64,000 nt of DNA from Croceimicrobium hydrocarbonivorans (GTDB taxonomy: Bacteria > Bacteroidota > Bacteroidia > Flavobacteriales > Schleiferiaceae). Position 1 is the stretch's first letter. Each line of letters opens with the position of its first letter. Of this stretch, positions 1-64,000 are shown one piece after another. Location of the stretch: NCBI RefSeq assembly GCF_014524565.1, contig NZ_CP060139.1, positions 62,001-126,000 of the forward strand. Reading direction: 5' to 3'. The translations under genes and the position numbers were made by a program. The notes beneath the pieces were generated by a model. The model was not told where the DNA came from. It was given only the letters and a program-made list of their open reading frames with translations, and searched no databases.

Positions 1-1
1 C

Positions 2-826
2 ACTTGGTTCATCTTTCGCCAGGAAATTCATTTTTATTGGAATAAGCTCTATCTCTTAAGCGAATATGAAATTGAGATGACCAATTATTCCTATGAACGC
101 TATAATTCGAATTACGATTATTTAGGCTGGGCCTGGGAATTCCTTTTTGGTATTCTGTTTTTGCTGATTTTACAGATTGTTAATCAATGGCGATTGCATT
201 CTAAGCTAATGGCCAATGCCCTTAAATACCTGAATTGGCTGGCAATTCCCGCTTTCTTAATTGCTGGTATTTACTTCCTAGCCGAAATTGCCGATCATTA
301 CAGCACGGCCTTAGAGGACCTACATCAAAAAGCCAGCTTAAGTCAAATGCTTTTGCGTTATCCCGCCTTCTTAGCCTTAGGCCTATTGCTTTATTTCAGC
401 TGGCGTAGCAGTCAGAAAAGTTATTCGGCCTATCGCAAGGTAAATCCTTTGGAAATCTTCATTCACATTACCGTGCTTTGGATGCTCTCAGCTGAATTAT
501 TACATATTTTCAAACTTGCCCATTTCGATGGCTACAATCAATTACTGCTAAGCATATTGTGGGCATTGTACAGCTTCTTCCTAATAGCTCAAGGGATGTC
601 TAAAAACAAGAAACATTTACGCATCACAGCCATGGTATTTTTTGGTTTGATCTTGCTGAAATTGATTCTTTGGGATTTGAGTTCTTTGAACAGCCTCTCG
701 AAAACCATTGTTTTGATGGCTGTAGGAGCTGTATTATTGCTGAGCTCATTCTGGTATAATCGCCAGCGCAAAAGCAAAGCTGAACCCGAACCTGAAGATC
801 TGAGTACTAGTGAAGGAGAAAGTTAA
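2..826 (+). CDS. DUF2339-like membrane protein, C-terminal part (5' end outside window)
   Basis: The reading frame is open back to the first bases of the window, so the gene is cut by the window edge; the first internal ATG is at 77. The visible part has about six hydrophobic helices and ends in a charged tail. The segment around 'LWALYSFFLIAQGMSKNKK', followed by 'LKLILWDLSSLNSLSKTIV', matches what I know of the C-terminal repeat of DUF2339 predicted membrane proteins (small-residue helices with an L-x-D-L-S-S-L motif). No enzymatic role is known for that family. The stop overlaps the next gene by 17 bp, so the two are probably co-transcribed. The family call is from motif memory, not a search. 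Confidence 0.6.
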   Translation, partial: TWFIFRQEIHFYWNKLYLLSEYEIEMTNYSYERYNSNYDYLGWAWEFLFGILFLLILQIVNQWRLHSKLMANALKYLNWLAIPAFLIAGIYFLAEIADHYSTALEDLHQKASLSQMLLRYPAFLALGLLLYFSWRSSQKSYSAYRKVNPLEIFIHITVLWMLSAELLHIFKLAHFDGYNQLLLSILWALYSFFLIAQGMSKNKKHLRITAMVFFGLILLKLILWDLSSLNSLSKTIVLMAVGAVLLLSSFWYNRQRKSKAEPEPEDLSTSEGES

Positions 827-1973
827 AAAACCATGGATCGCCGCTCTTTACAGTATTCTCTTTCCAAGTCTAGGTCATCTCTACCTACATAAGTACAAGC
901 AGTTTGCCTTTATTTGGATATTCATTTTAGGCTTATTTTACTTAGTTGATAGTATTAGTAAGAGCTTTTTTGCCTTTGTTGGGGTATTCTTCTTAGTTGT
1001 ACTTTTTAGGATACCGATCGCAATCCATGCCTATCGCACCGCAAAAAGGGAAACCATCACTATCATTGCGAAATGGGATCACTCCTTGGTTTATTTAGGG
1101 GTTTACCTATCCATTTCTCTATTGATTCCTTATGCTGTTAGTGGCCCGGCAGATCTTTTAAGAAGACAAATAAACTTTGCCTCTATACCAACACCATCTA
1201 TGGAGCCCAGCCTTAAAGTAGGTGATCATTTGGCTTATGAATATTGCCAGGCCGTAAAGGTTTTAGACATAGTTGTTTTTACTCATCCTACTAACGGGCA
1301 ATTGTACCTATCTCGCTGTATTGCTGGTCCAGGAGATAGCCTATTAATCCATAATAACAGTAGTAAAGTCAACGGAATCGCTAGGGACACGGCCTTAGTT
1401 CTTAGGAAATACTATTTGGTCCCAAATATTTACCGCTCCGAAATTCCAGATAGCTTAAAAAAACAAATAGTTACTACCAGGAATAGGCCTAGTAATTTGG
1501 TCCTGAACTTAACTGATAATGAGGTTCAAGCAATTTGCACCAATATCATTCTAGATTCCCTGCAACCTACAATTTCAAGAGATATATTCATTGGCCATAT
1601 GGGCCTCTACCCTCCTTTCGAAAGGAAAAAATGGACCACTCACAATCTAGGTCCCTTATGGATTCCTAAAAAAGGAAGCCAAATACAACTGGACTCAAGC
1701 TCCCTCCTATTGTATGGTGATTTAATCCGAAGAGAAAACTCTCATTCTGATATACAGTTTCACTCAGATTCACTCTCCCTTAATGGTCAGTATCAAAGCA
1801 CTTATAAGTTCAAAGAGAACTATTATTTCATGATGAGTGACAATCGTGACAATAGCTTGGATTCGCGCTATTGGGGTTTTCTACCCGAATCAAATATTAA
1901 AGGAAAAGCCCTCTACCTCTATTATTCCCGTGATTGGACTCGCATTGGCAAAAGCTTAAAGCAAAACCCTTAG
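810..1973 (+). CDS. lepB: Signal peptidase I-like membrane protein lacking the catalytic lysine
   Basis: A 387-residue protein starting at a GTG inside the end of the upstream gene. Residues 1-110 hold about four hydrophobic segments, then comes the S26 peptidase fold. The box with the nucleophile is present ('PTPSMEPSLKVGD', Ser130), and so is the C-terminal box 'SDNRDNSLDSRYWGFLP'. In the middle box, where E. coli LepB has the general-base Lys145 in 'YIKRAVGLPGD', this protein reads 'YLSRCIAGPGD', so Ser168 takes the lysine position. Canonical SPase I uses a Ser/Lys dyad to cut signal peptides at the outer face of the inner membrane. This copy may be inactive, use another base, or have a special substrate. 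A second, normal lepB is expected elsewhere in the genome (inference). Confidence 0.75.
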   Translation: MKEKVKKPWIAALYSILFPSLGHLYLHKYKQFAFIWIFILGLFYLVDSISKSFFAFVGVFFLVVLFRIPIAIHAYRTAKRETITIIAKWDHSLVYLGVYLSISLLIPYAVSGPADLLRRQINFASIPTPSMEPSLKVGDHLAYEYCQAVKVLDIVVFTHPTNGQLYLSRCIAGPGDSLLIHNNSSKVNGIARDTALVLRKYYLVPNIYRSEIPDSLKKQIVTTRNRPSNLVLNLTDNEVQAICTNIILDSLQPTISRDIFIGHMGLYPPFERKKWTTHNLGPLWIPKKGSQIQLDSSSLLLYGDLIRRENSHSDIQFHSDSLSLNGQYQSTYKFKENYYFMMSDNRDNSLDSRYWGFLPESNIKGKALYLYYSRDWTRIGKSLKQNP

Positions 1974-2039
1974 TTCTGGCAGGCTAAATTCAAAGTCTCA
2001 AGCAATTAGCCCATTCCACAAAAAAGCCCCCTTTTTCCT

Positions 2040-2047
2040 TACCTTTG
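2040..2047 (+). promoter_or_regulatory. Bacteroidota -7 box (TAnnTTTG) before the E1 gene
   Basis: TACCTTTG matches the TAnnTTTG consensus of the Bacteroidota primary sigma factor. It lies 19 nt before the ATG at 2067 in the 93-bp gap after the signal peptidase gene. No clear TTTG -33 box was seen at the usual distance. Confidence 0.5.
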
Positions 2048-2066
2048 CAGCCTCTTAAAAAGCAAG

Positions 2067-4493
2067 ATGAGCATGAGTGAAACCAGCGTGCAAAGCGAGC
2101 AAAAACAAAGCTCTCCCGAAGAAACTTTCAAAGCCCAAACTTTAGCCGACTATCGTTTGGCGGTAGAAAGCCGCGAGGCCAGTTTAATTGGTCGTAGGGA
2201 AGTACTTACCGGAAAAGCCAAATTTGGAATTTTTGGCGACGGAAAAGAATTACCTCAAATCGCCTGGGCTAAGGTTTTTAAAGACGGGGATTTCCGATCG
2301 GGATATTACCGTGACCAAACCTTTATGATGGCCATTGGTGCCTTAAGTACTCAGGAGTTTTTCGCCAGCTTGTATGCGGATACCAATCATGATCATGAGC
2401 CCGCATCTGCCGGAAGGCAAATGAATGGTCACTTTGCTACCCAGAGTTTAGATGCCGATGGTAACTGGAAAAGTATTGCTGCTCAAAAGAACAGTTCAGC
2501 GGATATTTCCCCTACCGCCGGTCAAATGCCGCGCTTAGTAGGTTTGGCCGAAGCCAGTAAGCATTACCGCCAGAATAAAGGCTTAAAAGACTTTAAACAG
2601 TTTTCGCATAATGGCGATGAAATTGCCTGGGGAACCATTGGCAATGCCTCTACATCTGAAGGTCCTTTCTTCGAAGCCATTAATGCAGCTGGCGTACTTC
2701 AAATCCCTATGGTAATTTCCATTTGGGATGATGATTACGGTATTTCTGTACACTCCAAATATCAGACTACCAAAGAGAATATCTCTGAGATCCTCAAAGG
2801 TTTCCAACGCGATGGTGAGGAATCTGGTTATGAGATTTTAAGGGTTAAAGCGCATGACTATCCCAGCTTAATCGAAACTTACGAGAAAGCCGAAAAGATT
2901 GCCCGCAAGAAGCATATCCCGGTAATGATCCACGTTACCGAGGTTACGCAACCCCAAGGTCACTCTACTTCTGGATCGCACGAGCGTTATAAGAACGAGC
3001 AACGCTTAGCCTGGGAGCGGGATTTCGATTGTATTAAAAAGATGCGTGAGTTTATCGTAGCCGCTGGTTTGGCCGATGAAGAGCAATTAGACGCATTGGA
3101 AAAAGAAGCGAAAAAAGCCGCTCGCGACGCCAAGGCTGCTGCCTGGAAAGAGTATATCGCCCCTATTAAAGAAGAAATTGCTACGGTACGTTCCCTCCTG
3201 GCTGAAGCAATTGCAGCTGCCCCTGAAGCCGAAGCCATTAAGGCCATGGATCAGGAATTAGCGGCCAGCGCTGAGCCTTTGCGCAGAGACGGTATTGCCG
3301 CTTTACGCAAGAGCTTACGTTACTTACGTCAGGATCAAAGTGGCTTAAAAGAGCGTATCAAAGCTTGGTTGAAAGAACAAAACCAAGCCAATCACGATCG
3401 CTATAGCAGCCACCTTTACAGTGAGTCGGCCCTTTCTCCTATGAAAGTGGAAGGCGTTGCCCCACAATATTCTGAAGAAAGCCCTAATGTGGATGCCCGG
3501 ATTATCCTTCGTGATAATTTCGATCGCATTTTAGCTGAGCGTCCGGAGGTAATGATCTTCGGAGAAGACAGCGGTAAAATTGGGGATGTAAACCAAGGTT
3601 TGGAAGGCTTGCAAGACAAGCATGGTGAAAACCGCGTTTATGATACCGGTATTCGAGAAGCTACGATTTTAGGTCAGGGTATTGGTATGGCCATGCGTGG
3701 TCTCCGCCCTATTGCCGAAATTCAATATCTCGATTATTTGCTCTATGCCTTACAGGTGATGAGTGATGATTTAGCTACTGTACATTACCGTTCTAAGGGC
3801 CGTCAAAAAGCTCCGGTAATTGTGCGTACTCGTGGACACCGTCTTGAAGGTATTTGGCACTCCGGTTCTCCCATGGGTGCTATTATTAATGCCGTACGTG
3901 GTGTACATGTATTGGTACCCCGCAATATGACTCAAGCCGCAGGTTTCTACAATACCATGTTAGACAGTGATGATCCTGCGCTGATTGTAGAGTGTTTGAA
4001 TGGCTATCGTTTGAAAGAACAAATGCCGGATAACCTGGCTGAGATTCGCACTCCTCTGGGAATTCCGGAAACCATTCGCGAAGGAAAAGATCTCACCATC
4101 GTATCCTATGGTTCTACCCTGCGTATTGTAATGGAAGCAGCGGAGCAATTAGCTGAATTCGGAATCGAAGTAGAAGTTATTGATCCCCAATCACTCTTAC
4201 CTTTCGATATCCATCATAGCATCCGCGAAAGCGTGGCCAAAACCAATCGCCTATTAGTAGTGGACGAGGACGTTCCCGGTGGTGCTTCTGCCTTTATCTT
4301 ACAACAGATTGTAGATGTGCAGGAAGCTTACCGCCTATTGGATTCTAAACCTCAGTGCTTAAGCGCCAAAGCCCACCGCCCTGCCTACGGTAGTGATGGT
4401 GACTATTTTAGCAAGCCTAGTGCCGAAGATGTATTCGACAAGGTTTACAGCATGATGCACGAATTTAATCCCGCCCAGTATCCGGCCATTTAA
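2067..4493 (+). CDS. 2-oxo acid dehydrogenase E1 component, fused alpha and beta subunits
   Basis: An 808-residue thiamine-diphosphate enzyme. Residues 1-330 are E1 alpha, with the cofactor region 'GTIGNASTSEG' followed by 'DDDYGISVHSKYQTTKEN'; GNA stands where many E1s have GDG, a form I recall from flavobacterial homologues. Residues 330-450 are an alanine/lysine-rich, probably coiled helical linker. Residues 460-808 are E1 beta, with 'VMIFGEDSGKIGD', 'DTGIREATILGQGIGMAMRG' and 'VIVRTRGHRLEGIWHS'. It decarboxylates a 2-oxo acid and passes the acyl group to a lipoyl E2. Substrate is uncertain: branched-chain oxo acids or pyruvate. E2 is not in this window; a possible E3 (lpdA) is at 46-47 kb. 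The second ATG at 2073 is an alternative start. Confidence 0.9.
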   Translation: MSMSETSVQSEQKQSSPEETFKAQTLADYRLAVESREASLIGRREVLTGKAKFGIFGDGKELPQIAWAKVFKDGDFRSGYYRDQTFMMAIGALSTQEFFASLYADTNHDHEPASAGRQMNGHFATQSLDADGNWKSIAAQKNSSADISPTAGQMPRLVGLAEASKHYRQNKGLKDFKQFSHNGDEIAWGTIGNASTSEGPFFEAINAAGVLQIPMVISIWDDDYGISVHSKYQTTKENISEILKGFQRDGEESGYEILRVKAHDYPSLIETYEKAEKIARKKHIPVMIHVTEVTQPQGHSTSGSHERYKNEQRLAWERDFDCIKKMREFIVAAGLADEEQLDALEKEAKKAARDAKAAAWKEYIAPIKEEIATVRSLLAEAIAAAPEAEAIKAMDQELAASAEPLRRDGIAALRKSLRYLRQDQSGLKERIKAWLKEQNQANHDRYSSHLYSESALSPMKVEGVAPQYSEESPNVDARIILRDNFDRILAERPEVMIFGEDSGKIGDVNQGLEGLQDKHGENRVYDTGIREATILGQGIGMAMRGLRPIAEIQYLDYLLYALQVMSDDLATVHYRSKGRQKAPVIVRTRGHRLEGIWHSGSPMGAIINAVRGVHVLVPRNMTQAAGFYNTMLDSDDPALIVECLNGYRLKEQMPDNLAEIRTPLGIPETIREGKDLTIVSYGSTLRIVMEAAEQLAEFGIEVEVIDPQSLLPFDIHHSIRESVAKTNRLLVVDEDVPGGASAFILQQIVDVQEAYRLLDSKPQCLSAKAHRPAYGSDGDYFSKPSAEDVFDKVYSMMHEFNPAQYPAI

Positions 4494-5705
4494 TTGAGTC
4501 AAAGTCCACGCTTACATAAGAATCTGGTAGCGGCCGTAATTGAAGCCCTCGAAACGGCTTTTGGCAAAGGCTACTATGCCGATAAAGTAATTGAACGTAT
4601 CCTTAAGCGCAATCCTAAATGGGGTGCGCGCGATCGTGGTTTTATTGCTGAAAGTACCTATGAAATGGTACGCTGGTGGCGCTTGCTTTGGGAGCTTAAT
4701 GGCAAAGAACCCAGTTTAAAGCGTAAGGATTTATATCGACTTTTTGGAATTTGGTGGCAATGGCAAGGTAATGACTTACCCGATTGGCCTGCCTTTGATA
4801 CCGTACGAGGACTCAATGTTGATGAGCGTTTTAAAGAGCTGGAAGCAGATCTTAATATCCGCGAAAGCTGGCCCGATTGGCTCGCTGAAGTGGCATCCGA
4901 AGAATTAGGAGATGCCTGGCCGGCTATTGCTAAAGCTTCCAATATTCCGGCTGAAGTATTCCTTCGTACCAATAGCCTGAGAATTGACCGCAATAGCCTC
5001 CTAAAACAATTGGAGGAAGAAGCTTGTCCAGCCCGCCCATTGGAAGCTAATGAAGTTGGGATCATTTTGGAAAAGCGGAAAAACACCTTTCGTTTGCCCA
5101 GTTTCCAATCCGGTTTTTTTGAAGTCCAGGATGGTGGCAGTCAAATGATTGCCCCATATTTAGAGGTGGAGCCTGGCATGCGGGTGATTGATGCTTGTGC
5201 CGGCGCTGGTGGTAAAGCTTTACATCTGGCCGCCTTGATGGAAAACAAAGGGCAGATTATTGCCATGGACGTAGAAGCCTGGAAGCTGAAGGAATTGCAA
5301 AAACGTGCTCGCAGGAATGGTGTTCATAATATTGAAACCCGTCCTATTGAAAATGCCAAAAGCATAAAGCGTTTGCAGGATTCTGCCGACCGCCTTCTTT
5401 TAGATGTTCCCTGCTCTGGAACCGGGGTGGTGAAACGTAATCCGGATACCAAATGGAAATTGAAGCCCGAACATTTAGATCGGGTTCGAAAGATTCAAGG
5501 TGATATTCTGGAGGACTATTCCAAAATGCTGAAAAGCGGCGGTAAAATGGTTTACGCTACTTGCAGCATTTTGCGTTCTGAAAATGAAGCTCAGGTAGAA
5601 CGTTTTTTAGAAAGGCATCCTGAATTTAGTCTTATCCGCCAGGAGCGGGTTAATCCATCTGAATGGAGCGATGGATTTTATATGGCTTTGCTGGAAAAAG
5701 CCTAA
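4494..5705 (+). CDS. RsmB/NOP-family RNA (cytosine-5) methyltransferase
   Basis: A 403-residue SAM-dependent methyltransferase starting at a TTG directly after the E1 stop, so it is probably translationally coupled. The N-terminal ~200 residues are the NusB-like/N1 RNA-binding region. The Rossmann domain shows motif I 'VIDACAGAGGKALHLA', the motif IV cysteine in 'DVPCSGTGVVKRNPD' and the catalytic motif VI cysteine in 'YATCSILRSENE'. These two cysteines define the RNA m5C class. The likely target is 16S rRNA (RsmB-like), but NOP-family members also modify tRNA. Its stop overlaps by 4 bp with the stop of the convergent gene. Confidence 0.88.
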   Translation: MSQSPRLHKNLVAAVIEALETAFGKGYYADKVIERILKRNPKWGARDRGFIAESTYEMVRWWRLLWELNGKEPSLKRKDLYRLFGIWWQWQGNDLPDWPAFDTVRGLNVDERFKELEADLNIRESWPDWLAEVASEELGDAWPAIAKASNIPAEVFLRTNSLRIDRNSLLKQLEEEACPARPLEANEVGIILEKRKNTFRLPSFQSGFFEVQDGGSQMIAPYLEVEPGMRVIDACAGAGGKALHLAALMENKGQIIAMDVEAWKLKELQKRARRNGVHNIETRPIENAKSIKRLQDSADRLLLDVPCSGTGVVKRNPDTKWKLKPEHLDRVRKIQGDILEDYSKMLKSGGKMVYATCSILRSENEAQVERFLERHPEFSLIRQERVNPSEWSDGFYMALLEKA

Positions 5706-7171
5706 TTGGATTTCAAAAAGGATTGTTGTCCGATGTAATTGCCGTCTTCTTCCCATAACTGCAAGTAATACACTGCAGCTTGCCATGGCCCTAGACTCAG
5801 ACCTTCATAAACGGTAAAATCTCCTTCTTGCATGGCCCGCCCTGAAGCATCAATTATCCGATACTTCAATTTTGCTTCTGGCTTAGGGTAGAATATTTTT
5901 AATTGATTGTTTTGCGAATCATAATGAAGATTAAAGGCTTCGCCAGGCTGCAGTACGGAGGTTCTTCCTTGTGGGTCCAGGTATATTAAAATCAAGCTAT
6001 CCTTTCCATCTAAGCCTTTCGTAAGGCGATTAGCCCCAATGTAAAAACCTCCTTTTGAAGTACTTAGTACTGCTCGAAAAAAAGCATTCGGTAGTTTGGC
6101 ACGGGCAATTTTTTGGAAGTGGGTAATTTTTGAATCTTCGAAACGAAAGAATAACCAATAATCGTCACGAGAGATCATAATATCTCTAATGCCTGTGGCT
6201 CTATTCCTTAAACCCAAGCTTGCTAAACTGCCGGTGTACTTGGATTCCCTAGAATCCCCTAATTCCCCATAATGATCAAAGTCGGCATACTCGAGAATTT
6301 CGGAATAATCATAATAAAGCGTATCCGTTGGACTGAAGAATGCCGAAACCACCTTATTTGAATCGGGGTTGAAAAAGATCCAGGTGATACCATCTTGGTA
6401 AAACCTCTTTCGATATTCTTCGGGTCCAACTGCTGAAAACTGAATAAAATGGTCAAGGCTAAGTCTGGGGTCCTGAAAGATGGTATCGGGCTCTGAGCCT
6501 CCTTTTTTAAAGCTGATATACCAATCTTCAAAGAGAACAATCCAATTATTTGATCTCGAATCGAAATGTAGATCAGCATTATCCAGATAGAAGGGAACCC
6601 GCAATGAATCGAGAATCTCCGCCTGCTGCTTTTGCGGATTTAAATAACAGAGATAATACTGAGTATTGGTATCGTTTTCAGTTCGATTATAGCTGAAGTC
6701 CGGAAGATTGAAATTTGGCTTGGCATATAGAATGAATACGGAATCATTACGGAAGCTCGTGAAACTTGCCGCTCGATGATTGGGGTAAAATTCCCTTTCT
6801 ATTCCAGAGTTCAGATCCCAAAATTTCCAATAAGGCCTGGAACTGTAGCCTCCTCCTGCTCCATCCCAAATACATATTTTATTAAGCTGATACTGTTGGA
6901 TAGCTGGACCTGATGGGCCGCCAGCTGCTGTTTTTAAAAAGCCATAACTATTCTGGGCCGGATAATACTGGTACACCTTACGGTTGTACCCAATAATATC
7001 ATGACCAATCCAAAGTTGTAGTTCCCCCTCATTACGTCCGTATTGTAAGTCGTAAAAATTCCAATTTCCCCGCCACAATACTTCTGGGATTATTAGATCG
7101 CGAATAAAACCTTGTCCCCAAATTGTGGTAGAAAAGAGCAAGAAGCCCAAAATGCATTGTACCTTGCGCAT
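5702..7171 (-). CDS. Secreted protein with T9SS type A sorting domain, function unknown
   Basis: 489 residues starting with a Sec signal peptide ('MRKVQCILGFLLFSTTIWGQ'). The body is rich in aromatic and Asp/Asn residues without recognised catalytic motifs. The last ~75 residues have the beta-rich layout of the T9SS type A C-terminal domain ('LKYRIIDASGRAMQEGDF', then 'AAVYYLQLWEEDGN'). It is therefore predicted to cross the outer membrane by the type IX system and be surface-attached or released. Its 5' end overlaps the long upstream extension of the murQ frame on the other strand, one reason for the shorter murQ start chosen here. Confidence 0.8.
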   Translation of the reverse strand: MRKVQCILGFLLFSTTIWGQGFIRDLIIPEVLWRGNWNFYDLQYGRNEGELQLWIGHDIIGYNRKVYQYYPAQNSYGFLKTAAGGPSGPAIQQYQLNKICIWDGAGGGYSSRPYWKFWDLNSGIEREFYPNHRAASFTSFRNDSVFILYAKPNFNLPDFSYNRTENDTNTQYYLCYLNPQKQQAEILDSLRVPFYLDNADLHFDSRSNNWIVLFEDWYISFKKGGSEPDTIFQDPRLSLDHFIQFSAVGPEEYRKRFYQDGITWIFFNPDSNKVVSAFFSPTDTLYYDYSEILEYADFDHYGELGDSRESKYTGSLASLGLRNRATGIRDIMISRDDYWLFFRFEDSKITHFQKIARAKLPNAFFRAVLSTSKGGFYIGANRLTKGLDGKDSLILIYLDPQGRTSVLQPGEAFNLHYDSQNNQLKIFYPKPEAKLKYRIIDASGRAMQEGDFTVYEGLSLGPWQAAVYYLQLWEEDGNYIGQQSFLKSN

Positions 7172-7207
7172 GAAAAAGCAGATCAGGGCTTTAAATTAGG
7201 AAAAAAC

Positions 7208-8023
7208 GTGAGCTTAAGGACCACAGAATCCGATAGTCGGTACGAAAACATCGATAAAATGTCTACCGGCGAAATTCTTGAAAGTATAAATACCGAGGAT
7301 CGTAGTGTTCCCATCGCGATTTCTCGGGTTATTCCCAATATTGAGAAAGCCGTGGATCATATCGTCGCTCAAATGCAAAAAGGCGGACGGTTATTTTACC
7401 TCGGCGCTGGCACCAGTGGTCGCTTAGGTATTGTTGATGCTTCTGAGCTCCCTCCTACTTTTGGAGCCGATCCTAATTGGGTTATCGGTTTAATTGCCGG
7501 GGGCGATACGGCCATTCGCAAAGCGGTTGAATTCGCGGAAGATGATGAACTGGGCGCCTGGAAAGATCTACAAGCCTTTGAGCCCAATTATAATGATATT
7601 GTTTTAGGTATAGCCGCCAGTGGCACCACTCCTTATGTGATAGGGGCTTTAAAGCAGGCTCGGGCCGAAGGGATCAGTACTGTTTGTGTAGTTTGCAATG
7701 AAAACTCTCCGCTGGCCGATCAAGCTGACTTCCCCATTGAAGTAGTAGTTGGACCAGAATTTATTACTGGCTCCACCCGTATGAAAGCTGGTACCGCTCA
7801 AAAGCTAGTCCTCAATATGATTTCTACCGCTGTGATGGTGAAATTAGGTAGGGTGCGCGGCAATAAAATGGTGGATATGCAACTCAGCAATAACAAACTG
7901 GTAGATCGCGGTACCCGCATGGTAATGGCGGATACCGGATTGCTAGCCCCTCAGGCAGAAGCCTTACTCAAAGAGCATGGTAGTGTAAGAGCTGCGGTAG
8001 ATGCGCATCAGAGAGGCCTTTGA
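7208..8023 (+). CDS. murQ: N-acetylmuramic acid 6-phosphate etherase
   Basis: MurQ cleaves the D-lactyl ether of MurNAc-6-phosphate during cell-wall recycling. The SIS-domain signatures are visible: 'GAGTSGRLGIVDASELPPTF', 'IAASGTTPYVIGAL' and 'GSTRMKAGTAQKLVLNMIST'. The frame is open from 7112, but homologues begin near 'TTESDSRYENIDKMST'. The GTG at 7208, preceded by AGGA at about the right spacing, gives the usual ~270 residues, so I use it. The C-terminus (..AAVDAHQRGL) is encoded by a sequence repeated imperfectly at 10497-10529, which suggests the 3' end was replaced or rebuilt when an island inserted. The dimer is cytoplasmic. Confidence 0.92.
   Translation: MSLRTTESDSRYENIDKMSTGEILESINTEDRSVPIAISRVIPNIEKAVDHIVAQMQKGGRLFYLGAGTSGRLGIVDASELPPTFGADPNWVIGLIAGGDTAIRKAVEFAEDDELGAWKDLQAFEPNYNDIVLGIAASGTTPYVIGALKQARAEGISTVCVVCNENSPLADQADFPIEVVVGPEFITGSTRMKAGTAQKLVLNMISTAVMVKLGRVRGNKMVDMQLSNNKLVDRGTRMVMADTGLLAPQAEALLKEHGSVRAAVDAHQRGL
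7989..8021 (+). repeat. Left copy of 33-bp direct repeat at the murQ 3' end
   Basis: This 33-bp segment of murQ recurs at 10497-10529 with three mismatches, all G/A. Both copies encode AAVDAHQ-x-x-L followed by a stop, TGA here and TAA in the right copy. The pair brackets the AbiE/Fic island. Confidence 0.85.
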
Positions 8024-8049
8024 GTATTAGCCGGATTAGTTTACCCTAT

Positions 8050-8229
8050 CTATTTCTGTACCGGCTCCGCTATGAATAAGGCAAAGGCAGATATATCTTG
8101 TTTTACATTGGCTTGTTCCAAAGTTTCTGTATAATTATCCCTTTCACCTAGCGGAAGAATCGTCTAGGGACAGCCTCCTGATGCCAGCATTGTATTCATA
8201 AGAAAGGGAGCCATTCTGCCGATCTCTTG
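8050..8229 (-). pseudogene. Decayed Fic-family gene, C-terminal remnant
   Basis: Read on the minus strand, one frame gives QEIGRMAPFLMNTMLASGGCP, then a TAG, then TILPLGERDNYTETLEQANV, ending '..ALFIAEPVQK' and a stop. This matches the helix after the Fic HPFxxGNGR loop and the following 'GGYPWTVI..Y..ALE.A' region of Fic/DOC AMP-transferases, with the tryptophan codon mutated to TAG. The HPFxDGNGR loop itself is lost except for the final GR. Further upstream on the same strand (about 8265-8375) another frame is open for some 35 codons and may be more of the same wreck. The protein cannot be functional. Confidence 0.6.
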
Positions 8230-8536
8230 GTTCGAAAACCAATTTTTAAACCGGATTAATTCAAGTATTTGTTAATGTACCAAAACCAGTATTAAGCACT
8301 GGACCACTTGTAAGTGCAGATGTTATTCGCTGTAAATCTGGCAAATAAAGACTATACTTGGCATCAACCTTCTTACAGAGAATGCTCTACGTATCGAATG
8401 TAAAACTCAAAGGAATTGGCCATCATGCCTATTGGTAGAACATTTCTAAGCTATCAATTTTTATAAGTCCCTTGCGAGCATACTTCTCATTTTTTAAGTA
8501 ATACAGTTTATTTTAACTCTTAAAACCGTATCTTAA

Positions 8537-8603
8537 GTACGAATTTTCAACTCAAAATAAACCAAAAGTGAAATTTGGTTTATAATAATCGTTAAATTCG
8601 TAC
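8537..8603. promoter_or_regulatory. Nested inverted repeats upstream of the AbiEi gene (candidate operator)
   Basis: An outer perfect 10-bp inverted repeat (GTACGAATTT at 8537-8546 and AAATTCGTAC at 8594-8603) encloses an inner perfect 8-bp repeat (AAACCAAA at 8559-8566 and TTTGGTTT at 8574-8581). The right outer arm ends one base before the ATG at 8605, and a TATAAT lies at 8581-8586. Characterised AbiEi antitoxins repress their own operon by binding inverted repeats in the promoter, so this is the natural candidate site (inference). Confidence 0.5.
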
Positions 8604-8604
8604 C

Positions 8605-9387
8605 ATGAGTACGACTAATCCAAGTAAAATAAACCAACTGCTTCAACTCCAACCGAAGGGAACAGTTTTGCTGGCATCCTGGCTTTTAGATAAAGGCTAT
8701 AGCTTTGATCTACAGCGTAAATACAGGCATAGCCAATGGTTGGAGGCTATAGGTTCCGGGGCTATGATACGCACCGGAGATAAAGTAAACCTGGAAGGAG
8801 CCATCTATACCCTACAAACTCAACTGGGGTTGAGTATACACTTAGGAGCTAAAACAGCCTTGGCCATGCAGGGCAAATCGCACTATCTGGAGCTGGCTCA
8901 TTCAAAGGCAATCCTATTTGGGAACAAAGATGAGAAACTACCGGCCTGGTTTAGCAAGAACCATTGGGGGCTAAAAGTAAATTATGTTTCCAGCAAATTT
9001 TTAAACAGCACGGCAGGATTCATTCCTTTTGAAGCAAAAGAATTTACCATCAATATATCTGGTCCGGCAAGGGCCCTGCTGGAGTGTCTATACCTTAGCC
9101 CTGATAAACAGGATTTAGTGGAATGCTATGAGCTAATGGAGTCTATGAACAACCTACGCCCAAATTTGGTGCAGGAGCTTTTAGAGAACTGTACTTCTAT
9201 AAAGGTGAAACGCCTGTTCCTTTATATGGCTGAAAAAGCGCGGCATAGGTGGTTTGAATTTCTGGATGTAGAAAAAATAAATTTGGGAAAAGGAAAACGC
9301 AGCGTCGTACCTGAGGGTGTTTATATAGCCAAATATCAAATAACCGTACCTAAAACGCTTGAAATGCATGACCAAAGCAATTTATGA
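8605..9387 (+). CDS. abiEi: AbiEi-family antitoxin of a type IV toxin-antitoxin system
   Basis: 260 residues. The N-terminal ~80 residues form a winged-helix-like region ('PKGTVLLASWLLDKGYSFDL'), followed by the AbiEi antitoxin domain with 'GLSIHLGAKTALAMQGKSHYL'. Its stop lies 19 bp past the toxin ATG at 9368, the usual antitoxin-then-toxin order. Known AbiEi proteins neutralise the toxin without stable contact and autorepress the operon; AbiE systems can act in abortive phage infection. The candidate operator is directly upstream. The AbiEi call rests on length, gene order and motif resemblance. Confidence 0.75.
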   Translation: MSTTNPSKINQLLQLQPKGTVLLASWLLDKGYSFDLQRKYRHSQWLEAIGSGAMIRTGDKVNLEGAIYTLQTQLGLSIHLGAKTALAMQGKSHYLELAHSKAILFGNKDEKLPAWFSKNHWGLKVNYVSSKFLNSTAGFIPFEAKEFTINISGPARALLECLYLSPDKQDLVECYELMESMNNLRPNLVQELLENCTSIKVKRLFLYMAEKARHRWFEFLDVEKINLGKGKRSVVPEGVYIAKYQITVPKTLEMHDQSNL

Positions 9388-10276
9388 GTTACAAGTAGAA
9401 CTCTTGCTTAAAGTACTCCCGGAGATAGCCAAAGAATCTTGCTTTGCCTTACATGGTGGTACGGCTATCAACCTTTTTGTAAGGGAAATGCCTCGTCTTT
9501 CTGTAGATATCGACCTTACGTACATTCCAATTGAAGATAGAAACACATCTCTACAAAATATATTTGAAGCGCTAGCCCGCTTAAAGGCTAATATCGAAAG
9601 AGCGCTACCTGCATCCTTTGTTCAGCATCAGCGGGAAATCTCCAAACTTCAGATTTCAGACCATCACGCTCAGATAAAAATAGAAGTGAATCAAACCAAC
9701 CGGGGTATTTACGCCCCTCCCCAAAAACTCATATTGTGCGATATAGCCCAAGAAAAGTTTGATGCATTTTGTGATATTCCGGTGGTTTCAATGGGTCAAC
9801 TTTATGGTGGAAAATTGTGCGCAGCTCTTGACAGGCAACATCCAAGAGATTTGTTTGATGTAAAGCTTTTGTTGGAGAATGAGGGATTCACTGATGATAT
9901 AAAAAAAGGTTTTCTTCTGGCTCTCTTAAGTAGTAATCGACCTATCCACGAATTGTTAAATCCAAATCTCAGCGATCAACAACAAGCTTTTGAAAATCAA
10001 TTTGACGGAATGGCCATGATTCCTTTCACTTACAAAGATTATGAAACTACAAGGGAGGTGCTTATCCGCACAGTAAATCAATGCCTAAATGAAGCTGATA
10101 AACAATTTCTACTTAGTGTAAAAAAACTAAGACCTGATTGGCAGATCTATGATTTTGAACAATTTCCTTCGGTTCAATGGAAACTGCAAAACCTTAAAAA
10201 GCTTCGGCAAAGAAATCTTGATAAGTACCAGAAACTATACGAGAATCTTGAAGAACACCTATTCTCTAAATCATAA
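9368..10276 (+). CDS. abiEii: AbiEii/AbiGii-family nucleotidyltransferase toxin
   Basis: About 302 residues with the minimal nucleotidyltransferase signature 'HGGTAINLFVREMPRLSVDIDLTY': a glycine-rich helix, then the metal-binding D-x-D pair. The later 'YGGKLCAALDRQHPRDLFDVKLLL' is the conserved K..RxxxRDxxDl region of this family. AbiEii toxins transfer nucleotides (for MenT relatives, onto tRNA 3' ends), which stops translation. The frame is open from a TTG at 9359, but the ATG at 9368 fits better; either overlaps the antitoxin gene. Predicted cytoplasmic. Confidence 0.85.
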   Translation: MTKAIYELQVELLLKVLPEIAKESCFALHGGTAINLFVREMPRLSVDIDLTYIPIEDRNTSLQNIFEALARLKANIERALPASFVQHQREISKLQISDHHAQIKIEVNQTNRGIYAPPQKLILCDIAQEKFDAFCDIPVVSMGQLYGGKLCAALDRQHPRDLFDVKLLLENEGFTDDIKKGFLLALLSSNRPIHELLNPNLSDQQQAFENQFDGMAMIPFTYKDYETTREVLIRTVNQCLNEADKQFLLSVKKLRPDWQIYDFEQFPSVQWKLQNLKKLRQRNLDKYQKLYENLEEHLFSKS

Positions 10277-10496
10277 ATAGCTCAGTTACTGGAGAAAATC
10301 AATTTACTCCATCACCATCCTCTGTTGTACTACTAGGCAAGACCAGCTAGAGCTGCTATCCTACCTTCTACCTCACTGATACCCTTCATTTTTTAGTGTT
10401 TTCCTAGTACCTATGGAGCCTATAATTACCGCATTTCTCCTACTCAGTAATAAGTTCCTATATCGGTAAAGCTCAGTTATAGGTTTTACTCAATAT
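10277..10496. other. Non-coding stretch at the right end of the AbiE island
   Basis: No credible gene on either strand. 'GCTCAGTTA' occurs twice (about 10280 and 10471). The stretch ends in the second copy of the murQ-end repeat. Confidence 0.4.
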
Positions 10497-10529
10497 GAGC
10501 TGCAGTAGATGCGCATCAGAAAAGCCTTT
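10497..10529 (+). repeat. Right copy of 33-bp direct repeat (ancestral murQ 3' end)
   Basis: Thirty of 33 bases match 7989-8021. The in-frame TAA completing the murQ-like end is at 10529-10531, directly against the stop of the convergent peptidase gene at 10532. This is probably the original murQ-peptidase junction, now separated from murQ by about 2.5 kb. Confidence 0.8.
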
Positions 10530-10531
10530 AA

Positions 10532-12337
10532 TTAGGATCGTTCAACCAATAGGCGCTGACTAATGGATCTTCGGCCTTCTTGCTCCAGGAAATAGTAGAA
10601 CATGCCATTTTTGGCCGAATGCTGATAGCGAATACTATTGGCCCCGTACTCCAAGATAATGGGCTCTTGATGTACTTTACGCCCCTGATAATCATAAACC
10701 TTTAATTGAGCTGGGCCTTCCCATTGGCTATCCTTTACCCAGAACCATAATTGACTTTCACCTTTGGAGGGATTCGGACGTGGAGGCAGTACTTCCAAAC
10801 CATTGCCTTCCGGATATTGGGACCATTCCTGCAAGGAAACCTGCATACAGTTAAACTGATAAGGCATGGGATCTAATTGACCAGCCGCAGTGGATATCGG
10901 CGCTACTTCGCGCTCATCCTGACTAAAGGGGCTCATAATTCCATTACTATCCAAAGCCGCTAATCCGATTAGATATAGTTGATTCGCCTGTAAAGACGGT
11001 ATTACAAAATTTCGTCCCTGAAAGCGATATACGGAATCATAAACGGCGCCAGCTGAATTTTTAACTCCTACCCGATATTCAAAAGCCAAATCTGAATCCA
11101 AGACTTCGATGCGCAGTCCGGTGCTTTCATTGTGTAGAGTAAAATTGGGGGTTTCCGGTGCTGCGGCAATCATGGCGGCTGAAGCTCCGTTTATGATCAC
11201 GTTTCTCTGCAAATAATGGAAGTCGACATAAAAGCTATCGATAGTTCCATTGCTATCGAGATCTACCCCAATCTCATCCAAACCCGTATGCTGATGATCT
11301 TTATAATTGGGAGTCCCTAAGGGGTTTCCATTGCCATGCTCATGGGCGGAGCTAAAGCGAAGGTTCAAAAATCCGTTTTCTCTAAAGGCAATATGATCTC
11401 CTCCTCTACCACTTCGGTCTTCGAGGTTTACCAATTCTATTTCAGGCTTAATTTGGAAGTTTGGTTGAAGCTTTTCATCAAAATTCATCTTTACGCTGCG
11501 CGCGTAACCCTGATAGGTATTACGGTCTGATAAAGGGTTTGCGTACATTCGGATTCTAATCGAATCAATATCACCCGCTGGTGAGCATCCCGGAGGAGAA
11601 GCGGTTTGACCACAGATCGTCCCCCCTACAATATCATTATTGAGCACCGCTTTCACCGCGATATTTTGACTCACACAGTAATCCGAAAATGCCCTAGCTC
11701 CCAAAAGACCTTGCTCCTCCCCATTGGTTAGCATAAAGACCAAAGTATGATCGAAAGTATAGCGACTGAGCACCCGAGCCAGCTCCATTACCAGAACAGT
11801 TCCCGAACCATTATCATCCGCTCCTGGTGCAAAACAATTACTATCACAACGAGCTTCACAACGCGAATCCATGTGCGCCATTATCAGAATTATAGAGGAA
11901 TCTGTGGTATCGGCGCCAGGCAACACGCCCAATACATTTCGGGTACCATGAAGGTCACCACAAGTATTATTCAGAACATCAAAAGTGAAATAAGCGGGAC
12001 GTAATCGATTTTCATTTAGCCTACTGTATTTCTGAAACTCACTGTAAATCCAACGACGAGTAGCCCCAATTCCATAGTTAGCACTGGTGGTGTCTGACCA
12101 GGCATGTCGAGTGGCAAAGCTGCTTAAGATTTGTAAATTAAGGGATAAGCTATCGGCAGAAACCCGATTGAGGAGCTCACAAGCAATTTGATCACTGGCC
12201 TTAATTGCCGTACTAGCAGAATATTGGCCTGGATTGTATTGCCCCTTCAGGATATTTAAAACTTCAGGGCTGGAAAGGCTTTGAGCCGAAAGCGACCCGA
12301 AAAATAATAGTGTACAACTGAATAGTAAATTCCTCAT
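10532..12337 (-). CDS. Secreted M28-family zinc peptidase with T9SS sorting domain
   Basis: 601 residues with a signal peptide ('MRNLLFSCTLLFFGSLSAQ'). The M28 co-catalytic zinc site is readable: His in 'IMAHMDS', bridging Asp in 'PGADDNGSG', Glu-Glu in 'TNGEEQGLLGA', Asp in 'LNNDIVGG' and a late His in 'GGDHIAFRENG'. M28 enzymes are aminopeptidases or carboxypeptidases. A cysteine-rich insertion sits between the first His and the bridging Asp ('RCEARCDSNC'). The C-terminal ~90 residues are a T9SS type A domain ('PPRPNPSKGESQLWFWV', then 'VYDYQGRKVHQE'), so it is exported across the outer membrane. A peptide-scavenging role is inferred. Confidence 0.88.
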   Translation of the reverse strand: MRNLLFSCTLLFFGSLSAQSLSSPEVLNILKGQYNPGQYSASTAIKASDQIACELLNRVSADSLSLNLQILSSFATRHAWSDTTSANYGIGATRRWIYSEFQKYSRLNENRLRPAYFTFDVLNNTCGDLHGTRNVLGVLPGADTTDSSIILIMAHMDSRCEARCDSNCFAPGADDNGSGTVLVMELARVLSRYTFDHTLVFMLTNGEEQGLLGARAFSDYCVSQNIAVKAVLNNDIVGGTICGQTASPPGCSPAGDIDSIRIRMYANPLSDRNTYQGYARSVKMNFDEKLQPNFQIKPEIELVNLEDRSGRGGDHIAFRENGFLNLRFSSAHEHGNGNPLGTPNYKDHQHTGLDEIGVDLDSNGTIDSFYVDFHYLQRNVIINGASAAMIAAAPETPNFTLHNESTGLRIEVLDSDLAFEYRVGVKNSAGAVYDSVYRFQGRNFVIPSLQANQLYLIGLAALDSNGIMSPFSQDEREVAPISTAAGQLDPMPYQFNCMQVSLQEWSQYPEGNGLEVLPPRPNPSKGESQLWFWVKDSQWEGPAQLKVYDYQGRKVHQEPIILEYGANSIRYQHSAKNGMFYYFLEQEGRRSISQRLLVERS

Positions 12338-12400
12338 TTCCCTTTGTTTAGAGAAATATAAGGGAAATACCTTTAAAAGGTTCGAGGAGCTCTTAGGTCT

Positions 12401-13654
12401 TTAGTCGTCTTCAGTTTGACGTAAGCGAACGATTTCAATCTTACTATGACTCACCTCTTCCATTTTCAAGTGGAAGCCATCTATACGGAGTTCTTCGCCC
12501 TTCTCAGGAATCGACTCCAAGTGATTAATGATTAAACCTCCCAAGCTATTGTAGGCTTCATCTTCCGGAAGTTTAAGATTGTATTTATCATTAAGATAGT
12601 CGATCTCCTGGCGAGCAGAAAAAAGGTATTCGCCTTCCTTTACTTTTTGCTCCAGCAGCTCTTCCACATCATGCTCATCATCAATCTCTCCAAAAATTTC
12701 TTCCACCACATCTTCAATGGTCACCAATCCGGATGTACCCCCAAACTCATCCAAAACCACCGCAATACTACGACGCTCTCGCATTAGCAGGTTTAAGGTT
12801 TCATGGGCCGGCATACTTTCTGGTAAGAAGCTCACCGGGCGAAGAATAGAACGAATATCCTCAGGTTTTTTAAAGAGCTCAAAGGAATGAACATAGCCAA
12901 TGATATTATCCACATTCCCTTGATGAATAAGAATCTTAGAAAGATTGCTATCAATAAATACCTCACTGAGTTTACCGATGGGCTCCTCCACATCCATGGC
13001 CACAATCTCGGTCCGTGGCACCATAAATTCGCGGGCTTTACGCTCACTAAAGTCTAGGGCATTTCGGAATATCTGGATTTCATGATCCACGTCTTCTTGC
13101 TCATCACTGGCCTCGGTACGTTCACTGATATAGTTTTCGAGATCTACCTTATTAAAGGCTTTCTGTCCTTCCTCCTCCTCGGTTCCGAGAATGTATTTCA
13201 TCACGAAATTGCTGATGCCCATCATTAACCAAACAATGGGGGCAAATACTATATAGAAGAAACCGCTGGGCAAGGCAAAGAACTCCAATAAGCTAGTGGC
13301 ATTGGTACTAAATATGGCCTTGGGTAGGAATTCGGCAAAAATGAGAATGAATATCGTACTCAGGATTGTTTGCACCAAAAGCAAGAGATAGGCATTCTCC
13401 AAGGGTAAATAGGGATCCAATACCAATGGCATGAACAAGCCATAAATAACCAAAGCGATGTTATTTCCCACCAGCATGGCGGCAATAAATCGAGAAGGAT
13501 TTTTTACCAGATAACCAATAATTCGGTAAATGAAAGTTCCCTTTTGTTGCTCCAACTCAATGTGGAAGCGATTGGAAGAAATGAAAGCAATCTCTACTCC
13601 CGAAAAAAAGGCAGAAGCGAGAATGGTGCTAATGATGATCAGTGCGACTTCCAA
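12401..13654 (-). CDS. CNNM/CorC-HlyC-family membrane protein (DUF21 + CBS pair + CorC_HlyC)
   Basis: 417 residues: DUF21/CNNM transmembrane domain (residues ~1-190, three to four helices, 'FFSGVEIAFISSNR'), a CBS pair (~200-320; 'EFMVPRTEIVAMDVEEP' and 'DEFGGTSGLVTIEDVVEEIFG'), and a C-terminal CorC_HlyC domain. The family includes Mg2+/Co2+ efflux proteins and the gliding-associated GldE of flavobacteria. Which it is cannot be decided from one sequence. It is the last gene of the coaX-lptC operon, three bases after the small membrane protein gene. Confidence 0.85.
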   Translation of the reverse strand: MEVALIIISTILASAFFSGVEIAFISSNRFHIELEQQKGTFIYRIIGYLVKNPSRFIAAMLVGNNIALVIYGLFMPLVLDPYLPLENAYLLLLVQTILSTIFILIFAEFLPKAIFSTNATSLLEFFALPSGFFYIVFAPIVWLMMGISNFVMKYILGTEEEEGQKAFNKVDLENYISERTEASDEQEDVDHEIQIFRNALDFSERKAREFMVPRTEIVAMDVEEPIGKLSEVFIDSNLSKILIHQGNVDNIIGYVHSFELFKKPEDIRSILRPVSFLPESMPAHETLNLLMRERRSIAVVLDEFGGTSGLVTIEDVVEEIFGEIDDEHDVEELLEQKVKEGEYLFSARQEIDYLNDKYNLKLPEDEAYNSLGGLIINHLESIPEKGEELRIDGFHLKMEEVSHSKIEIVRLRQTEDD

Positions 13655-13657
13655 TGT

Positions 13658-13861
13658 TTAGTCTTGTTTGGCCTGTTTTTCTTCCTGTATTCGCTCGTAA
13701 CGCTGACGGGTATAACGACGGAAGAAGAACATAAAGATAGATACTAGGAGGCCTCCACCAAAAATATAGCGCGAATTGCCGTCCATATTCCAGGTCATAT
13801 ACAATTGGTAGGCGCATAAAAAGCCCATCCCAACCCAAACAAACTCAACAAATTTTAACAT
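13658..13861 (-). CDS. Small two-helix membrane protein of the lptC operon, function unknown
   Basis: 67 residues from the ATG at 13861, which comes one base after the lptC stop (TAG-A-ATG). The frame stays open to 13882, but that start would lie inside lptC. Two hydrophobic helices are followed by a positively charged tail ending 'RQRYERIQEEKQAKQD', so the C-terminus is predicted cytoplasmic. I do not recognise a named family. Its fixed position between lptC and the CorC-like gene suggests an envelope role (inference). Confidence 0.65.
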   Translation of the reverse strand: MLKFVEFVWVGMGFLCAYQLYMTWNMDGNSRYIFGGGLLVSIFMFFFRRYTRQRYERIQEEKQAKQD

Positions 13862-13862
13862 T

Positions 13863-14429
13863 CTAAGAAGCATCGTCCTCAATATTTAGCTGGCCGGTTA
13901 CCCGATCCAATTCGTAGCTACTAAAGTTCTGGTCCGCTTGAAAACCCTCCCCCATGATAATTTGATCTTTGGTGGTGATCTTCACAAATTCATCGCTGTA
14001 AATCTTTTCGGTGCGGGCATCCCAAAAGAGTTTTTCGGTGTTCAGCTGCTCACCCTTTTCATTTACCACCACTACATCCCCTCGGGCTTCCCATAGATCT
14101 TTATCGATGAGCTGTAGGGCGTATTCGGCACGTAGTCTGCTAGTTTCCTGTCCGAGGGCATCCAAAAATCGCACATTTATTCCTTCACGAAACTCACGCT
14201 GTGGAATATCCAATTGAGGATAGCTTTCCGCCAATGGCGCCATTAATTCCATCCGGTAATAACTACTATCGGAATAGCGAAGTACAAAATCACGCTGTAC
14301 TTCCATAGGAATACGTTCATCGCGAGCTAGGGCTTGTACCTCCTTTACCTCGTTTTCACAGGCAGTCCATAAAAAAAGCATCGCCACTAAGGTAGCGATG
14401 CTCTTAAGATTATGAAGCTTGAATCGCAT
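13863..14429 (-). CDS. lptC: LPS export ABC transporter periplasmic protein LptC
   Basis: 188 residues. A lipoprotein-type signal with lipobox 'LWTAC' (Cys24) is followed by a single OstA/LptC beta-jellyroll domain containing 'AEYALQLIDKDLWEARGDV', 'NEKGEQLNTEKLFWDARTEKIYSD' and 'VKITTKDQIIMGEGFQAD', the typical LptC signature. LptC links LptB2FG to LptA in lipopolysaccharide transport. Many flavobacterial LptC proteins are lipoproteins like this one. Its start overlaps the TPR gene stop by one base. Confidence 0.88.
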   Translation of the reverse strand: MRFKLHNLKSIATLVAMLFLWTACENEVKEVQALARDERIPMEVQRDFVLRYSDSSYYRMELMAPLAESYPQLDIPQREFREGINVRFLDALGQETSRLRAEYALQLIDKDLWEARGDVVVVNEKGEQLNTEKLFWDARTEKIYSDEFVKITTKDQIIMGEGFQADQNFSSYELDRVTGQLNIEDDAS

Positions 14430-15847
14430 TACCAGTTAACGGTAATGGTTTCATTGATCCAACAACCAATAGAATATTTTTCACCTCCCACGTGACCTAA
14501 CTGGAAGCTGGCCGACTTATCTGGAAGTTGTTGTTTGTAAGCATTGATCAAACGGTTCGCTTTATTAGTAACCGATGCATCAATAGACTTAGCATAGTTT
14601 AGTTTGTCGATAGCAGCCCAGTAAACCGCTTTCTTTTCGAACACATTGCTTCCGCAAGATCCGTCAGCAGCAGCGTAAATGGTTGCTAACATTACATAGG
14701 GGTCTCCGTTCTTCTTATCCAAATTAGCCGCATTAATACAAGCTGATTTAGCTTGAGCCAAGCTACCGCGCTTGATGTAGATGGAAGCTAATTTCAAATA
14801 ATCCGCTGAACGCTTGATAGGGTCTAACTCGAAGTTAATAGCTTCTTTGATGTACTGAGTTGCTTTTGAATAGTCTCCACCGCGATAGGACATGATGAAC
14901 ATCGCACGAGCTGAAGGTGCAGAAGGCTGTAATTTGTAAAGCTCTTCAGAGATACCAAAGAAGATAGGGTTGTCGGTACAATCTTCATACTCACCCTCTT
15001 CATTCTTACGCTCTTTCTGCAACATTTTAGCGGCACGCTTCAACCAAAGGGTATCGCTTTTATTAGCCGCAAAGGTTTCAGCATTGTAGATCAAGTTCAA
15101 CTTATCACAGGTAGCGATAGGACCAAGAATCTTCTCGATATTAGACTCAACTACAGTATAGCGCTCCAATTCACGCTCTGCCTTTTCCAACTCTTTCAAC
15201 TCTTTGGTATCCAAAGCAACGTTGTCAGAATCGCGTTTGCGAATCAGTTCTTCAATTACAACGTTTAAGGCGTTGTTATTCACCTCAATACCCTCGTTTA
15301 CAAGGTTGTAATCGCGGAAAACATCTTCTACTTCGAAAATCTTTTCATTAAATAAACGCGCTGCGGTAATGAAGTAATAGTTGTAGAAAGCAGCGGGTTG
15401 TTCTGCTCCACCAATTTCTAAGGCATATTTAAAGAGGTCATGCGCTTCCTTGTTTTTCTCTTCATTGTATTTGAAGAAATCCAAAGCTTTACGCGTAGCA
15501 ACATCTGCTTCATTGCCTGGGAAAAACTCATTTCGACGATCGTAAACTTCGATCATGAGATTTTTAAACTTACGTTCAGCAGCAGTATCCTTATTCTCGA
15601 TAGCCTGGTCAATCTTAGCCTTAGCGATATAAGGGCCATAGATGAAATTGTTCTTGCTAGAACCTGGGCAGATATCGTAAACGATTTGCCAGGAATCGTA
15701 GGCTTCGAGGAACTGTCTTTTTTGGGCCAGTTCGTAATAGATATAAAGGTTTTCTCTACAACGGAGGCTGTCTTCTCCGTAGTCCTGGGCCTTGAGCAAT
15801 CCACCCAATCCGATTAGGAATGCCAGGGTGTACAGGGTTGCTTTCAT
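14429..15847 (-). CDS. Periplasmic tetratricopeptide-repeat protein of the coaX-lptC operon
   Basis: 472 residues with signal peptide 'MKATLYTLAFLIGLGGLLKAQ'. Helical TPR-like units are spread through it ('RFLNEKIFE..', 'SYRGGDYSKATQYIKEAI', 'LASIYIKRGSLAQAKSACI'), with a central charged coiled stretch around residues 195-235 ('KELEKAERELERY'). It has no enzymatic motif and probably serves as a periplasmic scaffold. Position between the outer-membrane protein and lptC suggests envelope biogenesis, but this is context only. Confidence 0.75.
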   Translation of the reverse strand: MKATLYTLAFLIGLGGLLKAQDYGEDSLRCRENLYIYYELAQKRQFLEAYDSWQIVYDICPGSSKNNFIYGPYIAKAKIDQAIENKDTAAERKFKNLMIEVYDRRNEFFPGNEADVATRKALDFFKYNEEKNKEAHDLFKYALEIGGAEQPAAFYNYYFITAARLFNEKIFEVEDVFRDYNLVNEGIEVNNNALNVVIEELIRKRDSDNVALDTKELKELEKAERELERYTVVESNIEKILGPIATCDKLNLIYNAETFAANKSDTLWLKRAAKMLQKERKNEEGEYEDCTDNPIFFGISEELYKLQPSAPSARAMFIMSYRGGDYSKATQYIKEAINFELDPIKRSADYLKLASIYIKRGSLAQAKSACINAANLDKKNGDPYVMLATIYAAADGSCGSNVFEKKAVYWAAIDKLNYAKSIDASVTNKANRLINAYKQQLPDKSASFQLGHVGGEKYSIGCWINETITVNW

Positions 15848-15861
15848 TTGGGTTGTTTTTG

Positions 15862-17205
15862 TTATCGGTATTTATAATCTATGAACCACTTATCATTAAA
15901 CGTGACAGATAGGTAGAAGCTTATATACTGTTCGCGGATCAAATTGTTTGCGAGGCTGCCGCGTTGACCGGCTACCACTCCTAAATTGATGGTGCTTACT
16001 TTTTGCTCTCCGGGTGCCATGTTTCTTTGGCGGATCGGTAATCCTAATCCAAAAGTAATGCCGTAATTGTAAATATCTTGTCCTGAGATATTTAAGGGGG
16101 TTTTCTCATAGAATCCGCCTATGCGATATTCAGTGTTATTGAAAAAACCTGTTCCGCGTTCCAATGATTTGAAGGTCATTTGAGGGGTCATAAAGCCACC
16201 TAATTCCAAACGATATCCATTTACCAAGGGGTTTCCACCGATGGAAGATTTAAACTCGGAACCATTATAGCTTTCAAAATCAGCATTCACCGCCCAGGAA
16301 ACCTGACGATTTTCCAGATTCATCTTTCCATAGCTTAAGCCAAAGCCAAGCTCAGAAGGTAAAGTATAACTACCCTCATTGGAGCTCCCTCCAACTAGAG
16401 TATCGCGGGCGGTATTGCCATCAATGGTATAATCGAAACTAAGGTCGGTAGAATTAATGCTGGTGGCATTCTGGAAACGCAGGGCTGCCGAAAGGAATCG
16501 ATCCTTAGGCATTAAATATTGATACTGGGCTCCATAATTAAAGAATACTCCACTAATCTGGCTTTCACGATCACTGCGAGTATCCAGGAAGGTATAGTCG
16601 TCGAAGTTTACAATGTTGTTTTCGCGGAGGGAACCAAATACATAATGCATATTCACTCCCAAGCTTAAGCCTTTAGCCACTTCAAAGCTATTACCCCAAA
16701 TTACGGAGTTGAGTCCACCCTGACCATTAAACTGATCGGTGATAGTTACATTGGAATCGGAAGGAAGTATACGACTACTATTAATCTGATAGCCTTTAAA
16801 GCTATAAGGCTGGATAGACACAGCAGAACCCCACCAATCCATAATAGGTACCCCTACCGAGAGGTTACGCATTCCGGAACGGGAATTATCGATATTAACC
16901 GCTGGCGATTCTTGCATTTGATTGATGCGGGTCGCTTCGAAGCCTACATCGAAGGTGGTTAATTTTAAATTAGTGTATGAGGCGGGACTTCCAAAGTTGA
17001 TATTCAGGAAATCGGGGCTAGCCAGAGAAGCGCCTCCCATACCCGTATAGCGTGCATTTAAGCCATGGTACAAATCCCCGAAACCAAAGCGGGAATAAGG
17101 CGAAACCGAATTGGTTTGCGCATAGCTAATGCCAGCCATACATAGCAATAAGCTAAGGTATAAAGCTCTATTTCTGACGGAGGTTGTACTCAAGGATGTA
17201 ATCAA
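15862..17205 (-). CDS. Outer-membrane beta-barrel protein of the coaX-lptC operon
   Basis: 447 residues with a signal peptide ending '..SYAQ'. The mature protein opens with 'SVSPYSRFGFGDLYHGLNAR' and 'YTGMGGASLASPDFLNINFG', a start shared by FadL/PorV-like barrels of Bacteroidota. Alternating amphipathic strands run to a C-terminal 'ISFYLSVTFNDKWFIDYKYR', ending in aromatic/basic residues as in barrel proteins. It overlaps the 3' end of coaX by 38 bp, so it is translationally coupled. Transport substrate unknown. Confidence 0.78.
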   Translation of the reverse strand: MITSLSTTSVRNRALYLSLLLCMAGISYAQTNSVSPYSRFGFGDLYHGLNARYTGMGGASLASPDFLNINFGSPASYTNLKLTTFDVGFEATRINQMQESPAVNIDNSRSGMRNLSVGVPIMDWWGSAVSIQPYSFKGYQINSSRILPSDSNVTITDQFNGQGGLNSVIWGNSFEVAKGLSLGVNMHYVFGSLRENNIVNFDDYTFLDTRSDRESQISGVFFNYGAQYQYLMPKDRFLSAALRFQNATSINSTDLSFDYTIDGNTARDTLVGGSSNEGSYTLPSELGFGLSYGKMNLENRQVSWAVNADFESYNGSEFKSSIGGNPLVNGYRLELGGFMTPQMTFKSLERGTGFFNNTEYRIGGFYEKTPLNISGQDIYNYGITFGLGLPIRQRNMAPGEQKVSTINLGVVAGQRGSLANNLIREQYISFYLSVTFNDKWFIDYKYR

Positions 17206-17929
17206 GGCCGTTCAGCAAAAAATTTGAAGGTGCAAATATGTCATTTTTCAACCACGGGAGCAACAAGGAATGGTCTCCTCCCGTAATTACTGTTCGAATA
17301 GCGCCAAATTCTTCTTCATATTGTGTGATGCTCGCAGAAATTTCTGCGGCGTAACCTCGTACTACGCCGCTAAGGATGGAATTTTCGGTACTATCCCCTA
17401 CTAAATTCGGATATTGAATACCCGACCAATCTACTTTGGGCAAATTGGCGGTAAAATGTTTAAGAGATTTAAATCGCATTTTTAATCCCGGACTGATCGC
17501 TCCACCGTGGTAATTTCCCTGTGCGTCGATAAAGTCGGCGGTAAGGCAGGTACCCAAGTCTAGAACCAGGCAAGCTTCTCCCGGAAAAAATCGATGGGCA
17601 GCAGCAGCCAAGGCCCGTCGATCATTACCCAAGGTCTTAGGACTACTATATAAGATAATATAAGGCAAAGGACTTTCGGGATTCAGGCTTAAGCAATAGT
17701 CAAAATGCTGCCGAACCACTTCTAAATCCCAGGAACCGGTATTGGAAAAGATGCAAGGAGCCTCTTTCGGAAACTTTTTTAAAAAAATTTCAAATTCTTT
17801 TTGCTCCTCAAAGTAGTGGAGATCCTCGCAAGTTTGATTCTGGTATTGAGCCACTTTGATGCGGGTATTACCAGCATCAATCACGATATGCAGGGCTCCG
17901 GCGGCCAAATTATTTTTCAATGCGCTCAA
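17168..17929 (-). CDS. coaX: Type III pantothenate kinase
   Basis: 253 residues. CoaX phosphorylates pantothenate in the first step of coenzyme A synthesis and belongs to the ASKHA fold. Visible motifs: phosphate-1 'IVIDAGNTRIKVAQY', 'LGNDRRALAAAAHRFFPGE', phosphate-2 'LVLDLGTCLTADFID' followed by 'GGAISPGLKMRFKSL', and the adenosine-region 'TVITGGDHSLLLPWL'. It leads the minus-strand operon with five downstream envelope genes, an arrangement I recall as common in flavobacteria. Confidence 0.93.
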   Translation of the reverse strand: MSALKNNLAAGALHIVIDAGNTRIKVAQYQNQTCEDLHYFEEQKEFEIFLKKFPKEAPCIFSNTGSWDLEVVRQHFDYCLSLNPESPLPYIILYSSPKTLGNDRRALAAAAHRFFPGEACLVLDLGTCLTADFIDAQGNYHGGAISPGLKMRFKSLKHFTANLPKVDWSGIQYPNLVGDSTENSILSGVVRGYAAEISASITQYEEEFGAIRTVITGGDHSLLLPWLKNDIFAPSNFLLNGLDYILEYNLRQK

Positions 17930-17936
17930 AAAATGT

Positions 17937-17966
17937 TTTGCACGAATGTAAAAAGTTTTACATTTG
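17937..17966 (+). promoter_or_regulatory. Promoter of tRNA-Phe
   Basis: TTTG (17937-17940), 18 bp, then TACATTTG (17959-17966) is a complete Bacteroidota -33/-7 promoter. It points at the tRNA, whose first base is 44 bp downstream. It lies between the divergent coaX start and the tRNA. Confidence 0.7.
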
Positions 17967-18010
17967 CGCCCCGCTAAGGGAAAGAGAAATCTTCAAATTC
18001 CCGAAAGCAT

Positions 18011-18083
18011 GGTGCCATAGCTCAGTTGGTAGAGCAAAGGACTGAAAATCCTTGTGTCCCCGGTTCGATTCCTGGTGGCACCA
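18011..18083 (+). tRNA. tRNA-Phe (anticodon GAA)
   Basis: The 73-nt cloverleaf has acceptor GGTGCCA/TGGCACC with discriminator A, D-stem GCTC/GAGC, anticodon stem AAGGA/TCCTT with loop CTGAAAA (anticodon GAA), and T-arm CCCGG-TTCGATT-CCTGG. The CCA tail is not encoded. The T-stem carries one C-T opposition in its middle pair. It is followed by a strong terminator and then a decayed integrase, the usual layout of a tRNA used as an integration site. Confidence 0.95.
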
Positions 18084-18108
18084 CCCAGCATCCTGCAAGG
18101 AAATGCGA

Positions 18109-18142
18109 AAACCTGCAAACGTCTAGTTTGCAGGTTTTTTTT
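18109..18142 (+). terminator. Intrinsic terminator of tRNA-Phe
   Basis: AAACCTGCAAAC, loop GTCTA, GTTTGCAGGTTT with a run of T: a perfect 12-bp stem followed by a U-tract, 26 bp after the tRNA. Confidence 0.9.
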
Positions 18143-18143
18143 A

Positions 18144-18180
18144 TGCAGATGCAACTTTATCGTGCAGATCCGGTGCAGAT
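18144..18180 (+). repeat. Three short TGCAGAT direct repeats after the tRNA terminator
   Basis: TGCAGAT occurs at 18144, 18163 and 18174 (the last two as GTGCAGAT). They lie between the tRNA terminator and the decayed recombinase. They may be recombinase arm-type or core sites, but this is only a guess. A similar triplet (GTGGACG) precedes the integrase fragment at 21.6 kb. Confidence 0.4.
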
Positions 18181-18262
18181 TTTCCCGCATTATTCTCTCG
18201 TAGATTGTAGCTGTTTGAGCTCCTTTACATTTTGAGGGAAAGAAAAGATTTTAATTCTTTGT

Positions 18263-18700
18263 TTACTCGTAAAAAACCTCAACGCAGTAATAATTGAAGC
18301 TCGAAAGCGAAAAATTATAAATGACTATCCTATTCAAAATTTCCCTTTGAACTCGATCGTCCAAGTTGCGCAGTTGAAGAAATACAGAAAATCGAAGCTA
18401 TTAAGCCTAAAAACCTCACCCAGCAGCAAGCTCGATATTTTTTCGTTTTTTGCCGCATTTACATGAATGCATTACGCCGATATCAAAAACCTCAGAAAGG
18501 AGTACTTTCATTAAGAAGAACAAGGTCAATACATCAAAATCCCTCGATAGCAGAATCAGAACCCAACCATTATCCCAGGTTCTACTCTGGTACTTGACTA
18601 TTATTTAGAAAGGACTGGCCTGAGAATAAATAGAAACCTTATGCTGAAGTTAGGCATCTTCCTTTATTCCTTGTTGCTCATTATTGGGATAGATTGACTT
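18263..18700 (+). pseudogene. Decayed tyrosine recombinase (integrase) next to tRNA-Phe
   Basis: Frame fragments read in order as the core of a Bacteroidota phage-type integrase. From 18263: 'LNAVIIEARKRKIINDYPIQNF' (SAM-like core-binding domain). After a frameshift: 'EEIQKIEAIKPKNLTQQQAR' then YFFVFC (start of the catalytic domain). After another shift: 'MHYADIKNLRKEYFH', a stop, 'EEQGQYIKIPR', a stop, then 'PTIIPGSTLVLDYYLE'. The C-terminal H-x-x-R and Tyr boxes are missing. Several stops and frameshifts make it non-functional. It points away from the tRNA and marks the left edge of an old island. From here to the next gene at 18830 I see nothing else. Confidence 0.7.
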
Positions 18701-18829
18701 AAAAACCCATCAAAGCATCTTGAAGGTTCCAACTAAATACAGAACTAGAATTAACAGGAAAAAACCTTAAAATTAATAGTCGTTGATCGATTATGCATTA
18801 ATATCTTGTATTAACAAAACTTAAAAATC

Positions 18830-19651
18830 ATGCCTGAGTTCTTAACCTCGTCACATTTAAATTCAAAAATTGAGTCCATCATAGATAATGCTCAAGACAA
18901 CCTTTTCCTTATAAGTCCCTATATCAAATTTTCACCACCTATTAAAAGACGGTTAGCTGACTTAAAGAACAGGCCCAAAACAAGACTAACAATTGTTTTC
19001 GGTAAAAACAATGATGACCTTTTTAAAAGTATAAATGAGGAGGATTTGGAGTTTCTAAGAACTCTCCCCAATTTAGAGTTAAAGCACGAGGGCGATCTTC
19101 ATGCTAAAGTCTATATGAACGACTCTGAGATTATTCTTTCCTCCATGAATTTGTATGAATATTCTCAGCACAATAACATAGAGTTTGGAGTATACGGTAC
19201 GGCAAAGGGAATTATTAGTAGTTTAAGTTCGTCAATAACAGGATCCACTTCATTCGATCAAGAAGCAGTAAAGTACTTCTGGAGTGTGGTTAAAAATGCC
19301 CGTCTTATTATTGATATTGAACCTCAATTTGAAAAGGGTAGAGTCTTTAGTGCTGATAAGTACAAAAACTCTATCACCAAAGTGGACGAATTAGCCTCTA
19401 GAAAGACTAGTCCTAAAAAATCCTCATCTAACCAGGCCGCTAAAATGGGCTATTGTATTAGGACTGGAATGAGTATACCTTTTAATGTGAAAATGCCTTT
19501 TTCAGATAAGTCTTTTAAATCCTGGGAGCGATTTGGCGATGAAAATTATCCTGAAAAATACTGCCATTTTTCCGGAGAATCATCAGATGGTGAAACCTGT
19601 TTTTCCAGACCAATTTTAAAAAAGAATTGGAAGAAGGCTATGAGTAATTAA
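18830..19651 (+). CDS. Phospholipase D-like domain protein with degenerate zinc ribbon
   Basis: 273 residues. The N-terminal ~165 residues are a PLD-superfamily domain with one HKD half-site 'HAKVYMNDSEIILSSMN' (H-x-K-x4-D, then S-x-N); single-HKD proteins of the Nuc type work as dimers and are often nucleases. The C-terminal part (~205-273) resembles the 'GYCIRCGxxIPFN..PLCxxCYxxW..YCHxCG' zinc ribbon seen on related proteins. Here most cysteines are replaced ('GYCIRTGMSIPFN', 'SDKSFKSW', 'YCHFSGE'), so zinc binding is doubtful. It lies in the island after tRNA-Phe; a nuclease or defence role is possible but unproven. Confidence 0.72.
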   Translation: MPEFLTSSHLNSKIESIIDNAQDNLFLISPYIKFSPPIKRRLADLKNRPKTRLTIVFGKNNDDLFKSINEEDLEFLRTLPNLELKHEGDLHAKVYMNDSEIILSSMNLYEYSQHNNIEFGVYGTAKGIISSLSSSITGSTSFDQEAVKYFWSVVKNARLIIDIEPQFEKGRVFSADKYKNSITKVDELASRKTSPKKSSSNQAAKMGYCIRTGMSIPFNVKMPFSDKSFKSWERFGDENYPEKYCHFSGESSDGETCFSRPILKKNWKKAMSN

Positions 19652-19733
19652 ATGTATTAACCTGAGGTTATTCCTTTAATTTCAGACTAGGGTTTAATTA
19701 CACTTTATATTAAAAGGTACTTAAATAAATGTA

Positions 19734-20489
19734 ATGACAGAAAAAGAACGGATCTTGATGCTTTCTGGATTGGCTCTAGTTATAACAGCTATATATATCA
19801 AATCCAAATGGATAGATAAACAAAGACGGCTTGCCGATGCAAACTCTTATCTATTCGAGACGAATAACTATTTGACAGAGTATATACAAGGCTTAAGTAG
19901 GCATTTTTCTAACAAAATTCTTGGCAGAAGTTTGGATTTAAAAGGTGCTGAGAAGTTTGATGACACAGTTGAAATTCCTTCCTACCCTTTCCTAGTCGAC
20001 CCGGATAAAATTGAACTTAAAGATTTGATTTTATATCTGTATCAAGTTATTAGAGAGGAATTACATTGCATGACATTAGGAAAGAGTTTCTTTAGCACAT
20101 ACATCGCTCCACCGCCCCTGCACTTACACCCTCAAATCAAATATAAAGGAATAGACAGGGAGAATGCTTGGATGTATCTGAACAGAAAAGTGGAATTCTT
20201 AATTCTTGAGCTTTACTACCATCGGCTGAAGAATGGCAGAATGACTGAAAACGCTGATTTAATTATAGCTTACGAATGGGTGTCAATAAATCAACATTGG
20301 CATGGAGAGGGTAACTTTTTTGGAGCCGATATAGAGCACTTTACTTTAGATTCCTTAATTGACTTAGAAAACAAAAACTTTGAAGTAGATCCTGATGAGT
20401 TTTTTTTTGAAATATGTAGCGGAGCACGAATAGATAGAGACCAATTCGCAGAAGAAATAAAACCACATTTTAGAGGGCTGATTAACTAA
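19734..20489 (+). CDS. Island-encoded hypothetical protein with an N-terminal membrane anchor
   Basis: 251 residues. One hydrophobic helix near the N-terminus ('LMLSGLALVITAIYIKS') is followed by a soluble, mostly helical, acidic domain rich in Tyr and Trp. No family motif is recognised. It is 82 bp after the PLD-like gene on the same strand, in AT-rich sequence, and may belong to the same accessory unit. Confidence 0.6.
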   Translation: MTEKERILMLSGLALVITAIYIKSKWIDKQRRLADANSYLFETNNYLTEYIQGLSRHFSNKILGRSLDLKGAEKFDDTVEIPSYPFLVDPDKIELKDLILYLYQVIREELHCMTLGKSFFSTYIAPPPLHLHPQIKYKGIDRENAWMYLNRKVEFLILELYYHRLKNGRMTENADLIIAYEWVSINQHWHGEGNFFGADIEHFTLDSLIDLENKNFEVDPDEFFFEICSGARIDRDQFAEEIKPHFRGLIN

Positions 20490-20771
20490 AAAGCTACCTC
20501 AGGATAAACTAACTGAAGGGGACCTTACTGAATTATTCTAAAAGCTCTTTTAGTCTTAATTAATTACTACTTAGTTTCCCCATTAGCCGTCTCCTTAATC
20601 TCCTTAAAGCTACTTAATCCCGATTTTTGGTTTTCAAAAATTTCTGTCGCCAAAATCTCTAATTCTGGAAGATTGAATAAATTGGTTAAACTTTAGTCTT
20701 TTATCCAGAAAATATCTAGGCTATAATCCATTATTTCTGGTTTACAATTCTCTTGATTATAACCATACTTG

Positions 20772-21110
20772 ATGATTAAGCAGATTAAGCAGACTATCCA
20801 CCCTTTCCTCCTCCTCTGGATCTTCGCTATCCTCTTCCCCCTCTTCAGTTTAAGCAATTTAGAAGACGATGGATGGACCATCAATTTGCATGACACGTAT
20901 TATGTGATCAGTCAAAAGGAGATTATTATCCTTCATTCTGTTTACTTGATTCTTAGCGGTGGACTGTATTGGCTTATGCGGAAAAGGAAACTTATCAATG
21001 GCCTCAGCATTTTTCATGTACTGGCCTGTTTCCTTATTCCCATGTATTTAATGCTCATGAATCGCAATAAATGGGATCCTTCCACACATGCCTTAATTTA
21101 TAAGCTCTAA
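20772..21110 (+). CDS. Small membrane protein with HDTYYVI motif (intact copy)
   Basis: 112 residues from the ATG at 20772 (a TTG precedes it in frame). Three hydrophobic helices; the loop after the first reads 'NLHDTYYVISQKEIIILHSV'. HDTYYV also occurs in helix X of haem-copper oxidase subunit I, but here no second histidine follows in the oxidase pattern, so a haem role is not supported. The gene ends convergently against a truncated histidine kinase fragment. A 5'-truncated copy lies at 26.6-26.9 kb. Function unknown. Confidence 0.6.
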   Translation: MIKQIKQTIHPFLLLWIFAILFPLFSLSNLEDDGWTINLHDTYYVISQKEIIILHSVYLILSGGLYWLMRKRKLINGLSIFHVLACFLIPMYLMLMNRNKWDPSTHALIYKL

Positions 21111-21500
21111 TAAACGCAATTGCCCTTCTCATCTGGCTTTTAGCTCAGGTAGGCTTTGTAATCAATTTGCTTTTGGGTTTCTGGAAAAACGCTATCCTGG
21201 AAGAAAACACCTAGGCCATTTCGGCCAATTGCGGCAATACGATAATAAAACGAGAACCTTTGCCTGGTTCGCTTTCGATGCGCAATTCGCCATGATTGTC
21301 GCGCAGGTAATTTAAGGAGGAACTAATGCCAAAGCCAGTGCCTAATTCATCATGAGTGCCCTTGGTGCTAAACCACTTTTCGGGATTCAAAACGGTCTCG
21401 ATAGTTTCATTATTCATCCCTACCCCACTATCCGCTACCACCGTATGGAGTTTACCGTCTTTCACCTCGGTGTATACATGTATCTCTCCTCCATCCGGAA
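20807..21500 (+). repeat. Left copy of ~690-bp direct repeat
   Basis: Base-by-base comparison with 26567-27260 (constant offset 5760, no indels) shows roughly 45 mismatches, about 93% identity. This copy holds the whole 3' part of the HDTYYV gene but only the last ~97 codons of the histidine kinase. Similarity stops abruptly after TCCGGA at about 21500. Confidence 0.9.
21211..21500 (-). pseudogene. Histidine kinase fragment (catalytic ATPase end only)
   Basis: Read on the minus strand, it holds the N-box-distal half of an HATPase_c domain: 'PDGGEIHVYTEVKDGKLHTV', 'VADSGVGMNNETIETVL', 'GTGFGISSSLNYLRDNHGEL' and '..VLPQLAEMA'. It matches the C-terminus of the intact kinase at 26971-27897 with a few substitutions. 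Everything upstream (HisKA, membrane part) is missing at the repeat boundary. No start codon of its own is convincing. Confidence 0.85.
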
Positions 21501-21571
21501 AACACTGGGTTTCTCTTTTTTAGTCTGTGGTTCACGTTTTTATTAACCTGGCCGCCTTTTCTCATCTTTTT

Positions 21572-21614
21572 GTGGACGATGTGTGGACGGCCATAATTTA
21601 AATTGTGGACGATG
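21572..21614 (+). repeat. GTGGACG direct repeats in front of the integrase fragment
   Basis: GTGGACGATG at 21572-21581, GTGGACGG at 21583-21590 and GTGGACGATG again at 21605-21614, the last running into the ATG at 21612. Such tandem sites next to an integrase start could be recombinase-binding arms or the element's att site (inference). Confidence 0.4.
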
Positions 21615-22151
21615 CAGAAAATCACGTTCTCCCTAAGACCGCGGGCAGAAAAGCGCGCCGACGGCACATCGCTTGTGTACATTATTCTTCGAATTGATGG
21701 CAGGCGAAAAGACTATTCCACTAACCAGCACATCCCTTTAAAGAATTGGGATAAGGAAAAACAAGCTCTGGCTGATGGTAAGGGCTTATCACGACTAGAG
21801 GCACTGGAAAAAATGAAGGTGTTGGAGCTAATCCGTGAGAAATGCCAACAGATCATTAATGACACCTACCTATCAGGTCTAGCTCTATCTCATGAGCTCT
21901 TTGAAAGAAAGCTCAATACCAATAATGAGCTTTTTGAGCTAGGTCGCTTCATGACAGATTTCATTGAACGCAATCCTGATAATGGGGGACTTACAGATCC
22001 AGCGAAGGTCTCTTACTTTCTTACCTTCTTTGTTTGTCAACTTGCGCATGAAATAGAAGACCAGGACGATAACTTCTTTTCGAATGAAGGTGTGCAGACG
22101 ATAATGACATTGGAGCACTTTTTACTGCAGTGGAAAACAGTGATCTCCTAA
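21612..22151 (+). CDS. Truncated integrase: arm DNA-binding domain with unrelated C-terminal tail
   Basis: 179 residues from the ATG at 21612. Residues 1-100 are the arm DNA-binding domain of Bacteroidota tyrosine recombinases ('MQKITFSLRPRAEKRADGTS', 'LRIDGRRKDYSTNQHIPLKN', then WDKEKQ). The SAM-like core-binding and catalytic domains (R..H-x-x-R..Y) are absent. The tail 'FELGRFMTDFIERNPDNGGL' onward does not resemble them. It is followed by a clean terminator, so it may be a real short gene, for example a site-binding regulator, rather than a random break. It sits just inside the left 690-bp repeat. Confidence 0.65.
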   Translation: MQKITFSLRPRAEKRADGTSLVYIILRIDGRRKDYSTNQHIPLKNWDKEKQALADGKGLSRLEALEKMKVLELIREKCQQIINDTYLSGLALSHELFERKLNTNNELFELGRFMTDFIERNPDNGGLTDPAKVSYFLTFFVCQLAHEIEDQDDNFFSNEGVQTIMTLEHFLLQWKTVIS

Positions 22152-22156
22152 ATTTA

Positions 22157-22190
22157 ACAGCCCTGGCATTTCTGCCAGGGCTGTCTTTTT
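22157..22190 (+). terminator. Intrinsic terminator after the integrase fragment
   Basis: ACAGCCCTGGCA, loop TTTC, TGCCAGGGCTGT, then CTTTTT: a perfect 12-bp stem with a U-tract, six bases after the stop at 22151. Confidence 0.9.
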
Positions 22191-22245
22191 ATAAACAACA
22201 ATTTTTTCTCAATCTAAGATCGATCTAATTTTAGGGTTAGAGGGC

Positions 22246-23757
22246 TTACCTCTTAACAATCTTCCGAAGTGCTCGATTCTCACCAAAACTTATAAGAACA
22301 TAATACACCCCTGAATTCAATTGCGGAAGATCAATTTGATATGAATCGGTTTTAGTTTCAATATTATACTCACCAACTTCTTTCCCATCAAGACCATATA
22401 TCAAAACCTGATATTTTTGAGAACGACAAGCCACGTTTAGTTTGTGCTCAACCATTGTTGGGTAAATATCCACCACCGGCTGAATGACTGACTCTGAGTG
22501 CAAATAATGATTGCCTTGTGGGTCGATATACACAATTCTACCCCTCTTGCCGTCAAAATTAACTCTTAAGTTTAGAATGACTCCCCCATCTGGGAGAGGT
22601 ATTAAATCTAGAAACCGGGTATCTAAAAAACCTGATTTGGCCGAGTCCGTGATAACCCTTTCATATATCATCTGGTCATCTTCATATAAGCGAATCTTTT
22701 GCACTAACATCACAAAACCCTCCGTGCGAGATCCAGACACGGTGTCCACATAATCATACTCCTCTTCATAGACACTAAATCTTCCTCGAGAGTAAAAACG
22801 ATTATAGTGATCTGGATTGTATTGTAAAGTATCTGGATTATAGGTCAGTGAATCAACTTTTAAACTATCTACAATATTACCGGTCAGCAGGTCCCTCTTA
22901 TAAATAGTCCTATCCAAGGTATTATTAGAGTTGAAATGAACCTTACTTTCAATTAAGGTAAAATCTTCATAATCGATGTTTGGCTCAATTCCCCAATCTC
23001 TAAATGACGATATCGGTTTCAAACTATCTATCAGAAATAAGGCATATTTGGATTGAAACTCAATAAAAGTTCCAAAAGAATCTCGTCTTCCAAAATCAAG
23101 GTAAACAACCGAGGTATCGGACTTACGCCAATGAGGTCCTTCAAGATAAACACTTAACAATTCATAAGTACTATCTACGCCCATTTTAAAGGCCATGTCT
23201 GCACTATCTAAGGTCATTATAGTGTCTCCGTTGAGAGTAGCTAGGGCATTCAGCTCATTGCGAATTGGATTGTATAACCAAAATGCCCCTAAGGAATTGA
23301 CAAAAATATCCTTGCCATAAAAATTTGGCACTAAGAACGAACCGCTGGTAGACCATAAGCCTTGATGATCAAATGATCTTCTAAATTCTAAATGTTTGGA
23401 TAGAGCATTTTGATAACCAATAAACTGAGAAGTACTATCCCTAGACACAGCATAATACCCGTCATTAGTCCAAGAACAGCCTACAGGAACACTAGCAGCA
23501 CCACTGCCCTGAAGCGGAACTGAGTCAATTTTACTTCCGGAAGAGATCTCATACTCACTTAACACGGGATAAAACACACCGCTGGGTCGAACTGTAATTA
23601 CCGTACCCACCTGTAATAAGGTATCCCCTGAATTATGCACTGTAAAAACAGCGCTATTTTGGGATCCTGTATACGTATCACTAGCGGTAATTGTCCACTG
23701 TGCTTGGGCGCTAAACCCTATTAAAAAGATATAGATAAAAAGGAAACACCCTTTCAT
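22246..23757 (-). CDS. Secreted protein with T9SS sorting domain, function unknown (cassette gene 2)
   Basis: 503 residues with a signal peptide ('MKGCFLFIYIFLIGFSAQAQ'). An early segment 'SDTYTGSQNSAVFTVHNSGD' looks like a small beta-sandwich. The middle is rich in Asp/Tyr/Ser without known motifs. The C-terminus is a T9SS type A domain ('VVDIYPTMVEHKLNVACRSQ', 'LNSGVYYVLISFGENRALRK'). It is five bases downstream of the 883-residue gene, so the two form an operon, and it lies inside the 690-bp repeat pair. General layout resembles the T9SS protein at 5702-7171. Confidence 0.75.
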   Translation of the reverse strand: MKGCFLFIYIFLIGFSAQAQWTITASDTYTGSQNSAVFTVHNSGDTLLQVGTVITVRPSGVFYPVLSEYEISSGSKIDSVPLQGSGAASVPVGCSWTNDGYYAVSRDSTSQFIGYQNALSKHLEFRRSFDHQGLWSTSGSFLVPNFYGKDIFVNSLGAFWLYNPIRNELNALATLNGDTIMTLDSADMAFKMGVDSTYELLSVYLEGPHWRKSDTSVVYLDFGRRDSFGTFIEFQSKYALFLIDSLKPISSFRDWGIEPNIDYEDFTLIESKVHFNSNNTLDRTIYKRDLLTGNIVDSLKVDSLTYNPDTLQYNPDHYNRFYSRGRFSVYEEEYDYVDTVSGSRTEGFVMLVQKIRLYEDDQMIYERVITDSAKSGFLDTRFLDLIPLPDGGVILNLRVNFDGKRGRIVYIDPQGNHYLHSESVIQPVVDIYPTMVEHKLNVACRSQKYQVLIYGLDGKEVGEYNIETKTDSYQIDLPQLNSGVYYVLISFGENRALRKIVKR

Positions 23758-23762
23758 GGTAT

Positions 23763-26414
23763 TTAATTTAAAATAACTCTGAAACTAGTTGAATTGCTTC
23801 CATGTTCAATTTTCAACATAAATAACCCCTTTAAATGAGAGGGTAAGTTAACTGTATTATCTGCAGGAACTGGACCTGAAAGTAAAACTCTTCCTGAAAC
23901 ATCGATTAAACTGAAAAAAGCAACCTCTTTTTTATTGTTTAAACCAGAAATCTTTAACTGTCCATTACTTGGGTTAGGGTATACGCTCAATCCCGCACTT
24001 GAAGAGTTTTGTTCCTCAATACTTATTTGGGTACTACATCCAGAAACTAAGCCATAGTTAGAAAATGAGCTATTACTTGTATGGCAACTATAATCAAACC
24101 AAGCGTGAGCTACAACTTCACTGTTTGTTCCACATGATATGCATGTTGAACTCAAGTTTTGAAGCTGATCTACATATGCTTGTTCAGCCCTATTGTAGGA
24201 ATTTGCACCACCCAGCCAGTTCCCGAGCTTGTTGGCACCCACATCCGAGCATACAGTTTCTTCGTTTGACTGTAGGTTGATGTAATAAAATGTACTAGAG
24301 TTTTTTGATAGATTAGCCTTATTCGAATAGGCTTGCAATCGCTTTAACCAATCTGAATTGCTTAAAGTGGAATTAGGTGAAGAAACATCAAAATTTGGAA
24401 CAAGATTACCGCCACTAGTCATGAAATGCTTGGAATTACTTGCATCTCTATAGTTTACTAAAAACGTATAGTCTACTAAAGGTAAGAAATGCTCTACTAA
24501 GCCTTCTCGATGTTGCATTACTGGGTCTGAACCTGTAAGTGTAGTTAAAGTACCTAATCCGTTTGCATTACTGTTGTAGTCATAATAAGTTGCATTTGTA
24601 AATCCAGAATTCTTTAGATAGCTTATATAGTCAAAAGAAGCCCACCAGTTTGCATTATTTGGCAATTGAGTATTTATCTCTTCTAAAAGTGTCTCATGAT
24701 CCTTAGTTAGGTGCCAGAAATAGTGATTCTTTTTATTATCAGTCCCAGAAGGATATGGATTTGATGACCAATTAAACCCATAGTCCGAGTTATTCAAAAC
24801 ACTTAGAGGAACAAATCCAGAGTAATTGCTATTATTTCCCCAAAACTCGTGCTCAAGCATAATGTAATTTATTTTACCGGCAAAATTTGTGTTATTCTGG
24901 GTTACCCCTTTCATTATGTCTGTTAAGTTTCTTACTTTATCAATTTCAGGCCCCACTATGAAACCTACCTTTATTTGAGCTCCTAATAAGGCATTTAAAA
25001 AAACATCTAAATCGTCTTTTACATCTTGTATTGAAGGATTGGTAGGATGGTATATTTTGTCAACATCATATAAAAATACGGTATTGATGTTATGAGTTGA
25101 ACATGTTGAGATAATCGCATTATAGTTTAAAAGGTTATCAGGTGTGTCTTGATCATTGTCATCAACCAAATCATCAATAAATAAAATTCTGGGGAAGTCA
25201 CAAGATGCCTGGACTACTCCTAGTTTAGTTGTTATTCCCCCCAAATATGCATTACCGCTAGTAGTTATACCATACTCTGTATTGTAGCCTGCGAAAAATG
25301 CCTTAGTTTCAGTTGCGTCAATCATTAAGGAACTTAGCCTATCTGAATTGATGCCTCCAAATGTTTCTTCGAGATCTGTTTGCCAGTTATTGTCAAAATG
25401 ATGAATATAACAATCATAGCTACCCTCTCCTTCATTATTTCTAACACCTGCTGCAATTAAGCCATCCACGGTCTCTACTAAATCTCTAAATTTTTCTACG
25501 CCCGCCTGACCAAATGACTCTGACTGGCTAAATGCTAATGAAGGGGTTATTTCTAGTAAATAAGAATTAATATCATCCTCATCATCCACAGTATATCCCG
25601 CACCAATAATATTACCCGAAGATGACTCCTCTATCAAACCGTAAATACGAGTCTCTTGCTCTGAGACAAAGTCATTCTGATTAATAATAACTCCTGAAGT
25701 ATTGAATTCTACAGCCTCAGGCGACTTAGTGTAGTAACTGTAGGGCATTATCACCAACGAGCTGGACGTCAGAAGTAATTCACTAGCCCATTGCCCATGC
25801 CCTTGAGTGTAGTATGAATCTGAGATCCATATTAAATTGCCACCTAAGTCATATTTTGCAATTTGATTTGAAACCCTTCCAGAAGGATCTCTTCTATTGT
25901 ATAGCGCATAAATGTGTTCCGCTCCGTCATAATGGATATCTACAGGGGCCACTCCTTCATCCTCAAACATTAAAGTGTCTCTCCACTCCATTAAACCTGT
26001 AGCTACCTCAAGCATGTAGACTACCATAAAATCATTTGGCTGAACGGAATCTTGAATCCAACTACTACTTGAGTGAACGCATATAGCCATATATTCGGAA
26101 TTAATGTCCGTTACCCCAGTTGCAACTTCATCCTTTTCTCCAGATCCATAGAATATCTTGTAGTTTTTTCTACCTAGATTATCTATATACCATATGGTTG
26201 CATCTTTAGTAACACCTTCCGTGTTAACATCAGTCCAGCCTGTAACTAAATAATCTTGTTGAGAAGAGCATATATCTATCGCTTCTTCATCTGTCGAACC
26301 TCCGTATAACTGCTCAAAAAACCCACCTAATTTTTGCCCTAGGTGCTCTTGGGAAATCAAAGAATACGGGCCAAAGAGAATAGTCAAAAGACAAATTAAT
26401 CTAAATATTTTCAT
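23763..26414 (-). CDS. Large secreted protein with T9SS sorting domain, propeller-like plus unknown middle domain
   Basis: 883 residues with a signal peptide. Residues ~25-400 contain repeated 'GGSTDEEAIDICSSQQDYLV'-type units that resemble the beta-propeller repeats of Bacteroidota surface proteins. Residues ~400-790 form a different domain with 'ILFIDDLVDDNDQD', 'NINTVFLYDVDKIYHP', 'KVGFIVGPEIDKV' and 'INYIMLEHEFW', alternating hydrophobic strands and acidic loops that could be a TIM-barrel hydrolase fold (weak). The end is a type A sorting domain ('LSVYPNPSNGQLKISG'). First gene of the two-gene cassette operon; the AT-rich 150 bp before it should hold its promoter. Confidence 0.75.
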   Translation of the reverse strand: MKIFRLICLLTILFGPYSLISQEHLGQKLGGFFEQLYGGSTDEEAIDICSSQQDYLVTGWTDVNTEGVTKDATIWYIDNLGRKNYKIFYGSGEKDEVATGVTDINSEYMAICVHSSSSWIQDSVQPNDFMVVYMLEVATGLMEWRDTLMFEDEGVAPVDIHYDGAEHIYALYNRRDPSGRVSNQIAKYDLGGNLIWISDSYYTQGHGQWASELLLTSSSLVIMPYSYYTKSPEAVEFNTSGVIINQNDFVSEQETRIYGLIEESSSGNIIGAGYTVDDEDDINSYLLEITPSLAFSQSESFGQAGVEKFRDLVETVDGLIAAGVRNNEGEGSYDCYIHHFDNNWQTDLEETFGGINSDRLSSLMIDATETKAFFAGYNTEYGITTSGNAYLGGITTKLGVVQASCDFPRILFIDDLVDDNDQDTPDNLLNYNAIISTCSTHNINTVFLYDVDKIYHPTNPSIQDVKDDLDVFLNALLGAQIKVGFIVGPEIDKVRNLTDIMKGVTQNNTNFAGKINYIMLEHEFWGNNSNYSGFVPLSVLNNSDYGFNWSSNPYPSGTDNKKNHYFWHLTKDHETLLEEINTQLPNNANWWASFDYISYLKNSGFTNATYYDYNSNANGLGTLTTLTGSDPVMQHREGLVEHFLPLVDYTFLVNYRDASNSKHFMTSGGNLVPNFDVSSPNSTLSNSDWLKRLQAYSNKANLSKNSSTFYYINLQSNEETVCSDVGANKLGNWLGGANSYNRAEQAYVDQLQNLSSTCISCGTNSEVVAHAWFDYSCHTSNSSFSNYGLVSGCSTQISIEEQNSSSAGLSVYPNPSNGQLKISGLNNKKEVAFFSLIDVSGRVLLSGPVPADNTVNLPSHLKGLFMLKIEHGSNSTSFRVILN

Positions 26415-26566
26415 TACCTAAGTTTGTTTATTTCTCCAAATTTAGCCAAGCTAAACACTCAACAAACTGTTTTACAGTAATTTAATACACATTTTTTTAT
26501 TGAATTATAATAATACCAAGATCAGTATTATTATAATTTCCGAGACAAATTAGAAAACAGCACCTA

Positions 26567-26870
26567 CCTCCTCCTCTGGATCTTCGCTATCCTCTTCCCC
26601 CTCTTCAGTTTAAGCAATTTAGAAGACGATGGATGGACCATCAATTTGCATGACACGTATTATGTGATCAGTCAAAAGGAGATTATTATCCTTCATTCTG
26701 TTTACTTGATTCTTAGCGGTGGACTGTATTGGCTTATGCGGAAAAGGAAACTTATCAATCGTCTCAGCGTTTTTCATGTGCTGGCCTGTTTCCTTATTCC
26801 CATGTATTTAATGCTCATGAATCGCAATAAATGGGATCCTTCCACACATGCCTTAATTTATAAACTCTAA
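26567..26870 (+). pseudogene. 5'-truncated copy of the HDTYYV small membrane protein gene
   Basis: From about 26567 the frame matches the intact copy ('LLLWIFAILFPLFSLSNLED', 'LHDTYYVISQ') with one or two residue changes. Upstream the sequence is unrelated, with no start codon near. The first usable ATG (26646) would drop the first membrane helix. Confidence 0.8.
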
Positions 26871-27260
26871 TAAACGCAATTGCCCTTCTCACCTGGCTTT
26901 TAGCTCAAATAGGCTTTTTAATCAACATACTCCTGGGCTTAAGGAAAAATGCAATTCGGAAGGAAAACACCTAGGCCATTTCGGCCACTTGTGGCAATAC
27001 GATTATAAAACGAGAGCCTTTGCCTGGTTCGCTTTCGATGCGCAGTTCACCGTGATTGTCGCGCAGGTAATTTAAGGAGGAACTAATGCCAAAGCCAGTG
27101 CCTGATTCATCATGGGTGCCCTTGGTGCTAAACCACTTTTCGGGATTCAAAACGGTTTCGATAGTTTCATCATTCATTCCTACCCCACTATCGGCCACCA
27201 CAGTGTGAAGCTTACCATCCTTCACCTCGGTGTATACCTGAATCTCTCCTCCGTCCGGAG
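26567..27260 (+). repeat. Right copy of ~690-bp direct repeat
   Basis: Counterpart of 20807-21500. This copy holds the complete 3' part of the intact histidine kinase but lacks the first ~14 codons of the HDTYYV gene. The reciprocal truncation is what a single crossover between a circle and the chromosome leaves behind. Confidence 0.9.
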
Positions 27261-27897
27261 TAAACTTCAAGGCATTGTGATAAACATTGCGAAATACAAA
27301 GGCAAAGCTGTCTTTATCTGCAAATACCGCTTCATTCAAGTTTTGGGTATCTAGATTAATATGCTTGGCCCGTCTTTGATCTTCAAATAATTCCAAAATG
27401 GATTCAATGGAATCCTTCACCTGGAAATAGTCGGCCTGCATTGGTTTCAACTCACTTTGCTTCAAAGACCAGGTCAAAATATCGTTCAGAAAATCCAGCA
27501 CTCGCTCTGTCTTATGCGAAAGATCTTTAAACATTTCTCGCGCTTCCTCCTCACTCAAGCGTTGCTCAATCAATAAGTCCATTACTGATTTAAGGGAGGC
27601 AATCGGACTGCGTAAATCATGTGATAGCAGAGAAAAGAGCTTCTTATTGGTCGCATTTAATTCGGCCAACTCGCGATTCTTCTCCTTCACCTGGCGAACG
27701 CTTCTGCGAATTAAAATCGCAATGGGTGGCGCAACCAGAGCTGGAATAATAGTAGACATGTACAAGCCCATCATTGGCTCTTGCAAGTCCACAAAAAGTA
27801 AAATCAGACCGTAAACCGAAACAGATAAGATCACCGAAACCACCCCCATTAACCAAGGGTTAGTTAAATACTCCTCCCATTTAAAATTACGCTGCAT
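26971..27897 (-). CDS. Membrane sensor histidine kinase (short, HisKA + HATPase)
   Basis: 308 residues from the ATG at 27897, which has a GGAG Shine-Dalgarno; a GTG at 27930 would add 11 residues. Two N-terminal transmembrane helices are followed by a short coiled linker, HisKA with the phospho-accepting His in 'LLSHDLRSPIASLKSVMDL', and HATPase_c with the N box 'VFRNVYHNALKFTPDGG', the G1 box 'DSGVGMNDE' and the G2 box 'GTGFGISSSL'. There is no periplasmic sensor of note and no receiver. The cognate regulator is not nearby. Its 3' third lies in the right repeat. Confidence 0.88.
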   Translation of the reverse strand: MQRNFKWEEYLTNPWLMGVVSVILSVSVYGLILLFVDLQEPMMGLYMSTIIPALVAPPIAILIRRSVRQVKEKNRELAELNATNKKLFSLLSHDLRSPIASLKSVMDLLIEQRLSEEEAREMFKDLSHKTERVLDFLNDILTWSLKQSELKPMQADYFQVKDSIESILELFEDQRRAKHINLDTQNLNEAVFADKDSFAFVFRNVYHNALKFTPDGGEIQVYTEVKDGKLHTVVADSGVGMNDETIETVLNPEKWFSTKGTHDESGTGFGISSSLNYLRDNHGELRIESEPGKGSRFIIVLPQVAEMA

Positions 27898-28146
27898 AGC
27901 TCCGTTAAATGCATTTCCCCCTAAGGGCACTAATATAATGCATATTCCCCCTATGACTCTTTAATACAATTTGTTAAAATTTTTACGGTATTCCAATAAT
28001 CCTCTGACATGAGCGTAAATCGAATATTTCCTTTCGTACCTTAGAAAAGCCGTGGAATGAAATTTCTCTTAATAACTATTAGCAGATTTACTTACATTCG
28101 CGCTGCTTACACACTCATTTACAGAGTGTAATGATTACACTGAAGC

Positions 28147-29574
28147 ATGTCTCAGGCTAGGAACAGGGAGATTGAAGCATTACAGGCTCGGATTTTACAA
28201 CGAGCACTAGACGTATTTTTTGTCTTGGCATTATTGGCTACCGCCGTATTGGGGGTACGTACCTATCTGTTTCAAGAATGGACTACCTTAATTGTGGTGC
28301 TGGCTGTGGCTACTATGCTTTTTTTCATGCGACGCTACCGTGAAAAAATTCCCAGTGGCTATATTTCTACTACCCTGGTATCCACCATTTTTATCGTTTT
28401 AGCGGCCGGTTTATTTAGACTTGGGCTCTTAGCGGCGGCCATTTATTATATAACCCTGGTCCCCATCTTCACCTACCTTACCACTACTTATCGTAAAGCG
28501 CTTTATACCTTGGGACTTTGCCTCTTTATGTATGGAAGCTTTGCTTTTCTATATGTTCAAGGGATACTAAAAGCCGACTATAATTTGGATGAGTATGTTA
28601 CGAATCCCATTTCTTGGCTCCTTAATATGACTATTGTGGCTTTAACCAGTCTGGCCATTTTAGATATTGTAAACTTCTTCCGCAATGGCTTGCTCCAATC
28701 CTATTCTGAATTGGAAAAACATCGGGATCATCTGGAAGAGTCTGTAGCCGAGAAAACCGCTAATTTGCATCATGTCAACGAAGAGTTACAAAGCTCCAAT
28801 CGCGAATTACAGACCAAACTTAAGGAGCTTAAAGAAGCGCAAAATCAACTCTTAGCCAAAGAAAAACTCGCTTCCTTGGGTATGCTCACCGCTGGTATTG
28901 CTCATGAAATTAAAAATCCATTAAACTACATCAGCAGCTCTCACAAATTACTAGAGTCTCGATTAAAAGAAGAGGGACAAATAGACGCTGAAGTAGAACA
29001 ACTATTGAGTTTTATCGAAACAGGTAGCAGCAAGATGAATGGCATCATTAAAGGCCTTAATCACTTTAGCCGCGAACAGGAAAACTACGATGAAACCTGC
29101 AATATTCCAGAAATCCTGGAGAGCTGCCTCAATATGCTGAGTCACCTTACCTCAGGACGGATAGAAATTAGGGAAGACTATCAGAGTGACTTACCCCTCA
29201 TTTATGGTAATGTAGGGAAACTGCATCAGGTATTTACCAATTTGATCACCAATGCGGCCCAAGCCATTGAAGGTAAGGGTACTATTCATTTAGAGGTTAA
29301 CGCTTCCGCGGATGCGATTTGCACCAAGATTAGCGATAGTGGCTCGGGCATTTCTGCAGAAAATTTAAAAAAGATTCAGGATCCCTTCTTCACCACCAAG
29401 GCACCAGGAATTGGTACTGGCCTGGGTTTGAGTATTACCCGTCGCATTATTGAAGAACATCAGGGGAAAATTCTCTTTCAATCTGAAATAGGTAAAGGAA
29501 CCACAGTGGAAGTCTATCTACCTTATGCCCTTACTGAAACCAAGGCTTCGATTGTAAAGGAAAATGATGCTTAA
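28147..29574 (+). CDS. Membrane sensor histidine kinase (NtrB-like)
   Basis: 475 residues. About six N-terminal hydrophobic helices (residues 20-180), then a coiled coil ('EELQSSNRELQTKLKELKEA'), HisKA with 'GMLTAGIAHEIKNPLNYISS' and HATPase_c with 'VFTNLITNAAQAIEGKGT', 'DSGSGISAENL' and 'GTGLGLSITRRII'. The 'AHEIKNPLN' form is typical of NtrB/ZraS-type kinases. A 6-bp inverted repeat ACACTC/GAGTGT (28111-28129) lies just before the start and could be a regulatory site. It ends back to back with the next kinase gene, with zero bases between stops. Confidence 0.88.
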   Translation: MSQARNREIEALQARILQRALDVFFVLALLATAVLGVRTYLFQEWTTLIVVLAVATMLFFMRRYREKIPSGYISTTLVSTIFIVLAAGLFRLGLLAAAIYYITLVPIFTYLTTTYRKALYTLGLCLFMYGSFAFLYVQGILKADYNLDEYVTNPISWLLNMTIVALTSLAILDIVNFFRNGLLQSYSELEKHRDHLEESVAEKTANLHHVNEELQSSNRELQTKLKELKEAQNQLLAKEKLASLGMLTAGIAHEIKNPLNYISSSHKLLESRLKEEGQIDAEVEQLLSFIETGSSKMNGIIKGLNHFSREQENYDETCNIPEILESCLNMLSHLTSGRIEIREDYQSDLPLIYGNVGKLHQVFTNLITNAAQAIEGKGTIHLEVNASADAICTKISDSGSGISAENLKKIQDPFFTTKAPGIGTGLGLSITRRIIEEHQGKILFQSEIGKGTTVEVYLPYALTETKASIVKENDA

Positions 29575-31317
29575 TTACTGATTCCCAATACGAGGTAAGC
29601 AAATTCTAACTCGAGTTCCTTCGCCTAGCTCTGAATCAATTTCCAGCATACCCCCCACTTTTTCAAGGAATTCCATACTTAAACCAATGCCTAAACCGGT
29701 ACCTTTTTCATTCCCGGTTCCATTACCGCTGCGGGTTATGCTATTGGCTCGCAGACGCTCCAGTGTATCGGCATTCATACCCCGTCCATAATCACGGATT
29801 TCCAGGCAATCCATATCTTCTGAATGAGAGCAACTTATAGTAATAGTAGAATTCTCCTCCGAAAACTTGATGGCATTGCTTAAAACATTCCGAAGTGCAA
29901 AAGAGACAAAATTAGGATCCGACATTACCACGTCGCCCTCTCCCATTTCCGCTAAACTCACGTGGATGTTTTTAGCCTTCAATTGAGCTTGGGCTTCGGA
30001 AATTGCAGTATGCACCAGAGTCCGAATTTGAATTTCTTCGCGATAAGCCTGAAGTGATTCACTTTGGGTACGTACCCAATTAAGGAGATTCTCTAAAAGC
30101 AAATCTACATTGCCAACCGTAGCCTCCAGACCACCCATCATGTGGCGTAAGTCTTGTTCTTCAACCAGACCTTCATTATACACATGAATTAATCCTTTTA
30201 AGGAGGCCATAGGATTGCGAATATCATGAGCTACAATGCTTATAAGCTTATTCTTAAACTCCAAACTTTCTTGTAGCTCCCGATTAAACTCTTCTTGCTT
30301 AGAATTCAGCTTCTTATAATGCAAACGCTGCTTATTGGCAAAGTGAATCAAGAGAATAGCAACGATGACCGCCAAAAACAAAATCAGCAATTGCAAATGA
30401 CTCTGGTCCTGCTCTGACTGCAACACCGAATTTTCAAGGCGCTCCTTTTCCAATTGGTTAACTACCTTGTATTTATCAGCATTATCATCAATGATTTGCT
30501 GCATTCTTCGCATGCGGATTCCATATACAGAATCCAAATAATAAAATGCCGAATCAAATTGCTGCAATTCTTCGTAGGCCTTTGCTACAATATGAATCAC
30601 ATCACCATAGGTAATACTCACCTCATAATGAGGGCCATAACTTAAGTATTGTCTCCCATAGCGGACCGCATCTTCATAAATACCGAGACGGGAGGACAAC
30701 AAGGTTAAGTTGTAAGCAGCTGATGATAGTTCATCCGTATCATTTTCAGCTAAGGCTAATTCATAGGCTTCCAATAATACATCTCTGGCCTTTTCAAATT
30801 CAAATAGGTCGCGATACAGGGCTCCCTCAAGCATCAAGTTAGAACTCAATCGCCATTTATAACCTTTAAGGGAATCAATTCTTTGTGATTCATGCACTGC
30901 ATCCAAAGCAGCCATATGCTCTTTCGACTCATGTAAAATGGCAGCCTTACGATTGTAAAAGCTCGATCGAACAGTTGATAAAGGAAGAGAAAGGCATAAT
31001 TCCTCTACTGACTCCAAAACACGCAAAGCCTCTTCCCGACCACCAATCATGCGAAGGATTTCCGCCCGATTAATATTTTGCCTTACATATTCATAGTCTT
31101 CGCCTTTATCACGATAATAGCGAATCAAGGCAGTATTGAACTCCAGGCTTGAATCGATATGACCTCGATCCAGGGTAGCGTACATTAAATCCTTTAATGA
31201 ATCTGTATACGGATTTTGTTCGGGCTGAGCATTTTGGGCTTGAAGTCTGAAAACCATCAAGCAAAGCATCAGACTAACTAAGCTTATCCTACTTCTTTCC
31301 ACCCCCAAAAAATTCAC
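29575..31317 (-). CDS. TPR-containing membrane sensor histidine kinase
   Basis: 580 residues: signal peptide, a periplasmic TPR array (~35-290), one transmembrane helix ('LLILFLAVIVAILLIHFA'), a coiled linker, HisKA with 'SIVAHDIRNPMASLKGLIHV', and HATPase_c with 'ALRNVLSNAIKFSEENSTI', 'DYGRGMNADTLERL' and 'GTGLGIGLSMEFLEKVGG'. TPR-sensor kinases of this layout are frequent in Bacteroidota; ligand unknown. It is followed by a 131-bp gap before the next minus-strand gene. Confidence 0.88.
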   Translation of the reverse strand: MNFLGVERSRISLVSLMLCLMVFRLQAQNAQPEQNPYTDSLKDLMYATLDRGHIDSSLEFNTALIRYYRDKGEDYEYVRQNINRAEILRMIGGREEALRVLESVEELCLSLPLSTVRSSFYNRKAAILHESKEHMAALDAVHESQRIDSLKGYKWRLSSNLMLEGALYRDLFEFEKARDVLLEAYELALAENDTDELSSAAYNLTLLSSRLGIYEDAVRYGRQYLSYGPHYEVSITYGDVIHIVAKAYEELQQFDSAFYYLDSVYGIRMRRMQQIIDDNADKYKVVNQLEKERLENSVLQSEQDQSHLQLLILFLAVIVAILLIHFANKQRLHYKKLNSKQEEFNRELQESLEFKNKLISIVAHDIRNPMASLKGLIHVYNEGLVEEQDLRHMMGGLEATVGNVDLLLENLLNWVRTQSESLQAYREEIQIRTLVHTAISEAQAQLKAKNIHVSLAEMGEGDVVMSDPNFVSFALRNVLSNAIKFSEENSTITISCSHSEDMDCLEIRDYGRGMNADTLERLRANSITRSGNGTGNEKGTGLGIGLSMEFLEKVGGMLEIDSELGEGTRVRICLPRIGNQ

Positions 31318-31448
31318 ATTCAGGTTTATTGATAACAGCTTTCGAAATTACGTTTATTCTTTTACTTCATGTTTGCCAGATTAGCCTTCCTGGCATTTTT
31401 TAAAATTACCCAGACTTTTGAAATGCAAAGCCTTAATGGATATACCAA

Positions 31449-34400
31449 TTATTCCTTGCTAATTCCCATTTGATCCGACAAGATGGTTTTTTGAGTAATC
31501 TCATGAATCACTTGATCCATCTCTTCTAAGGTATCATTTACCAATCGTAGAAACTCGGATTTCTCGACCTCTGTAGAACCTTCGAGTAATAGCATTAAGC
31601 CCTTAATCCGAGCCAGTGGCGCTCGGAATAAATGGGACTGCATCCAAGCAATTTCCTTTAGTTGCTTATTCTTCTCTTGAATATCCAGCATTTGCCGTCT
31701 GCTTTTACTTACATCCAGAGTTGATCCAATGCAGCGAATAGCGCGATTTTTAGCATCCCGAATGATAAAGCAACGATCCGCTACAAAGGCATATTGGCCA
31801 TCCTTGCGCTGGATTCTATACTCTCGATACCAATCCTTACTCCCATCCTGCAATTTGGTATCCAATGATTGAATTACACCGCCCCGATCATCGGGATGAA
31901 TGAGTTGATACCATTCATTATCATAACCCCCAGAATCATTTTCGGTATACTTTATTTCCGATTGTAAATAATGACCACGATGTACGACCTGTCGCTCCAG
32001 ATCCCAATCCCAAATCATTTCATTACTAGCCTTTAAAGCATAGTGAAATCGTTTTTCACTTTCGGCTAAGGCTTCAATATGTGATTCAAGTCGACTGCGA
32101 TTTTGGCAAGTTGCCTCGAAATATATTTCACCTCCTGGGCTTAAGTTCGGTCGCATTACTACATGATGAGTTAGCCATAAAACTTCCTCATCATAGTAAA
32201 CTTTATGCTTAAACTCTAAGTCACTCTCCGAATTGAAAGTCTCTAATTGACTGTGACTTAATCTTCTTAATCGCACTAATTCTTTAACTAGCTCTGCCGG
32301 CCAGAGATCTTCTATTTCTTCAACACTGAGATCTTCTCCATTTTGGGGAATACGATAGAGGCGATACATCTCTTCCGACCAGCGAATTTTATTCTGTTCC
32401 GGGAAAAAGGACCAATAACCTAAATCCGAAATTTCCATGGCCTTCTTTAAGCGTAATAAGGCACTCTCTCTTTGTAATTCGGATTTCTTCTCTCGGGTAA
32501 TATCCTTACCTACTGAAAATATAAGCTGGTCTTCGGTACGCACCTTTGAGGACCAATACAGCCAACAGACCGATCCGTTTTTGGCAATGAAACGCAATTG
32601 AACACTCTCCTGGTCATTTCCCTTTAGAAGATTGGCCATTCGATCCTGCAAAATTTCCCGGTCGCGAGGATCTACCTTTTCCCTTAAGCTGGTTCCAACC
32701 AATTCCTCCGGTTTGTAGCCCGTTATAGGGTAAACGGCCCCATTAATACGCTTAATCTTTCCCTCAAAATCTGAAATAGCCAGGATATCTGGTGAAACAG
32801 CAAAAAACTGCATGATTTCATCATCCTTTATCCGATGCTTCAAGGTTTCCGCAAAGCGCTGACCTAATTGGCTAAACAATTCTTTATAAGGTAATAGATC
32901 TTCTTTGGAAAGTTTCGAAAACAGGACCTGTACTCCAAGCAATTTGTTTTCTAAAATTATCGGAATTGCCAGTCCAGCTCTGATTTTTGCAACTTTAGCC
33001 GAATTACGGCGTACAAAATCTTTATGATTGGGCAAGTCATCCCACAGAATGGCCTCTTTTTCCATCCAAGCAAAGCCCGGCAAACCCTCTCCTTTTAAGA
33101 AAAATAAATACGGTTGGTGCTTCAGTTGAAGTTCTTGCTCGGTTAGTTTATCTCCGGCAAAAGCCACTAAATTCAATTGATCCTTATAAGTGCTACGCAC
33201 CCAAAATTCGCAAGAGTCTACCTTGCATTCCTCAATTACTTGCTGGCAAAATATTTCCAGTTCCTCCCGAATAAAACCGTCTTCGCTTTGATTATTAGCG
33301 AGATTTAGCAAGAGCCTTTCTCCAATGCCATCCAATTTACTTGCACTTATATCGCGAATCACACCAAACTGACGTATCAATTGTCCCTCATCATCCCTTT
33401 CTACTCTGGCCTCTTCTTGAAACCAGCGGTAATGACCATTGCGCATTCGAAAGCGATAGGAGATCAAAAGGTAATTCTCTCCTTCTTCCTCAAAGAGTTT
33501 TAATTGCTCACTAACAGCCTGTTCGCGATCTTTAGGATGAATCTGTGAATGCCACCAATCATTAAAATTCCCTTGCACATCTTCTGCTTTGTAACCGCAA
33601 AGATTCTCGAGTGGACTACCCTGTCGGGTCCATTCTTCACTAACAATATTCCATTCGTAGATTAAATCTCCAGTGCTGGTGCTCACTACCCGATAGAGTT
33701 CTTTGGAGAACTCCAATTCACGACGCACAGCATATTCCTTACTTACATCCAAAGTATTGGAAACAAAGCCCTCCACCTGTGGGTCATTACGAAGGTCTGA
33801 GATATGCGTTAAAAAATAAGACCAGGGCTGGCTATCATTTAGACGAAAACGATACACCGGTAATTCGAAATCTGTGTTTTGATCCAAATTTTCCTCAAAA
33901 ACCTGTGTAACCTTGTTTAGATCTTCAGGGTGGATTCCTACTGTAACTCTTTTGCCAATAGGATCATCGGGACTTATCGCTAATATCGCCTCCACATTGG
34001 GACTCACATACTGATAGCGGAATTCCTGGTCGATCAGTGCCACAATCGTGCGGCCCTGCCCCAGCATTTTATTGAGTACCCAAATGGGAACTTTCGCGGC
34101 GCCACGATTTAAGCCTGAAGAATAAAAAATGTGGGAAGCCAGTAATTTTAAAGATTCGATCAGATTAAAATGGTCTATGCTAATGTGCTTATCCAAGATA
34201 AAAAACACTGCTCGCACCTTTTGATTAATGCCACAACCTGGAATGTAGAGCATTTGCCGATCTGCATCAAAATCAAGCAATAAGGTTTCTTTCTGCTGTA
34301 AAAAATACCGCGATTTGAGATTTAGCCTTTCTAATAATTTGATGTCAGCCTGAGACCAATGATTTAAAATTTGAATTTCTTGACTTTGCTCTTGGAGTCC

Positions 34401-34532
34401 ACAGTAGATGGTTGGATAGAGGGTTTTGAGAAAAAGATAGAGTGTATTGAGCTTCTCTTTCGAATCTACTGATCGCTCAATAAGTTCGATTAAAGTACTG
34501 ACTGACAGATCACTTTCACTAAATTCAATCAC
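31449..34532 (-). CDS. Multi-PAS/GAF sensor protein ending in a HisKA-like helix without ATPase domain
   Basis: 1027 residues. Residues 1-145 are a GAF-like input. PAS domains follow at ~150-270, ~270-395, ~570-690, ~690-810 and ~820-950, with a GAF domain at ~410-565. The PAC-type ends are clear ('GFVSNTLDVSKE', 'IRQFGVIRDISAS', 'IRCIGSTLDVSK'). The last ~65 residues contain 'WMQSHLFRAPLARIKGLMLL', a HisKA-like helix with its histidine, but the protein then stops. No HATPase_c domain follows, so it cannot autophosphorylate alone. It may be phosphorylated in trans or act as a scaffold for the adjacent kinases. No membrane segments; predicted cytoplasmic. Confidence 0.85.
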   Translation of the reverse strand: MIEFSESDLSVSTLIELIERSVDSKEKLNTLYLFLKTLYPTIYCGLQEQSQEIQILNHWSQADIKLLERLNLKSRYFLQQKETLLLDFDADRQMLYIPGCGINQKVRAVFFILDKHISIDHFNLIESLKLLASHIFYSSGLNRGAAKVPIWVLNKMLGQGRTIVALIDQEFRYQYVSPNVEAILAISPDDPIGKRVTVGIHPEDLNKVTQVFEENLDQNTDFELPVYRFRLNDSQPWSYFLTHISDLRNDPQVEGFVSNTLDVSKEYAVRRELEFSKELYRVVSTSTGDLIYEWNIVSEEWTRQGSPLENLCGYKAEDVQGNFNDWWHSQIHPKDREQAVSEQLKLFEEEGENYLLISYRFRMRNGHYRWFQEEARVERDDEGQLIRQFGVIRDISASKLDGIGERLLLNLANNQSEDGFIREELEIFCQQVIEECKVDSCEFWVRSTYKDQLNLVAFAGDKLTEQELQLKHQPYLFFLKGEGLPGFAWMEKEAILWDDLPNHKDFVRRNSAKVAKIRAGLAIPIILENKLLGVQVLFSKLSKEDLLPYKELFSQLGQRFAETLKHRIKDDEIMQFFAVSPDILAISDFEGKIKRINGAVYPITGYKPEELVGTSLREKVDPRDREILQDRMANLLKGNDQESVQLRFIAKNGSVCWLYWSSKVRTEDQLIFSVGKDITREKKSELQRESALLRLKKAMEISDLGYWSFFPEQNKIRWSEEMYRLYRIPQNGEDLSVEEIEDLWPAELVKELVRLRRLSHSQLETFNSESDLEFKHKVYYDEEVLWLTHHVVMRPNLSPGGEIYFEATCQNRSRLESHIEALAESEKRFHYALKASNEMIWDWDLERQVVHRGHYLQSEIKYTENDSGGYDNEWYQLIHPDDRGGVIQSLDTKLQDGSKDWYREYRIQRKDGQYAFVADRCFIIRDAKNRAIRCIGSTLDVSKSRRQMLDIQEKNKQLKEIAWMQSHLFRAPLARIKGLMLLLEGSTEVEKSEFLRLVNDTLEEMDQVIHEITQKTILSDQMGISKE

Positions 34533-34689
34533 TATAGGGAGGCATTTTCGCAGGTTGATAGATTGAAATTAGTGGTTAAAAAATGCAATTCAAAACCCCT
34601 TCCTCAAATACAGGGAAAACCCTATTGGCTGAAATCAATATTCTTTAGTAGAATAAAAGCCTTGCAGGCTCCAATAGGCTTTTGCAATT

Positions 34690-35562
34690 TTGCAGGCCAA
34701 TGTTCAGGTTTTGAATCCCGAAGTAACTCCAAGTTTTAAAATCCCCAAATACCTAAGTCGTACGGCCAGATTACTGAACCGTATAAATGTTACTTGGGCG
34801 ACCTCCTTTGCCTTAAAACTCTTTTTTAAACCCTTGCCATTCCCCATCCCTAAGCGGGAAGAGGATATGCGAAACCGCGCTACTAAGCATGAATTACTTA
34901 CCAAAAACGCACGCGAATTTTTGGTATTTGAGCTAAGAGCTGAGGGTCCGAAGGTTTTAATGATGCATGGTTGGAGCGGCAGAGGTAGTCAGTTTTTTGA
35001 AATTGCCAACTTCCTGCACGAAAAAGGATTTCATATTCTCAGTATCGAAGCTCCAGAACATGGCGAATTACAGGGCGGTCCAACTCATATGATCGATTTT
35101 GTGGACTCTGTAGAAGAAACCTGCAGACGTTTTGGAGATATTGATTTTGCCATTGGACATAGCCTGGGGGGAATGGTTTTATTCAATGTTTTGGCCCGTA
35201 GTTTCTGGTTCGAAAAATTGGTAACCATAGGTTCACCGGCCAGTATTGAAAATGTAGTCGGCGATTTCTGCGCTAAACTCGAAATGGATGAACGGGTAGC
35301 CAAAGGCATTATTGACTATATCGAAAACCAATATCATATTAAAGCTTTAGAAGCATCTTCTGACTATCTCTGCCAGGTGTATCGTCCGGAAGGTTTAATC
35401 GTTCACGACAAACAAGATCAGGACGTTCCAGTGGAAAATGCCCGACACATGCATCAAAAATGGAGAGGTTCTCGCTATATAGAAACCGAGGGCTTAGGAC
35501 ATCGTCGGGTTTTACGCGATCCAGAGGTTCATAATGCTATTTATGATTTCTTTAAGAACTAA
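34690..35562 (+). CDS. Alpha/beta-fold hydrolase
   Basis: 290 residues. Catalytic triad candidates: nucleophile Ser in 'FAIGHSLGGMVLFNV', Asp in 'IVHDKQDQDVPVENA' and His in 'TEGLGHRRVLRDP'. The oxyanion region is 'LMMHGWSGRGSQFFEI'. The fold is that of serine esterases/acyl hydrolases; substrate unknown. The start is uncertain: the frame opens with TTG at 34690 and has another TTG at 34711, with no good ATG before residue 60. The 'KYLSRTARLLNRI' segment looks like a genuine family N-terminus, so I keep the long form. It is 37 bp before msrB. Confidence 0.82.
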   Translation: MQANVQVLNPEVTPSFKIPKYLSRTARLLNRINVTWATSFALKLFFKPLPFPIPKREEDMRNRATKHELLTKNAREFLVFELRAEGPKVLMMHGWSGRGSQFFEIANFLHEKGFHILSIEAPEHGELQGGPTHMIDFVDSVEETCRRFGDIDFAIGHSLGGMVLFNVLARSFWFEKLVTIGSPASIENVVGDFCAKLEMDERVAKGIIDYIENQYHIKALEASSDYLCQVYRPEGLIVHDKQDQDVPVENARHMHQKWRGSRYIETEGLGHRRVLRDPEVHNAIYDFFKN

Positions 35563-35599
35563 TGAACCTCCTTCCTCGTACTTAGTTAAAATACAAGTA

Positions 35600-36118
35600 A
35601 TGAGAACAAAGGCCCTTATTTTATTCTTAAGCGTAATTAGCGTATCCTGCCAAGCTCAGGAAACCAATCCTAAAGACAGTGTTGCTATGAAACCGAATGT
35701 TGAGAAAACCGATGCACAGTGGAAAAGCGATCTTAGCCCCGAAGAGTATTATATCCTTAGAGAAGCCGGTACCGAACGTCCTTTTAGCGGAAAGTATAAT
35801 CTCCATTTTGAGGCAGGTGAATACAAATGTGCCGCTTGTGGAGCGGTGCTTTTCGACAGTGATGATAAATTTGAATCCCATTGTGGCTGGCCCAGCTTCG
35901 ATAATGTAGCTGATAATGATGCCATTATCGAACGTGTAGATCGCAGTTTAGGCATGGTTCGCACCGAGGTGCTTTGCGCGAATTGTGGTGGACATTTAGG
36001 CCACGTGTTCAATGATGGGCCTACCGAAACCGGAATGCGCTATTGTATCAACTCAGTTGCCCTAGATTTTAATGGCAATTCAGAAAGCAAGAGCGACAGC
36101 ACTTCCACCGGACATTAG
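35600..36118 (+). CDS. msrB: Peptide-methionine (R)-S-oxide reductase, lipoprotein form
   Basis: 172 residues from the ATG at 35600. The N-terminus is a lipoprotein signal with lipobox ending at Cys17 ('LSVISVSCQAQ'), so it is predicted to work in the periplasm on an envelope membrane. MsrB motifs: zinc pairs 'YKCAACGAVLF' and 'VLCANCGGHLGHVF', the active-site region 'FESHCGWPSFD' and the catalytic Cys in 'GMRYCINSVALDF'. It repairs the R-isomer of methionine sulfoxide. The frame is open upstream to 35534 but overlaps the hydrolase gene; the lipoprotein start is the sensible one. Confidence 0.93.
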   Translation: MRTKALILFLSVISVSCQAQETNPKDSVAMKPNVEKTDAQWKSDLSPEEYYILREAGTERPFSGKYNLHFEAGEYKCAACGAVLFDSDDKFESHCGWPSFDNVADNDAIIERVDRSLGMVRTEVLCANCGGHLGHVFNDGPTETGMRYCINSVALDFNGNSESKSDSTSTGH

Positions 36119-36144
36119 TCCTCCTATATAAGCTTAGGCTAAGC

Positions 36145-36152
36145 TATCTTTG
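36145..36152 (+). promoter_or_regulatory. TAnnTTTG box four bases before the trmD start
   Basis: TATCTTTG ends four bases before the ATG at 36157. If this is the -7 element, transcription would start at or very near the ATG, giving a leaderless or nearly leaderless mRNA. Confidence 0.5.
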
Positions 36153-36156
36153 CCCC

Positions 36157-36852
36157 ATGCGAATAGACATCATTAGTGCACAACCCTGGTTAATGGAAAG
36201 TGCATTTGAACACTCCATTTTGAAACGAGCCCAAGACAAAGGCTTAGTGGAGATTCAACTTCATAACCTTAAGGAATATGGTTTGGGGAAACATCGCCAG
36301 ATTGATGATTATCAGTTTGGGGGTGGTGCCGGAATGGTAATGATGGTAGAACCTATTTTAAATCTGATTCAGGATTTACAAAAGGATCGTAACTATGATG
36401 AGCTTATATATATGACTCCGGATGGTGATCTCTTCAATCAAAAGACGGCGAATCAATTAAGCTTAAAAGAGAATATCCTGATCCTTTGCGGTCATTATAA
36501 AGGGGTAGATCAGCGGATTCGCGATCATATTATTACCCGCGAGATTTCGATTGGAAGTTATGTGCTTAGTGGCGGAGAACTAGCTGCAGCGGTGGTTAGC
36601 GATGCGGTAATCCGACTCTTACCTGGGGTATTAGGTGATGAAAGCTCTGCCCTTTCGGATTCTTTCCAGGATGATTTGTTAGCCCCTCCGGTTTACACCC
36701 GTCCGGCCGAGATTAATGGTTGGAAAGTACCTGAAATCTTAACCGGTGGAAACTTCCCCGAAATTGAAGCCTGGAGAGAAGCTAAGGCCCTGGAAATCAC
36801 CCAAAGGAAAAGACCCGATCTTTTGCAGGATGATTCTTTGTTAGACAATTGA
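36157..36852 (+). CDS. trmD: tRNA (guanine-37-N1)-methyltransferase
   Basis: 231 residues of the SPOUT class. TrmD methylates G37 next to the anticodon and prevents +1 frameshifts. Motifs: 'DDYQFGGGAGMVMMVEPI', 'LILCGHYKGVDQRI', 'EISIGSYVLSGGELAAAVV' (trefoil-knot SAM site) and 'PPVYTRPAEINGWKVPEIL'. It is followed directly by rplS, the classic trmD-rplS neighbourhood, though rplS also has a promoter of its own. Confidence 0.95.
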   Translation: MRIDIISAQPWLMESAFEHSILKRAQDKGLVEIQLHNLKEYGLGKHRQIDDYQFGGGAGMVMMVEPILNLIQDLQKDRNYDELIYMTPDGDLFNQKTANQLSLKENILILCGHYKGVDQRIRDHIITREISIGSYVLSGGELAAAVVSDAVIRLLPGVLGDESSALSDSFQDDLLAPPVYTRPAEINGWKVPEILTGGNFPEIEAWREAKALEITQRKRPDLLQDDSLLDN

Positions 36853-36867
36853 TTTATCGTAATATTG
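36837..36867 (+). promoter_or_regulatory. rplS promoter inside the end of trmD
   Basis: TTTG (36837-36840), 19 bp, then TAATATTG (36860-36867), one mismatch from TAnnTTTG. It would start transcription about 75 bp before the rplS ATG. Confidence 0.55.
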
Positions 36868-36878
36868 CAGCCCCAAAA

Positions 36879-36926
36879 ATGGGCAAGGGTGGCCAACCTC
36901 TGACAAGAGCTGTGAATGTTGCCTAT
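36879..36926 (+). ncRNA. Structured leader of rplS (candidate L19 autoregulatory leader)
   Basis: ATGGGCAA (36879-36886) pairs with TTGCCTAT (36919-36926) through seven Watson-Crick pairs and one G-U. Inside, two short hairpins are possible: GGT/ACC (36888-36898) and CTC/GAG (36898-36909). They compete for one base, so only one, or a slightly shortened pair, forms. A multi-branched element just upstream of a single ribosomal-protein gene is the layout of ribosomal-protein leaders; I recall a flavobacterial L19 leader class but cannot verify the match here. Confidence 0.45.
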
Positions 36927-36949
36927 CCTCAAAATAAATTTTACTAAGA

Positions 36950-37297
36950 ATGGATTTAGTACAATACGTTCAGGATCAGTACACTACTAAGAACGAATTT
37001 CCTGATTTTGCAGCGGGTGACACCATCACTGTTTACTACAAAATTACCGAGGGTAATAAAGAGCGTATTCAGTTCTTCCGTGGAGTTGTTTTACAACGTC
37101 GTGGAAGCGGTAGCACCGAAACTTTTACCATCCGTAAGATGAGTGGTAACGTAGGTGTAGAGCGTATCTTCCCTTTGAACATGCCTGCACTTGACAAAAT
37201 TGAAATCAACAAACGTGGTAAAGTACGTCGCGCACGTATCTTCTATCAACGTGAACTTACCGGTAAAGCTGCACGAATTAAAGAAAGAAGAATGTAG
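36950..37297 (+). CDS. rplS: 50S ribosomal protein L19
   Basis: 115 residues with 'FPDFAAGDTITVYYKITEGN', 'QFFRGVVLQRRGSGSTETFT', 'IRKMSGNVGVERIFPLNMP' and 'KVRRARIFYQRELTGKAARI', all standard L19. L19 lies at the 30S-50S interface. It has a structured leader upstream and a terminator 24 bases after its stop. Confidence 0.98.
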   Translation: MDLVQYVQDQYTTKNEFPDFAAGDTITVYYKITEGNKERIQFFRGVVLQRRGSGSTETFTIRKMSGNVGVERIFPLNMPALDKIEINKRGKVRRARIFYQRELTGKAARIKERRM

Positions 37298-37320
37298 CCT
37301 TTACTTCGGGATAATATCTA

Positions 37321-37347
37321 AGCCGCTCTTTTGTAGCGGCTTTTTTT
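37321..37347 (+). terminator. Intrinsic terminator of rplS
   Basis: AGCCGCT, loop CTTTTGT, AGCGGCT, then a T-run: a perfect 7-bp stem with U-tract. Confidence 0.9.
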
Positions 37348-37358
37348 ATGCCCGGATT

Positions 37359-37622
37359 ATGCCACAAGAAAGACATCCCCGAGGATTTAAAATCCTCGAT
37401 CGTTATAAAAAACCTAAGAAATCAATCAGCCTCTTCGCAAAGAATGGCTCTCGATTCGTAGTATTAATTAATTATTATTTCTGGGGCTTATGCTTTAGAA
37501 GTCGTTGGTTTGAATTCAACGACCTACAGCAAGCTCGAGATGTATTTCATCGCCTGAAGCGCGAAAAGAACCCAGAATATATTAGCGGGCCGTTATTACA
37601 AAAACAGTCCGCCGGTTTTTAG
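37359..37622 (+). CDS. Small basic hypothetical protein after rplS
   Basis: 87 residues from the ATG at 37359 ('MPQERHPRGFKILDRYKKPK'), rich in Lys/Arg and aromatics, with no recognised family. The frame is open further upstream only through rplS and its terminator, so that part is not real. It overlaps the end of the convergent OmpA-family gene by 41 bp. The basic, non-random composition makes it a possible gene, but promoter and RBS are not evident. Confidence 0.4.
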   Translation: MPQERHPRGFKILDRYKKPKKSISLFAKNGSRFVVLINYYFWGLCFRSRWFEFNDLQQARDVFHRLKREKNPEYISGPLLQKQSAGF

Positions 37623-39561
37623 CGCGACCCGCCTCATCTTCATTATCTGCTAGCGGTCGGCTTTCGCCGTAACCATGCCAACTTAGTCGTGAGGCTTCCA
37701 CGCCCAGATTAATGGCATATTGATATACCGCCTTCGCACGATCCTTAGATAACTGCAAATTGCTTTGCTGGTCACCCACATTATCGGTGTGTCCTTGAAT
37801 ATCAGCCCTTAGAGCTGAGTTCTCCTTCATAAATAGGACAAACTCTTCAATGATACTTTTAGAGGCAGCATTGAGCTGGGTAGAATTACTCGCAAACTGG
37901 ATATCGTTTAAAGTATACTCCCGCCCTACTTCCATTGGTGCCAATTGCAAATCAGCCTCCACGGTAGGCTTCATACTCAATTCGCTGTTGGATATATATC
38001 GTGAGCTAAAGGCCGCACCTTTCTTCTCTACTTTAACAATATAATCAGAGGCTTCCTTCTTCTCAATAACCCGCGCATAAGAGCCGGTTTGCGCATCTAC
38101 CTTAACTTCAGTGATCTCCTTGGTCTTAAGGTTTTTAATCTTTATAGAGGCATCTTGTATATCCTCTCCCTCCGCAACATCTAAAGTACCTTGCAGTAGG
38201 AAAACCTCTTCTGGTCGGGCTTCCTCCGGCATTTCGAATGAATAGAGATCCCAACCAGTATTAGCTCTTAAAGTGTTGCTAGAAAAATAACCTGTCTTAC
38301 CATCCAGGCTTACAAATAAGCCTAAATCATCCTTCTCACCATTAATGGGATATCCAATATTGGAAGGCGCTTGCCAGGAGCTATCTGTAGCCCTTGCATA
38401 AAAAATATCAAAGCCACCTAATCCGGGATGCCCATTACTAGTAAAGTACAGGGTTTCGGAGTCACTATGAATAAAAGGAGACTTCTCATCACGACGTGTA
38501 TTAATACGAGCATCCAACAACTCTGGCGCCGACCAGGTTCCATCTTCCTTCCGCTTACAACGATATAAATCCAAGCCTCCTATCCCACCTTTGCGGTCGG
38601 AAGTGAAATACAGCCAATCTCCATTAGCGGTAACTGATGCTTGCGACTCCCAGGAATCCTTGCGGTTTATGTGATCACCTACCGAACGAGGGGTACTCCA
38701 ATAGCCCAGCATATCCTTTTCGGTATAATAGATATCGCAATTCTTATAGCCATCTAAATCTTCACACACCGTAAAATACAATTCGGTATTATCTGCGGTA
38801 ATGCTGGGGCCACCTTCATTATAACTGGTATTAAAAGGGCTGGGTAAAGGAGCTCCCTCTTCAAAAGTGCCATCATTCTGTAAGACCGAGGCACAAAACT
38901 CTTCCACCATCCGTGCCGAAGCCGCAGGGCCTGATTTGCGATCAGTTTTACGTGATCGACGAGTAAAATATAAAGTCCTTTGATCCGGAGAAATGGTAGC
39001 CAGATATTCATCTGCTGTAGTACTCACTCTTTGCACGGGCTTAGGATTAAACACTACCTCATTACGTAATAAGGCTTGTTTCTTTTTAGCCTCCTCTAAT
39101 GCTGCTTTGGCCTCTTTATCGTAGCCAAAATCCCTTTCAGGATTAGCCAGAAATTGCTCGATCAATGGAATTGCCTCATCCAGTTTATTGTCTTCCATAT
39201 ACATTACCCCCAGGAAGTAGGCGATTTCAGCTTTATAATTAGGACAAACTTCCATCAATTTACTCCAAAGGAATTGGGCTTTTCGAATCTCTCTTTGACG
39301 AAGTTTCAACTCCCCTAAGAGATAAAGGGCATCGGCATAAGTTGGATCAAAACGAATCGCTTTCTCCAAATAGCGTTCAGTCTCCCGAAAATTCTTTTGA
39401 TTCCAAGCGCGAATTGCTTTAGGCAACTGGCTACTGGGCAATTCCTCTACATTCTGTTCACATTCACCCAATTCTGGTGCTTGAGCAAGACTGCTAGTAG
39501 CTAATACTAAACTTAAAATAAGGGATCCGAAAATTTTATATCTGAGCTTTGGCTCGGGCAT
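37582..39561 (-). CDS. OmpA-family outer-membrane protein with TPR and PD40 repeats
   Basis: 659 residues: signal peptide, TPR region (~45-150; 'YADALYLLGELKLRQREI'), WD40-like PD40 repeats (~190-430; 'STTADEYLATISPDQRTLYF', 'DWLYFTSDRKGGIGGLDLYR', 'GYFSSNTLRANTGWDLYSFE'), a short carboxypeptidase-like beta domain (~445-525), and a C-terminal OmpA peptidoglycan-binding domain ('DIQGHTDNVGDQQSNLQLSK', 'RLSWHGYGESRPLADNEDEA'). This architecture is very common in Bacteroidota and links to PorE-like T9SS or gliding components, but no specific assignment is made. Overlaps the AsmA gene by 26 bp. Confidence 0.88.
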   Translation of the reverse strand: MPEPKLRYKIFGSLILSLVLATSSLAQAPELGECEQNVEELPSSQLPKAIRAWNQKNFRETERYLEKAIRFDPTYADALYLLGELKLRQREIRKAQFLWSKLMEVCPNYKAEIAYFLGVMYMEDNKLDEAIPLIEQFLANPERDFGYDKEAKAALEEAKKKQALLRNEVVFNPKPVQRVSTTADEYLATISPDQRTLYFTRRSRKTDRKSGPAASARMVEEFCASVLQNDGTFEEGAPLPSPFNTSYNEGGPSITADNTELYFTVCEDLDGYKNCDIYYTEKDMLGYWSTPRSVGDHINRKDSWESQASVTANGDWLYFTSDRKGGIGGLDLYRCKRKEDGTWSAPELLDARINTRRDEKSPFIHSDSETLYFTSNGHPGLGGFDIFYARATDSSWQAPSNIGYPINGEKDDLGLFVSLDGKTGYFSSNTLRANTGWDLYSFEMPEEARPEEVFLLQGTLDVAEGEDIQDASIKIKNLKTKEITEVKVDAQTGSYARVIEKKEASDYIVKVEKKGAAFSSRYISNSELSMKPTVEADLQLAPMEVGREYTLNDIQFASNSTQLNAASKSIIEEFVLFMKENSALRADIQGHTDNVGDQQSNLQLSKDRAKAVYQYAINLGVEASRLSWHGYGESRPLADNEDEAGRAKNRRTVFVITAR

Positions 39562-42343
39562 CTTCTATCAACTTTTGTTTTTGTTCTTCAGCCGCTTTGA
39601 TCAAGTCATTCGCTTGTTGGGCTGCCTCATCTTCTAGCTTTTGAGCTTTTTCATTAGCCTCCTTTCTGGCTTTCTCGGCCAATGGTTTAGCGGCAGCTTG
39701 TTTCAAAGGATTGCTCCCCGCTTCTTTCAATATCTTTTGAGCAGCTTCTTCGCCAGCAGCTCTTAACTTATCGGCTTGCTTCTTTGCTTCAGCTTTTAAT
39801 TGATCACCGCGAGTTTTGGCTTCCGCAATCAGTTTATCGCCTTGCTCCTCTGCTGCTTTCACCAATTCATCCAACTTCTTGTTTACCTCTTCTTTTACCT
39901 GGGTTTTAACACTATCCACAGCTTGATTAAGCTTTTGCTTGAGCTCATCTCCCAATTGCTGTTTAAGGTTCCCTAAACTGGGGCGAACTTCAGGACTGGT
40001 AGCGGTTCCGCCAATTTTAACGGTTAAAGGAATGGTACCTCCACTTAAAGACTGGAATTGCTTTAGGTAGGCATCGGCTTTAAGCCCGGATAAGGGTATC
40101 GTGGTATTCAGATCAAAATCTAAATCCTGAGCCAAACTCATGCTTCCACCCAAATCTGCTTTCTGACCTGCCAATTTGAAGTCGAAGGGTTTTACTTTTA
40201 ACTGACCATCTTCCAAGGTGAACTCTAAATCAATGTCGTTCACCTTTAATTGACGGTAATCGGGATTCTTTAAGAAGGTCGCCAATTGATCGAATACCTT
40301 TCCTCCGGTTTGTACACTCTTGGTGGCCAAAGAACCGCTAGCATTAACGCTATTCATTTGGGGCGACATATCCGAACCTAAAAGCGTAGTCATACTTAGG
40401 TCCATCGTGTAGCGACCCTCCATATTTTTCATGATAGGTGCAATTTGTTTCACCATATCCAAGGCCTCATAGCTTTCGCGGAAAGAGAATCCTTCGATAG
40501 CAAAATCAAATTCTGCTAAGGGTAGTTCAGGCTTAGAGTCATAGCCACCATTCATACGCATAGCACCGCCCAGCATTTGCATTTTCACGTTTTCCAAAGA
40601 TGCACGGCCTTCCTTCAATCGCACTCCACCCACTAATTGGGAAATTCGAATTTGATCGTATAGCAAGGAGTCTACTCTGGCATTTAAATGGAAATCAATA
40701 TTTTCAGGCAAACGAATTACCGCTAAGGCAGCGGTATCGCTTTCTGCAGGATCGGCACGAGCTTCGGTACTTTCTTCTCCAGCAAGGGCCAGTAAATCCA
40801 AGCGAGGACTGTAAAATTCTAATTCACCTTTTAATAGTTCATCTCTTAAGGCATAGGAAAGGAGATTATCCAACTGCCCTTGCATTTCCATGGTATTACC
40901 TTCATAAATTAAGGTAGTTGGACCCAATTTGGCCATTTGTGGGCTGAGACTTAATTCGGCTTTAGGCAAACTGATTTCCATACCCAGACTGTCTCCGCCA
41001 AACAGCAAATTGCTGGCCTTTGCATAGCCACCAGCTTTGAGTGCTTCGTATTGCTCATTATCAATCATAGAAAGACGTCCAGCGGCATTCATATCTATAT
41101 CAACTGTGCCGGCCATCGTATAACCTTCTAAAGGCACCGCTTTGCTTAGGTCTTCTAAATTGGCCTTAGCCTGAGCCAAGAATTTAAAGTCGGGATCGCG
41201 CATGGGGTCTTTTAAATCAAAGCTTCCGCTGATTTGACTACCCGCAACCTTCGCTTCGATGCGAGGCATATGCATTTCCATATTATCGAGATTACGACTC
41301 TTGTTCACAATTTGGAAATCCACATTAACATCCGATACAGCAGAAGGCAAATCCGGATACTGGAAGAAGCCCTCGCGAATCATCAGATTAATATCAAAGC
41401 TTGGGTAAATTTCATTGATGTATTTCCCTTGAACCAGGCCATTCAATTTAAACTCACCGGAGGTTTTAAGGCTTTCAAAATCCTTGTAGTAAAGAGCTGG
41501 AATCAAGGAAATTAAGCTTTTAAAGCTATTGTCTGGACTGCTAAACTTGAGGTCCATGTCCATAGACTCATCTGGCATGGCAAACCAACCTTCAAAATTG
41601 AGTTTCAGACCATTCAAACTCACATAGTTTTCCCCAAAATTGAATCGGAACTTATCCTGAATCAGATCCATATCAAAGTCCGACTCGAGCTGAACCCGAC
41701 TGAGATAATCCATACCTTCCATACTAAAGCTCATGGCTTCCACTTCGGTATGGGTTTTTAAGCCCACTATATTTTCAGTGAAATCACCACTTCCCACGTG
41801 ATTTAAGCCTTGTAATGCAAAGGCCATATCCCCTTCTAAATCGCGATAATTGAGATTAATATTATTCAACTCATAGGAAGAAAGAGCTAGGTGGAAAGGA
41901 GTACTCTCGCTACTGCCGGATGTATCTACAGCAGTATCTGTTTCCTTCATGATATCGAAATTGGCCTTACCATTTTCGAGGATCAAAACATTAAGATCCA
42001 AATCATTAACTGCGATTTTCTCAATGCGATAGCTTTCCCCGGATAATACCGACATCAGGTCAATGGACAAGCTAAATTCTCCAGCTGAAAGCAATTTTTC
42101 TCCTTCAAATTCCTGAATCCCTGAAATCTCCAATCCTTCCAGACTAAATCCGAAATAAGGGAAGGTGGTAATTAAGGATAGGTCCACATCCTTAAAGTCG
42201 AATTTGGCATTAAGATTAGCATTGGCTTCCTGCTTGATGCGCTCAAGAATAGAGTCTTTGAATACAATGGGCAAAACCATGGCACTAGCCAGGAGTAAGA
42301 CAATAAGGAAGAAGAGAAATCTAAAAATTCTTTTCATAGCCAA
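39536..42343 (-). CDS. AsmA-family protein with long charged helical tail
   Basis: 935 residues. One N-terminal transmembrane helix, then an AsmA domain ('FDFKDVDLSLITTFPYFGFS', 'LEGLEISGIQEFEG') and a long beta-rich repeat region that fits the beta-groove fold of bridge-like lipid-transfer proteins. The last ~110 residues are almost pure Ala/Lys/Glu heptads ('LIAEAKTRGDQLKAEAKKQA'), a predicted long amphipathic or coiled helix. AsmA proteins act between inner and outer membrane in lipid traffic. The tail lies inside the neighbouring overlap and may be in the periplasm. Confidence 0.82.
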   Translation of the reverse strand: MAMKRIFRFLFFLIVLLLASAMVLPIVFKDSILERIKQEANANLNAKFDFKDVDLSLITTFPYFGFSLEGLEISGIQEFEGEKLLSAGEFSLSIDLMSVLSGESYRIEKIAVNDLDLNVLILENGKANFDIMKETDTAVDTSGSSESTPFHLALSSYELNNINLNYRDLEGDMAFALQGLNHVGSGDFTENIVGLKTHTEVEAMSFSMEGMDYLSRVQLESDFDMDLIQDKFRFNFGENYVSLNGLKLNFEGWFAMPDESMDMDLKFSSPDNSFKSLISLIPALYYKDFESLKTSGEFKLNGLVQGKYINEIYPSFDINLMIREGFFQYPDLPSAVSDVNVDFQIVNKSRNLDNMEMHMPRIEAKVAGSQISGSFDLKDPMRDPDFKFLAQAKANLEDLSKAVPLEGYTMAGTVDIDMNAAGRLSMIDNEQYEALKAGGYAKASNLLFGGDSLGMEISLPKAELSLSPQMAKLGPTTLIYEGNTMEMQGQLDNLLSYALRDELLKGELEFYSPRLDLLALAGEESTEARADPAESDTAALAVIRLPENIDFHLNARVDSLLYDQIRISQLVGGVRLKEGRASLENVKMQMLGGAMRMNGGYDSKPELPLAEFDFAIEGFSFRESYEALDMVKQIAPIMKNMEGRYTMDLSMTTLLGSDMSPQMNSVNASGSLATKSVQTGGKVFDQLATFLKNPDYRQLKVNDIDLEFTLEDGQLKVKPFDFKLAGQKADLGGSMSLAQDLDFDLNTTIPLSGLKADAYLKQFQSLSGGTIPLTVKIGGTATSPEVRPSLGNLKQQLGDELKQKLNQAVDSVKTQVKEEVNKKLDELVKAAEEQGDKLIAEAKTRGDQLKAEAKKQADKLRAAGEEAAQKILKEAGSNPLKQAAAKPLAEKARKEANEKAQKLEDEAAQQANDLIKAAEEQKQKLIEDARAKAQI

Positions 42344-42348
42344 GGGAT

Positions 42349-43797
42349 TTAGGGATTAACGTCAGGGTTGAAGGTATCGTCTGTTTTATGGTCAGGACGA
42401 TAATTGAGCAGATTTTCGCGAGCCGCAATAATGGAGGATACGGTGGCATCACCAGTTACATTCACCACGGTGCGGCACATATCTAAAATTCGATCAACAG
42501 GTAATATAATCGCAATCCAGGCGGGGTTTAAGCCAACCGATTGCAATACGATAATCAACATTACCAATCCAGCACTGGGAACCGCCGCAGAGCCAATGGA
42601 GGCAAGTGTAGCGGTGAGCATTATCATCAATTGTTGAGCAAGGGTCAAGTCTACCATGTGGAATTGAGCCAGAAAAATCACCGCGACAGCTTGATAGAGA
42701 CTCGTACCATCCATATTAACCGTGGCGCCAATTGGCAAAACAAAACTGGTGATCTTCTTGTCTACCCCCAGATTATCTTCCACACACTCCATGGTAACCG
42801 GCAAGGTTGCTGCAGATGAAGAGGTTGAAAAGGCCAAAGTTTGAGCAGGACTCATCGCTTTAAAAAAGCCATTGTATGGAATTACTCGCACCAATAGCTT
42901 GAGAAAGAATGGATAAATTAAAAATATCATCATTGCCAGTCCGAGAACAACAACAGCCGAATACCAGCTCAATCCTTTAAATATTTCCAAGACTTTCGAA
43001 ACATCATCACCAGCCATTTTACTAATGGTTCCAGCTAAAAGAGCAAAGACAAAGAAAGGTGCAGCTTGCATAATGATATCGACCATTTTTAGCAATACCT
43101 CCATAATGCCATTCATCAAACGCACTACCGGTTCTCCCTTATCCTGCGGGATAAATAAAAGACTGATTCCAAAGAACAAAGCGAAGAAAATAACCTGAAG
43201 CATTTTGGTATTATCGCTCAAAGCATTAAAAATGTTGGAAGGCACAATCTCTTCTAAATAATGCAATGGGCCTTCCTCTTTGGTCTTATTGGCTATTTCC
43301 ATTTTCGCCTGCACATCAGGGTCAATAACCACCTGTGCTTCACTTTCACTTAATCGCTGAATACGATCGGTGTATTTATCATCTTGAAGAAAATGAATGT
43401 TATCTTTTACTTCTATTTCATTCTGCTCCGCCCATAATTCGTAACGAATGCGGTTATCAATACGACTATCTTCATCTACTATCTTGCCTGGACTAATGGT
43501 ATTCACTAAAATCAAACCCAAGCTTACCGCCAAAATGGTGGTAATGAAATAAAAGATCAGGGTTCTAAGTCCCATTCGACCTAAGCTGGAAGGATCACCT
43601 AAACCGGTAACTCCCGAGATAATGCTGAAGAATACCAAGGGAACCGCAATCAATTTTAAGAGATTGATAAAAATGGTTCCAAAGGGTTCAATCCAATTGA
43701 TGGTAAACTGACTCCAACCTAAATAGCTACTCAGGATGGCCCATACGACTCCTAAAGCAAGGCCAATCAATATTTTCCAGTGTAGCGCTAATCTCAT
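42349..43797 (-). CDS. Dicarboxylate/amino acid:cation symporter (DAACS family)
   Basis: 482 residues, eight or so transmembrane helices. Family signatures: '[20 protein letters not shown]', the HP1 serine-rich loop '[20 protein letters not shown]', TM7 '[20 protein letters not shown]' and TM8 '[20 protein letters not shown]'. It co-transports aspartate/glutamate or C4-dicarboxylates with Na+ or H+. An insertion of about 70 charged residues after TM3 (~115-185) is longer than in GltP of E. coli. Start overlaps the aroC stop by 4 bp. Confidence 0.9.
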
Positions 43798-44861
43798 AAT
43801 TCTATTTTAGAGGTACGATTTAATAAATAATAGTCGGCAATAACTAGAGCGGCCATAGCTTCAACAATGGGCACGGCCCTGGGAACCACACAAGGATCGT
43901 GGCGTCCCTTACCTTTAATGTTTACGGCTTCTCCTTGTTCATTAATTCCTTGCTGGTCACGCATAAGTGTTGCGACTGGTTTAAAGGCTACCCGAAAAAC
44001 CAAATCCTCACCAGTACTTAAGCCTCCTTCCACTCCACCGGCGTGATTTGAAATCCGGTTTCCAACCTCATCATAAGTATCATTATGCTCAGAACCGGTC
44101 ATGGTAGCGGCTCTAAATCCTTCTCCAATCTCAAATCCTTTAACCGCATTTATGCTCATCATAGCTTTCGCTAATTCGGCAGGGAGTTTATCAAAAACGG
44201 GCTCACCCAATCCAGGTGGCAGGCCTTCAATTCGACAGGTAATTATTCCTCCCAGGGAATCGCCCACCTTTCGGGCTGCTAAGATGGCCGCTTCAAAGGT
44301 TTGAGCCGATTGCGGATCGGGGCAACGCACATCATTGGTATCAATTTTTTCCAAATCCAGATCAAGGGCAGGATCCATACTATGAGGACCTACTGCAGAG
44401 ACATAGGCTCTGATCTTTACCTGAGGGATGATTTGCATGGCCAGGGCTCCGGCTGCTACACGAACTGCCGTTTCCCGCGCCGAAGATCTGCCGCCTCCAC
44501 GATAATCCCGATGGCCATATTTTTGGCTATAGGTACGATCGGCATGTGAAGGGCGATAATTTTCTTTCAGATGATCGTAGTCTTTGCTGCGAGAATCATC
44601 ATTAGGAATTAAAAGTCCAATGGGAGTACCAGTGCTTTTACCTTCAAATACTCCGGAAAGCACCTGTAGGCTATCACTTTCCTTTCTTTGGCTACTCAAA
44701 CGTGATTGTCCGGGTTTACGACGATCCAATTGTGCTTGAACGAAATCAAGGTCCAGCTGAATCCCAGCGGGAAAACCATCAAGAATTCCGCCTATTGCCG
44801 GGCCATGCGACTCACCAAAAGTGCTTAAGCGTAAGACTTTTCCAAAGGAATTTCCGGGCAT
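43794..44861 (-). CDS. aroC: Chorismate synthase
   Basis: 355 residues. AroC makes chorismate from EPSP using reduced FMN, the last step of the shikimate pathway. Motifs: '[20 protein letters not shown]', '[20 protein letters not shown]', '[20 protein letters not shown]' and '[20 protein letters not shown]'. It overlaps the symporter gene by 4 bp (ATGA-type), suggesting coupling. Confidence 0.96.
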
Positions 44862-44956
44862 AGTAATTAAGAAAGCAAATAGGCCCTGAAATTACATTCT
44901 GTTTTTCGTTTGTAAGAATTTCAAGGATGGAAATCTTGGAGAAATAGTTAAAAAAG

Positions 44957-44981
44957 AAAACCCGCAGCAAGAGCGGGTTTT
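44957..44981 (-). terminator. Intrinsic terminator of the AraC-family gene
   Basis: AAAACCCGC, 7-nt loop, GCGGGTTTT: a perfect 9-bp stem. On the minus strand it is followed by a T-rich run (CTTTTTT), so it ends transcripts of the gene at 45118-46008. Confidence 0.8.
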
Positions 44982-45117
44982 CAGGATAACCAATAAATCA
45001 AAGCATACTTTGACCAGGTCAAGACGATTTCAAAAAAGTTTTAGTGCGAATAAATACCTTGAAACATCTATTCTTAAAACGTTATAAATGTTTCTTGCGT
45101 TGGGCATTTATTGAAAT

Positions 45118-46008
45118 TTATACACTTAAAACTTCATTTTTTTTAGTCCATTGGCTGGGACTACATCCTACTTCCCTTTTAAAGGCTTTAGAAAATGTAG
45201 GTAAGTCATTGTAGGCCAACATAGTTGAGATTTCCAACACGGAATGCTCATCTTCTTCCAATAGTTCTTTAGCCCTGGCAATTCTCCATTCCACTAAATG
45301 ACGGGTAGGACTATTTCCGGTGGCCTTTTTATACTGTCGCTGAAAATGAAAGGGTGACATTGCCACTTCCTTGGCGATATCCTCCAGTTTTAGGGCTTTA
45401 TGAAGGTTATTAATCATAAATCTTCTTGCGGCCATAACTTTCCTTATAAGAGCCTGCCGAGTGGATGGATTAAATTCTTTTAATCGACGGTTATATCCAA
45501 TTATCTCCCAATCTATTTCCATTAACATCTCCTCCAGGATAGACTCAAAACCAGCCAAATCTATTTTATGATGGTCATCTTGGAGATCACTACAAATGGA
45601 TTTTAATTTTTGATTAAGATGCGTTCCTCTTTCGAAACGCAATTCAGGAATTTGCTCAAAAGCACTGAAATTATAATCAATAATCTTTTGCTGCTTTAAT
45701 ACCTGAAAGAGATCTTGAAGTTCTTCTTCCTGATAGTAAACGCAGAGTCCGCGAGACAGCTTTGAAGCTTCGAAGTGATAAGCTTTGCTGTATTTAAGGT
45801 TTATGAAGAGGGATTCGCCGGGAGCTAAATGAAACTTTTTACCATTCAACCAATAGGTTTCGTGGCTATTGTAGGCGTACTTTATACTGTAGCCTTCATT
45901 TCGATCCAGGCAGGAGTCAGAAAAATCTTTTACAAGATGACCTTGCAGAATAGGCCTTTCTAATAACAGGTGTTCTTGGACTCCTTCCCTCAAGCTCAAA
46001 CTTGCCAT
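45118..46008 (-). CDS. AraC-family transcriptional regulator
   Basis: 296 residues. The N-terminal ~190 residues resemble a cupin-like sensing region ('YKAYHFEASK' area). The C-terminal two-helix-turn-helix domain is clear: 'LEDIAKEVAMSPFHFQRQYK', 'ATGNSPTRHLVEWRIARAKE', 'LEISTMLAYNDLPTFSKAFK' and 'REVGCSPSQW'. No adjacent target operon is obvious; upstream is a 238-bp gap and downstream a terminator, so it is monocistronic. Ligand unknown. Confidence 0.88.
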   Translation of the reverse strand: MASLSLREGVQEHLLLERPILQGHLVKDFSDSCLDRNEGYSIKYAYNSHETYWLNGKKFHLAPGESLFINLKYSKAYHFEASKLSRGLCVYYQEEELQDLFQVLKQQKIIDYNFSAFEQIPELRFERGTHLNQKLKSICSDLQDDHHKIDLAGFESILEEMLMEIDWEIIGYNRRLKEFNPSTRQALIRKVMAARRFMINNLHKALKLEDIAKEVAMSPFHFQRQYKKATGNSPTRHLVEWRIARAKELLEEDEHSVLEISTMLAYNDLPTFSKAFKREVGCSPSQWTKKNEVLSV

Positions 46009-46176
46009 AATACAATATTTGACGCCCGAGTAGCAGTTGGGAAGAATAAACGGTTAGTGGGGCTAATTTTTAAAATTAAATGCAGTTAAAATGTTAAAGT
46101 CCCCTTTTTAACACCGCCTTAGCGGTTTTTTAAGATTTTAAGCACCTGTTTTTGTCAGTTCTTGCGAAAAAAGAAA

Positions 46177-46209
46177 ATCCCTGATCGCAATAAGAATACG
46201 ATCAGGGAT
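46177..46209 (-). terminator. Intrinsic terminator of lpdA
   Basis: ATCCCTGATCG, 11-nt loop, CGATCAGGGAT: a perfect 11-bp stem, 37 bp after the lpdA stop. Read on the minus strand it is followed by TTTCTTTTTT. Confidence 0.9.
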
Positions 46210-46246
46210 CTCAAATGGTTTGTTCCCAAAGGGAATCTTTGTTCTC

Positions 46247-47635
46247 CTAGAGGTGAATTACTTCATCATAAGCAGCAGCGGCGGCTTCCATTACAGCTTC
46301 ACTCATGGTTGGGTGAGGGTGTACGGATTTCACGATTTCCATTCCGGTAGTTTCCAACTTACGGGCAACTACTGCTGCGGCAATCATCTCAGTAACATTG
46401 GCACCAATCATATGGCAACCTAAGAACTCACCGTATTTAGCATCGAAAATTACTTTCACAAAACCATCGGCATGACCAGCGGCTTTGGCTTTACCGCTTG
46501 CACTGAATGGGAATTTACCCACCTTCACGTCATATCCAGCTTCTTTAGCTGCCTTCTCCGTCATTCCCACTGATGCTACTTCAGGAGAACAATAAGTACA
46601 GCCTGGGATATTACCGTAATCTAAGGCTTGTGGATGGTGACCGGCAATTTTCTCAACACAGATAATACCTTCCGCGGAAGCTACGTGTGCCAAAGCCTGG
46701 CCAGGTACACAATCACCAATGGCATAATACCCCTCTACATTGGTTTTGTAGAAGTCGTCTACCTTGATTTTTCCTTTTTCGGTTTGGATACCTACCTCTT
46801 CGAGGCCGATATTTTCAATATTAGCTTGAACACCAACGGCGGATAATACTACATCACATTCGATGCTGCTTTCGCCTTTCTTGCTGTTCACTTTTACTAC
46901 ACAACCATCACCACTGGTATCAACACCGGTTACTTCGGCATTGGTCATGATTTTAATTCCGGCTTTCTTAAAGCTACGCTCCAATTGCTTGGATACCTCT
47001 TCATCTTCTACCGGAACGATATTAGGCATATACTCTACAATGGTTACCTCAGTACCCATGGCATTGTAGAAATAAGCAAACTCCACTCCAATGGCACCAG
47101 AACCTACCACTACTAATTTCTTAGGTTGCTCGGGTAATACCATCGCTTGACGATATCCGATGATCTTCTTACCATCTTGAGGTAAGTTAGGAAGTTCACG
47201 ACTGCGAGCACCTGTGGCGATAATTACATTTTTAGCGCTATAGGTCTGACTTTTACCATCAGCATCCTTTACTTCGATCTTCTTACCGGGAAGAACTTTT
47301 CCTTCACCTTTAATAACCTCGATTTTGTTCTTTTTCATCAGGAATTGCACACCATTGCTCATTCCTTCTGCTACGCTACGGCTACGTTTCACCACAGCGC
47401 CAAAATCTTTATCGGCATTATCCACCTTCAGACCATAGTCTTCTGCATGGTTGATGTATTCAAATACGTTGGCACTTTTTAGCAAAGCTTTAGTTGGAAT
47501 ACAACCCCAGTTGAGGCAGATTCCGCCCAGACTTTCACGCTCAACGATGGCTGTTTTTAAGCCTAATTGCGAAGCGCGAATAGCGGTAACGTATCCTCCG
47601 GGGCCGCTACCTAATACGATCAAATCAAATTCCAT
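46247..47635 (-). CDS. lpdA: Dihydrolipoyl dehydrogenase (E3)
   Basis: 462 residues. The FAD-binding start is 'VLGSGPGGYVTAIRASQLGL', the redox disulfide 'GGICLNWGCIPTKALLKSAN', the NAD site 'VVGSGAIGVEFAYFYNAMGT', and the C-terminal catalytic His-Glu box 'KSVHPHPTMSEAVMEAAAAA'. It reoxidises lipoamide in 2-oxo acid dehydrogenases and could serve the E1 fusion at 2-4.5 kb (inference). A TAnnTTTG box (TAAATTTG on the minus strand, 47673-47680) lies 37 bp before the start. Confidence 0.97.
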   Translation of the reverse strand: MEFDLIVLGSGPGGYVTAIRASQLGLKTAIVERESLGGICLNWGCIPTKALLKSANVFEYINHAEDYGLKVDNADKDFGAVVKRSRSVAEGMSNGVQFLMKKNKIEVIKGEGKVLPGKKIEVKDADGKSQTYSAKNVIIATGARSRELPNLPQDGKKIIGYRQAMVLPEQPKKLVVVGSGAIGVEFAYFYNAMGTEVTIVEYMPNIVPVEDEEVSKQLERSFKKAGIKIMTNAEVTGVDTSGDGCVVKVNSKKGESSIECDVVLSAVGVQANIENIGLEEVGIQTEKGKIKVDDFYKTNVEGYYAIGDCVPGQALAHVASAEGIICVEKIAGHHPQALDYGNIPGCTYCSPEVASVGMTEKAAKEAGYDVKVGKFPFSASGKAKAAGHADGFVKVIFDAKYGEFLGCHMIGANVTEMIAAAVVARKLETTGMEIVKSVHPHPTMSEAVMEAAAAAYDEVIHL

Positions 47636-47672
47636 TGAAATATGCTTTAATGATTGTAGAATTTGGAAGCCA

Positions 47673-47680
47673 CAAATTTA
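47673..47680 (-). promoter_or_regulatory. -7 box of the lpdA promoter
   Basis: On the minus strand TAAATTTG fits TAnnTTTG, 37 bp upstream of the lpdA ATG. A clear TTTG -33 box was not seen. Confidence 0.45.
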
Positions 47681-47717
47681 GCAGAAAAGAAGCAAGGCTG
47701 CCTCCCCTGCTGGGCTT

Positions 47718-48104
47718 TTATCCCTTACGAATGGCGATTGCTGATATCTCGATATTTACGTGCTTAGGTAATACTGCTACCTGCACTGTTTCGCGAGCTG
47801 GAGCCATTGCTTCATCGAAGTATTCGGCATAAACCGCATTGATGGCTTGAAACTGATTCATATCGCAAATAAAGATGCTGCATTTAAGAACATCGCTCAT
47901 TTCGCATCCGGCCGCAGCCAAAACCGCTTTCAAATTTTCCAAAACCTGGCGTGTTTCAGCTTCAATAGTATCGGTAATCAAGTCTCCGCTTTGGGGATGA
48001 ATGGCAATTTGTCCGGAAGTAAAAACCTGATTTCCAAACACAGTAGCCTGCGAATAAGGACCAATCGGGGCTGGAGCCTGATCCGTATATACGATTTCTT
48101 TCAT
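47718..48104 (-). CDS. RidA-family enamine/imine deaminase
   Basis: 128 residues. RidA hydrolyses reactive 2-aminoacrylate and related enamines made by PLP enzymes. Signatures: 'APIGPYSQATVFGNQVFTSG', 'EAETRQVLENLKAVLAAAG', the active Arg in 'APARETVQVAVLPKHVNIEI' and 'SAIAIRKG'. It is divergent from the amidotransferase gene at 48130 with only 25 bp between starts, so promoters must overlap. Confidence 0.92.
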   Translation of the reverse strand: MKEIVYTDQAPAPIGPYSQATVFGNQVFTSGQIAIHPQSGDLITDTIEAETRQVLENLKAVLAAAGCEMSDVLKCSIFICDMNQFQAINAVYAEYFDEAMAPARETVQVAVLPKHVNIEISAIAIRKG

Positions 48105-48129
48105 TTTTTCATCAATTTGCGCTCAAGTT

Positions 48130-48714
48130 ATGAAGCTTTTACTGATCGATAATTACGACTCCTTCACCTATAATCTGGAACATTATTTCAGCGCATTGGG
48201 CGCCGATGTAATGGTGAAACGCAATCGCGATTTTAAACTGGAGGAAGTTGAAGAATTTGACGCTGTGGTTCTATCACCAGGGCCAGGCTTGCCGCAAGAT
48301 GCCGGACTCTGCATGGAGCTTATCGATCAATATCATAGATCTAAGCCCATCTTAGGAATTTGTCTGGGAGCACAGGCTATCGCCGAGTACTTTGGTGCCG
48401 AGCTCTACAATCAGCAAGAGGTGGCTCATGGTATAAGTCGGATAGTACATCGGGAGGAGAACACTTGGCTTTTAAAGGGTTTGGATGAGAGCTTTAATGT
48501 TGGCCTGTATCATAGTTGGGCCATTCGACCTCAGGGAGAATTTGCAGATCGCTTTAAAGTGGTAGCTAAACGCTCCAATTCTATTGTTATGGCATTTGAA
48601 GCCGAAGAAACTGCTTTAGCCGGAATCCAATTTCACCCGGAAAGTATAATGACGGAGGGCGGACGTGAAATGCTGATGAATTGGATGAATACGATTGAAA
48701 GATTAAAAGGATGA
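48130..48714 (+). CDS. Glutamine amidotransferase component II of anthranilate/aminodeoxychorismate synthase
   Basis: 194 residues, class I GATase. The triad is visible: Cys in 'PILGICLGAQAIAEYFGAEL', then His and Glu in 'GIQFHPESIMTEGGREML'. The start 'MKLLLIDNYDSFTYNLEHYF' is typical of PabA/TrpG. It supplies ammonia from glutamine to a chorismate-using component I. No trp genes lie around it, so PabA (folate) is more likely, but dual use is common. The product of aroC at 43.8-44.9 kb is its partner's substrate. Overlaps the next gene by 4 bp. Confidence 0.9.
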   Translation: MKLLLIDNYDSFTYNLEHYFSALGADVMVKRNRDFKLEEVEEFDAVVLSPGPGLPQDAGLCMELIDQYHRSKPILGICLGAQAIAEYFGAELYNQQEVAHGISRIVHREENTWLLKGLDESFNVGLYHSWAIRPQGEFADRFKVVAKRSNSIVMAFEAEETALAGIQFHPESIMTEGGREMLMNWMNTIERLKG

Positions 48715-49040
48715 TATTTATTTTCGGATACGATCAAAAGGAGAATTTATTGGGCCCTACTGAAGAGAGGAAGTGTCCCCATTGTAATAATAGCTCCTAC
48801 TTTCAATTATTGGAATTAAAGAACTTCATCAGCTTATTCTTTATTCCTGTAATTCCGGTTAAGCGCAAGCTTATAGAACACTGCCCTATTTGCCATTGGG
48901 CCCAAGAAATACCGGAAAGCTCTCAAAACTACTATCGCGATTTGGCGGCCTTAAATCAAGCCGCTATTAATGGCCTGGCAGATGAGGAATATCTTCGTCG
49001 CAAAGAAGCATTAAAAAAGCCCTCCGGAGAGGGCTTTTAA
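48711..49040 (+). CDS. Small zinc-ribbon protein coupled to the amidotransferase gene
   Basis: 109 residues. It begins 'MIFIFGYDQKENLLGPTEER', followed by the first knuckle 'KCPHCNNSSYF', a hydrophobic segment 'NFISLFFIPVIPVKRKLI' and the second knuckle 'HCPICHWAQEIP', then a charged helix. CPxC...CPxC with an 'FFIPVIPV' stretch between is the layout of the zinc-ribbon_15 type. Function unknown. The ATG lies in the stop of the upstream gene (ATGA), and its own stop is inside a terminator hairpin. Confidence 0.75.
   Translation: MIFIFGYDQKENLLGPTEERKCPHCNNSSYFQLLELKNFISLFFIPVIPVKRKLIEHCPICHWAQEIPESSQNYYRDLAALNQAAINGLADEEYLRRKEALKKPSGEGF
49015..49038. terminator. Bidirectional terminator between the zinc-ribbon gene and gyrB
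   Basis: AAAAGCCCTC, loop CGGA, GAGGGCTTTT: a perfect 10-bp stem with A-run on the left and T-run on the right, so it works for both converging genes. It overlaps the last codons of the zinc-ribbon gene. Confidence 0.85.
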
Positions 49041-49044
49041 AAAT

Positions 49045-50988
49045 TTATACGTCGATTTTGGCGTATTTCGCATTCTTTTCGATGAACTCCCGACGAGGGG
49101 GTACATCGTCTCCCATTAACATGGAGAATACGCGATCGGCCTCAGCAGCACTGTCAATCGTAACTCTACGCATTGTGCGTTTCTCAGGATCCATGGTGGT
49201 TTCCCACAATTGCTCAGCGTTCATCTCACCAAGACCCTTATAACGTTGTACACCTACTGAAGATTTATTTTCACCGCCAATCTGACTGATTAAAACATCA
49301 CGTTGATCATCATTCCAAGCGTATTCTTCTTTCTTGCCTTTCTTCACTAAGTATAAAGGAGGAGCGGCAATGTAGATATTACCCGCTTCAATCAATTCCT
49401 TCATATAACGGAAGAAGAAGGTAAGAATCAAAGTGGCGATGTGGCTACCATCCACATCCGCATCACACATGATAATTACTTTATGATAACGGAGCTTAGA
49501 AGTATTCAGAGCTTTGGAATCCTCTTCGGTTCCCATACTTACCCCAAGCGCGGTAAAGATGTTTTTAATCTCCTCATTTTCGAAAACCTTGTGTTGCATG
49601 GCTTTCTCCACATTGAGGATTTTACCACGCAATGGAAGGATGGCCTGGAAATTACGGTCACGCCCTTGTTTGGCAGTACCACCGGCCGAATCACCCTCCA
49701 CGAGGAAGATCTCACATACTTCGGGATCTGTTTCAGAACAATCGGAAAGCTTACCGGGTAGGCTAGTGCCCCCCATTACCGTTTTCCGCTGCACCATTTC
49801 GCGTGCTTTTTTCGCAGCAACACGCGCCTTGGCCGCCAGAATAACTTTCTGAACGATCATTTTAGCTTCATTGGGATTTTCTTCCAAATAATTGGAAAGC
49901 ATCTCCCCTACTAATTGATCAACCGCTCCCGATACTTCGGAGTTACCCAATTTGGTTTTGGTCTGACCTTCAAACTGAGGCTCCATCACCTTAACCGAAA
50001 TTACGGCGGTAAGACCTTCACGGAAGTCATCTCCGCTCACATCTACCTTCTCCTTGGTCAACATTCCGCTTTCATCCGCATAACGCTTAAGGGTACGAGT
50101 TAAAGCTCTTCGGAAACCAGCCAGGTGGGTTCCCCCTTCATGGGTATTAATGTTGTTTACATAAGAGTGGATATTCTCACTAAAAGAGGTATTGTAATGC
50201 ATCGCAACCTCTACCGGGATATCGTTACGCTCACCTTCCATGCTGATCACCTGAGGCATCAGTTTTTCACGGTTCTCATCGATGAACTCTACAAATTCTC
50301 CCAATCCACCTTCACTGAAGAAACGATCGCTTAAGTACTTATCGTCCTCATCAGTAACCCGCTTATCGGTAAGTGAAATGCTAATTCCTTTATTCAAGAA
50401 AGCCAATTCACGTAAACGAGAAGCTAAAATTTCATATTGGTATTCCATTACCTGGAAGATGGTCGCATCGGGCTTAAAGCTCACGATGGTTCCGCGGTAA
50501 TCCGTGGCACCGTCTTCTTTTAGGGGATAATCAGGTACCCCACGCTTGTATTCCTGGTAGTATTTCTTACCCTGACGGTGAACATCTACTCTTAAATAGT
50601 CTGAAAGAGCATTCACACAGGAAACCCCTACCCCGTGCAAACCACCGGATACTTTATAGGAGTCTTTATCAAACTTACCTCCGGCATGGAGAACGGTCAT
50701 AACTACCTCTACGGCAGAGCGACCTTCCTTTTCGTGGATATCCGTTGGAATACCCCGTCCATTATCCTTTACGGTAATAGAATTGTCTTCGTTAATAGTA
50801 ACCTCAATGGTATCGCAGTAGCCAGCGAGGGCTTCGTCGATGGAGTTATCTACAACCTCATATACTAAATGGTGCAAACCTTTAACCCCCACATCTCCGA
50901 TATACATCGAAGGACGTTTACGAACCGCTTCCAGACCTTCCAGTACCTGAATGCTGCTAGCGCCGTAATCTTTTTGTACTTCACTCAT
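49045..50988 (-). CDS. gyrB: DNA gyrase subunit B
   Basis: 647 residues: GHKL ATPase domain ('VLEGLEAVRKRPSMYIGDVG', 'YEVVDNSIDEALAGYCDTIE', 'LHAGGKFDKDSYKVSGGLHG'), transducer domain with 'YVNNINTHEGGTHLAGFRRA', Toprim with 'EIFLVEGDSAGGTAKQGRDR' and 'IMCDADVDGSHIATLILTFF', and the C-terminal 'QRYKGLGEMNAEQLWETTMD'. GyrB supplies ATP energy for negative supercoiling. The length (~650) and lack of the large E. coli insert are normal for Bacteroidota. The neighbour gyrA is not here. Confidence 0.96.
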   Translation of the reverse strand: MSEVQKDYGASSIQVLEGLEAVRKRPSMYIGDVGVKGLHHLVYEVVDNSIDEALAGYCDTIEVTINEDNSITVKDNGRGIPTDIHEKEGRSAVEVVMTVLHAGGKFDKDSYKVSGGLHGVGVSCVNALSDYLRVDVHRQGKKYYQEYKRGVPDYPLKEDGATDYRGTIVSFKPDATIFQVMEYQYEILASRLRELAFLNKGISISLTDKRVTDEDDKYLSDRFFSEGGLGEFVEFIDENREKLMPQVISMEGERNDIPVEVAMHYNTSFSENIHSYVNNINTHEGGTHLAGFRRALTRTLKRYADESGMLTKEKVDVSGDDFREGLTAVISVKVMEPQFEGQTKTKLGNSEVSGAVDQLVGEMLSNYLEENPNEAKMIVQKVILAAKARVAAKKAREMVQRKTVMGGTSLPGKLSDCSETDPEVCEIFLVEGDSAGGTAKQGRDRNFQAILPLRGKILNVEKAMQHKVFENEEIKNIFTALGVSMGTEEDSKALNTSKLRYHKVIIMCDADVDGSHIATLILTFFFRYMKELIEAGNIYIAAPPLYLVKKGKKEEYAWNDDQRDVLISQIGGENKSSVGVQRYKGLGEMNAEQLWETTMDPEKRTMRRVTIDSAAEADRVFSMLMGDDVPPRREFIEKNAKYAKIDV

Positions 50989-51020
50989 ATTCTTGCAGTT
51001 ACGCTAAATGTGATAATTCT

Positions 51021-51028
51021 CAAAGATA
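51021..51028 (-). promoter_or_regulatory. -7 box of the gyrB promoter
   Basis: On the minus strand TATCTTTG fits the TAnnTTTG consensus, 32 bp before the gyrB ATG. Confidence 0.55.
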
Positions 51029-51186
51029 CCGAATTAGACCTAGCTTGAAAGCCTTTACCAGGGCCTAATTGCAGGCTTTTTCCACATGTTTTTAACATTG
51101 GCTTAATGAGAAGGGTCTTTTCCTTAAAAAGGTGAATTTGATACCCTGAATTACAAAGTGATAGGATTCCTTTTGGGAATAGTCAC

Positions 51187-51219
51187 AAAAAAAAAGCCCC
51201 TCGAAATTCGAAGGGCCTT
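51187..51219 (-). terminator. Intrinsic terminator of fabI
   Basis: On the minus strand AGGCCCTTCGA, loop ATT, TCGAGGGGCTT followed by a T-run: an 11-bp stem with two G-U pairs. It is 20 bp after the fabI stop. Confidence 0.88.
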
Positions 51220-51239
51220 TCTAAAACAAATTCTTTATT

Positions 51240-52055
51240 CTAATCTTCCTCGAAGCGCTCAATTACGGCTTCACTTACTCCGGTGCTGCTAAAGCCACCA
51301 TCGTGGAAGAGGTTTTGCATGGTTACCTTGCGGGTTAAATCGCTAAAGAGAGAAATGGCATAGTCTGCACAATCATCTGCTGTAGCATTACCCAATGGGC
51401 TCATTTTTTCAGCGTAGTTAATGAAACCACCAAATCCTTTAACACCGCTACCGGCAGTAGTTGGAGTTGGTGATTGTGAAATGGTGTTTACACGCACTTT
51501 ATTGCGCACACCCCACTGATATCCGAAGCTACGAGCAATGCTCTCCAAAAAGGCTTTATTATCAGCCATATCATTATAGTCGGGGAATGTACGTTGCGCT
51601 GCAATATAAGTAAGGGCTAAAATGCTACCCCAATCGTTCATGGCTTCACGTTGCCAAGCCACTTGCATTACACGATGGAAGGACACGGCACTTACATCCC
51701 ATCCCTTGGTTAACCAATCGTAATTGAGATCGGTGTACTCCTTGCCTTTACGAACGTTTACGCTCATCCCGATACTGTGCAGGATAAAATTCAATTTACC
51801 TCCCAAAATGGACTCTGCCTTTTCGAACAGGTTATTAAGATCATCCATACTGGTAGCATCAGCAGGAACTACTTCCGAACCGGTTTTGGCTGCCAGATTA
51901 TTAATTTCTCCCATGCGCATCGCAACGGGAGCATTAGTCAAAACAAATTGAGCACCTTGTTCATGTGCCTTCTCGGCAATTTTCCAGGCGATAGAATCTT
52001 CATTCAAAGCTCCGAAGATGATTCCTTTCTTTCCAGCTAATAAGTTATTGGCCAT
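51240..52055 (-). CDS. fabI: Enoyl-[acyl-carrier-protein] reductase (NADH)
   Basis: 271 residues of the short-chain dehydrogenase fold. FabI reduces the trans-2-enoyl-ACP in each fatty-acid elongation cycle. Cofactor site 'GKKGIIFGALNEDSIAWKIA'; the catalytic Y-x6-K is read as 'YNDMADNK' within 'RTFPDYNDMADNKAFLESIA'; also 'ILHSIGMSVNVRKGK', and the late 'KVTMQNLFHDGGFSSTG' region. This is somewhat divergent from E. coli FabI in the substrate loop. Confidence 0.92.
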   Translation of the reverse strand: MANNLLAGKKGIIFGALNEDSIAWKIAEKAHEQGAQFVLTNAPVAMRMGEINNLAAKTGSEVVPADATSMDDLNNLFEKAESILGGKLNFILHSIGMSVNVRKGKEYTDLNYDWLTKGWDVSAVSFHRVMQVAWQREAMNDWGSILALTYIAAQRTFPDYNDMADNKAFLESIARSFGYQWGVRNKVRVNTISQSPTPTTAGSGVKGFGGFINYAEKMSPLGNATADDCADYAISLFSDLTRKVTMQNLFHDGGFSSTGVSEAVIERFEED

Positions 52056-52098
52056 TTTACTGATTTAGATGGGGCTAAAATACGGCTTTTAGCCAGCT

Positions 52099-52920
52099 TC
52101 AATAATGATCGCGAAGGAATTGACGTTCTTGATCAGTTAGAGTCTCTGGACCCGAATGTTTTACCTTATCCAGAATACGATTTAATTCCTCTTCTTGATC
52201 TGCCCGACGAGCCCTATATCGATCATCAATGGTCATAGACTGACCAGGTCCACCAGTATTCCATTGCAATAATTGAGGTCTGAAAAACAAGATGATCAAG
52301 AACACTAAACTGGGAACCGCCAGGTAAATAATCGTCATTGTATTGGTTTGCATAACCTGTGGCTCGAGCAGCAATGTTAAGAGCAATCCGGCTAAAGCGC
52401 CACCTAAATGCGCCTCATGACCAATATTATCGTGTTGCTTACCGATTCCATAAATGGAATAGAGAATAAAGCCCAATCCATAGATCCAAGCAGGAAAAAA
52501 GAAAGGCAGGAAGAACATACTCAACTCCATGCCCGGCTCCATAACAATGGCCGAAAAAATAATTCCGCTTATCGCTCCGGAGGCTCCCACCGCTCTATAT
52601 TCCGGATTATTCTGGTGGTAAAACCAGGCTAATAAGCTTCCGGCTGCCATGCTACTGAAATAAATCAAAACGAAATTGAGCATGCCTAATGAATCTTCCA
52701 AGGAGCCAGCGAAGATGTACAAGCTGAACATATTAAAGAAGAAATGGGTCCAGTCTACATGAATAAAGCCCGATGTAAAGAGGCGATAATATTGACCGGC
52801 TTTTAGATCGGCCACCCTTAAGAGCATGGCCTCAAAACGTTGACGATCTTGAAAAGCTAAATATGTCGTAAGAGCGGTTAAACCTAAAATCAGGAAGCCC
52901 GCTGTTTCCAATGAATGCAT
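52099..52920 (-). CDS. Rhomboid-family intramembrane serine protease
   Basis: 273 residues, six predicted transmembrane helices. The catalytic dyad is visible: Ser in 'AVGASGAISGIIFSAIVMEP' (GASG) and His in 'IGHEAHLGGALAGLLLTLL'. The first loop has 'FIHVDWTHFFFNMFSLYIFA', a rhomboid hallmark. The C-terminal ~60 residues are soluble and charged. Rhomboids cut transmembrane substrates within the bilayer; target unknown. It is three bases downstream of the DUF4199 gene. Confidence 0.92.
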   Translation of the reverse strand: MHSLETAGFLILGLTALTTYLAFQDRQRFEAMLLRVADLKAGQYYRLFTSGFIHVDWTHFFFNMFSLYIFAGSLEDSLGMLNFVLIYFSSMAAGSLLAWFYHQNNPEYRAVGASGAISGIIFSAIVMEPGMELSMFFLPFFFPAWIYGLGFILYSIYGIGKQHDNIGHEAHLGGALAGLLLTLLLEPQVMQTNTMTIIYLAVPSLVFLIILFFRPQLLQWNTGGPGQSMTIDDRYRARRADQEEELNRILDKVKHSGPETLTDQERQFLRDHY

Positions 52921-52923
52921 GGA

Positions 52924-53463
52924 TCAAAGATGGCTTTTTTCAGTCTTACGAGCCAAAACAGAATAGTAAAATGCATTGGCCAAAGCGATGATTAATCCAA
53001 TCGGAAATATCTCTGCGGTAGTTAAACCAAATCGAACCAGGAAACTATCCTCATAAGACTGCATAATTTGTTTTTGATTGGTATAGCGAGATTCAATTTC
53101 CAATTGCCCCAGACTACTGGCATCCAAACGTTCCTTCATCTTCGCCAAGTAGGCACTTACATACTCATGGCCATGGTTGGCGAAATACAATTCCCACATC
53201 AATGCATAAACCACTGAGGCAATCAAGACTATGTAAAACCCACCAATAAAGGCCCTCGAAAAATTGATTTCTCCTAAAAACACTTTTTGCTGCAGTAATC
53301 GCACGGCAAAAAATAGGATGAGGCCAAAAACCAAAATCATGAATAAGTAGCGGAGTATCTCAGAACTTCCCGAATTAAGGTCTGAATTTCCGACGTTTAT
53401 AAAAAAACCGGAGCCAATTATTAAACCCGATAGGAGTCCAAATGGCCAAATTATTTTGCGCAT
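52924..53463 (-). CDS. DUF4199 family membrane protein
   Basis: 179 residues with four hydrophobic helices and a periplasmic or cytoplasmic loop of ~60 residues rich in Glu/Lys/Tyr. The order of helices and 'GEINFSRAFIGGFYIVLIAS' fit DUF4199, a Bacteroidota family of unknown function. It precedes the rhomboid gene by three bases and is probably co-transcribed with it. Confidence 0.78.
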   Translation of the reverse strand: MRKIIWPFGLLSGLIIGSGFFINVGNSDLNSGSSEILRYLFMILVFGLILFFAVRLLQQKVFLGEINFSRAFIGGFYIVLIASVVYALMWELYFANHGHEYVSAYLAKMKERLDASSLGQLEIESRYTNQKQIMQSYEDSFLVRFGLTTAEIFPIGLIIALANAFYYSVLARKTEKSHL

Positions 53464-53578
53464 ATTTTCATAGAGTGAGGGGCTTGCAAAGTAGAAAATC
53501 GCAGGCTGATTAAAAATTCTTAGGACTTCTGTTTAAACCAATTCCTAAAACATCTATCCATTTAGCAAATAAGCCATT

Positions 53579-54736
53579 ATGATCAAGCCCATTTTCACCA
53601 TAGCAATTGCAATTCTTTTTCTATGCAGTTGCCAAAAAGACCGCAGTAGCTCCGGTATATCAAGTTCCGGACCTAATTCATCCTCCCTCCTCCGCCCTGA
53701 ACTTCCCGAAAGCCCATTCAATTATGCTCAACAGAACTTGCCAAATTATCTCTTAGCAGGTCCGGTGGCCAATGCCGACAACACTCCCGCTGATAATGCC
53801 ATTAGCAATGCTGGTGCAACTTTAGGACGTGTATTATTTTATGATAAGCAAATGAGTGCCAATGCCACCATCGCTTGTGCCTCCTGTCATCAAATTGAGA
53901 ATGGTTTTAGTGATCCTGCTACCTTAAGCTTCGGTTTTGAGAATGGTGAAACAGGTCGTCATTCCATGTCCCTGGCCAATAGTCGTTTTTATGCTAATGG
54001 ACATTTCTTTTGGGATGAAAGAGCTAATAGTCTCGAAGAACAGGTATTAATGCCCATTCAAGATGGGGTAGAAATGGGGATGACCCTAGATAGTTTAATT
54101 GCCCGTATTGAAGGTCTCGATTACTATCCAGAGCTTTTTGTGGCGGCTTTTGGTAGCGATGAGATAAACTCTGACCGTATCAGTAAAGCCCTAGCCCAAT
54201 TTATCCGGAGCATGGTGAGCTTTAACAGCAAGTACGATTTGGGCTTGCAAGAGGTGAACAATCGAAACTTAGACTTCCCCAATTTTAGTGCAGAAGAGAA
54301 TTTAGGCAAAAGCCTCTTTTTCAGTCCAGCTATTGGTTGTGCTGCCTGCCATGGTACCGATGCTTTTATTGCTCCTGGACCACGTAATAATGGCCTGGAC
54401 CTTACTAATGCTGACGATCAGGGGATTGGTGGCCAGAATGGCAATCCCAATCAAGTAGGTCAGTTTAAGGTGGGTTCCTTAAAAAATATTGAATTAACCG
54501 CGCCCTATATGCACGATGGTCGCTTTAATACTTTAGAGGAGGTAATTGAACACTATAGCAGTGGTGTGCAAAACAACCCCAACCTTAGTATTCCCTTACG
54601 ATTACCAAATGGTGGCGTGCGTTTATTAAATCTAAGTGAGGCGGAAAAGAGTGCCTTGGTGGCCTTCCTAAAAACCTTAAGTGATCCGGTGATTTCTAAT
54701 GACGAGAAATTTAGTGATCCCTTCAGCAAATCTTAA
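53579..54736 (+). CDS. Di-haem cytochrome-c peroxidase (MauG/CcpA family), lipoprotein
   Basis: 385 residues. Lipoprotein signal with lipobox 'LFLCSC' (Cys ~18). Two haem c sites, 'IACASCHQIENGFSD' and 'IGCAACHGTDAFIAPG', each in its own domain, with 'GQFKVGSLKNIELTAPYMHDG' style MauG/CcpA sequence in the second. Bacterial di-haem peroxidases reduce hydrogen peroxide in the periplasm. Its end overlaps the stop of the convergent SdpI-like gene by 4 bp. Confidence 0.92.
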   Translation: MIKPIFTIAIAILFLCSCQKDRSSSGISSSGPNSSSLLRPELPESPFNYAQQNLPNYLLAGPVANADNTPADNAISNAGATLGRVLFYDKQMSANATIACASCHQIENGFSDPATLSFGFENGETGRHSMSLANSRFYANGHFFWDERANSLEEQVLMPIQDGVEMGMTLDSLIARIEGLDYYPELFVAAFGSDEINSDRISKALAQFIRSMVSFNSKYDLGLQEVNNRNLDFPNFSAEENLGKSLFFSPAIGCAACHGTDAFIAPGPRNNGLDLTNADDQGIGGQNGNPNQVGQFKVGSLKNIELTAPYMHDGRFNTLEEVIEHYSSGVQNNPNLSIPLRLPNGGVRLLNLSEAEKSALVAFLKTLSDPVISNDEKFSDPFSKS

Positions 54737-55086
54737 AAACGTTCTTTAGAGTATTTCTTAAGCTTATACTCGCTGCGATAGAGCTCTAAGCCGAAAGCAG
54801 CAATAAGCACTAATCCGAAAAGCATGATCCCCATACTATCATTTAATGGGGGTAAAACTGACCATAGTGCGGCTAAGAGAATATGATACAATCCAACACG
54901 AAAAAACATTTTAGGTAATAAGGATTGTGCATAATTCCAATTACGCCTATTTCGCATGGATCGATCGGTCCGATATCCATAAAGGCTATTGGGTTTACGA
55001 GCAGGAAAGAGCTTGGTGATTAGTGCCACTAGCCACATAAGCACAGCAAAGCCCAGAAAAATTAGAAATACGATATCAATTCGCAT
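54733..55086 (-). CDS. SdpI-family membrane protein
   Basis: 117 residues with three hydrophobic helices and the SdpI signature 'NSLYGYRTDRSMRNRRNWNY' between the first and second. In Bacillus, SdpI is the immunity protein against the SDP toxin; most bacterial members have unknown roles. No toxin gene is adjacent. It lies between a peroxidase gene and a serine hydrolase. Confidence 0.85.
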   Translation of the reverse strand: MRIDIVFLIFLGFAVLMWLVALITKLFPARKPNSLYGYRTDRSMRNRRNWNYAQSLLPKMFFRVGLYHILLAALWSVLPPLNDSMGIMLFGLVLIAAFGLELYRSEYKLKKYSKERF

Positions 55087-55172
55087 TGGGGGAGTTTGGT
55101 ATTTCCCAAATGTATCAAGACCAATTCAATTCTAAAAATTTAAAATTTAAACTAGAGGTTAATTCTTATTAC

Positions 55173-55218
55173 GAGGACTTCACATTCCATAAAAAAAAGT
55201 GAAGTCCTCTATTTTTTA
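55173..55218. terminator. Stand-alone terminator-like hairpin between divergent genes
   Basis: GAGGACTTCAC, 15-nt A-rich loop, GTGAAGTCCTC (perfect 11-bp stem), then TATTTTTT. It looks like a strong intrinsic terminator on the plus strand, yet no plus-strand gene ends within 430 bp before it; the SdpI-like gene upstream runs the other way. It could end a small RNA, or act as an attenuator in the leader of the hydrolase gene at 55281. Confidence 0.7.
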
Positions 55219-55280
55219 CCCCTTGAAATGTGCGGCCTATACTGTAATTTCGTTATGATCATTAAAAAGTATCATCGCCT

Positions 55281-56591
55281 ATGCGCTTCACGAAATTGCT
55301 CCTCCTTTCTTTAGTTTTTTCTTCAGTCACATTATACGGTCAATCCGATAATAGAATTTTGCGACTCGACTCTCTGGTTGAGATACTTAGCAATGAAAAT
55401 CAAGTCATTGGCAGCTTTAGTATCTATCATAAAGGTGAAGTTTTTTACGAAGGAAGCTTTGCTCAATCCAGCCCAGCTAAAGATGAAGGCACCAAGCTCT
55501 ATCGCATTGGCTCGATTTCCAAAACCTTTACCGCCACTATGGTAATGAAGGCAGTGGAAGAAGGTGAATTAAGCTTGGATCGTAAATTATCAGAGTGGTT
55601 TCCTCAAGTGGCTAATGCCGATAAGATCACCATCAAAATGATGCTTGGCCATCGCAGTGGTATTCACAATTTTACCGACGACGAAAGCTATCTGCAAATC
55701 ATGGAAAAGGAACAAAGTCGTGAAGCAATGCTTACACGGATTGCCAGTTTAGAATCCGACTTCAGCCCCGACTCGGACTTCTCTTATTCCAATACCAATT
55801 ATGTTTTACTAAGTTATATCCTAGAGGATATTTACAAGCAGCCAATTGCCAGCTTATTGCAAGCAAAAATTGCCAATCCCTTAAAGCTTAAGAATACTTA
55901 TTTCTATACCGCTGATACCAAGAAGAAGGGAGAACAAGAAAGTTTTTATTGGACCGGCGAGTGGACCAAAGCCTCCAATACGCATCCCACGGTTCCATTG
56001 GGCGCAGGCGGTATCGTTAGCAGCACCGGTGATCTTTGCCAGTTTATGCGAGGATTACAGCAAGGCAAGATTCTGGAAAAGAATAGTGTAGCCCAAATGA
56101 AAAACGGGCAGGCTCCCGGATTAGGCCTCTTCTTCTACCCTTTTTACAGCCATTCTGCTTATGGCCATAATGGAGGGATTGATGGATTTGTAAGTCATGC
56201 TTCTTATATGGCGGCCGATGACCTAGCCATTGCCGTGTGCTTGAATGGCACACAGTATCCGCTTAACCAATTGCTAATTGACCTCCTCTCGATCTATTTT
56301 GAACAAGAAGATTATCAGCTTCCCAGCTTTGAAGTTGTGGATGTAGCCGTAGATGATCTAAAGCAATACACTGGTAACTATAAATCAGATCACTTTCCGC
56401 TGGATATTAAATTCTTTGTTGAAGATGGTGTTTTAAAAGGTCAGGCTACTGGCCAACCCTCCTTCCCCATGGAAGCGCGCGGAAATCACGTATTCGAATT
56501 TAAAGCCGCAACTATTAAAGTGACCTTTGACCCTGAACAAGGATCGATGGTATTTGAACAAGGCGGCCAGAAAATCCCATTTAAACGATAA
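55281..56591 (+). CDS. Secreted serine hydrolase of the beta-lactamase/transpeptidase-like family
   Basis: 436 residues with a signal peptide ('MRFTKLLLLSLVFSSVTLYG'). The class C/AmpC-like motifs are visible: S-x-x-K in 'YRIGSISKTFTATMVMKAVE', Y-x-N in 'DFSYSNTNYVLLSYILED' and H-x-G in 'AYGHNGGIDGFVSH'. The C-terminal ~95 residues (from 'LKQYTGNYKSDHFPLDIKFF') are a lipocalin-like beta domain often found on these esterases/peptidases. It is probably a periplasmic D-amino-acid-directed peptidase or esterase rather than a true beta-lactamase. Confidence 0.88.
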   Translation: MRFTKLLLLSLVFSSVTLYGQSDNRILRLDSLVEILSNENQVIGSFSIYHKGEVFYEGSFAQSSPAKDEGTKLYRIGSISKTFTATMVMKAVEEGELSLDRKLSEWFPQVANADKITIKMMLGHRSGIHNFTDDESYLQIMEKEQSREAMLTRIASLESDFSPDSDFSYSNTNYVLLSYILEDIYKQPIASLLQAKIANPLKLKNTYFYTADTKKKGEQESFYWTGEWTKASNTHPTVPLGAGGIVSSTGDLCQFMRGLQQGKILEKNSVAQMKNGQAPGLGLFFYPFYSHSAYGHNGGIDGFVSHASYMAADDLAIAVCLNGTQYPLNQLLIDLLSIYFEQEDYQLPSFEVVDVAVDDLKQYTGNYKSDHFPLDIKFFVEDGVLKGQATGQPSFPMEARGNHVFEFKAATIKVTFDPEQGSMVFEQGGQKIPFKR

Positions 56592-56598
56592 TACTCCA

Positions 56599-57639
56599 AT
56601 GAAAATTTGTTTCATCATGTATCCTTGGGAACGGGTAGATCCCGCTCAGGATTCCACCATCCGCATTATTCACGAATGTGTAAAACGCAAGCATGAGGTA
56701 GCCATTACCCATGCCGCCAATCTTACTATCCGCGATAGCGTAACCCTAAGTTTATGCAAGTGGATTAAGCCCGAAGAGAAAACCACCAATAGCATTAAGG
56801 CCTTTTATCGGGAGGTAAATTTCCAAACCGAAATGAGCCCTTTAAATAGCTTCGATGTGATCTTTATGCGCGATAATCCGCCATTAGACAATTTGGTGCT
56901 CAATTTCCTCGACTCCATTAAGGATGAAGTATTTATCATCAATAATGTGAATGGTTTACGGGAAGCCAACAATAAGATTTATACCGCCGCTTATCACGAT
57001 CCAGATCGGGCTTTGATTCCCACTACCCACGTATCTAAAAACTTGGATTATTTACTGCGTATTATTCAGGATTCGGAGCAGGAAAAAATGATCATGAAGC
57101 CTCTGGATGGCTTTGGTGGCAGTGGTGTAATTGTGATTGAGAAATCAGCGATGCACAATATTCGCTCCCTCCTCGATTTCTACATTCATCGCGAAAAAGG
57201 AAAATCGAATTATGTAATCCTTCAGGATTATATAGAAGGGGCTGAAGAAGGTGACGTGCGGGTAATCATGCTCAATGGTGAACCGATTGGGGCTTTACGC
57301 CGAAGACCAACTGCCGGAGACGTTCGTTCCAATATTTCAGCAGGTGGATCGGTGGAGAAATACCGACTCACCAAACAAGATAAGATCCTCTGCAAAAAGA
57401 TTGGTGAAAAGCTGGTTAAGGATGGTATTTATTATGCCGGATTGGATTTAATCAATGGCAAATTGATCGAAATCAATGTATTAAGCCCTGGAACCTTAAA
57501 GGACATCAATCGCCTTTATAAGGTTCGCTTACAGGAAAAAATAATCGATTATCTCGAGAAGGTGGTGGAAACCCGCCGTGAACTTAAAGACGATTTTCGT
57601 CCTGAGATTTTGTATGACGACGCAAGTTCTGAGTCCTGA
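56599..57639 (+). CDS. ATP-grasp ligase (glutathione synthetase/RimK-like)
   Basis: 346 residues from the ATG at 56599, just after the hydrolase stop; the frame is open to 56527, inside that gene. The GSH-synthetase-like fold shows 'MKICFIMYPWERVDPAQDST', 'VIFMRDNPPLDNLVLNFLDS', 'MIMKPLDGFGGSGVIVIEKS', 'ILQDYIEGAEEGDVRVIMLN' and the metal-binding 'LINGKLIEINVLSPGTLKDI'. The family activates a carboxylate as acyl phosphate and joins it to an amine or thiol. A normal glutathione pathway partner (gshA) is not here, and the next gene encodes amide-bond hydrolases, so the substrate may not be glutathione. Confidence 0.88.
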   Translation: MKICFIMYPWERVDPAQDSTIRIIHECVKRKHEVAITHAANLTIRDSVTLSLCKWIKPEEKTTNSIKAFYREVNFQTEMSPLNSFDVIFMRDNPPLDNLVLNFLDSIKDEVFIINNVNGLREANNKIYTAAYHDPDRALIPTTHVSKNLDYLLRIIQDSEQEKMIMKPLDGFGGSGVIVIEKSAMHNIRSLLDFYIHREKGKSNYVILQDYIEGAEEGDVRVIMLNGEPIGALRRRPTAGDVRSNISAGGSVEKYRLTKQDKILCKKIGEKLVKDGIYYAGLDLINGKLIEINVLSPGTLKDINRLYKVRLQEKIIDYLEKVVETRRELKDDFRPEILYDDASSES

Positions 57640-59623
57640 TGAGATCATTAGGCTAATTCGCAAAGGCGAGTGTTTTGATGCCCAAACCCGCGATGGTGGT
57701 TTAAAGATTAAAATTGAACGTTACGTTCCTTATGTCTGTACCGCCATTCACGCCGGTTCCAAACTGCGCGAATCTTTAAAAACTCGCATTGCCTTGGACG
57801 ATTATCAACGATGGTATGAGGAAGACCCCCATACCGACGCTTTTATATCGTCTATGCCCATCACTCTGGTAGGCTGTGATTCACGCTATGAGTATGATCT
57901 GAATCGTCGCCCGGTTGCTGCCATTTACGAAACAGCCTGGGGCAAAGATGTATGGAAGAAAAAACTCAGTCCCAGAGAGCAAAGTCAAAGTCTGCGCAAG
58001 CATCATAATTATTACCGCATTCTGAGGGCTTTGGTAGCCCGATTAGAAGAGCGTTTTGAAGCATGCATAGTCTTCGATATGCACTCCTATAACTGGAAAC
58101 GCTGGGATCGTGAGGTACCTTTATTTAACATTGGTACGGTTAGGGTTGATCAAGAACGCTTTGGTCCATATATCAATCATTGGCAGCAAGAATTGGAAAA
58201 GATTCAAGTACCCAATGAAAATAGTGTTTGCGCCATCAATGATGTGTTCGAAGGTTTAGGTTATAACCTGGAATTTCTAAGCACTAATTTTAGCAATACC
58301 CTGGTTTTAGCCACTGAGGTTAAAAAGGTCTACTGCGACGAATCCAATGGGATTGATTATCCGGATGTGATCCGCAATTTGCAAAGACACCTTAAAACTG
58401 CTATCCTTAATAGTGCCCGTCATTTTATTGATAAAGAAACATCTTATAATAGTCAGGCGCCCGGCGTACTCTTACATAATGGCATTGACCCTTCTTTGCT
58501 TAAAATTGACCGACAACTGCATAAGCTCCTACGTAATTTCGAGTTGCTGGCCTATGTAAACCCAATCAATATTGATACGGAGCGCAAGCGCTTTTTTAAG
58601 AAGAAGTATAATGAGGTGCCACATTTCCGCTATAGCCCCATTAAGATTCATCCCTTCGAGCTTAAACAATCCTTAAGTAATCTTAAGACTCAGGAAATTA
58701 GCGATGTATCCATTCGCTACCTCTATGAGGCGGTAATTAACAGTTACTTTGATAAGGTAGATCTGCTGGCCAGTTTAAACTCCAAGAAATTCCTTTATAA
58801 TTCCCTGAGATACTTTGGGCGCCCAAGTCATAATGACTTGCAAAACGCTCAGTACCTCTCCCTCCTACCCGCGATTCCTAGCGAACCTAAGCGCATGCCC
58901 TATTTAGAAATGGAGCAAGTGATTCAGCGCTTTGAAGAAGCCATGGATCGCTACGAAATGAAAGGAAAAATTGAATTGAGCAAGCGGGTTATCTCTCAGG
59001 TAATGGTGCTTAACTCCCGTAAAACGGTACTCATTCGTCCGGATGCCCATTTTACAGAAAGAGAATTAGGAGCACTCATTGAGCATGAATTGGGCGTACA
59101 TATGGTTACTACCCAAAACTCGAATCTTCAGGATCTTAAAATCTTCAATTTAGGTTTACCGGTAAATACCCGTACTCAAGAAGGTTTAGCGATTCTGGCT
59201 GAATTGCTCAGCGGAAATATCACGCTCAAGCGATTGAAGAAATTAGCCACTCGAGTAAAGGTGGTAGATATGATGTGCAATGGTGCCGATTTCAATCAAT
59301 GCTTCCGTTACCTGCATCAAGATGAGGGCATGAATCCAAACGATGCCTTTAGCCTTTGTACACGAATTTTCCGTGGCGGTGGTTTCACTAAAGATTACCT
59401 GTACCTTAGCGGCTTCGTTAAGATTTTACGGATGTACCTTAATGACATCGATCTTAGTCCTCTCCTAGTAGGAAAAACCTCTACCGACTTTTACGATACG
59501 CTGGTAGAAATGATCGATCGTGAAATCGTTAAACCACCCCTTTACAAGACTCATAGCTTTACTGCACCCAAATATGAACCGGGACATGGTTTATACGATT
59601 ATATATTGAGCGGATTGCAATAA
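57614..59623 (+). CDS. Fusion of N-formylglutamate amidohydrolase-like and DUF1704 metallopeptidase-like domains
   Basis: 669 residues from the ATG at 57614, inside the end of the ATP-grasp gene (26-bp overlap). Residues ~1-260 form the FGase-like zinc hydrolase: 'CTAIHAG' (His46), 'YEYDLNRRP' (95-98) and 'DMHSYNW' (155-158). Residues ~300-669 are DUF1704, the family annotated 'flavohemoglobin expression-modulating QEGLA motif': 'HELGVH' (491-496, H-E-x3-H) and 'TQEGLAILAE' (from 521). I recall DUF1704 as related to MATCAP, a tubulin carboxypeptidase using the same H-E-x3-H and a downstream Glu. Two hydrolases in one chain, translationally coupled to an amide-bond ligase, suggest one pathway. 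Confidence 0.85.
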   Translation: MTTQVLSPDEIIRLIRKGECFDAQTRDGGLKIKIERYVPYVCTAIHAGSKLRESLKTRIALDDYQRWYEEDPHTDAFISSMPITLVGCDSRYEYDLNRRPVAAIYETAWGKDVWKKKLSPREQSQSLRKHHNYYRILRALVARLEERFEACIVFDMHSYNWKRWDREVPLFNIGTVRVDQERFGPYINHWQQELEKIQVPNENSVCAINDVFEGLGYNLEFLSTNFSNTLVLATEVKKVYCDESNGIDYPDVIRNLQRHLKTAILNSARHFIDKETSYNSQAPGVLLHNGIDPSLLKIDRQLHKLLRNFELLAYVNPINIDTERKRFFKKKYNEVPHFRYSPIKIHPFELKQSLSNLKTQEISDVSIRYLYEAVINSYFDKVDLLASLNSKKFLYNSLRYFGRPSHNDLQNAQYLSLLPAIPSEPKRMPYLEMEQVIQRFEEAMDRYEMKGKIELSKRVISQVMVLNSRKTVLIRPDAHFTERELGALIEHELGVHMVTTQNSNLQDLKIFNLGLPVNTRTQEGLAILAELLSGNITLKRLKKLATRVKVVDMMCNGADFNQCFRYLHQDEGMNPNDAFSLCTRIFRGGGFTKDYLYLSGFVKILRMYLNDIDLSPLLVGKTSTDFYDTLVEMIDREIVKPPLYKTHSFTAPKYEPGHGLYDYILSGLQ

Positions 59624-59629
59624 AACACC

Positions 59630-60919
59630 ATGAACGGACTAAATATTCCGGATACAAACCTCGAGCGAGTCGTAATTATCGGCTGCGGCTTCGGTGGTTT
59701 GAATCTGGCTAAAAAGCTCAATCATCAACGCTATCAAGTGGTGATGATTGACAAGCATAATTATCACACTTTTCAACCTCTTCTATATCAGGTAGCTACA
59801 GCTGGATTGGAGCCCGACTCCATCGCCTATCCCATCCGGCATATCTTTCGTAAGCTGCCTAATTTCTATTTCCGCTTGGCTAAGGCCGAAAGCATTGATA
59901 CCGAGAATAAGATTCTGCAATGCGATATCGGAAAATTGGATTTTGACCATTTGGTGATCGCTACAGGTAGTGGCACCAATTATTTCGGCATGAAAACCGT
60001 GGAAGAATTGGGTATGCCCATGAAAACGGTGCCAGAAGCCTTAAACCTGCGCAGCTTAATCCTCCAGAATTTCGAAGCGGCTTCCTTAACCCAAGATTTG
60101 AAAGCCCGAGAAAGGCTGATGAATTTCGCCATTGTGGGCGCAGGCCCTACCGGTACCGAATTAGCCGGTGCTTTGGCAGAATTGAAAAACCACGTTTTAC
60201 CGAATGATTATCCGGATCTCGACTTTCGTCGGATGTCGATTCACCTAATCGAGATGGCGGGTAAGGTATTACCTCCCATGCAGGATTTTTCATCGCGTAA
60301 TGCCCTAAAATATCTGGAAACCCTTGGTGTTCAAGTTTGGCTCAATACCGCGGTTAAATCTTATGATGGCGAAACGGTTAAAACCAATAAAAAGGATTTA
60401 CCTGCTTCTACCCTTATTTGGGCGGCTGGCGTAACCGGAAATATTATTCCGGGCTTGGAAGAAGGCAAAGACTTTCACCACGGACGCTATCAGGTGAACG
60501 GACTCAATCAAATTGGAGAGCATAGCACTATTTATGCCATTGGCGATGTGGCCTCTATGGCCGATGAGCAAAATCCCAAAGGGCATCCCATGTTGGCTCA
60601 GGTGGCCATTCAGCAAGGTCAAAACCTCGCAAAAAACCTCAATAACAGCTCCGATACAGCCAAATGGAAAAACTTCACTTATAAAGATAAGGGCACCATG
60701 GCAACCGTAGGTCGCAATAAAGCGGTGGCCGAATTGTATGGTAAACTGATGCTCAAAGGATTCCCGGGTTGGGCGGTTTGGATGGCCGTGCACCTAATTA
60801 GCCTGGTAGGATTCCGCAACCGCATGGTGGTGTTCTTTAATTGGTTGGTAAACTACTTTAGTTACGATCGTAAAATTCGCTTGATCATCCGTCCCTGGAA
60901 AGGGCATGGTAAAAGCTAA
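59630..60919 (+). CDS. ndh: Type II NADH:quinone oxidoreductase
   Basis: 429 residues. FAD-binding start 'VVIIGCGFGGLNLAKKLNHQ', the NDH-2 hallmark 'HTFQPLLYQVATAGLEPDSI', NADH site 'AIVGAGPTGTELAGALAEL', second FAD box 'TIYAIGDVASMADEQNPKGH', and a C-terminal hydrophobic helix region ('WAVWMAVHLISLVGFRNRMV') for membrane attachment. It passes electrons from NADH to menaquinone without pumping protons. Six bases after the fusion gene; could be read through from it. Confidence 0.92.
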   Translation: MNGLNIPDTNLERVVIIGCGFGGLNLAKKLNHQRYQVVMIDKHNYHTFQPLLYQVATAGLEPDSIAYPIRHIFRKLPNFYFRLAKAESIDTENKILQCDIGKLDFDHLVIATGSGTNYFGMKTVEELGMPMKTVPEALNLRSLILQNFEAASLTQDLKARERLMNFAIVGAGPTGTELAGALAELKNHVLPNDYPDLDFRRMSIHLIEMAGKVLPPMQDFSSRNALKYLETLGVQVWLNTAVKSYDGETVKTNKKDLPASTLIWAAGVTGNIIPGLEEGKDFHHGRYQVNGLNQIGEHSTIYAIGDVASMADEQNPKGHPMLAQVAIQQGQNLAKNLNNSSDTAKWKNFTYKDKGTMATVGRNKAVAELYGKLMLKGFPGWAVWMAVHLISLVGFRNRMVVFFNWLVNYFSYDRKIRLIIRPWKGHGKS

Positions 60920-60921
60920 TC

Positions 60922-61629
60922 ATGTGTAGCTTAAGCTATATCCCTCAAGCGGAAGGTTATATCCTTAGTCATAATCGAGATGAGCTTCCCAATCGCGAAA
61001 GTTCATCTCGTATCATTGATGAAGATGGCTTGAGGGGTAAATTTCATTTCCCCCAAGATTTAAAAGCCGGTGGTACTTGGATGGGTGCCCATGAATCAGG
61101 TTGGTCTGCCTGCCTGCTTAATGGCGGCAGTGTTCCCTATCTGCGCAAGCTACCTTATCGCCACAGCCGCGGTAAGGTATTAATTGACTTCCTGGAAGAT
61201 CCCAATATCGATGCCTTTCAGAGAATAGATTATCAGGGCGTAGAACCATTCACCCTTATTCTAAGCAAAGCCGGCGAGCTTTGGCAATTGGAACATAATC
61301 CGGATGGTGATATCTGGAATCGCCTTGACCCTACTCAATCTCATTTCTGGAGTAGCACCAAACTCTACCACTCCAATATCAGAGAGGCCCGAAAGTATCG
61401 CTTTGAGCAGTGGCTCCATCAGCAAAAGCTAGCTAAGGCTTCCGATCTGCGTCAATTTCATTTAGACCCGCAACGCAGTCCTCGCGAAGGCGGATTACTC
61501 TTGGGGCCCAATTTCCCCCTTAAAACCGTAAGCTTCTGCCAGGTAAATCATCAAGGTTCTGAAATTCAATTTCAATATGATTACCTATTGAAGGGATTAT
61601 CGGATCAAATTAATTGGCCAATCCGCTGA
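60922..61629 (+). CDS. NRDE/TANGO2-family protein
   Basis: 235 residues. The N-terminal Cys and 'ILSHNRDELPNRES' give the NRDE motif of this family. Bacterial and eukaryotic (TANGO2) members have the Ntn-hydrolase fold; their role is debated, and haem or lipid handling has been proposed. Only two bases separate it from ndh, so it is the last gene of this run. Confidence 0.88.
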   Translation: MCSLSYIPQAEGYILSHNRDELPNRESSSRIIDEDGLRGKFHFPQDLKAGGTWMGAHESGWSACLLNGGSVPYLRKLPYRHSRGKVLIDFLEDPNIDAFQRIDYQGVEPFTLILSKAGELWQLEHNPDGDIWNRLDPTQSHFWSSTKLYHSNIREARKYRFEQWLHQQKLAKASDLRQFHLDPQRSPREGGLLLGPNFPLKTVSFCQVNHQGSEIQFQYDYLLKGLSDQINWPIR

Positions 61630-61735
61630 ACAATTCAGCGACTATTCTCCTCAATTCACCTCCGCAATTTCGAGCAAGGAATCACAAATGCAATTGGAGC
61701 CAATTTGTAATTAACTCATTTACATTATTTTAAAA

Positions 61736-61786
61736 AATATTACAGTACTTTGTTTTGCATAGTACTGATATTTCAACATATCTTTG
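61736..61786 (+). promoter_or_regulatory. PadR-operon promoter with overlapping palindromic operator
   Basis: An imperfect palindrome with arms AATATTACAGTACT and AGTACTGATATT (61736-61772) covers a TTTG -33 box (61754-61757). The -7 box TATCTTTG is at 61779-61786, 21 bp on, and the first ATG is at 61806. The PadR-family gene two genes downstream is the obvious binder (inference): bound repressor would cover the -33 box. This promoter serves the three-gene operon to the window end. Confidence 0.7.
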
Positions 61787-61805
61787 CTTAACAAAACATA
61801 GAACA

Positions 61806-62276
61806 ATGAAAAAACGTCTCACCCTGGCAATACTTAGCCTCTGTTATTTTGGAGGATTTGCCCAAAACACCGATCCGGTGGATGCGATCTACGAGCGCTA
61901 CTCTGGAGATAAGTTTAGCATCGCCGTTAATTTGGATGCTGGCATTTTCCAGGATTTTGATATTGATATCGACACCGATGACCTGGAGCAGCGCATTAGT
62001 GGCACCATCCGTCGTTTGCGTTTCATCGGATTTGATGAATACCGACCCGGTTTACGCTCGGAAAAGGAAATCGTGGAGGAGCTCTTACAAATTGGCTATG
62101 AACTAGCCATCGTACCCAGCGAATATGAAGATGAAAACAGTCAAATGCTGATCTTCAAAAAGAAGGGGCAAAGGCTTAGTCCGCATTTGATCATCATCAT
62201 TAATGATCGCGAAGAGCGCAAAGCGAATATCATTCTGCTCTCCGGCTCCATCGAATTTAAAAGCACTGCATCATGA
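61806..62276 (+). CDS. DUF4252 domain protein, first gene of the PadR operon
   Basis: 156 residues from the ATG at 61806, with a signal peptide ('MKKRLTLAILSLCYFGGFAQ'). The rest is a single domain with 'DLEQRISGTIRRLRFIGFDE' and 'IIINDREERKANIILLSGSI', in line with DUF4252, a Bacteroidota periplasmic family of unknown role. The frame is open to 61755, but that region is the promoter. Its stop overlaps the PadR start (ATGA). Confidence 0.78.
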   Translation: MKKRLTLAILSLCYFGGFAQNTDPVDAIYERYSGDKFSIAVNLDAGIFQDFDIDIDTDDLEQRISGTIRRLRFIGFDEYRPGLRSEKEIVEELLQIGYELAIVPSEYEDENSQMLIFKKKGQRLSPHLIIIINDREERKANIILLSGSIEFKSTAS

Positions 62277-62620
62277 ATCTGGAAAACACCAAAGCCCAAA
62301 TGCGCAAAGGCGTTTTGGAGCTCTGCATCCTAAACATGTTGCAAGAGCGTGATGCCTATGCCAACGAGATTATCGAAGAACTAAAAAAGGCCGAACTAAT
62401 AGTGGTAGAAGGAACCTTGTACCCCTTACTAACTCGCCTTAAAAACGGGGGTCTTCTCGCTTATCGCTGGGAAGAATCGACCAGCGGTCCGCCTCGGAAG
62501 TATTATAGCCTGACTGAATTGGGAAAATCTGCCCTCAAAGAATTACGCCTAACCTGGGAACGATTACAGGAGGCTGTCAATCACAGTATGAACGAAACCA
62601 ACGAAAATAAAACATCATGA
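62273..62620 (+). CDS. PadR-family transcriptional regulator
   Basis: 115 residues. Winged helix of the PadR type: 'MRKGVLELCILNMLQERDAY', 'VEGTLYPLLTRLKNGGLLAY', 'ESTSGPPRKYYSLTELGKSA', and a short C-terminal dimerisation helix (subfamily 2). Such regulators repress their own operon; the palindrome at 61736-61772 fits. Starts in the stop of the DUF4252 gene and ends in the start of the PspC gene, both 4-bp overlaps. Confidence 0.92.
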   Translation: MNLENTKAQMRKGVLELCILNMLQERDAYANEIIEELKKAELIVVEGTLYPLLTRLKNGGLLAYRWEESTSGPPRKYYSLTELGKSALKELRLTWERLQEAVNHSMNETNENKTS

Positions 62621-64000
62621 AAAAGACACTAAATATCAATTTAGGAGGCATGATCTTTCATATTGATGAAGATGCCTTCAATAAGCTGGAAGCCTACTTA
62701 GGTGCTCTGCGCCAGCAATTTATCCAAACCAATGGCGGTTCTGAAATCCTTAACGACGTTGAAACCCGCATGGCTGAGCTCTTCCGTGAAAGAACCAGTG
62801 AAAGTAAGCAGGTAATTAATATTCAGGATGTAGATGAAGTAATTGCTATTATGGGTCGCCCTGAGGATTATTTGGATGAAGAAATGGCCTCTAGTACTAA
62901 GTACACTTATGAAGAGAGCTATAGTAGTAATGGCAAGAAAATACACCGTGATGTAGATAATCGCATTGTTGGTGGTGTTGCCTCGGGTTTGGCAGCCTAT
63001 TTCAATATGGATGCCCTTTGGATTCGAATTCTATTTCTGGCTTCTTTCTTTGCTGGATTTGGATTTTTACTCTACCTGATTTTATGGGCCATTATTCCTG
63101 CCGCTCGCACCACCACCGAGAAATTGCAAATGCGGGGAAAGCCAGTTACCCTCAGCAATATTGAGAACTTCGTAAAAGAAGAAGGTGCCGCCGTTGGTGC
63201 AAGAATGTCTGAGCTGGGGGGAAAAGCACGTAATGTAGGTCGCAGTGGTCAGAGTCTATTTGCTCAACTCTTTAGTGGGATTTTTGAATTAATCCGACTA
63301 ATCCTAAAGTTCATCTTTAAAGCCATTGGCTTTGTCTTTTTAGGCATAGGAATCGTAATTCTCGCCACCCTGGCCATTACACTTTTCATTGGGATTGAAA
63401 TCAACGATTACCACTACAATATCAGTGAACTCAGTAATATTTTTCAACTCTTAGCCATAGACAGCAGCTCCTACAACAGCATGATGATTGGTGCTACCCT
63501 CTTGCTCTTAGGGCCCTTGTTATTGCTGGTTTATTACGGCTTGCGTATCGTATTCGGTATTGAACCTTTAAACTCCGGTGTTCGTCGTGGCTTAGCTTTA
63601 ACCTCTCTGGCTGGAGTTATCCTATTAGCCATTAGTGGCGTAAAAGTGGCCCATGAATTCGAGGATCATGCAACTCAAAGTCAGGAATACAATTTGGTGA
63701 CCAATAATGGTATGATCTATATGGAGGTGAACAAAGACAGCCTCTACGAACAGATGAGTGGTTATCGCAATGGAGATCAGTGGTATATCTACAATGGTAA
63801 AAGCTATTTCTCAGATATTGAATTTGATATCAAGCGATCTAATTCGGCCCATAGCTATTTGCTGAAAAAGGTAGATGGTCGCGGTTCCAGCCGAGATGAA
63901 GCTAGACTCAATGCCCGCAGTCCCGAGCACTTTTTGAAAGTAGATAGTGGCTTAGTGGTATCAGGCATCTATTACACCATCCCGGAAGGGAAATTATACC
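62617..64000 (+). CDS. PspC-domain membrane protein (3' end outside window)
   Basis: At least 461 residues, open to the window end, starting at the ATG in the PadR stop. Residues ~1-90 are a soluble N-terminal domain ('MKKTLNINLGGMIFHIDEDA', 'INIQDVDEVIAIMGRPEDYL') found before PspC in Bacteroidota. Residues ~110-170 are PspC ('VDNRIVGGVASGLAAYFNMD', 'LWAIIPAARTTTEKLQM'). Several more helices and a periplasmic beta-rich part follow. PadR-PspC pairs are linked to envelope stress. It is cut by the window edge. Confidence 0.88.
   Translation, partial: MKKTLNINLGGMIFHIDEDAFNKLEAYLGALRQQFIQTNGGSEILNDVETRMAELFRERTSESKQVINIQDVDEVIAIMGRPEDYLDEEMASSTKYTYEESYSSNGKKIHRDVDNRIVGGVASGLAAYFNMDALWIRILFLASFFAGFGFLLYLILWAIIPAARTTTEKLQMRGKPVTLSNIENFVKEEGAAVGARMSELGGKARNVGRSGQSLFAQLFSGIFELIRLILKFIFKAIGFVFLGIGIVILATLAITLFIGIEINDYHYNISELSNIFQLLAIDSSSYNSMMIGATLLLLGPLLLLVYYGLRIVFGIEPLNSGVRRGLALTSLAGVILLAISGVKVAHEFEDHATQSQEYNLVTNNGMIYMEVNKDSLYEQMSGYRNGDQWYIYNGKSYFSDIEFDIKRSNSAHSYLLKKVDGRGSSRDEARLNARSPEHFLKVDSGLVVSGIYYTIPEGKLY

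Follow-up and report, generated by a model that had tools for sequence, protein, structure and literature searches.

What task could join an enzyme that makes amide bonds and a protein with two domains that break them? The question is raised by two overlapping genes in the window, a stretch of 64,000 nucleotides from Croceimicrobium hydrocarbonivorans. An earlier note had described an ATP-grasp ligase gene that overlaps by 26 bp the gene for a chain joining two amide-bond hydrolases, FGase and DUF1704. The coordinates of the overlap agreed, both hydrolases were recovered in one chain by their profiles, and the motifs HAG, DLNR, DMHS, HELGVH and TQEGLA were present in the translation. The features are as follows.

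56599..57639, + strand: ATP-grasp amide ligase, class A, GshB/RimK-like, 346 aa, ATG at 56599 (profiles, fold, tree)
57614..59623, + strand: FGase-DUF1704 fusion protein, 669 aa, ATG at 57614 (PF05013 61 bits, PF08014 314 bits)
57614..57639, + strand: overlap of the ligase and fusion reading frames, 26 bp (sequence)
57614..58438, + strand: FGase domain, residues 1-275 of the fusion (fold match to 2q7s, motif conservation)
58487..59620, + strand: DUF1704/MATCAP carboxypeptidase-type domain, residues 292-669 of the fusion (phmmer, fold match)
59084..59101, + strand: HELGVH, the HExxxH motif with H491, E492 and H496 (H, E and H in 179/179 domains)
59174..59191, + strand: TQEGLA with E523 (E in 179/179; aligned to E316 of MATCAP1/TMCP1)
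57316..57348, + strand: ligase loop GDVRSNISAGG, RimK-like (class consensus; alignments to 1gsa and RimK)
56592..59629, + strand: cassette limits, the stretch absent in two congeners (tblastn of the window proteins on L260 of G002 and L259 of G004)

The mechanical open reading frames open further upstream, at TTG 56527 for the ligase and at GTG 57578 for the fusion; in both cases the ATG was taken as start. The gaps to the adjacent genes measure 7 and 6 bp. In all 78 fused loci that have a class A ligase, the two genes share a strand with no gap larger than 50 bp, and ligase and fusion overlapped in up to 61 of the 78, an upper bound because the script used the first possible start codon. This arrangement goes beyond chance, by P values that take no account of kinship.

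The second domain of the fusion matched the DUF1704/MATCAP profile PF08014 with 313.7 bits (cut-off 27) and the QEGLA model TIGR02421 with 339.3 bits (cut-off 338.65). The annotated flavohaemoglobin link of QEGLA proteins, for which the earlier note saw no supporting neighbour, indeed found none: no globin domain was present in the eight window neighbours scanned. MATCAP 7z5g was matched by phmmer (E 3e-7) and by fold (VIA Z 26.1 over 294 residues). With MATCAP/TMCP (KIAA0895L/KIAA0895, PF08014) the domain shares this fold, the HExxxH motif, the essential glutamates and a GxFxKDxxYLxG stretch, whereas the window protein is bacterial, FGase-fused and ligase-coupled, with 24 % identity over the aligned part. 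Variable metal ligands had been named beforehand as one finding that would speak against the proposal. The HExxxH...E site was conserved without exception in the 179 full-length DUF1704 domains compared (three shorter rows dropped), which are not all distinct because some loci recur under a second id (L232/L053, L233/L065, L235/L105). E492 and E523 correspond in the alignment to E281 and E316 of TMCP1, the latter number being counted from E281. According to the report on these enzymes (PMC10499314), the exchange E316A strongly reduced the activity of TMCP1, and MATCAP/TMCP enzymes detyrosinate and deglutamylate tubulin. The DUF1704 domain of the fusion is predicted to be a metallo-carboxypeptidase of the HExxxH type.

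The fusion was modelled with a pLDDT of 93.5 and a pTM of 0.90, and the models fit both hydrolase folds, FGase and DUF1704/MATCAP (Z 25-26). The FGase domain reached 61 bits with PF05013 (cut-off 28.9) and a VIA Z of 25.1 to 2q7s over 237 residues, a fold akin to M14 carboxypeptidases. The motifs H46xG, D95xNR and D155xHS are conserved, and a loose pattern recovered all three in 123 of 129 active-type domains. Fold and HxG, DxNR and DxHS motifs are common to N-formylglutamate amidohydrolase (HutG, PF05013), but the window domain is fused, it obtained 21.8 bits with the HutG equivalog TIGR02017 (cut-off 278.75), and no hut gene was present among the window neighbours scanned.

For the ligase, the Pfam scores were 172 bits with GSH-S_ATP (PF02955), 83 with GSH-S_N (PF02951) and 74 with RimK. 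Two curated GshB models were barely passed (NF009110, 410.3/408; PRK05246, 276/272), a third was failed (TIGR01380, 229.5/299.05). E. coli GshB (1gsa) was the top match in sequence and in fold (Z 34.5; model pLDDT 89.3), followed by the RimK fold (Z 26.0), and ArgX/LysX were also among the closest folds (Z 22.5-24.5). The class A ligases formed one separate clade with a support of 100/99, and canonical GshB and RimK sequences were placed elsewhere, in a tree that includes 74 of 126 rows and in which, by the program's warning, the long class B and RimK branches come together. The description as GSH-synthetase-like holds as a family resemblance, but the ligase forms a clade of its own. Its loop reads GDVRSNISAGG against GExRGNLAAGG in the consensus of canonical GshB. 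The GDxRSN loop and SPG are common to RimK, ArgX and LysX, with fold Z 22.5-26, but the ligase has a GshB-type N-terminal domain (GSH-S_N, with no Rimk_N found), scored 50.9 with PRK10446 against 331, and RimK stands in another clade. The parallel to the tubulin ligase TTL holds at the superfamily level only: GshB and RimK are the closest folds, and TTL was absent from the six Pfam families that the ligase matched at E 0.01, which comprise GSH-S and further ATP-grasp models. TTL was also not among the structure matches listed for the ligase model, which excludes nothing. At the level of alignments and tree, all three enzyme domains retain the residues of their active sites and the ligase clade differs from canonical glutathione synthetase.

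The two genes travel together in distantly related bacteria. Among 395 Bacteroidota genomes 19 carry DUF1704, and in 18 of these a class A or B ligase lies in the same locus; at E 1e-40 none of these ligases occurred without DUF1704, the sole extra matches (G112 and G230) sitting in the canonical GshB clade. Of 398 Pseudomonadota genomes, seven have a class A ligase (E 1e-75), and each of them belongs to the 47 that carry DUF1704. Ligase distances and DUF1704 distances correlated with r 0.47 over 73 loci (0/2000 permutations as high). From the syntenic DNA of a congener precisely these two genes are missing, and a second congener is also without them: some 60 bp separate the serine-hydrolase gene from the NDH-2 gene in L260 (G002) and L259 (G004), and tblastn gave no ligase or fusion match. 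Judged by this distribution, the ligase and the fusion are passed on as a unit, and the patchy cassette is gained or lost as such.

Adjacency of ligase and DUF1704, whose usual absence the earlier note had named as refuting its proposal, is the rule in clades A and B but not family-wide. The Pseudomonadota draw (52 of 53 matches used, one partial excluded) contained 37 of 52 loci without an adjoining A or B ligase; 33 of the 37 were low-scoring stand-alone DUF1704 genes, assigned to clade C by score. This third clade, common in Pseudomonadota, stands alone; no neighbour gene common to the clade was found, and two of its proteins had no PDB match at E 0.1. One clade C gene lies beside betIBA in a Pseudoalteromonas. 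Fusions without an adjoining ligase occurred as well (L102, L103, L108, L109, L126, L127, L222, L230), therefore the hydrolases do something without the ligase. A conserved third partner naming the substrate was not found in 105 loci, at least four of which stand under two ids as judged by equal scores (L031/L083, L044/L051, L046/L097, L047/L050). Apart from the cassette itself, the most frequent neighbour clusters occurred in 21, 12, 11 and 10 of the 105 loci, most at varying positions, and no transporter or catabolic gene recurred in most loci. The 80 named loci were the best of 560 confirmed and thus lean to class A. One neighbour cluster (10/105 loci) was located mostly two genes before DUF1704.

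In the sister class B, the FGase domain of the fusion has degenerated, and there is usually either a separate FGase or an aspartoacylase/AstE-type enzyme alongside. Sinorhizobium meliloti 1021 carries a class B locus on pSymB, whereas class A occurs in Marinobacterium. Thirty-eight class B loci, compiled from several surveys with the truncated loci L211, L213 and L251 excluded and with L226 and L228 from one species, comprised 27 with a separate FGase only, 7 with an AstE/ASPA gene only, none with both and 4 with neither. Another copy with FGase (L240, L212) exists in the genomes of two of these four, L241 and L210. The FGase gene is 1.4 kb away in L207 and 2 kb away in L212. The contrast between FGase and AstE is inflated by kinship, which its P value does not take into account, because the AstE loci occupy just two places on the tree, L205 and one Bacteroidota clade; with this and the four loci with neither, a strict mutual exclusion is weakened. 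The FGase and AstE/ASPA families both cut N-acyl acidic amino acids. The replacement of FGase by an aspartoacylase/AstE-type enzyme points to a small N-acylated acidic substrate over a protein C-terminus.

As best explanation we tentatively propose that the two-gene cassette serves a cycle of amide-bond formation and cleavage, with a small acidic peptide, probably carrying an N-acyl group, as candidate substrate. The ATP-grasp enzyme would activate the acceptor carboxylate as acyl phosphate and join an amino acid to it; the DUF1704 domain would remove the C-terminal residue; the FGase domain would cut the acyl group off the remaining acidic amino acid, a step for which the aspartoacylase/AstE-type enzyme could substitute in the sister class. 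The earlier pairing of a making with a removing enzyme stands as to the inherited unit and the two intact hydrolase sites, but not in its likeness to TTL beyond the superfamily. The closest folds of the ligase, GshB, RimK and ArgX/LysX, belong to enzymes whose acceptors are acidic or are peptides. All but four of the 38 class B loci are accompanied by either a separate FGase or an AstE/ASPA gene, never by both. The proposed logic is that of N-acetylaspartylglutamate (NAAG) turnover in mammals: the NAAG/beta-citrylglutamate cycle (RIMKLA/B, GCPII, aspartoacylase) uses the same chemistries of acid ligase, carboxypeptidase and N-acyl amino-acid hydrolase, with RIMKLA/B as NAAG ligases (PMC3872778); the carboxypeptidase and, in class A, the acylase of the cassette come from other families, two of the three roles. 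Against the cycle, four of the 38 class B loci lack both FGase and AstE alongside, two curated GshB models are passed by the ligase, and fusions exist without an adjoining ligase. Ligase and hydrolases acting at once on one substrate would be futile without further control. The studied MATCAP/TMCP enzymes work on protein tails (PMC10499314).

This last point leads to a reading that is possible, if rather doubtful: a reversible tagging of a protein C-terminus in the manner of the tubulin code, in which a single amino acid or several, perhaps Glu, would be attached by the ligase and taken off again by DUF1704 and FGase as two carboxypeptidase-type domains. The homology of DUF1704 to the tubulin-detyrosinating and -deglutamylating MATCAP/TMCP and the kinship of the FGase fold with M14 carboxypeptidases are in its favour, as is RimK, a near fold of the ligase, which is reported to add Glu to RpsF. 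A RimK gene is found close to DUF1704 in L103, L183 and L199, and also in L170, there by score and tree only. RimK, a GshB-annotated gene and a QEGLA gene of Photobacterium damselae were all strongly up at 1% NaCl in a transcriptome report (PMC10308900). The RimABK modification of the ribosome tail likewise combines an ATP-grasp enzyme and a protease on an acidic tail, but RimB is described as a retropepsin-like protease. However, the cassette comes without a conserved third gene or tail protein, its ligase fold is closest to the small-peptide enzyme GshB, the window genome has no second GSH-S/RimK-type match, and FGase is exchangeable for AstE/ASPA-type enzymes. A stronger version would make the cassette the bacterial counterpart of tubulin (de)tyrosination/(de)glutamylation, with a GshB-like writer and a two-domain eraser from which the eukaryotic MATCAP enzymes would stem; this is unlikely.

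Scavenging or repair, in which an N-acyl peptide that is damaged or comes from outside would be broken down by the hydrolases and a product used again by the ligase, is somewhat more unlikely still. It would agree with the hydrolase fusions without adjoining ligase, with the lack of lone ligases (class A/B in 395 Bacteroidota, class A in 398 Pseudomonadota) and with the patchy gain or loss as a unit, but no transporter or catabolic gene is common to most loci. Very improbable is a carrier-protein route of LysX/ArgX-LysW style, with the ligase loading an amino acid onto a carrier tail and the hydrolases releasing it: ArgX/LysX are among the closest ligase folds, but with gaps of 7 and 6 bp at its two sides the window cassette has no space left for a carrier gene. 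In the other loci, the survey covered reading frames of 60 aa or more.

The ligase is hardly a glutathione synthetase, and its annotated role, with glutathione-degrading partners, is very improbable. It passes the NF009110 and PRK05246 cut-offs, if barely, but no gshA family (PF04107, PF04262) was matched in the window genome (G000), whose single GSH-S_ATP match is the ligase gene itself, and its clade and RimK-like loop letters set it apart from GshB. Other DUF1704 genomes had PF04107 in 9 and PF04262 in 7 of the 39 covered (of 40 DUF1704 handles, without L055). In six gammaproteobacterial genomes a canonical GshB exists separately alongside PF04262; five of the six have a class A ligase as well. 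Glutathione synthesis was set aside because of the missing gshA families and the tree. Phage defence was dismissed after one weak partial PADLOC match per protein (E 0.012, 0.0022) and none in PHROGs.

A search of open-licence PMC articles found no account of the function of bacterial DUF1704 members, no text on DUF1704 or N-formylglutamate amidohydrolase with ATP-grasp, and none on N-formylglutamate amidohydrolase and glutathione synthetase in Sinorhizobium meliloti. Iyer and co-workers reportedly surveyed ATP-grasp amidoligase operons in 2009 and may already have recorded this pairing. DUF1704 was a domain of unknown function until recently, when the human members proved to be tubulin editors; that two of the three bacterial clades are linked to a single kind of ligase, and to an N-acyl amino-acid hydrolase, offers concrete, testable biochemistry. 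It also makes two names current in databases and in print doubtful: 'flavohemoglobin expression-modulating', given to DUF1704, and 'glutathione synthetase', given to its partner ligase. In the P. damselae transcriptome, a GshB-named gene with a locus-tag number adjacent to that of the QEGLA gene is discussed as the colonisation-linked GshB (PMC10308900). Because of the gene order in another Photobacterium, it is probably the ligase of this cassette instead.

Ligase and fusion form a real, patchily distributed two-gene unit with intact active sites, here called the cassette. The overlap of an ATP-grasp ligase with a fusion of N-formylglutamate amidohydrolase (FGase) and DUF1704, described in the earlier note, was confirmed by coordinates in the sequence, a shared stretch of 26 bp, profile scores and fold matches:

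56599-57639, + strand, ATP-grasp ligase, 346 aa
57614-59623, + strand, FGase-DUF1704 fusion, 669 aa

Profile search assigned 61 bits to FGase and 314 bits to DUF1704/MATCAP in the fusion. The structure model was confident (pLDDT 93.5, pTM 0.90); in model comparison the C-terminal half matched human MATCAP (Z 26.1, rmsd 2.9, 294 residues) and the N-terminal half 2q7s, an N-formylglutamate amidohydrolase (Z 25.1, rmsd 2.2, 237 residues). Weaker fold matches included M14 and M32 carboxypeptidases, DUF885 proteins and, on the FGase side, a succinylglutamate desuccinylase (Z 11.7). By sequence alone the DUF1704 half reached MATCAP with E 3e-7, its HELGVH and TQEGLA aligning with HEIGTH and TEEGLA. 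An excerpt of PMC10499314, which also gives the motif as HExxxH, reports strongly reduced activity of TMCP1 after mutation of E281 and E316; residue counting in the alignment places E281 in HExxxH, as its Glu, and E316 at the second Glu of TEEGLA. Invariant in 179/179 full-length DUF1704 domains, some loci being counted twice, were the two His and the Glu of the HExxxH motif, the Glu of QEGLA, another Glu seven positions further and K, D and Y of GGGFTKDxxY; the metal ligands are thus conserved in the family. All three FGase motifs were found in 123 of 129 active-type FGase domains with a loose pattern. As the metal and catalytic motifs are kept in both domains, both hydrolase sites appear intact and are predicted to be active.

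PF08014, the DUF1704 family, was present in 7 of 39 relatives and in 19 of 395 Bacteroidota genomes drawn across the phylum, the window genome counted in each time. On the same 395 genomes a class A ligase HMM, built from alignment A2, matched 20 at E 1e-40, among them 18 of the 19 DUF1704 genomes, and in all 18 the ligase sits within the DUF1704 locus. The ligases of the remaining two (G112, G230) grouped with canonical glutathione synthetase (GshB) in the tree; the sole DUF1704 genome lacking the ligase, G222, had a stand-alone clade C gene. The Pseudomonadota draw contained DUF1704 in 47 of 398 genomes and the class A ligase (E 1e-75) in seven, all seven among these 47. Hypergeometric values for co-occurrence, uncorrected for kinship, were 3e-30 (Bacteroidota) and 2e-7 (Pseudomonadota). 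Among 105 loci (the best 80 of 560 confirmed, 24 further and the window; at least four counted twice), 86 had the fused architecture and 97 a ligase-family match, which in L103 is RimK and not the partner ligase; two of the eight loci without a match (L105, L113) end at contig edges. Wherever a fused locus had a class A ligase (78/78), it lay upstream on the same strand with a gap never above 50 bp. Mirror-tree comparison of 73 loci, left from 95 after removal of near-copies, yielded r 0.66 for FGase versus DUF1704, 0.47 for ligase versus DUF1704 (0/2000 permutations as high in both) and 0.27 for ligase versus FGase (6/2000), shared genome descent adding to these correlations.

The window genes around the cassette include:

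53579-54736, MbnH/MauG-like di-haem enzyme gene (TIGR04039, 225.8 bits, cut-off of 362.85 not reached)
55281-56591, beta-lactamase-fold serine hydrolase (PF00144)
60922-61629, TANGO2-family protein (PF05742)
62617-63999, PspC-domain protein, LiaF-like in part, continuing past the window end

The MbnH/MauG-like gene belongs to a block retained by several congeners, a PadR regulator gene precedes the PspC-domain gene, and the serine hydrolase gene, ending 7 bp before the ligase, also occurs without the cassette (G002, G004). Five of seven genomes of the genus carry the cassette. G002 keeps the complete series MauG, SdpI, serine hydrolase, NDH-2, TANGO2, PadR, PspC and lacks exactly ligase and fusion; in G004 both are absent and the serine hydrolase adjoins NDH-2, with MauG and TANGO2 lacking a match in the same comparison. 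The spacing between serine hydrolase and NDH-2 is ~60 bp in both. G006 has the cassette without the neighbour genes of the window. The gene orders of these three congeners indicate that the cassette was gained, lost or moved in one piece.

The DUF1704 tree (62 rows) resolved clades A, B and C; L128, a fused sequence of a Clostridiales bin, fell outside A and B. In clade A, DUF1704 is fused to an FGase with apparently live motifs, and the class A ligase lies upstream. L027-L030, L035 and L036 have the three as separate genes, ligase and FGase lying ~1.2 kb apart in the last two; fusions without adjoining ligase (L102, L103, L108, L109, L126, L127, L222, L230) and unfused A-type genes standing alone (L196, L200, L201) also occur. 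Clade B proteins carry an N-terminal domain of ~225 aa before DUF1704; no Pfam family was found there in five proteins tested. It aligns with FGase over most of its length (hhalign, probability 97.5%, E 6e-12), and all three FGase motifs together are kept in 0/31. The usual class B order is a separate, putatively active FGase, DUF1704 and a ligase forming a distinct clade (98/97); L032 and L033 have a class A ligase as well. Examples lie on plasmids of Aminobacter and Shinella and of a record labelled Roseateles, where the annotations read N-formylglutamate amidohydrolase, QEGLA protein and glutathione synthetase/synthase, and profile search found the same three genes on S. meliloti pSymB. Clade C is DUF1704 alone. 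The adjacency of DUF1704 and ATP-grasp genes is therefore the rule in clades A and B but fails in clade C, the majority of the Pseudomonadota draw (33/52 loci, by score).

The best clue to the cassette chemistry is an exchange in class B. Among 38 loci with enough flank, 27 had a separate FGase without a succinylglutamate desuccinylase/aspartoacylase-type (AstE/ASPA) gene, seven the reverse, none both and four neither; three of the seven AstE/ASPA calls were confirmed with Pfam (L041, L043, L205), the other four with a profile made from proteins of this type. In L205, a locus with no adjoining ligase, the AstE-type gene and the DUF1704 start overlap at the usual FGase position; elsewhere the AstE-type gene follows the ligase in L040 and L043, and is convergent in L041, L245, L247 and L248. 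The Fisher value of 2.6e-5 overstates the evidence, since the sampled AstE loci occupy two tree places only. FGase and AstE/ASPA share one kind of substrate, N-acyl glutamate or aspartate.

The cassette would combine a ligase, a carboxypeptidase and an N-acyl amino-acid hydrolase, the same three chemistries as N-acetylaspartylglutamate turnover. RIMKLA and RIMKLB are described in an excerpt of PMC3872778 as ATP-grasp glutamate ligases with N-acetylaspartate or citrate as acceptors. Owing to this correspondence, a small N-acylated acidic peptide is favoured as the likeliest substrate; the main rival is a protein tail. The ligase/hydrolase modification system proposed earlier is partly supported: the inherited unit and intact active sites speak for it, the failing adjacency in clade C against it. 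RimK genes lie close to DUF1704 in L103 (6055-7483, with a RimB-type Zn_protease, PF05618), L183 (3043-3948) and L199 (4745-5653), both divergent from the cassette, and L170 (1726-2646, assigned by score and tree only), perhaps as a link to tail glutamylation, perhaps by chance.

In Photobacterium damselae, 1% versus 3% NaCl raised RS17020 ('GshB') 38.4-fold, RS17025 (QEGLA) 27.5-fold and RimK 52-fold, ribosomal protein genes likewise being up (PMC10308900, in excerpt). We infer from the arrangement of genes at L223 in Photobacterium sp. DA100 that RS17020 and RS17025 are the class A pair. This suggests co-expression of the cassette genes with an osmotic or growth-rate link. A stand-alone DUF1704 of Pseudoalteromonas sp. 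Bsw20308 (L227, 6998-8278) lies near betIBA/BCCT betaine and arginine succinyltransferase genes, possibly another osmotic context.

The single GSH-S_ATP match in the window genome was the cassette ligase, and profile search gave no match there to the gshA families PF04107 and PF04262, present in nine and seven of 39 DUF1704 genomes searched. Six gammaproteobacteria (G437-G442) had PF04262 with a GSH-S_ATP match of 229-262 bits, and all except G441 also a class A ligase (180-198 bits); in the tree the stronger matches grouped as GshB (91/88), separately from class A. The nearest folds of the ligase model (pLDDT 89.3) were GshB (Z 34.5), RimK (26.0) and ArgX (24.5). Class A and B ligases have DxRSNxxAGG and SPG in place of GExRGNLAAGG and TSPT of GshB, thus RimK-like loops on a GshB scaffold. 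Two curated GshB models narrowly pass their cut-offs, which speaks for a glutathione synthetase; this identity is nevertheless very unlikely in view of the two gshA families missing from the window genome, the separate clade and the different loops. The cassette genes are probably misnamed in databases.

In L065 (9146-11155) the FGase-DUF1704 frame is apparently split between 9571 and 9836, by sequencing error or truly. Tandem pairs of same-class ligase genes were seen twice, class A upstream of the hydrolase (L063, 282-2359) and class B downstream (L250, 4928-7064). In Vibrio sp. HDW18 (L222, 7545-7904) the gene before the fusion is annotated as maoP (DUF413), and in L223 of Photobacterium sp. 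DA100 a maoP-like frame (6456-6860) comes before the ligase; both loci have a divergent LysR-type gene.
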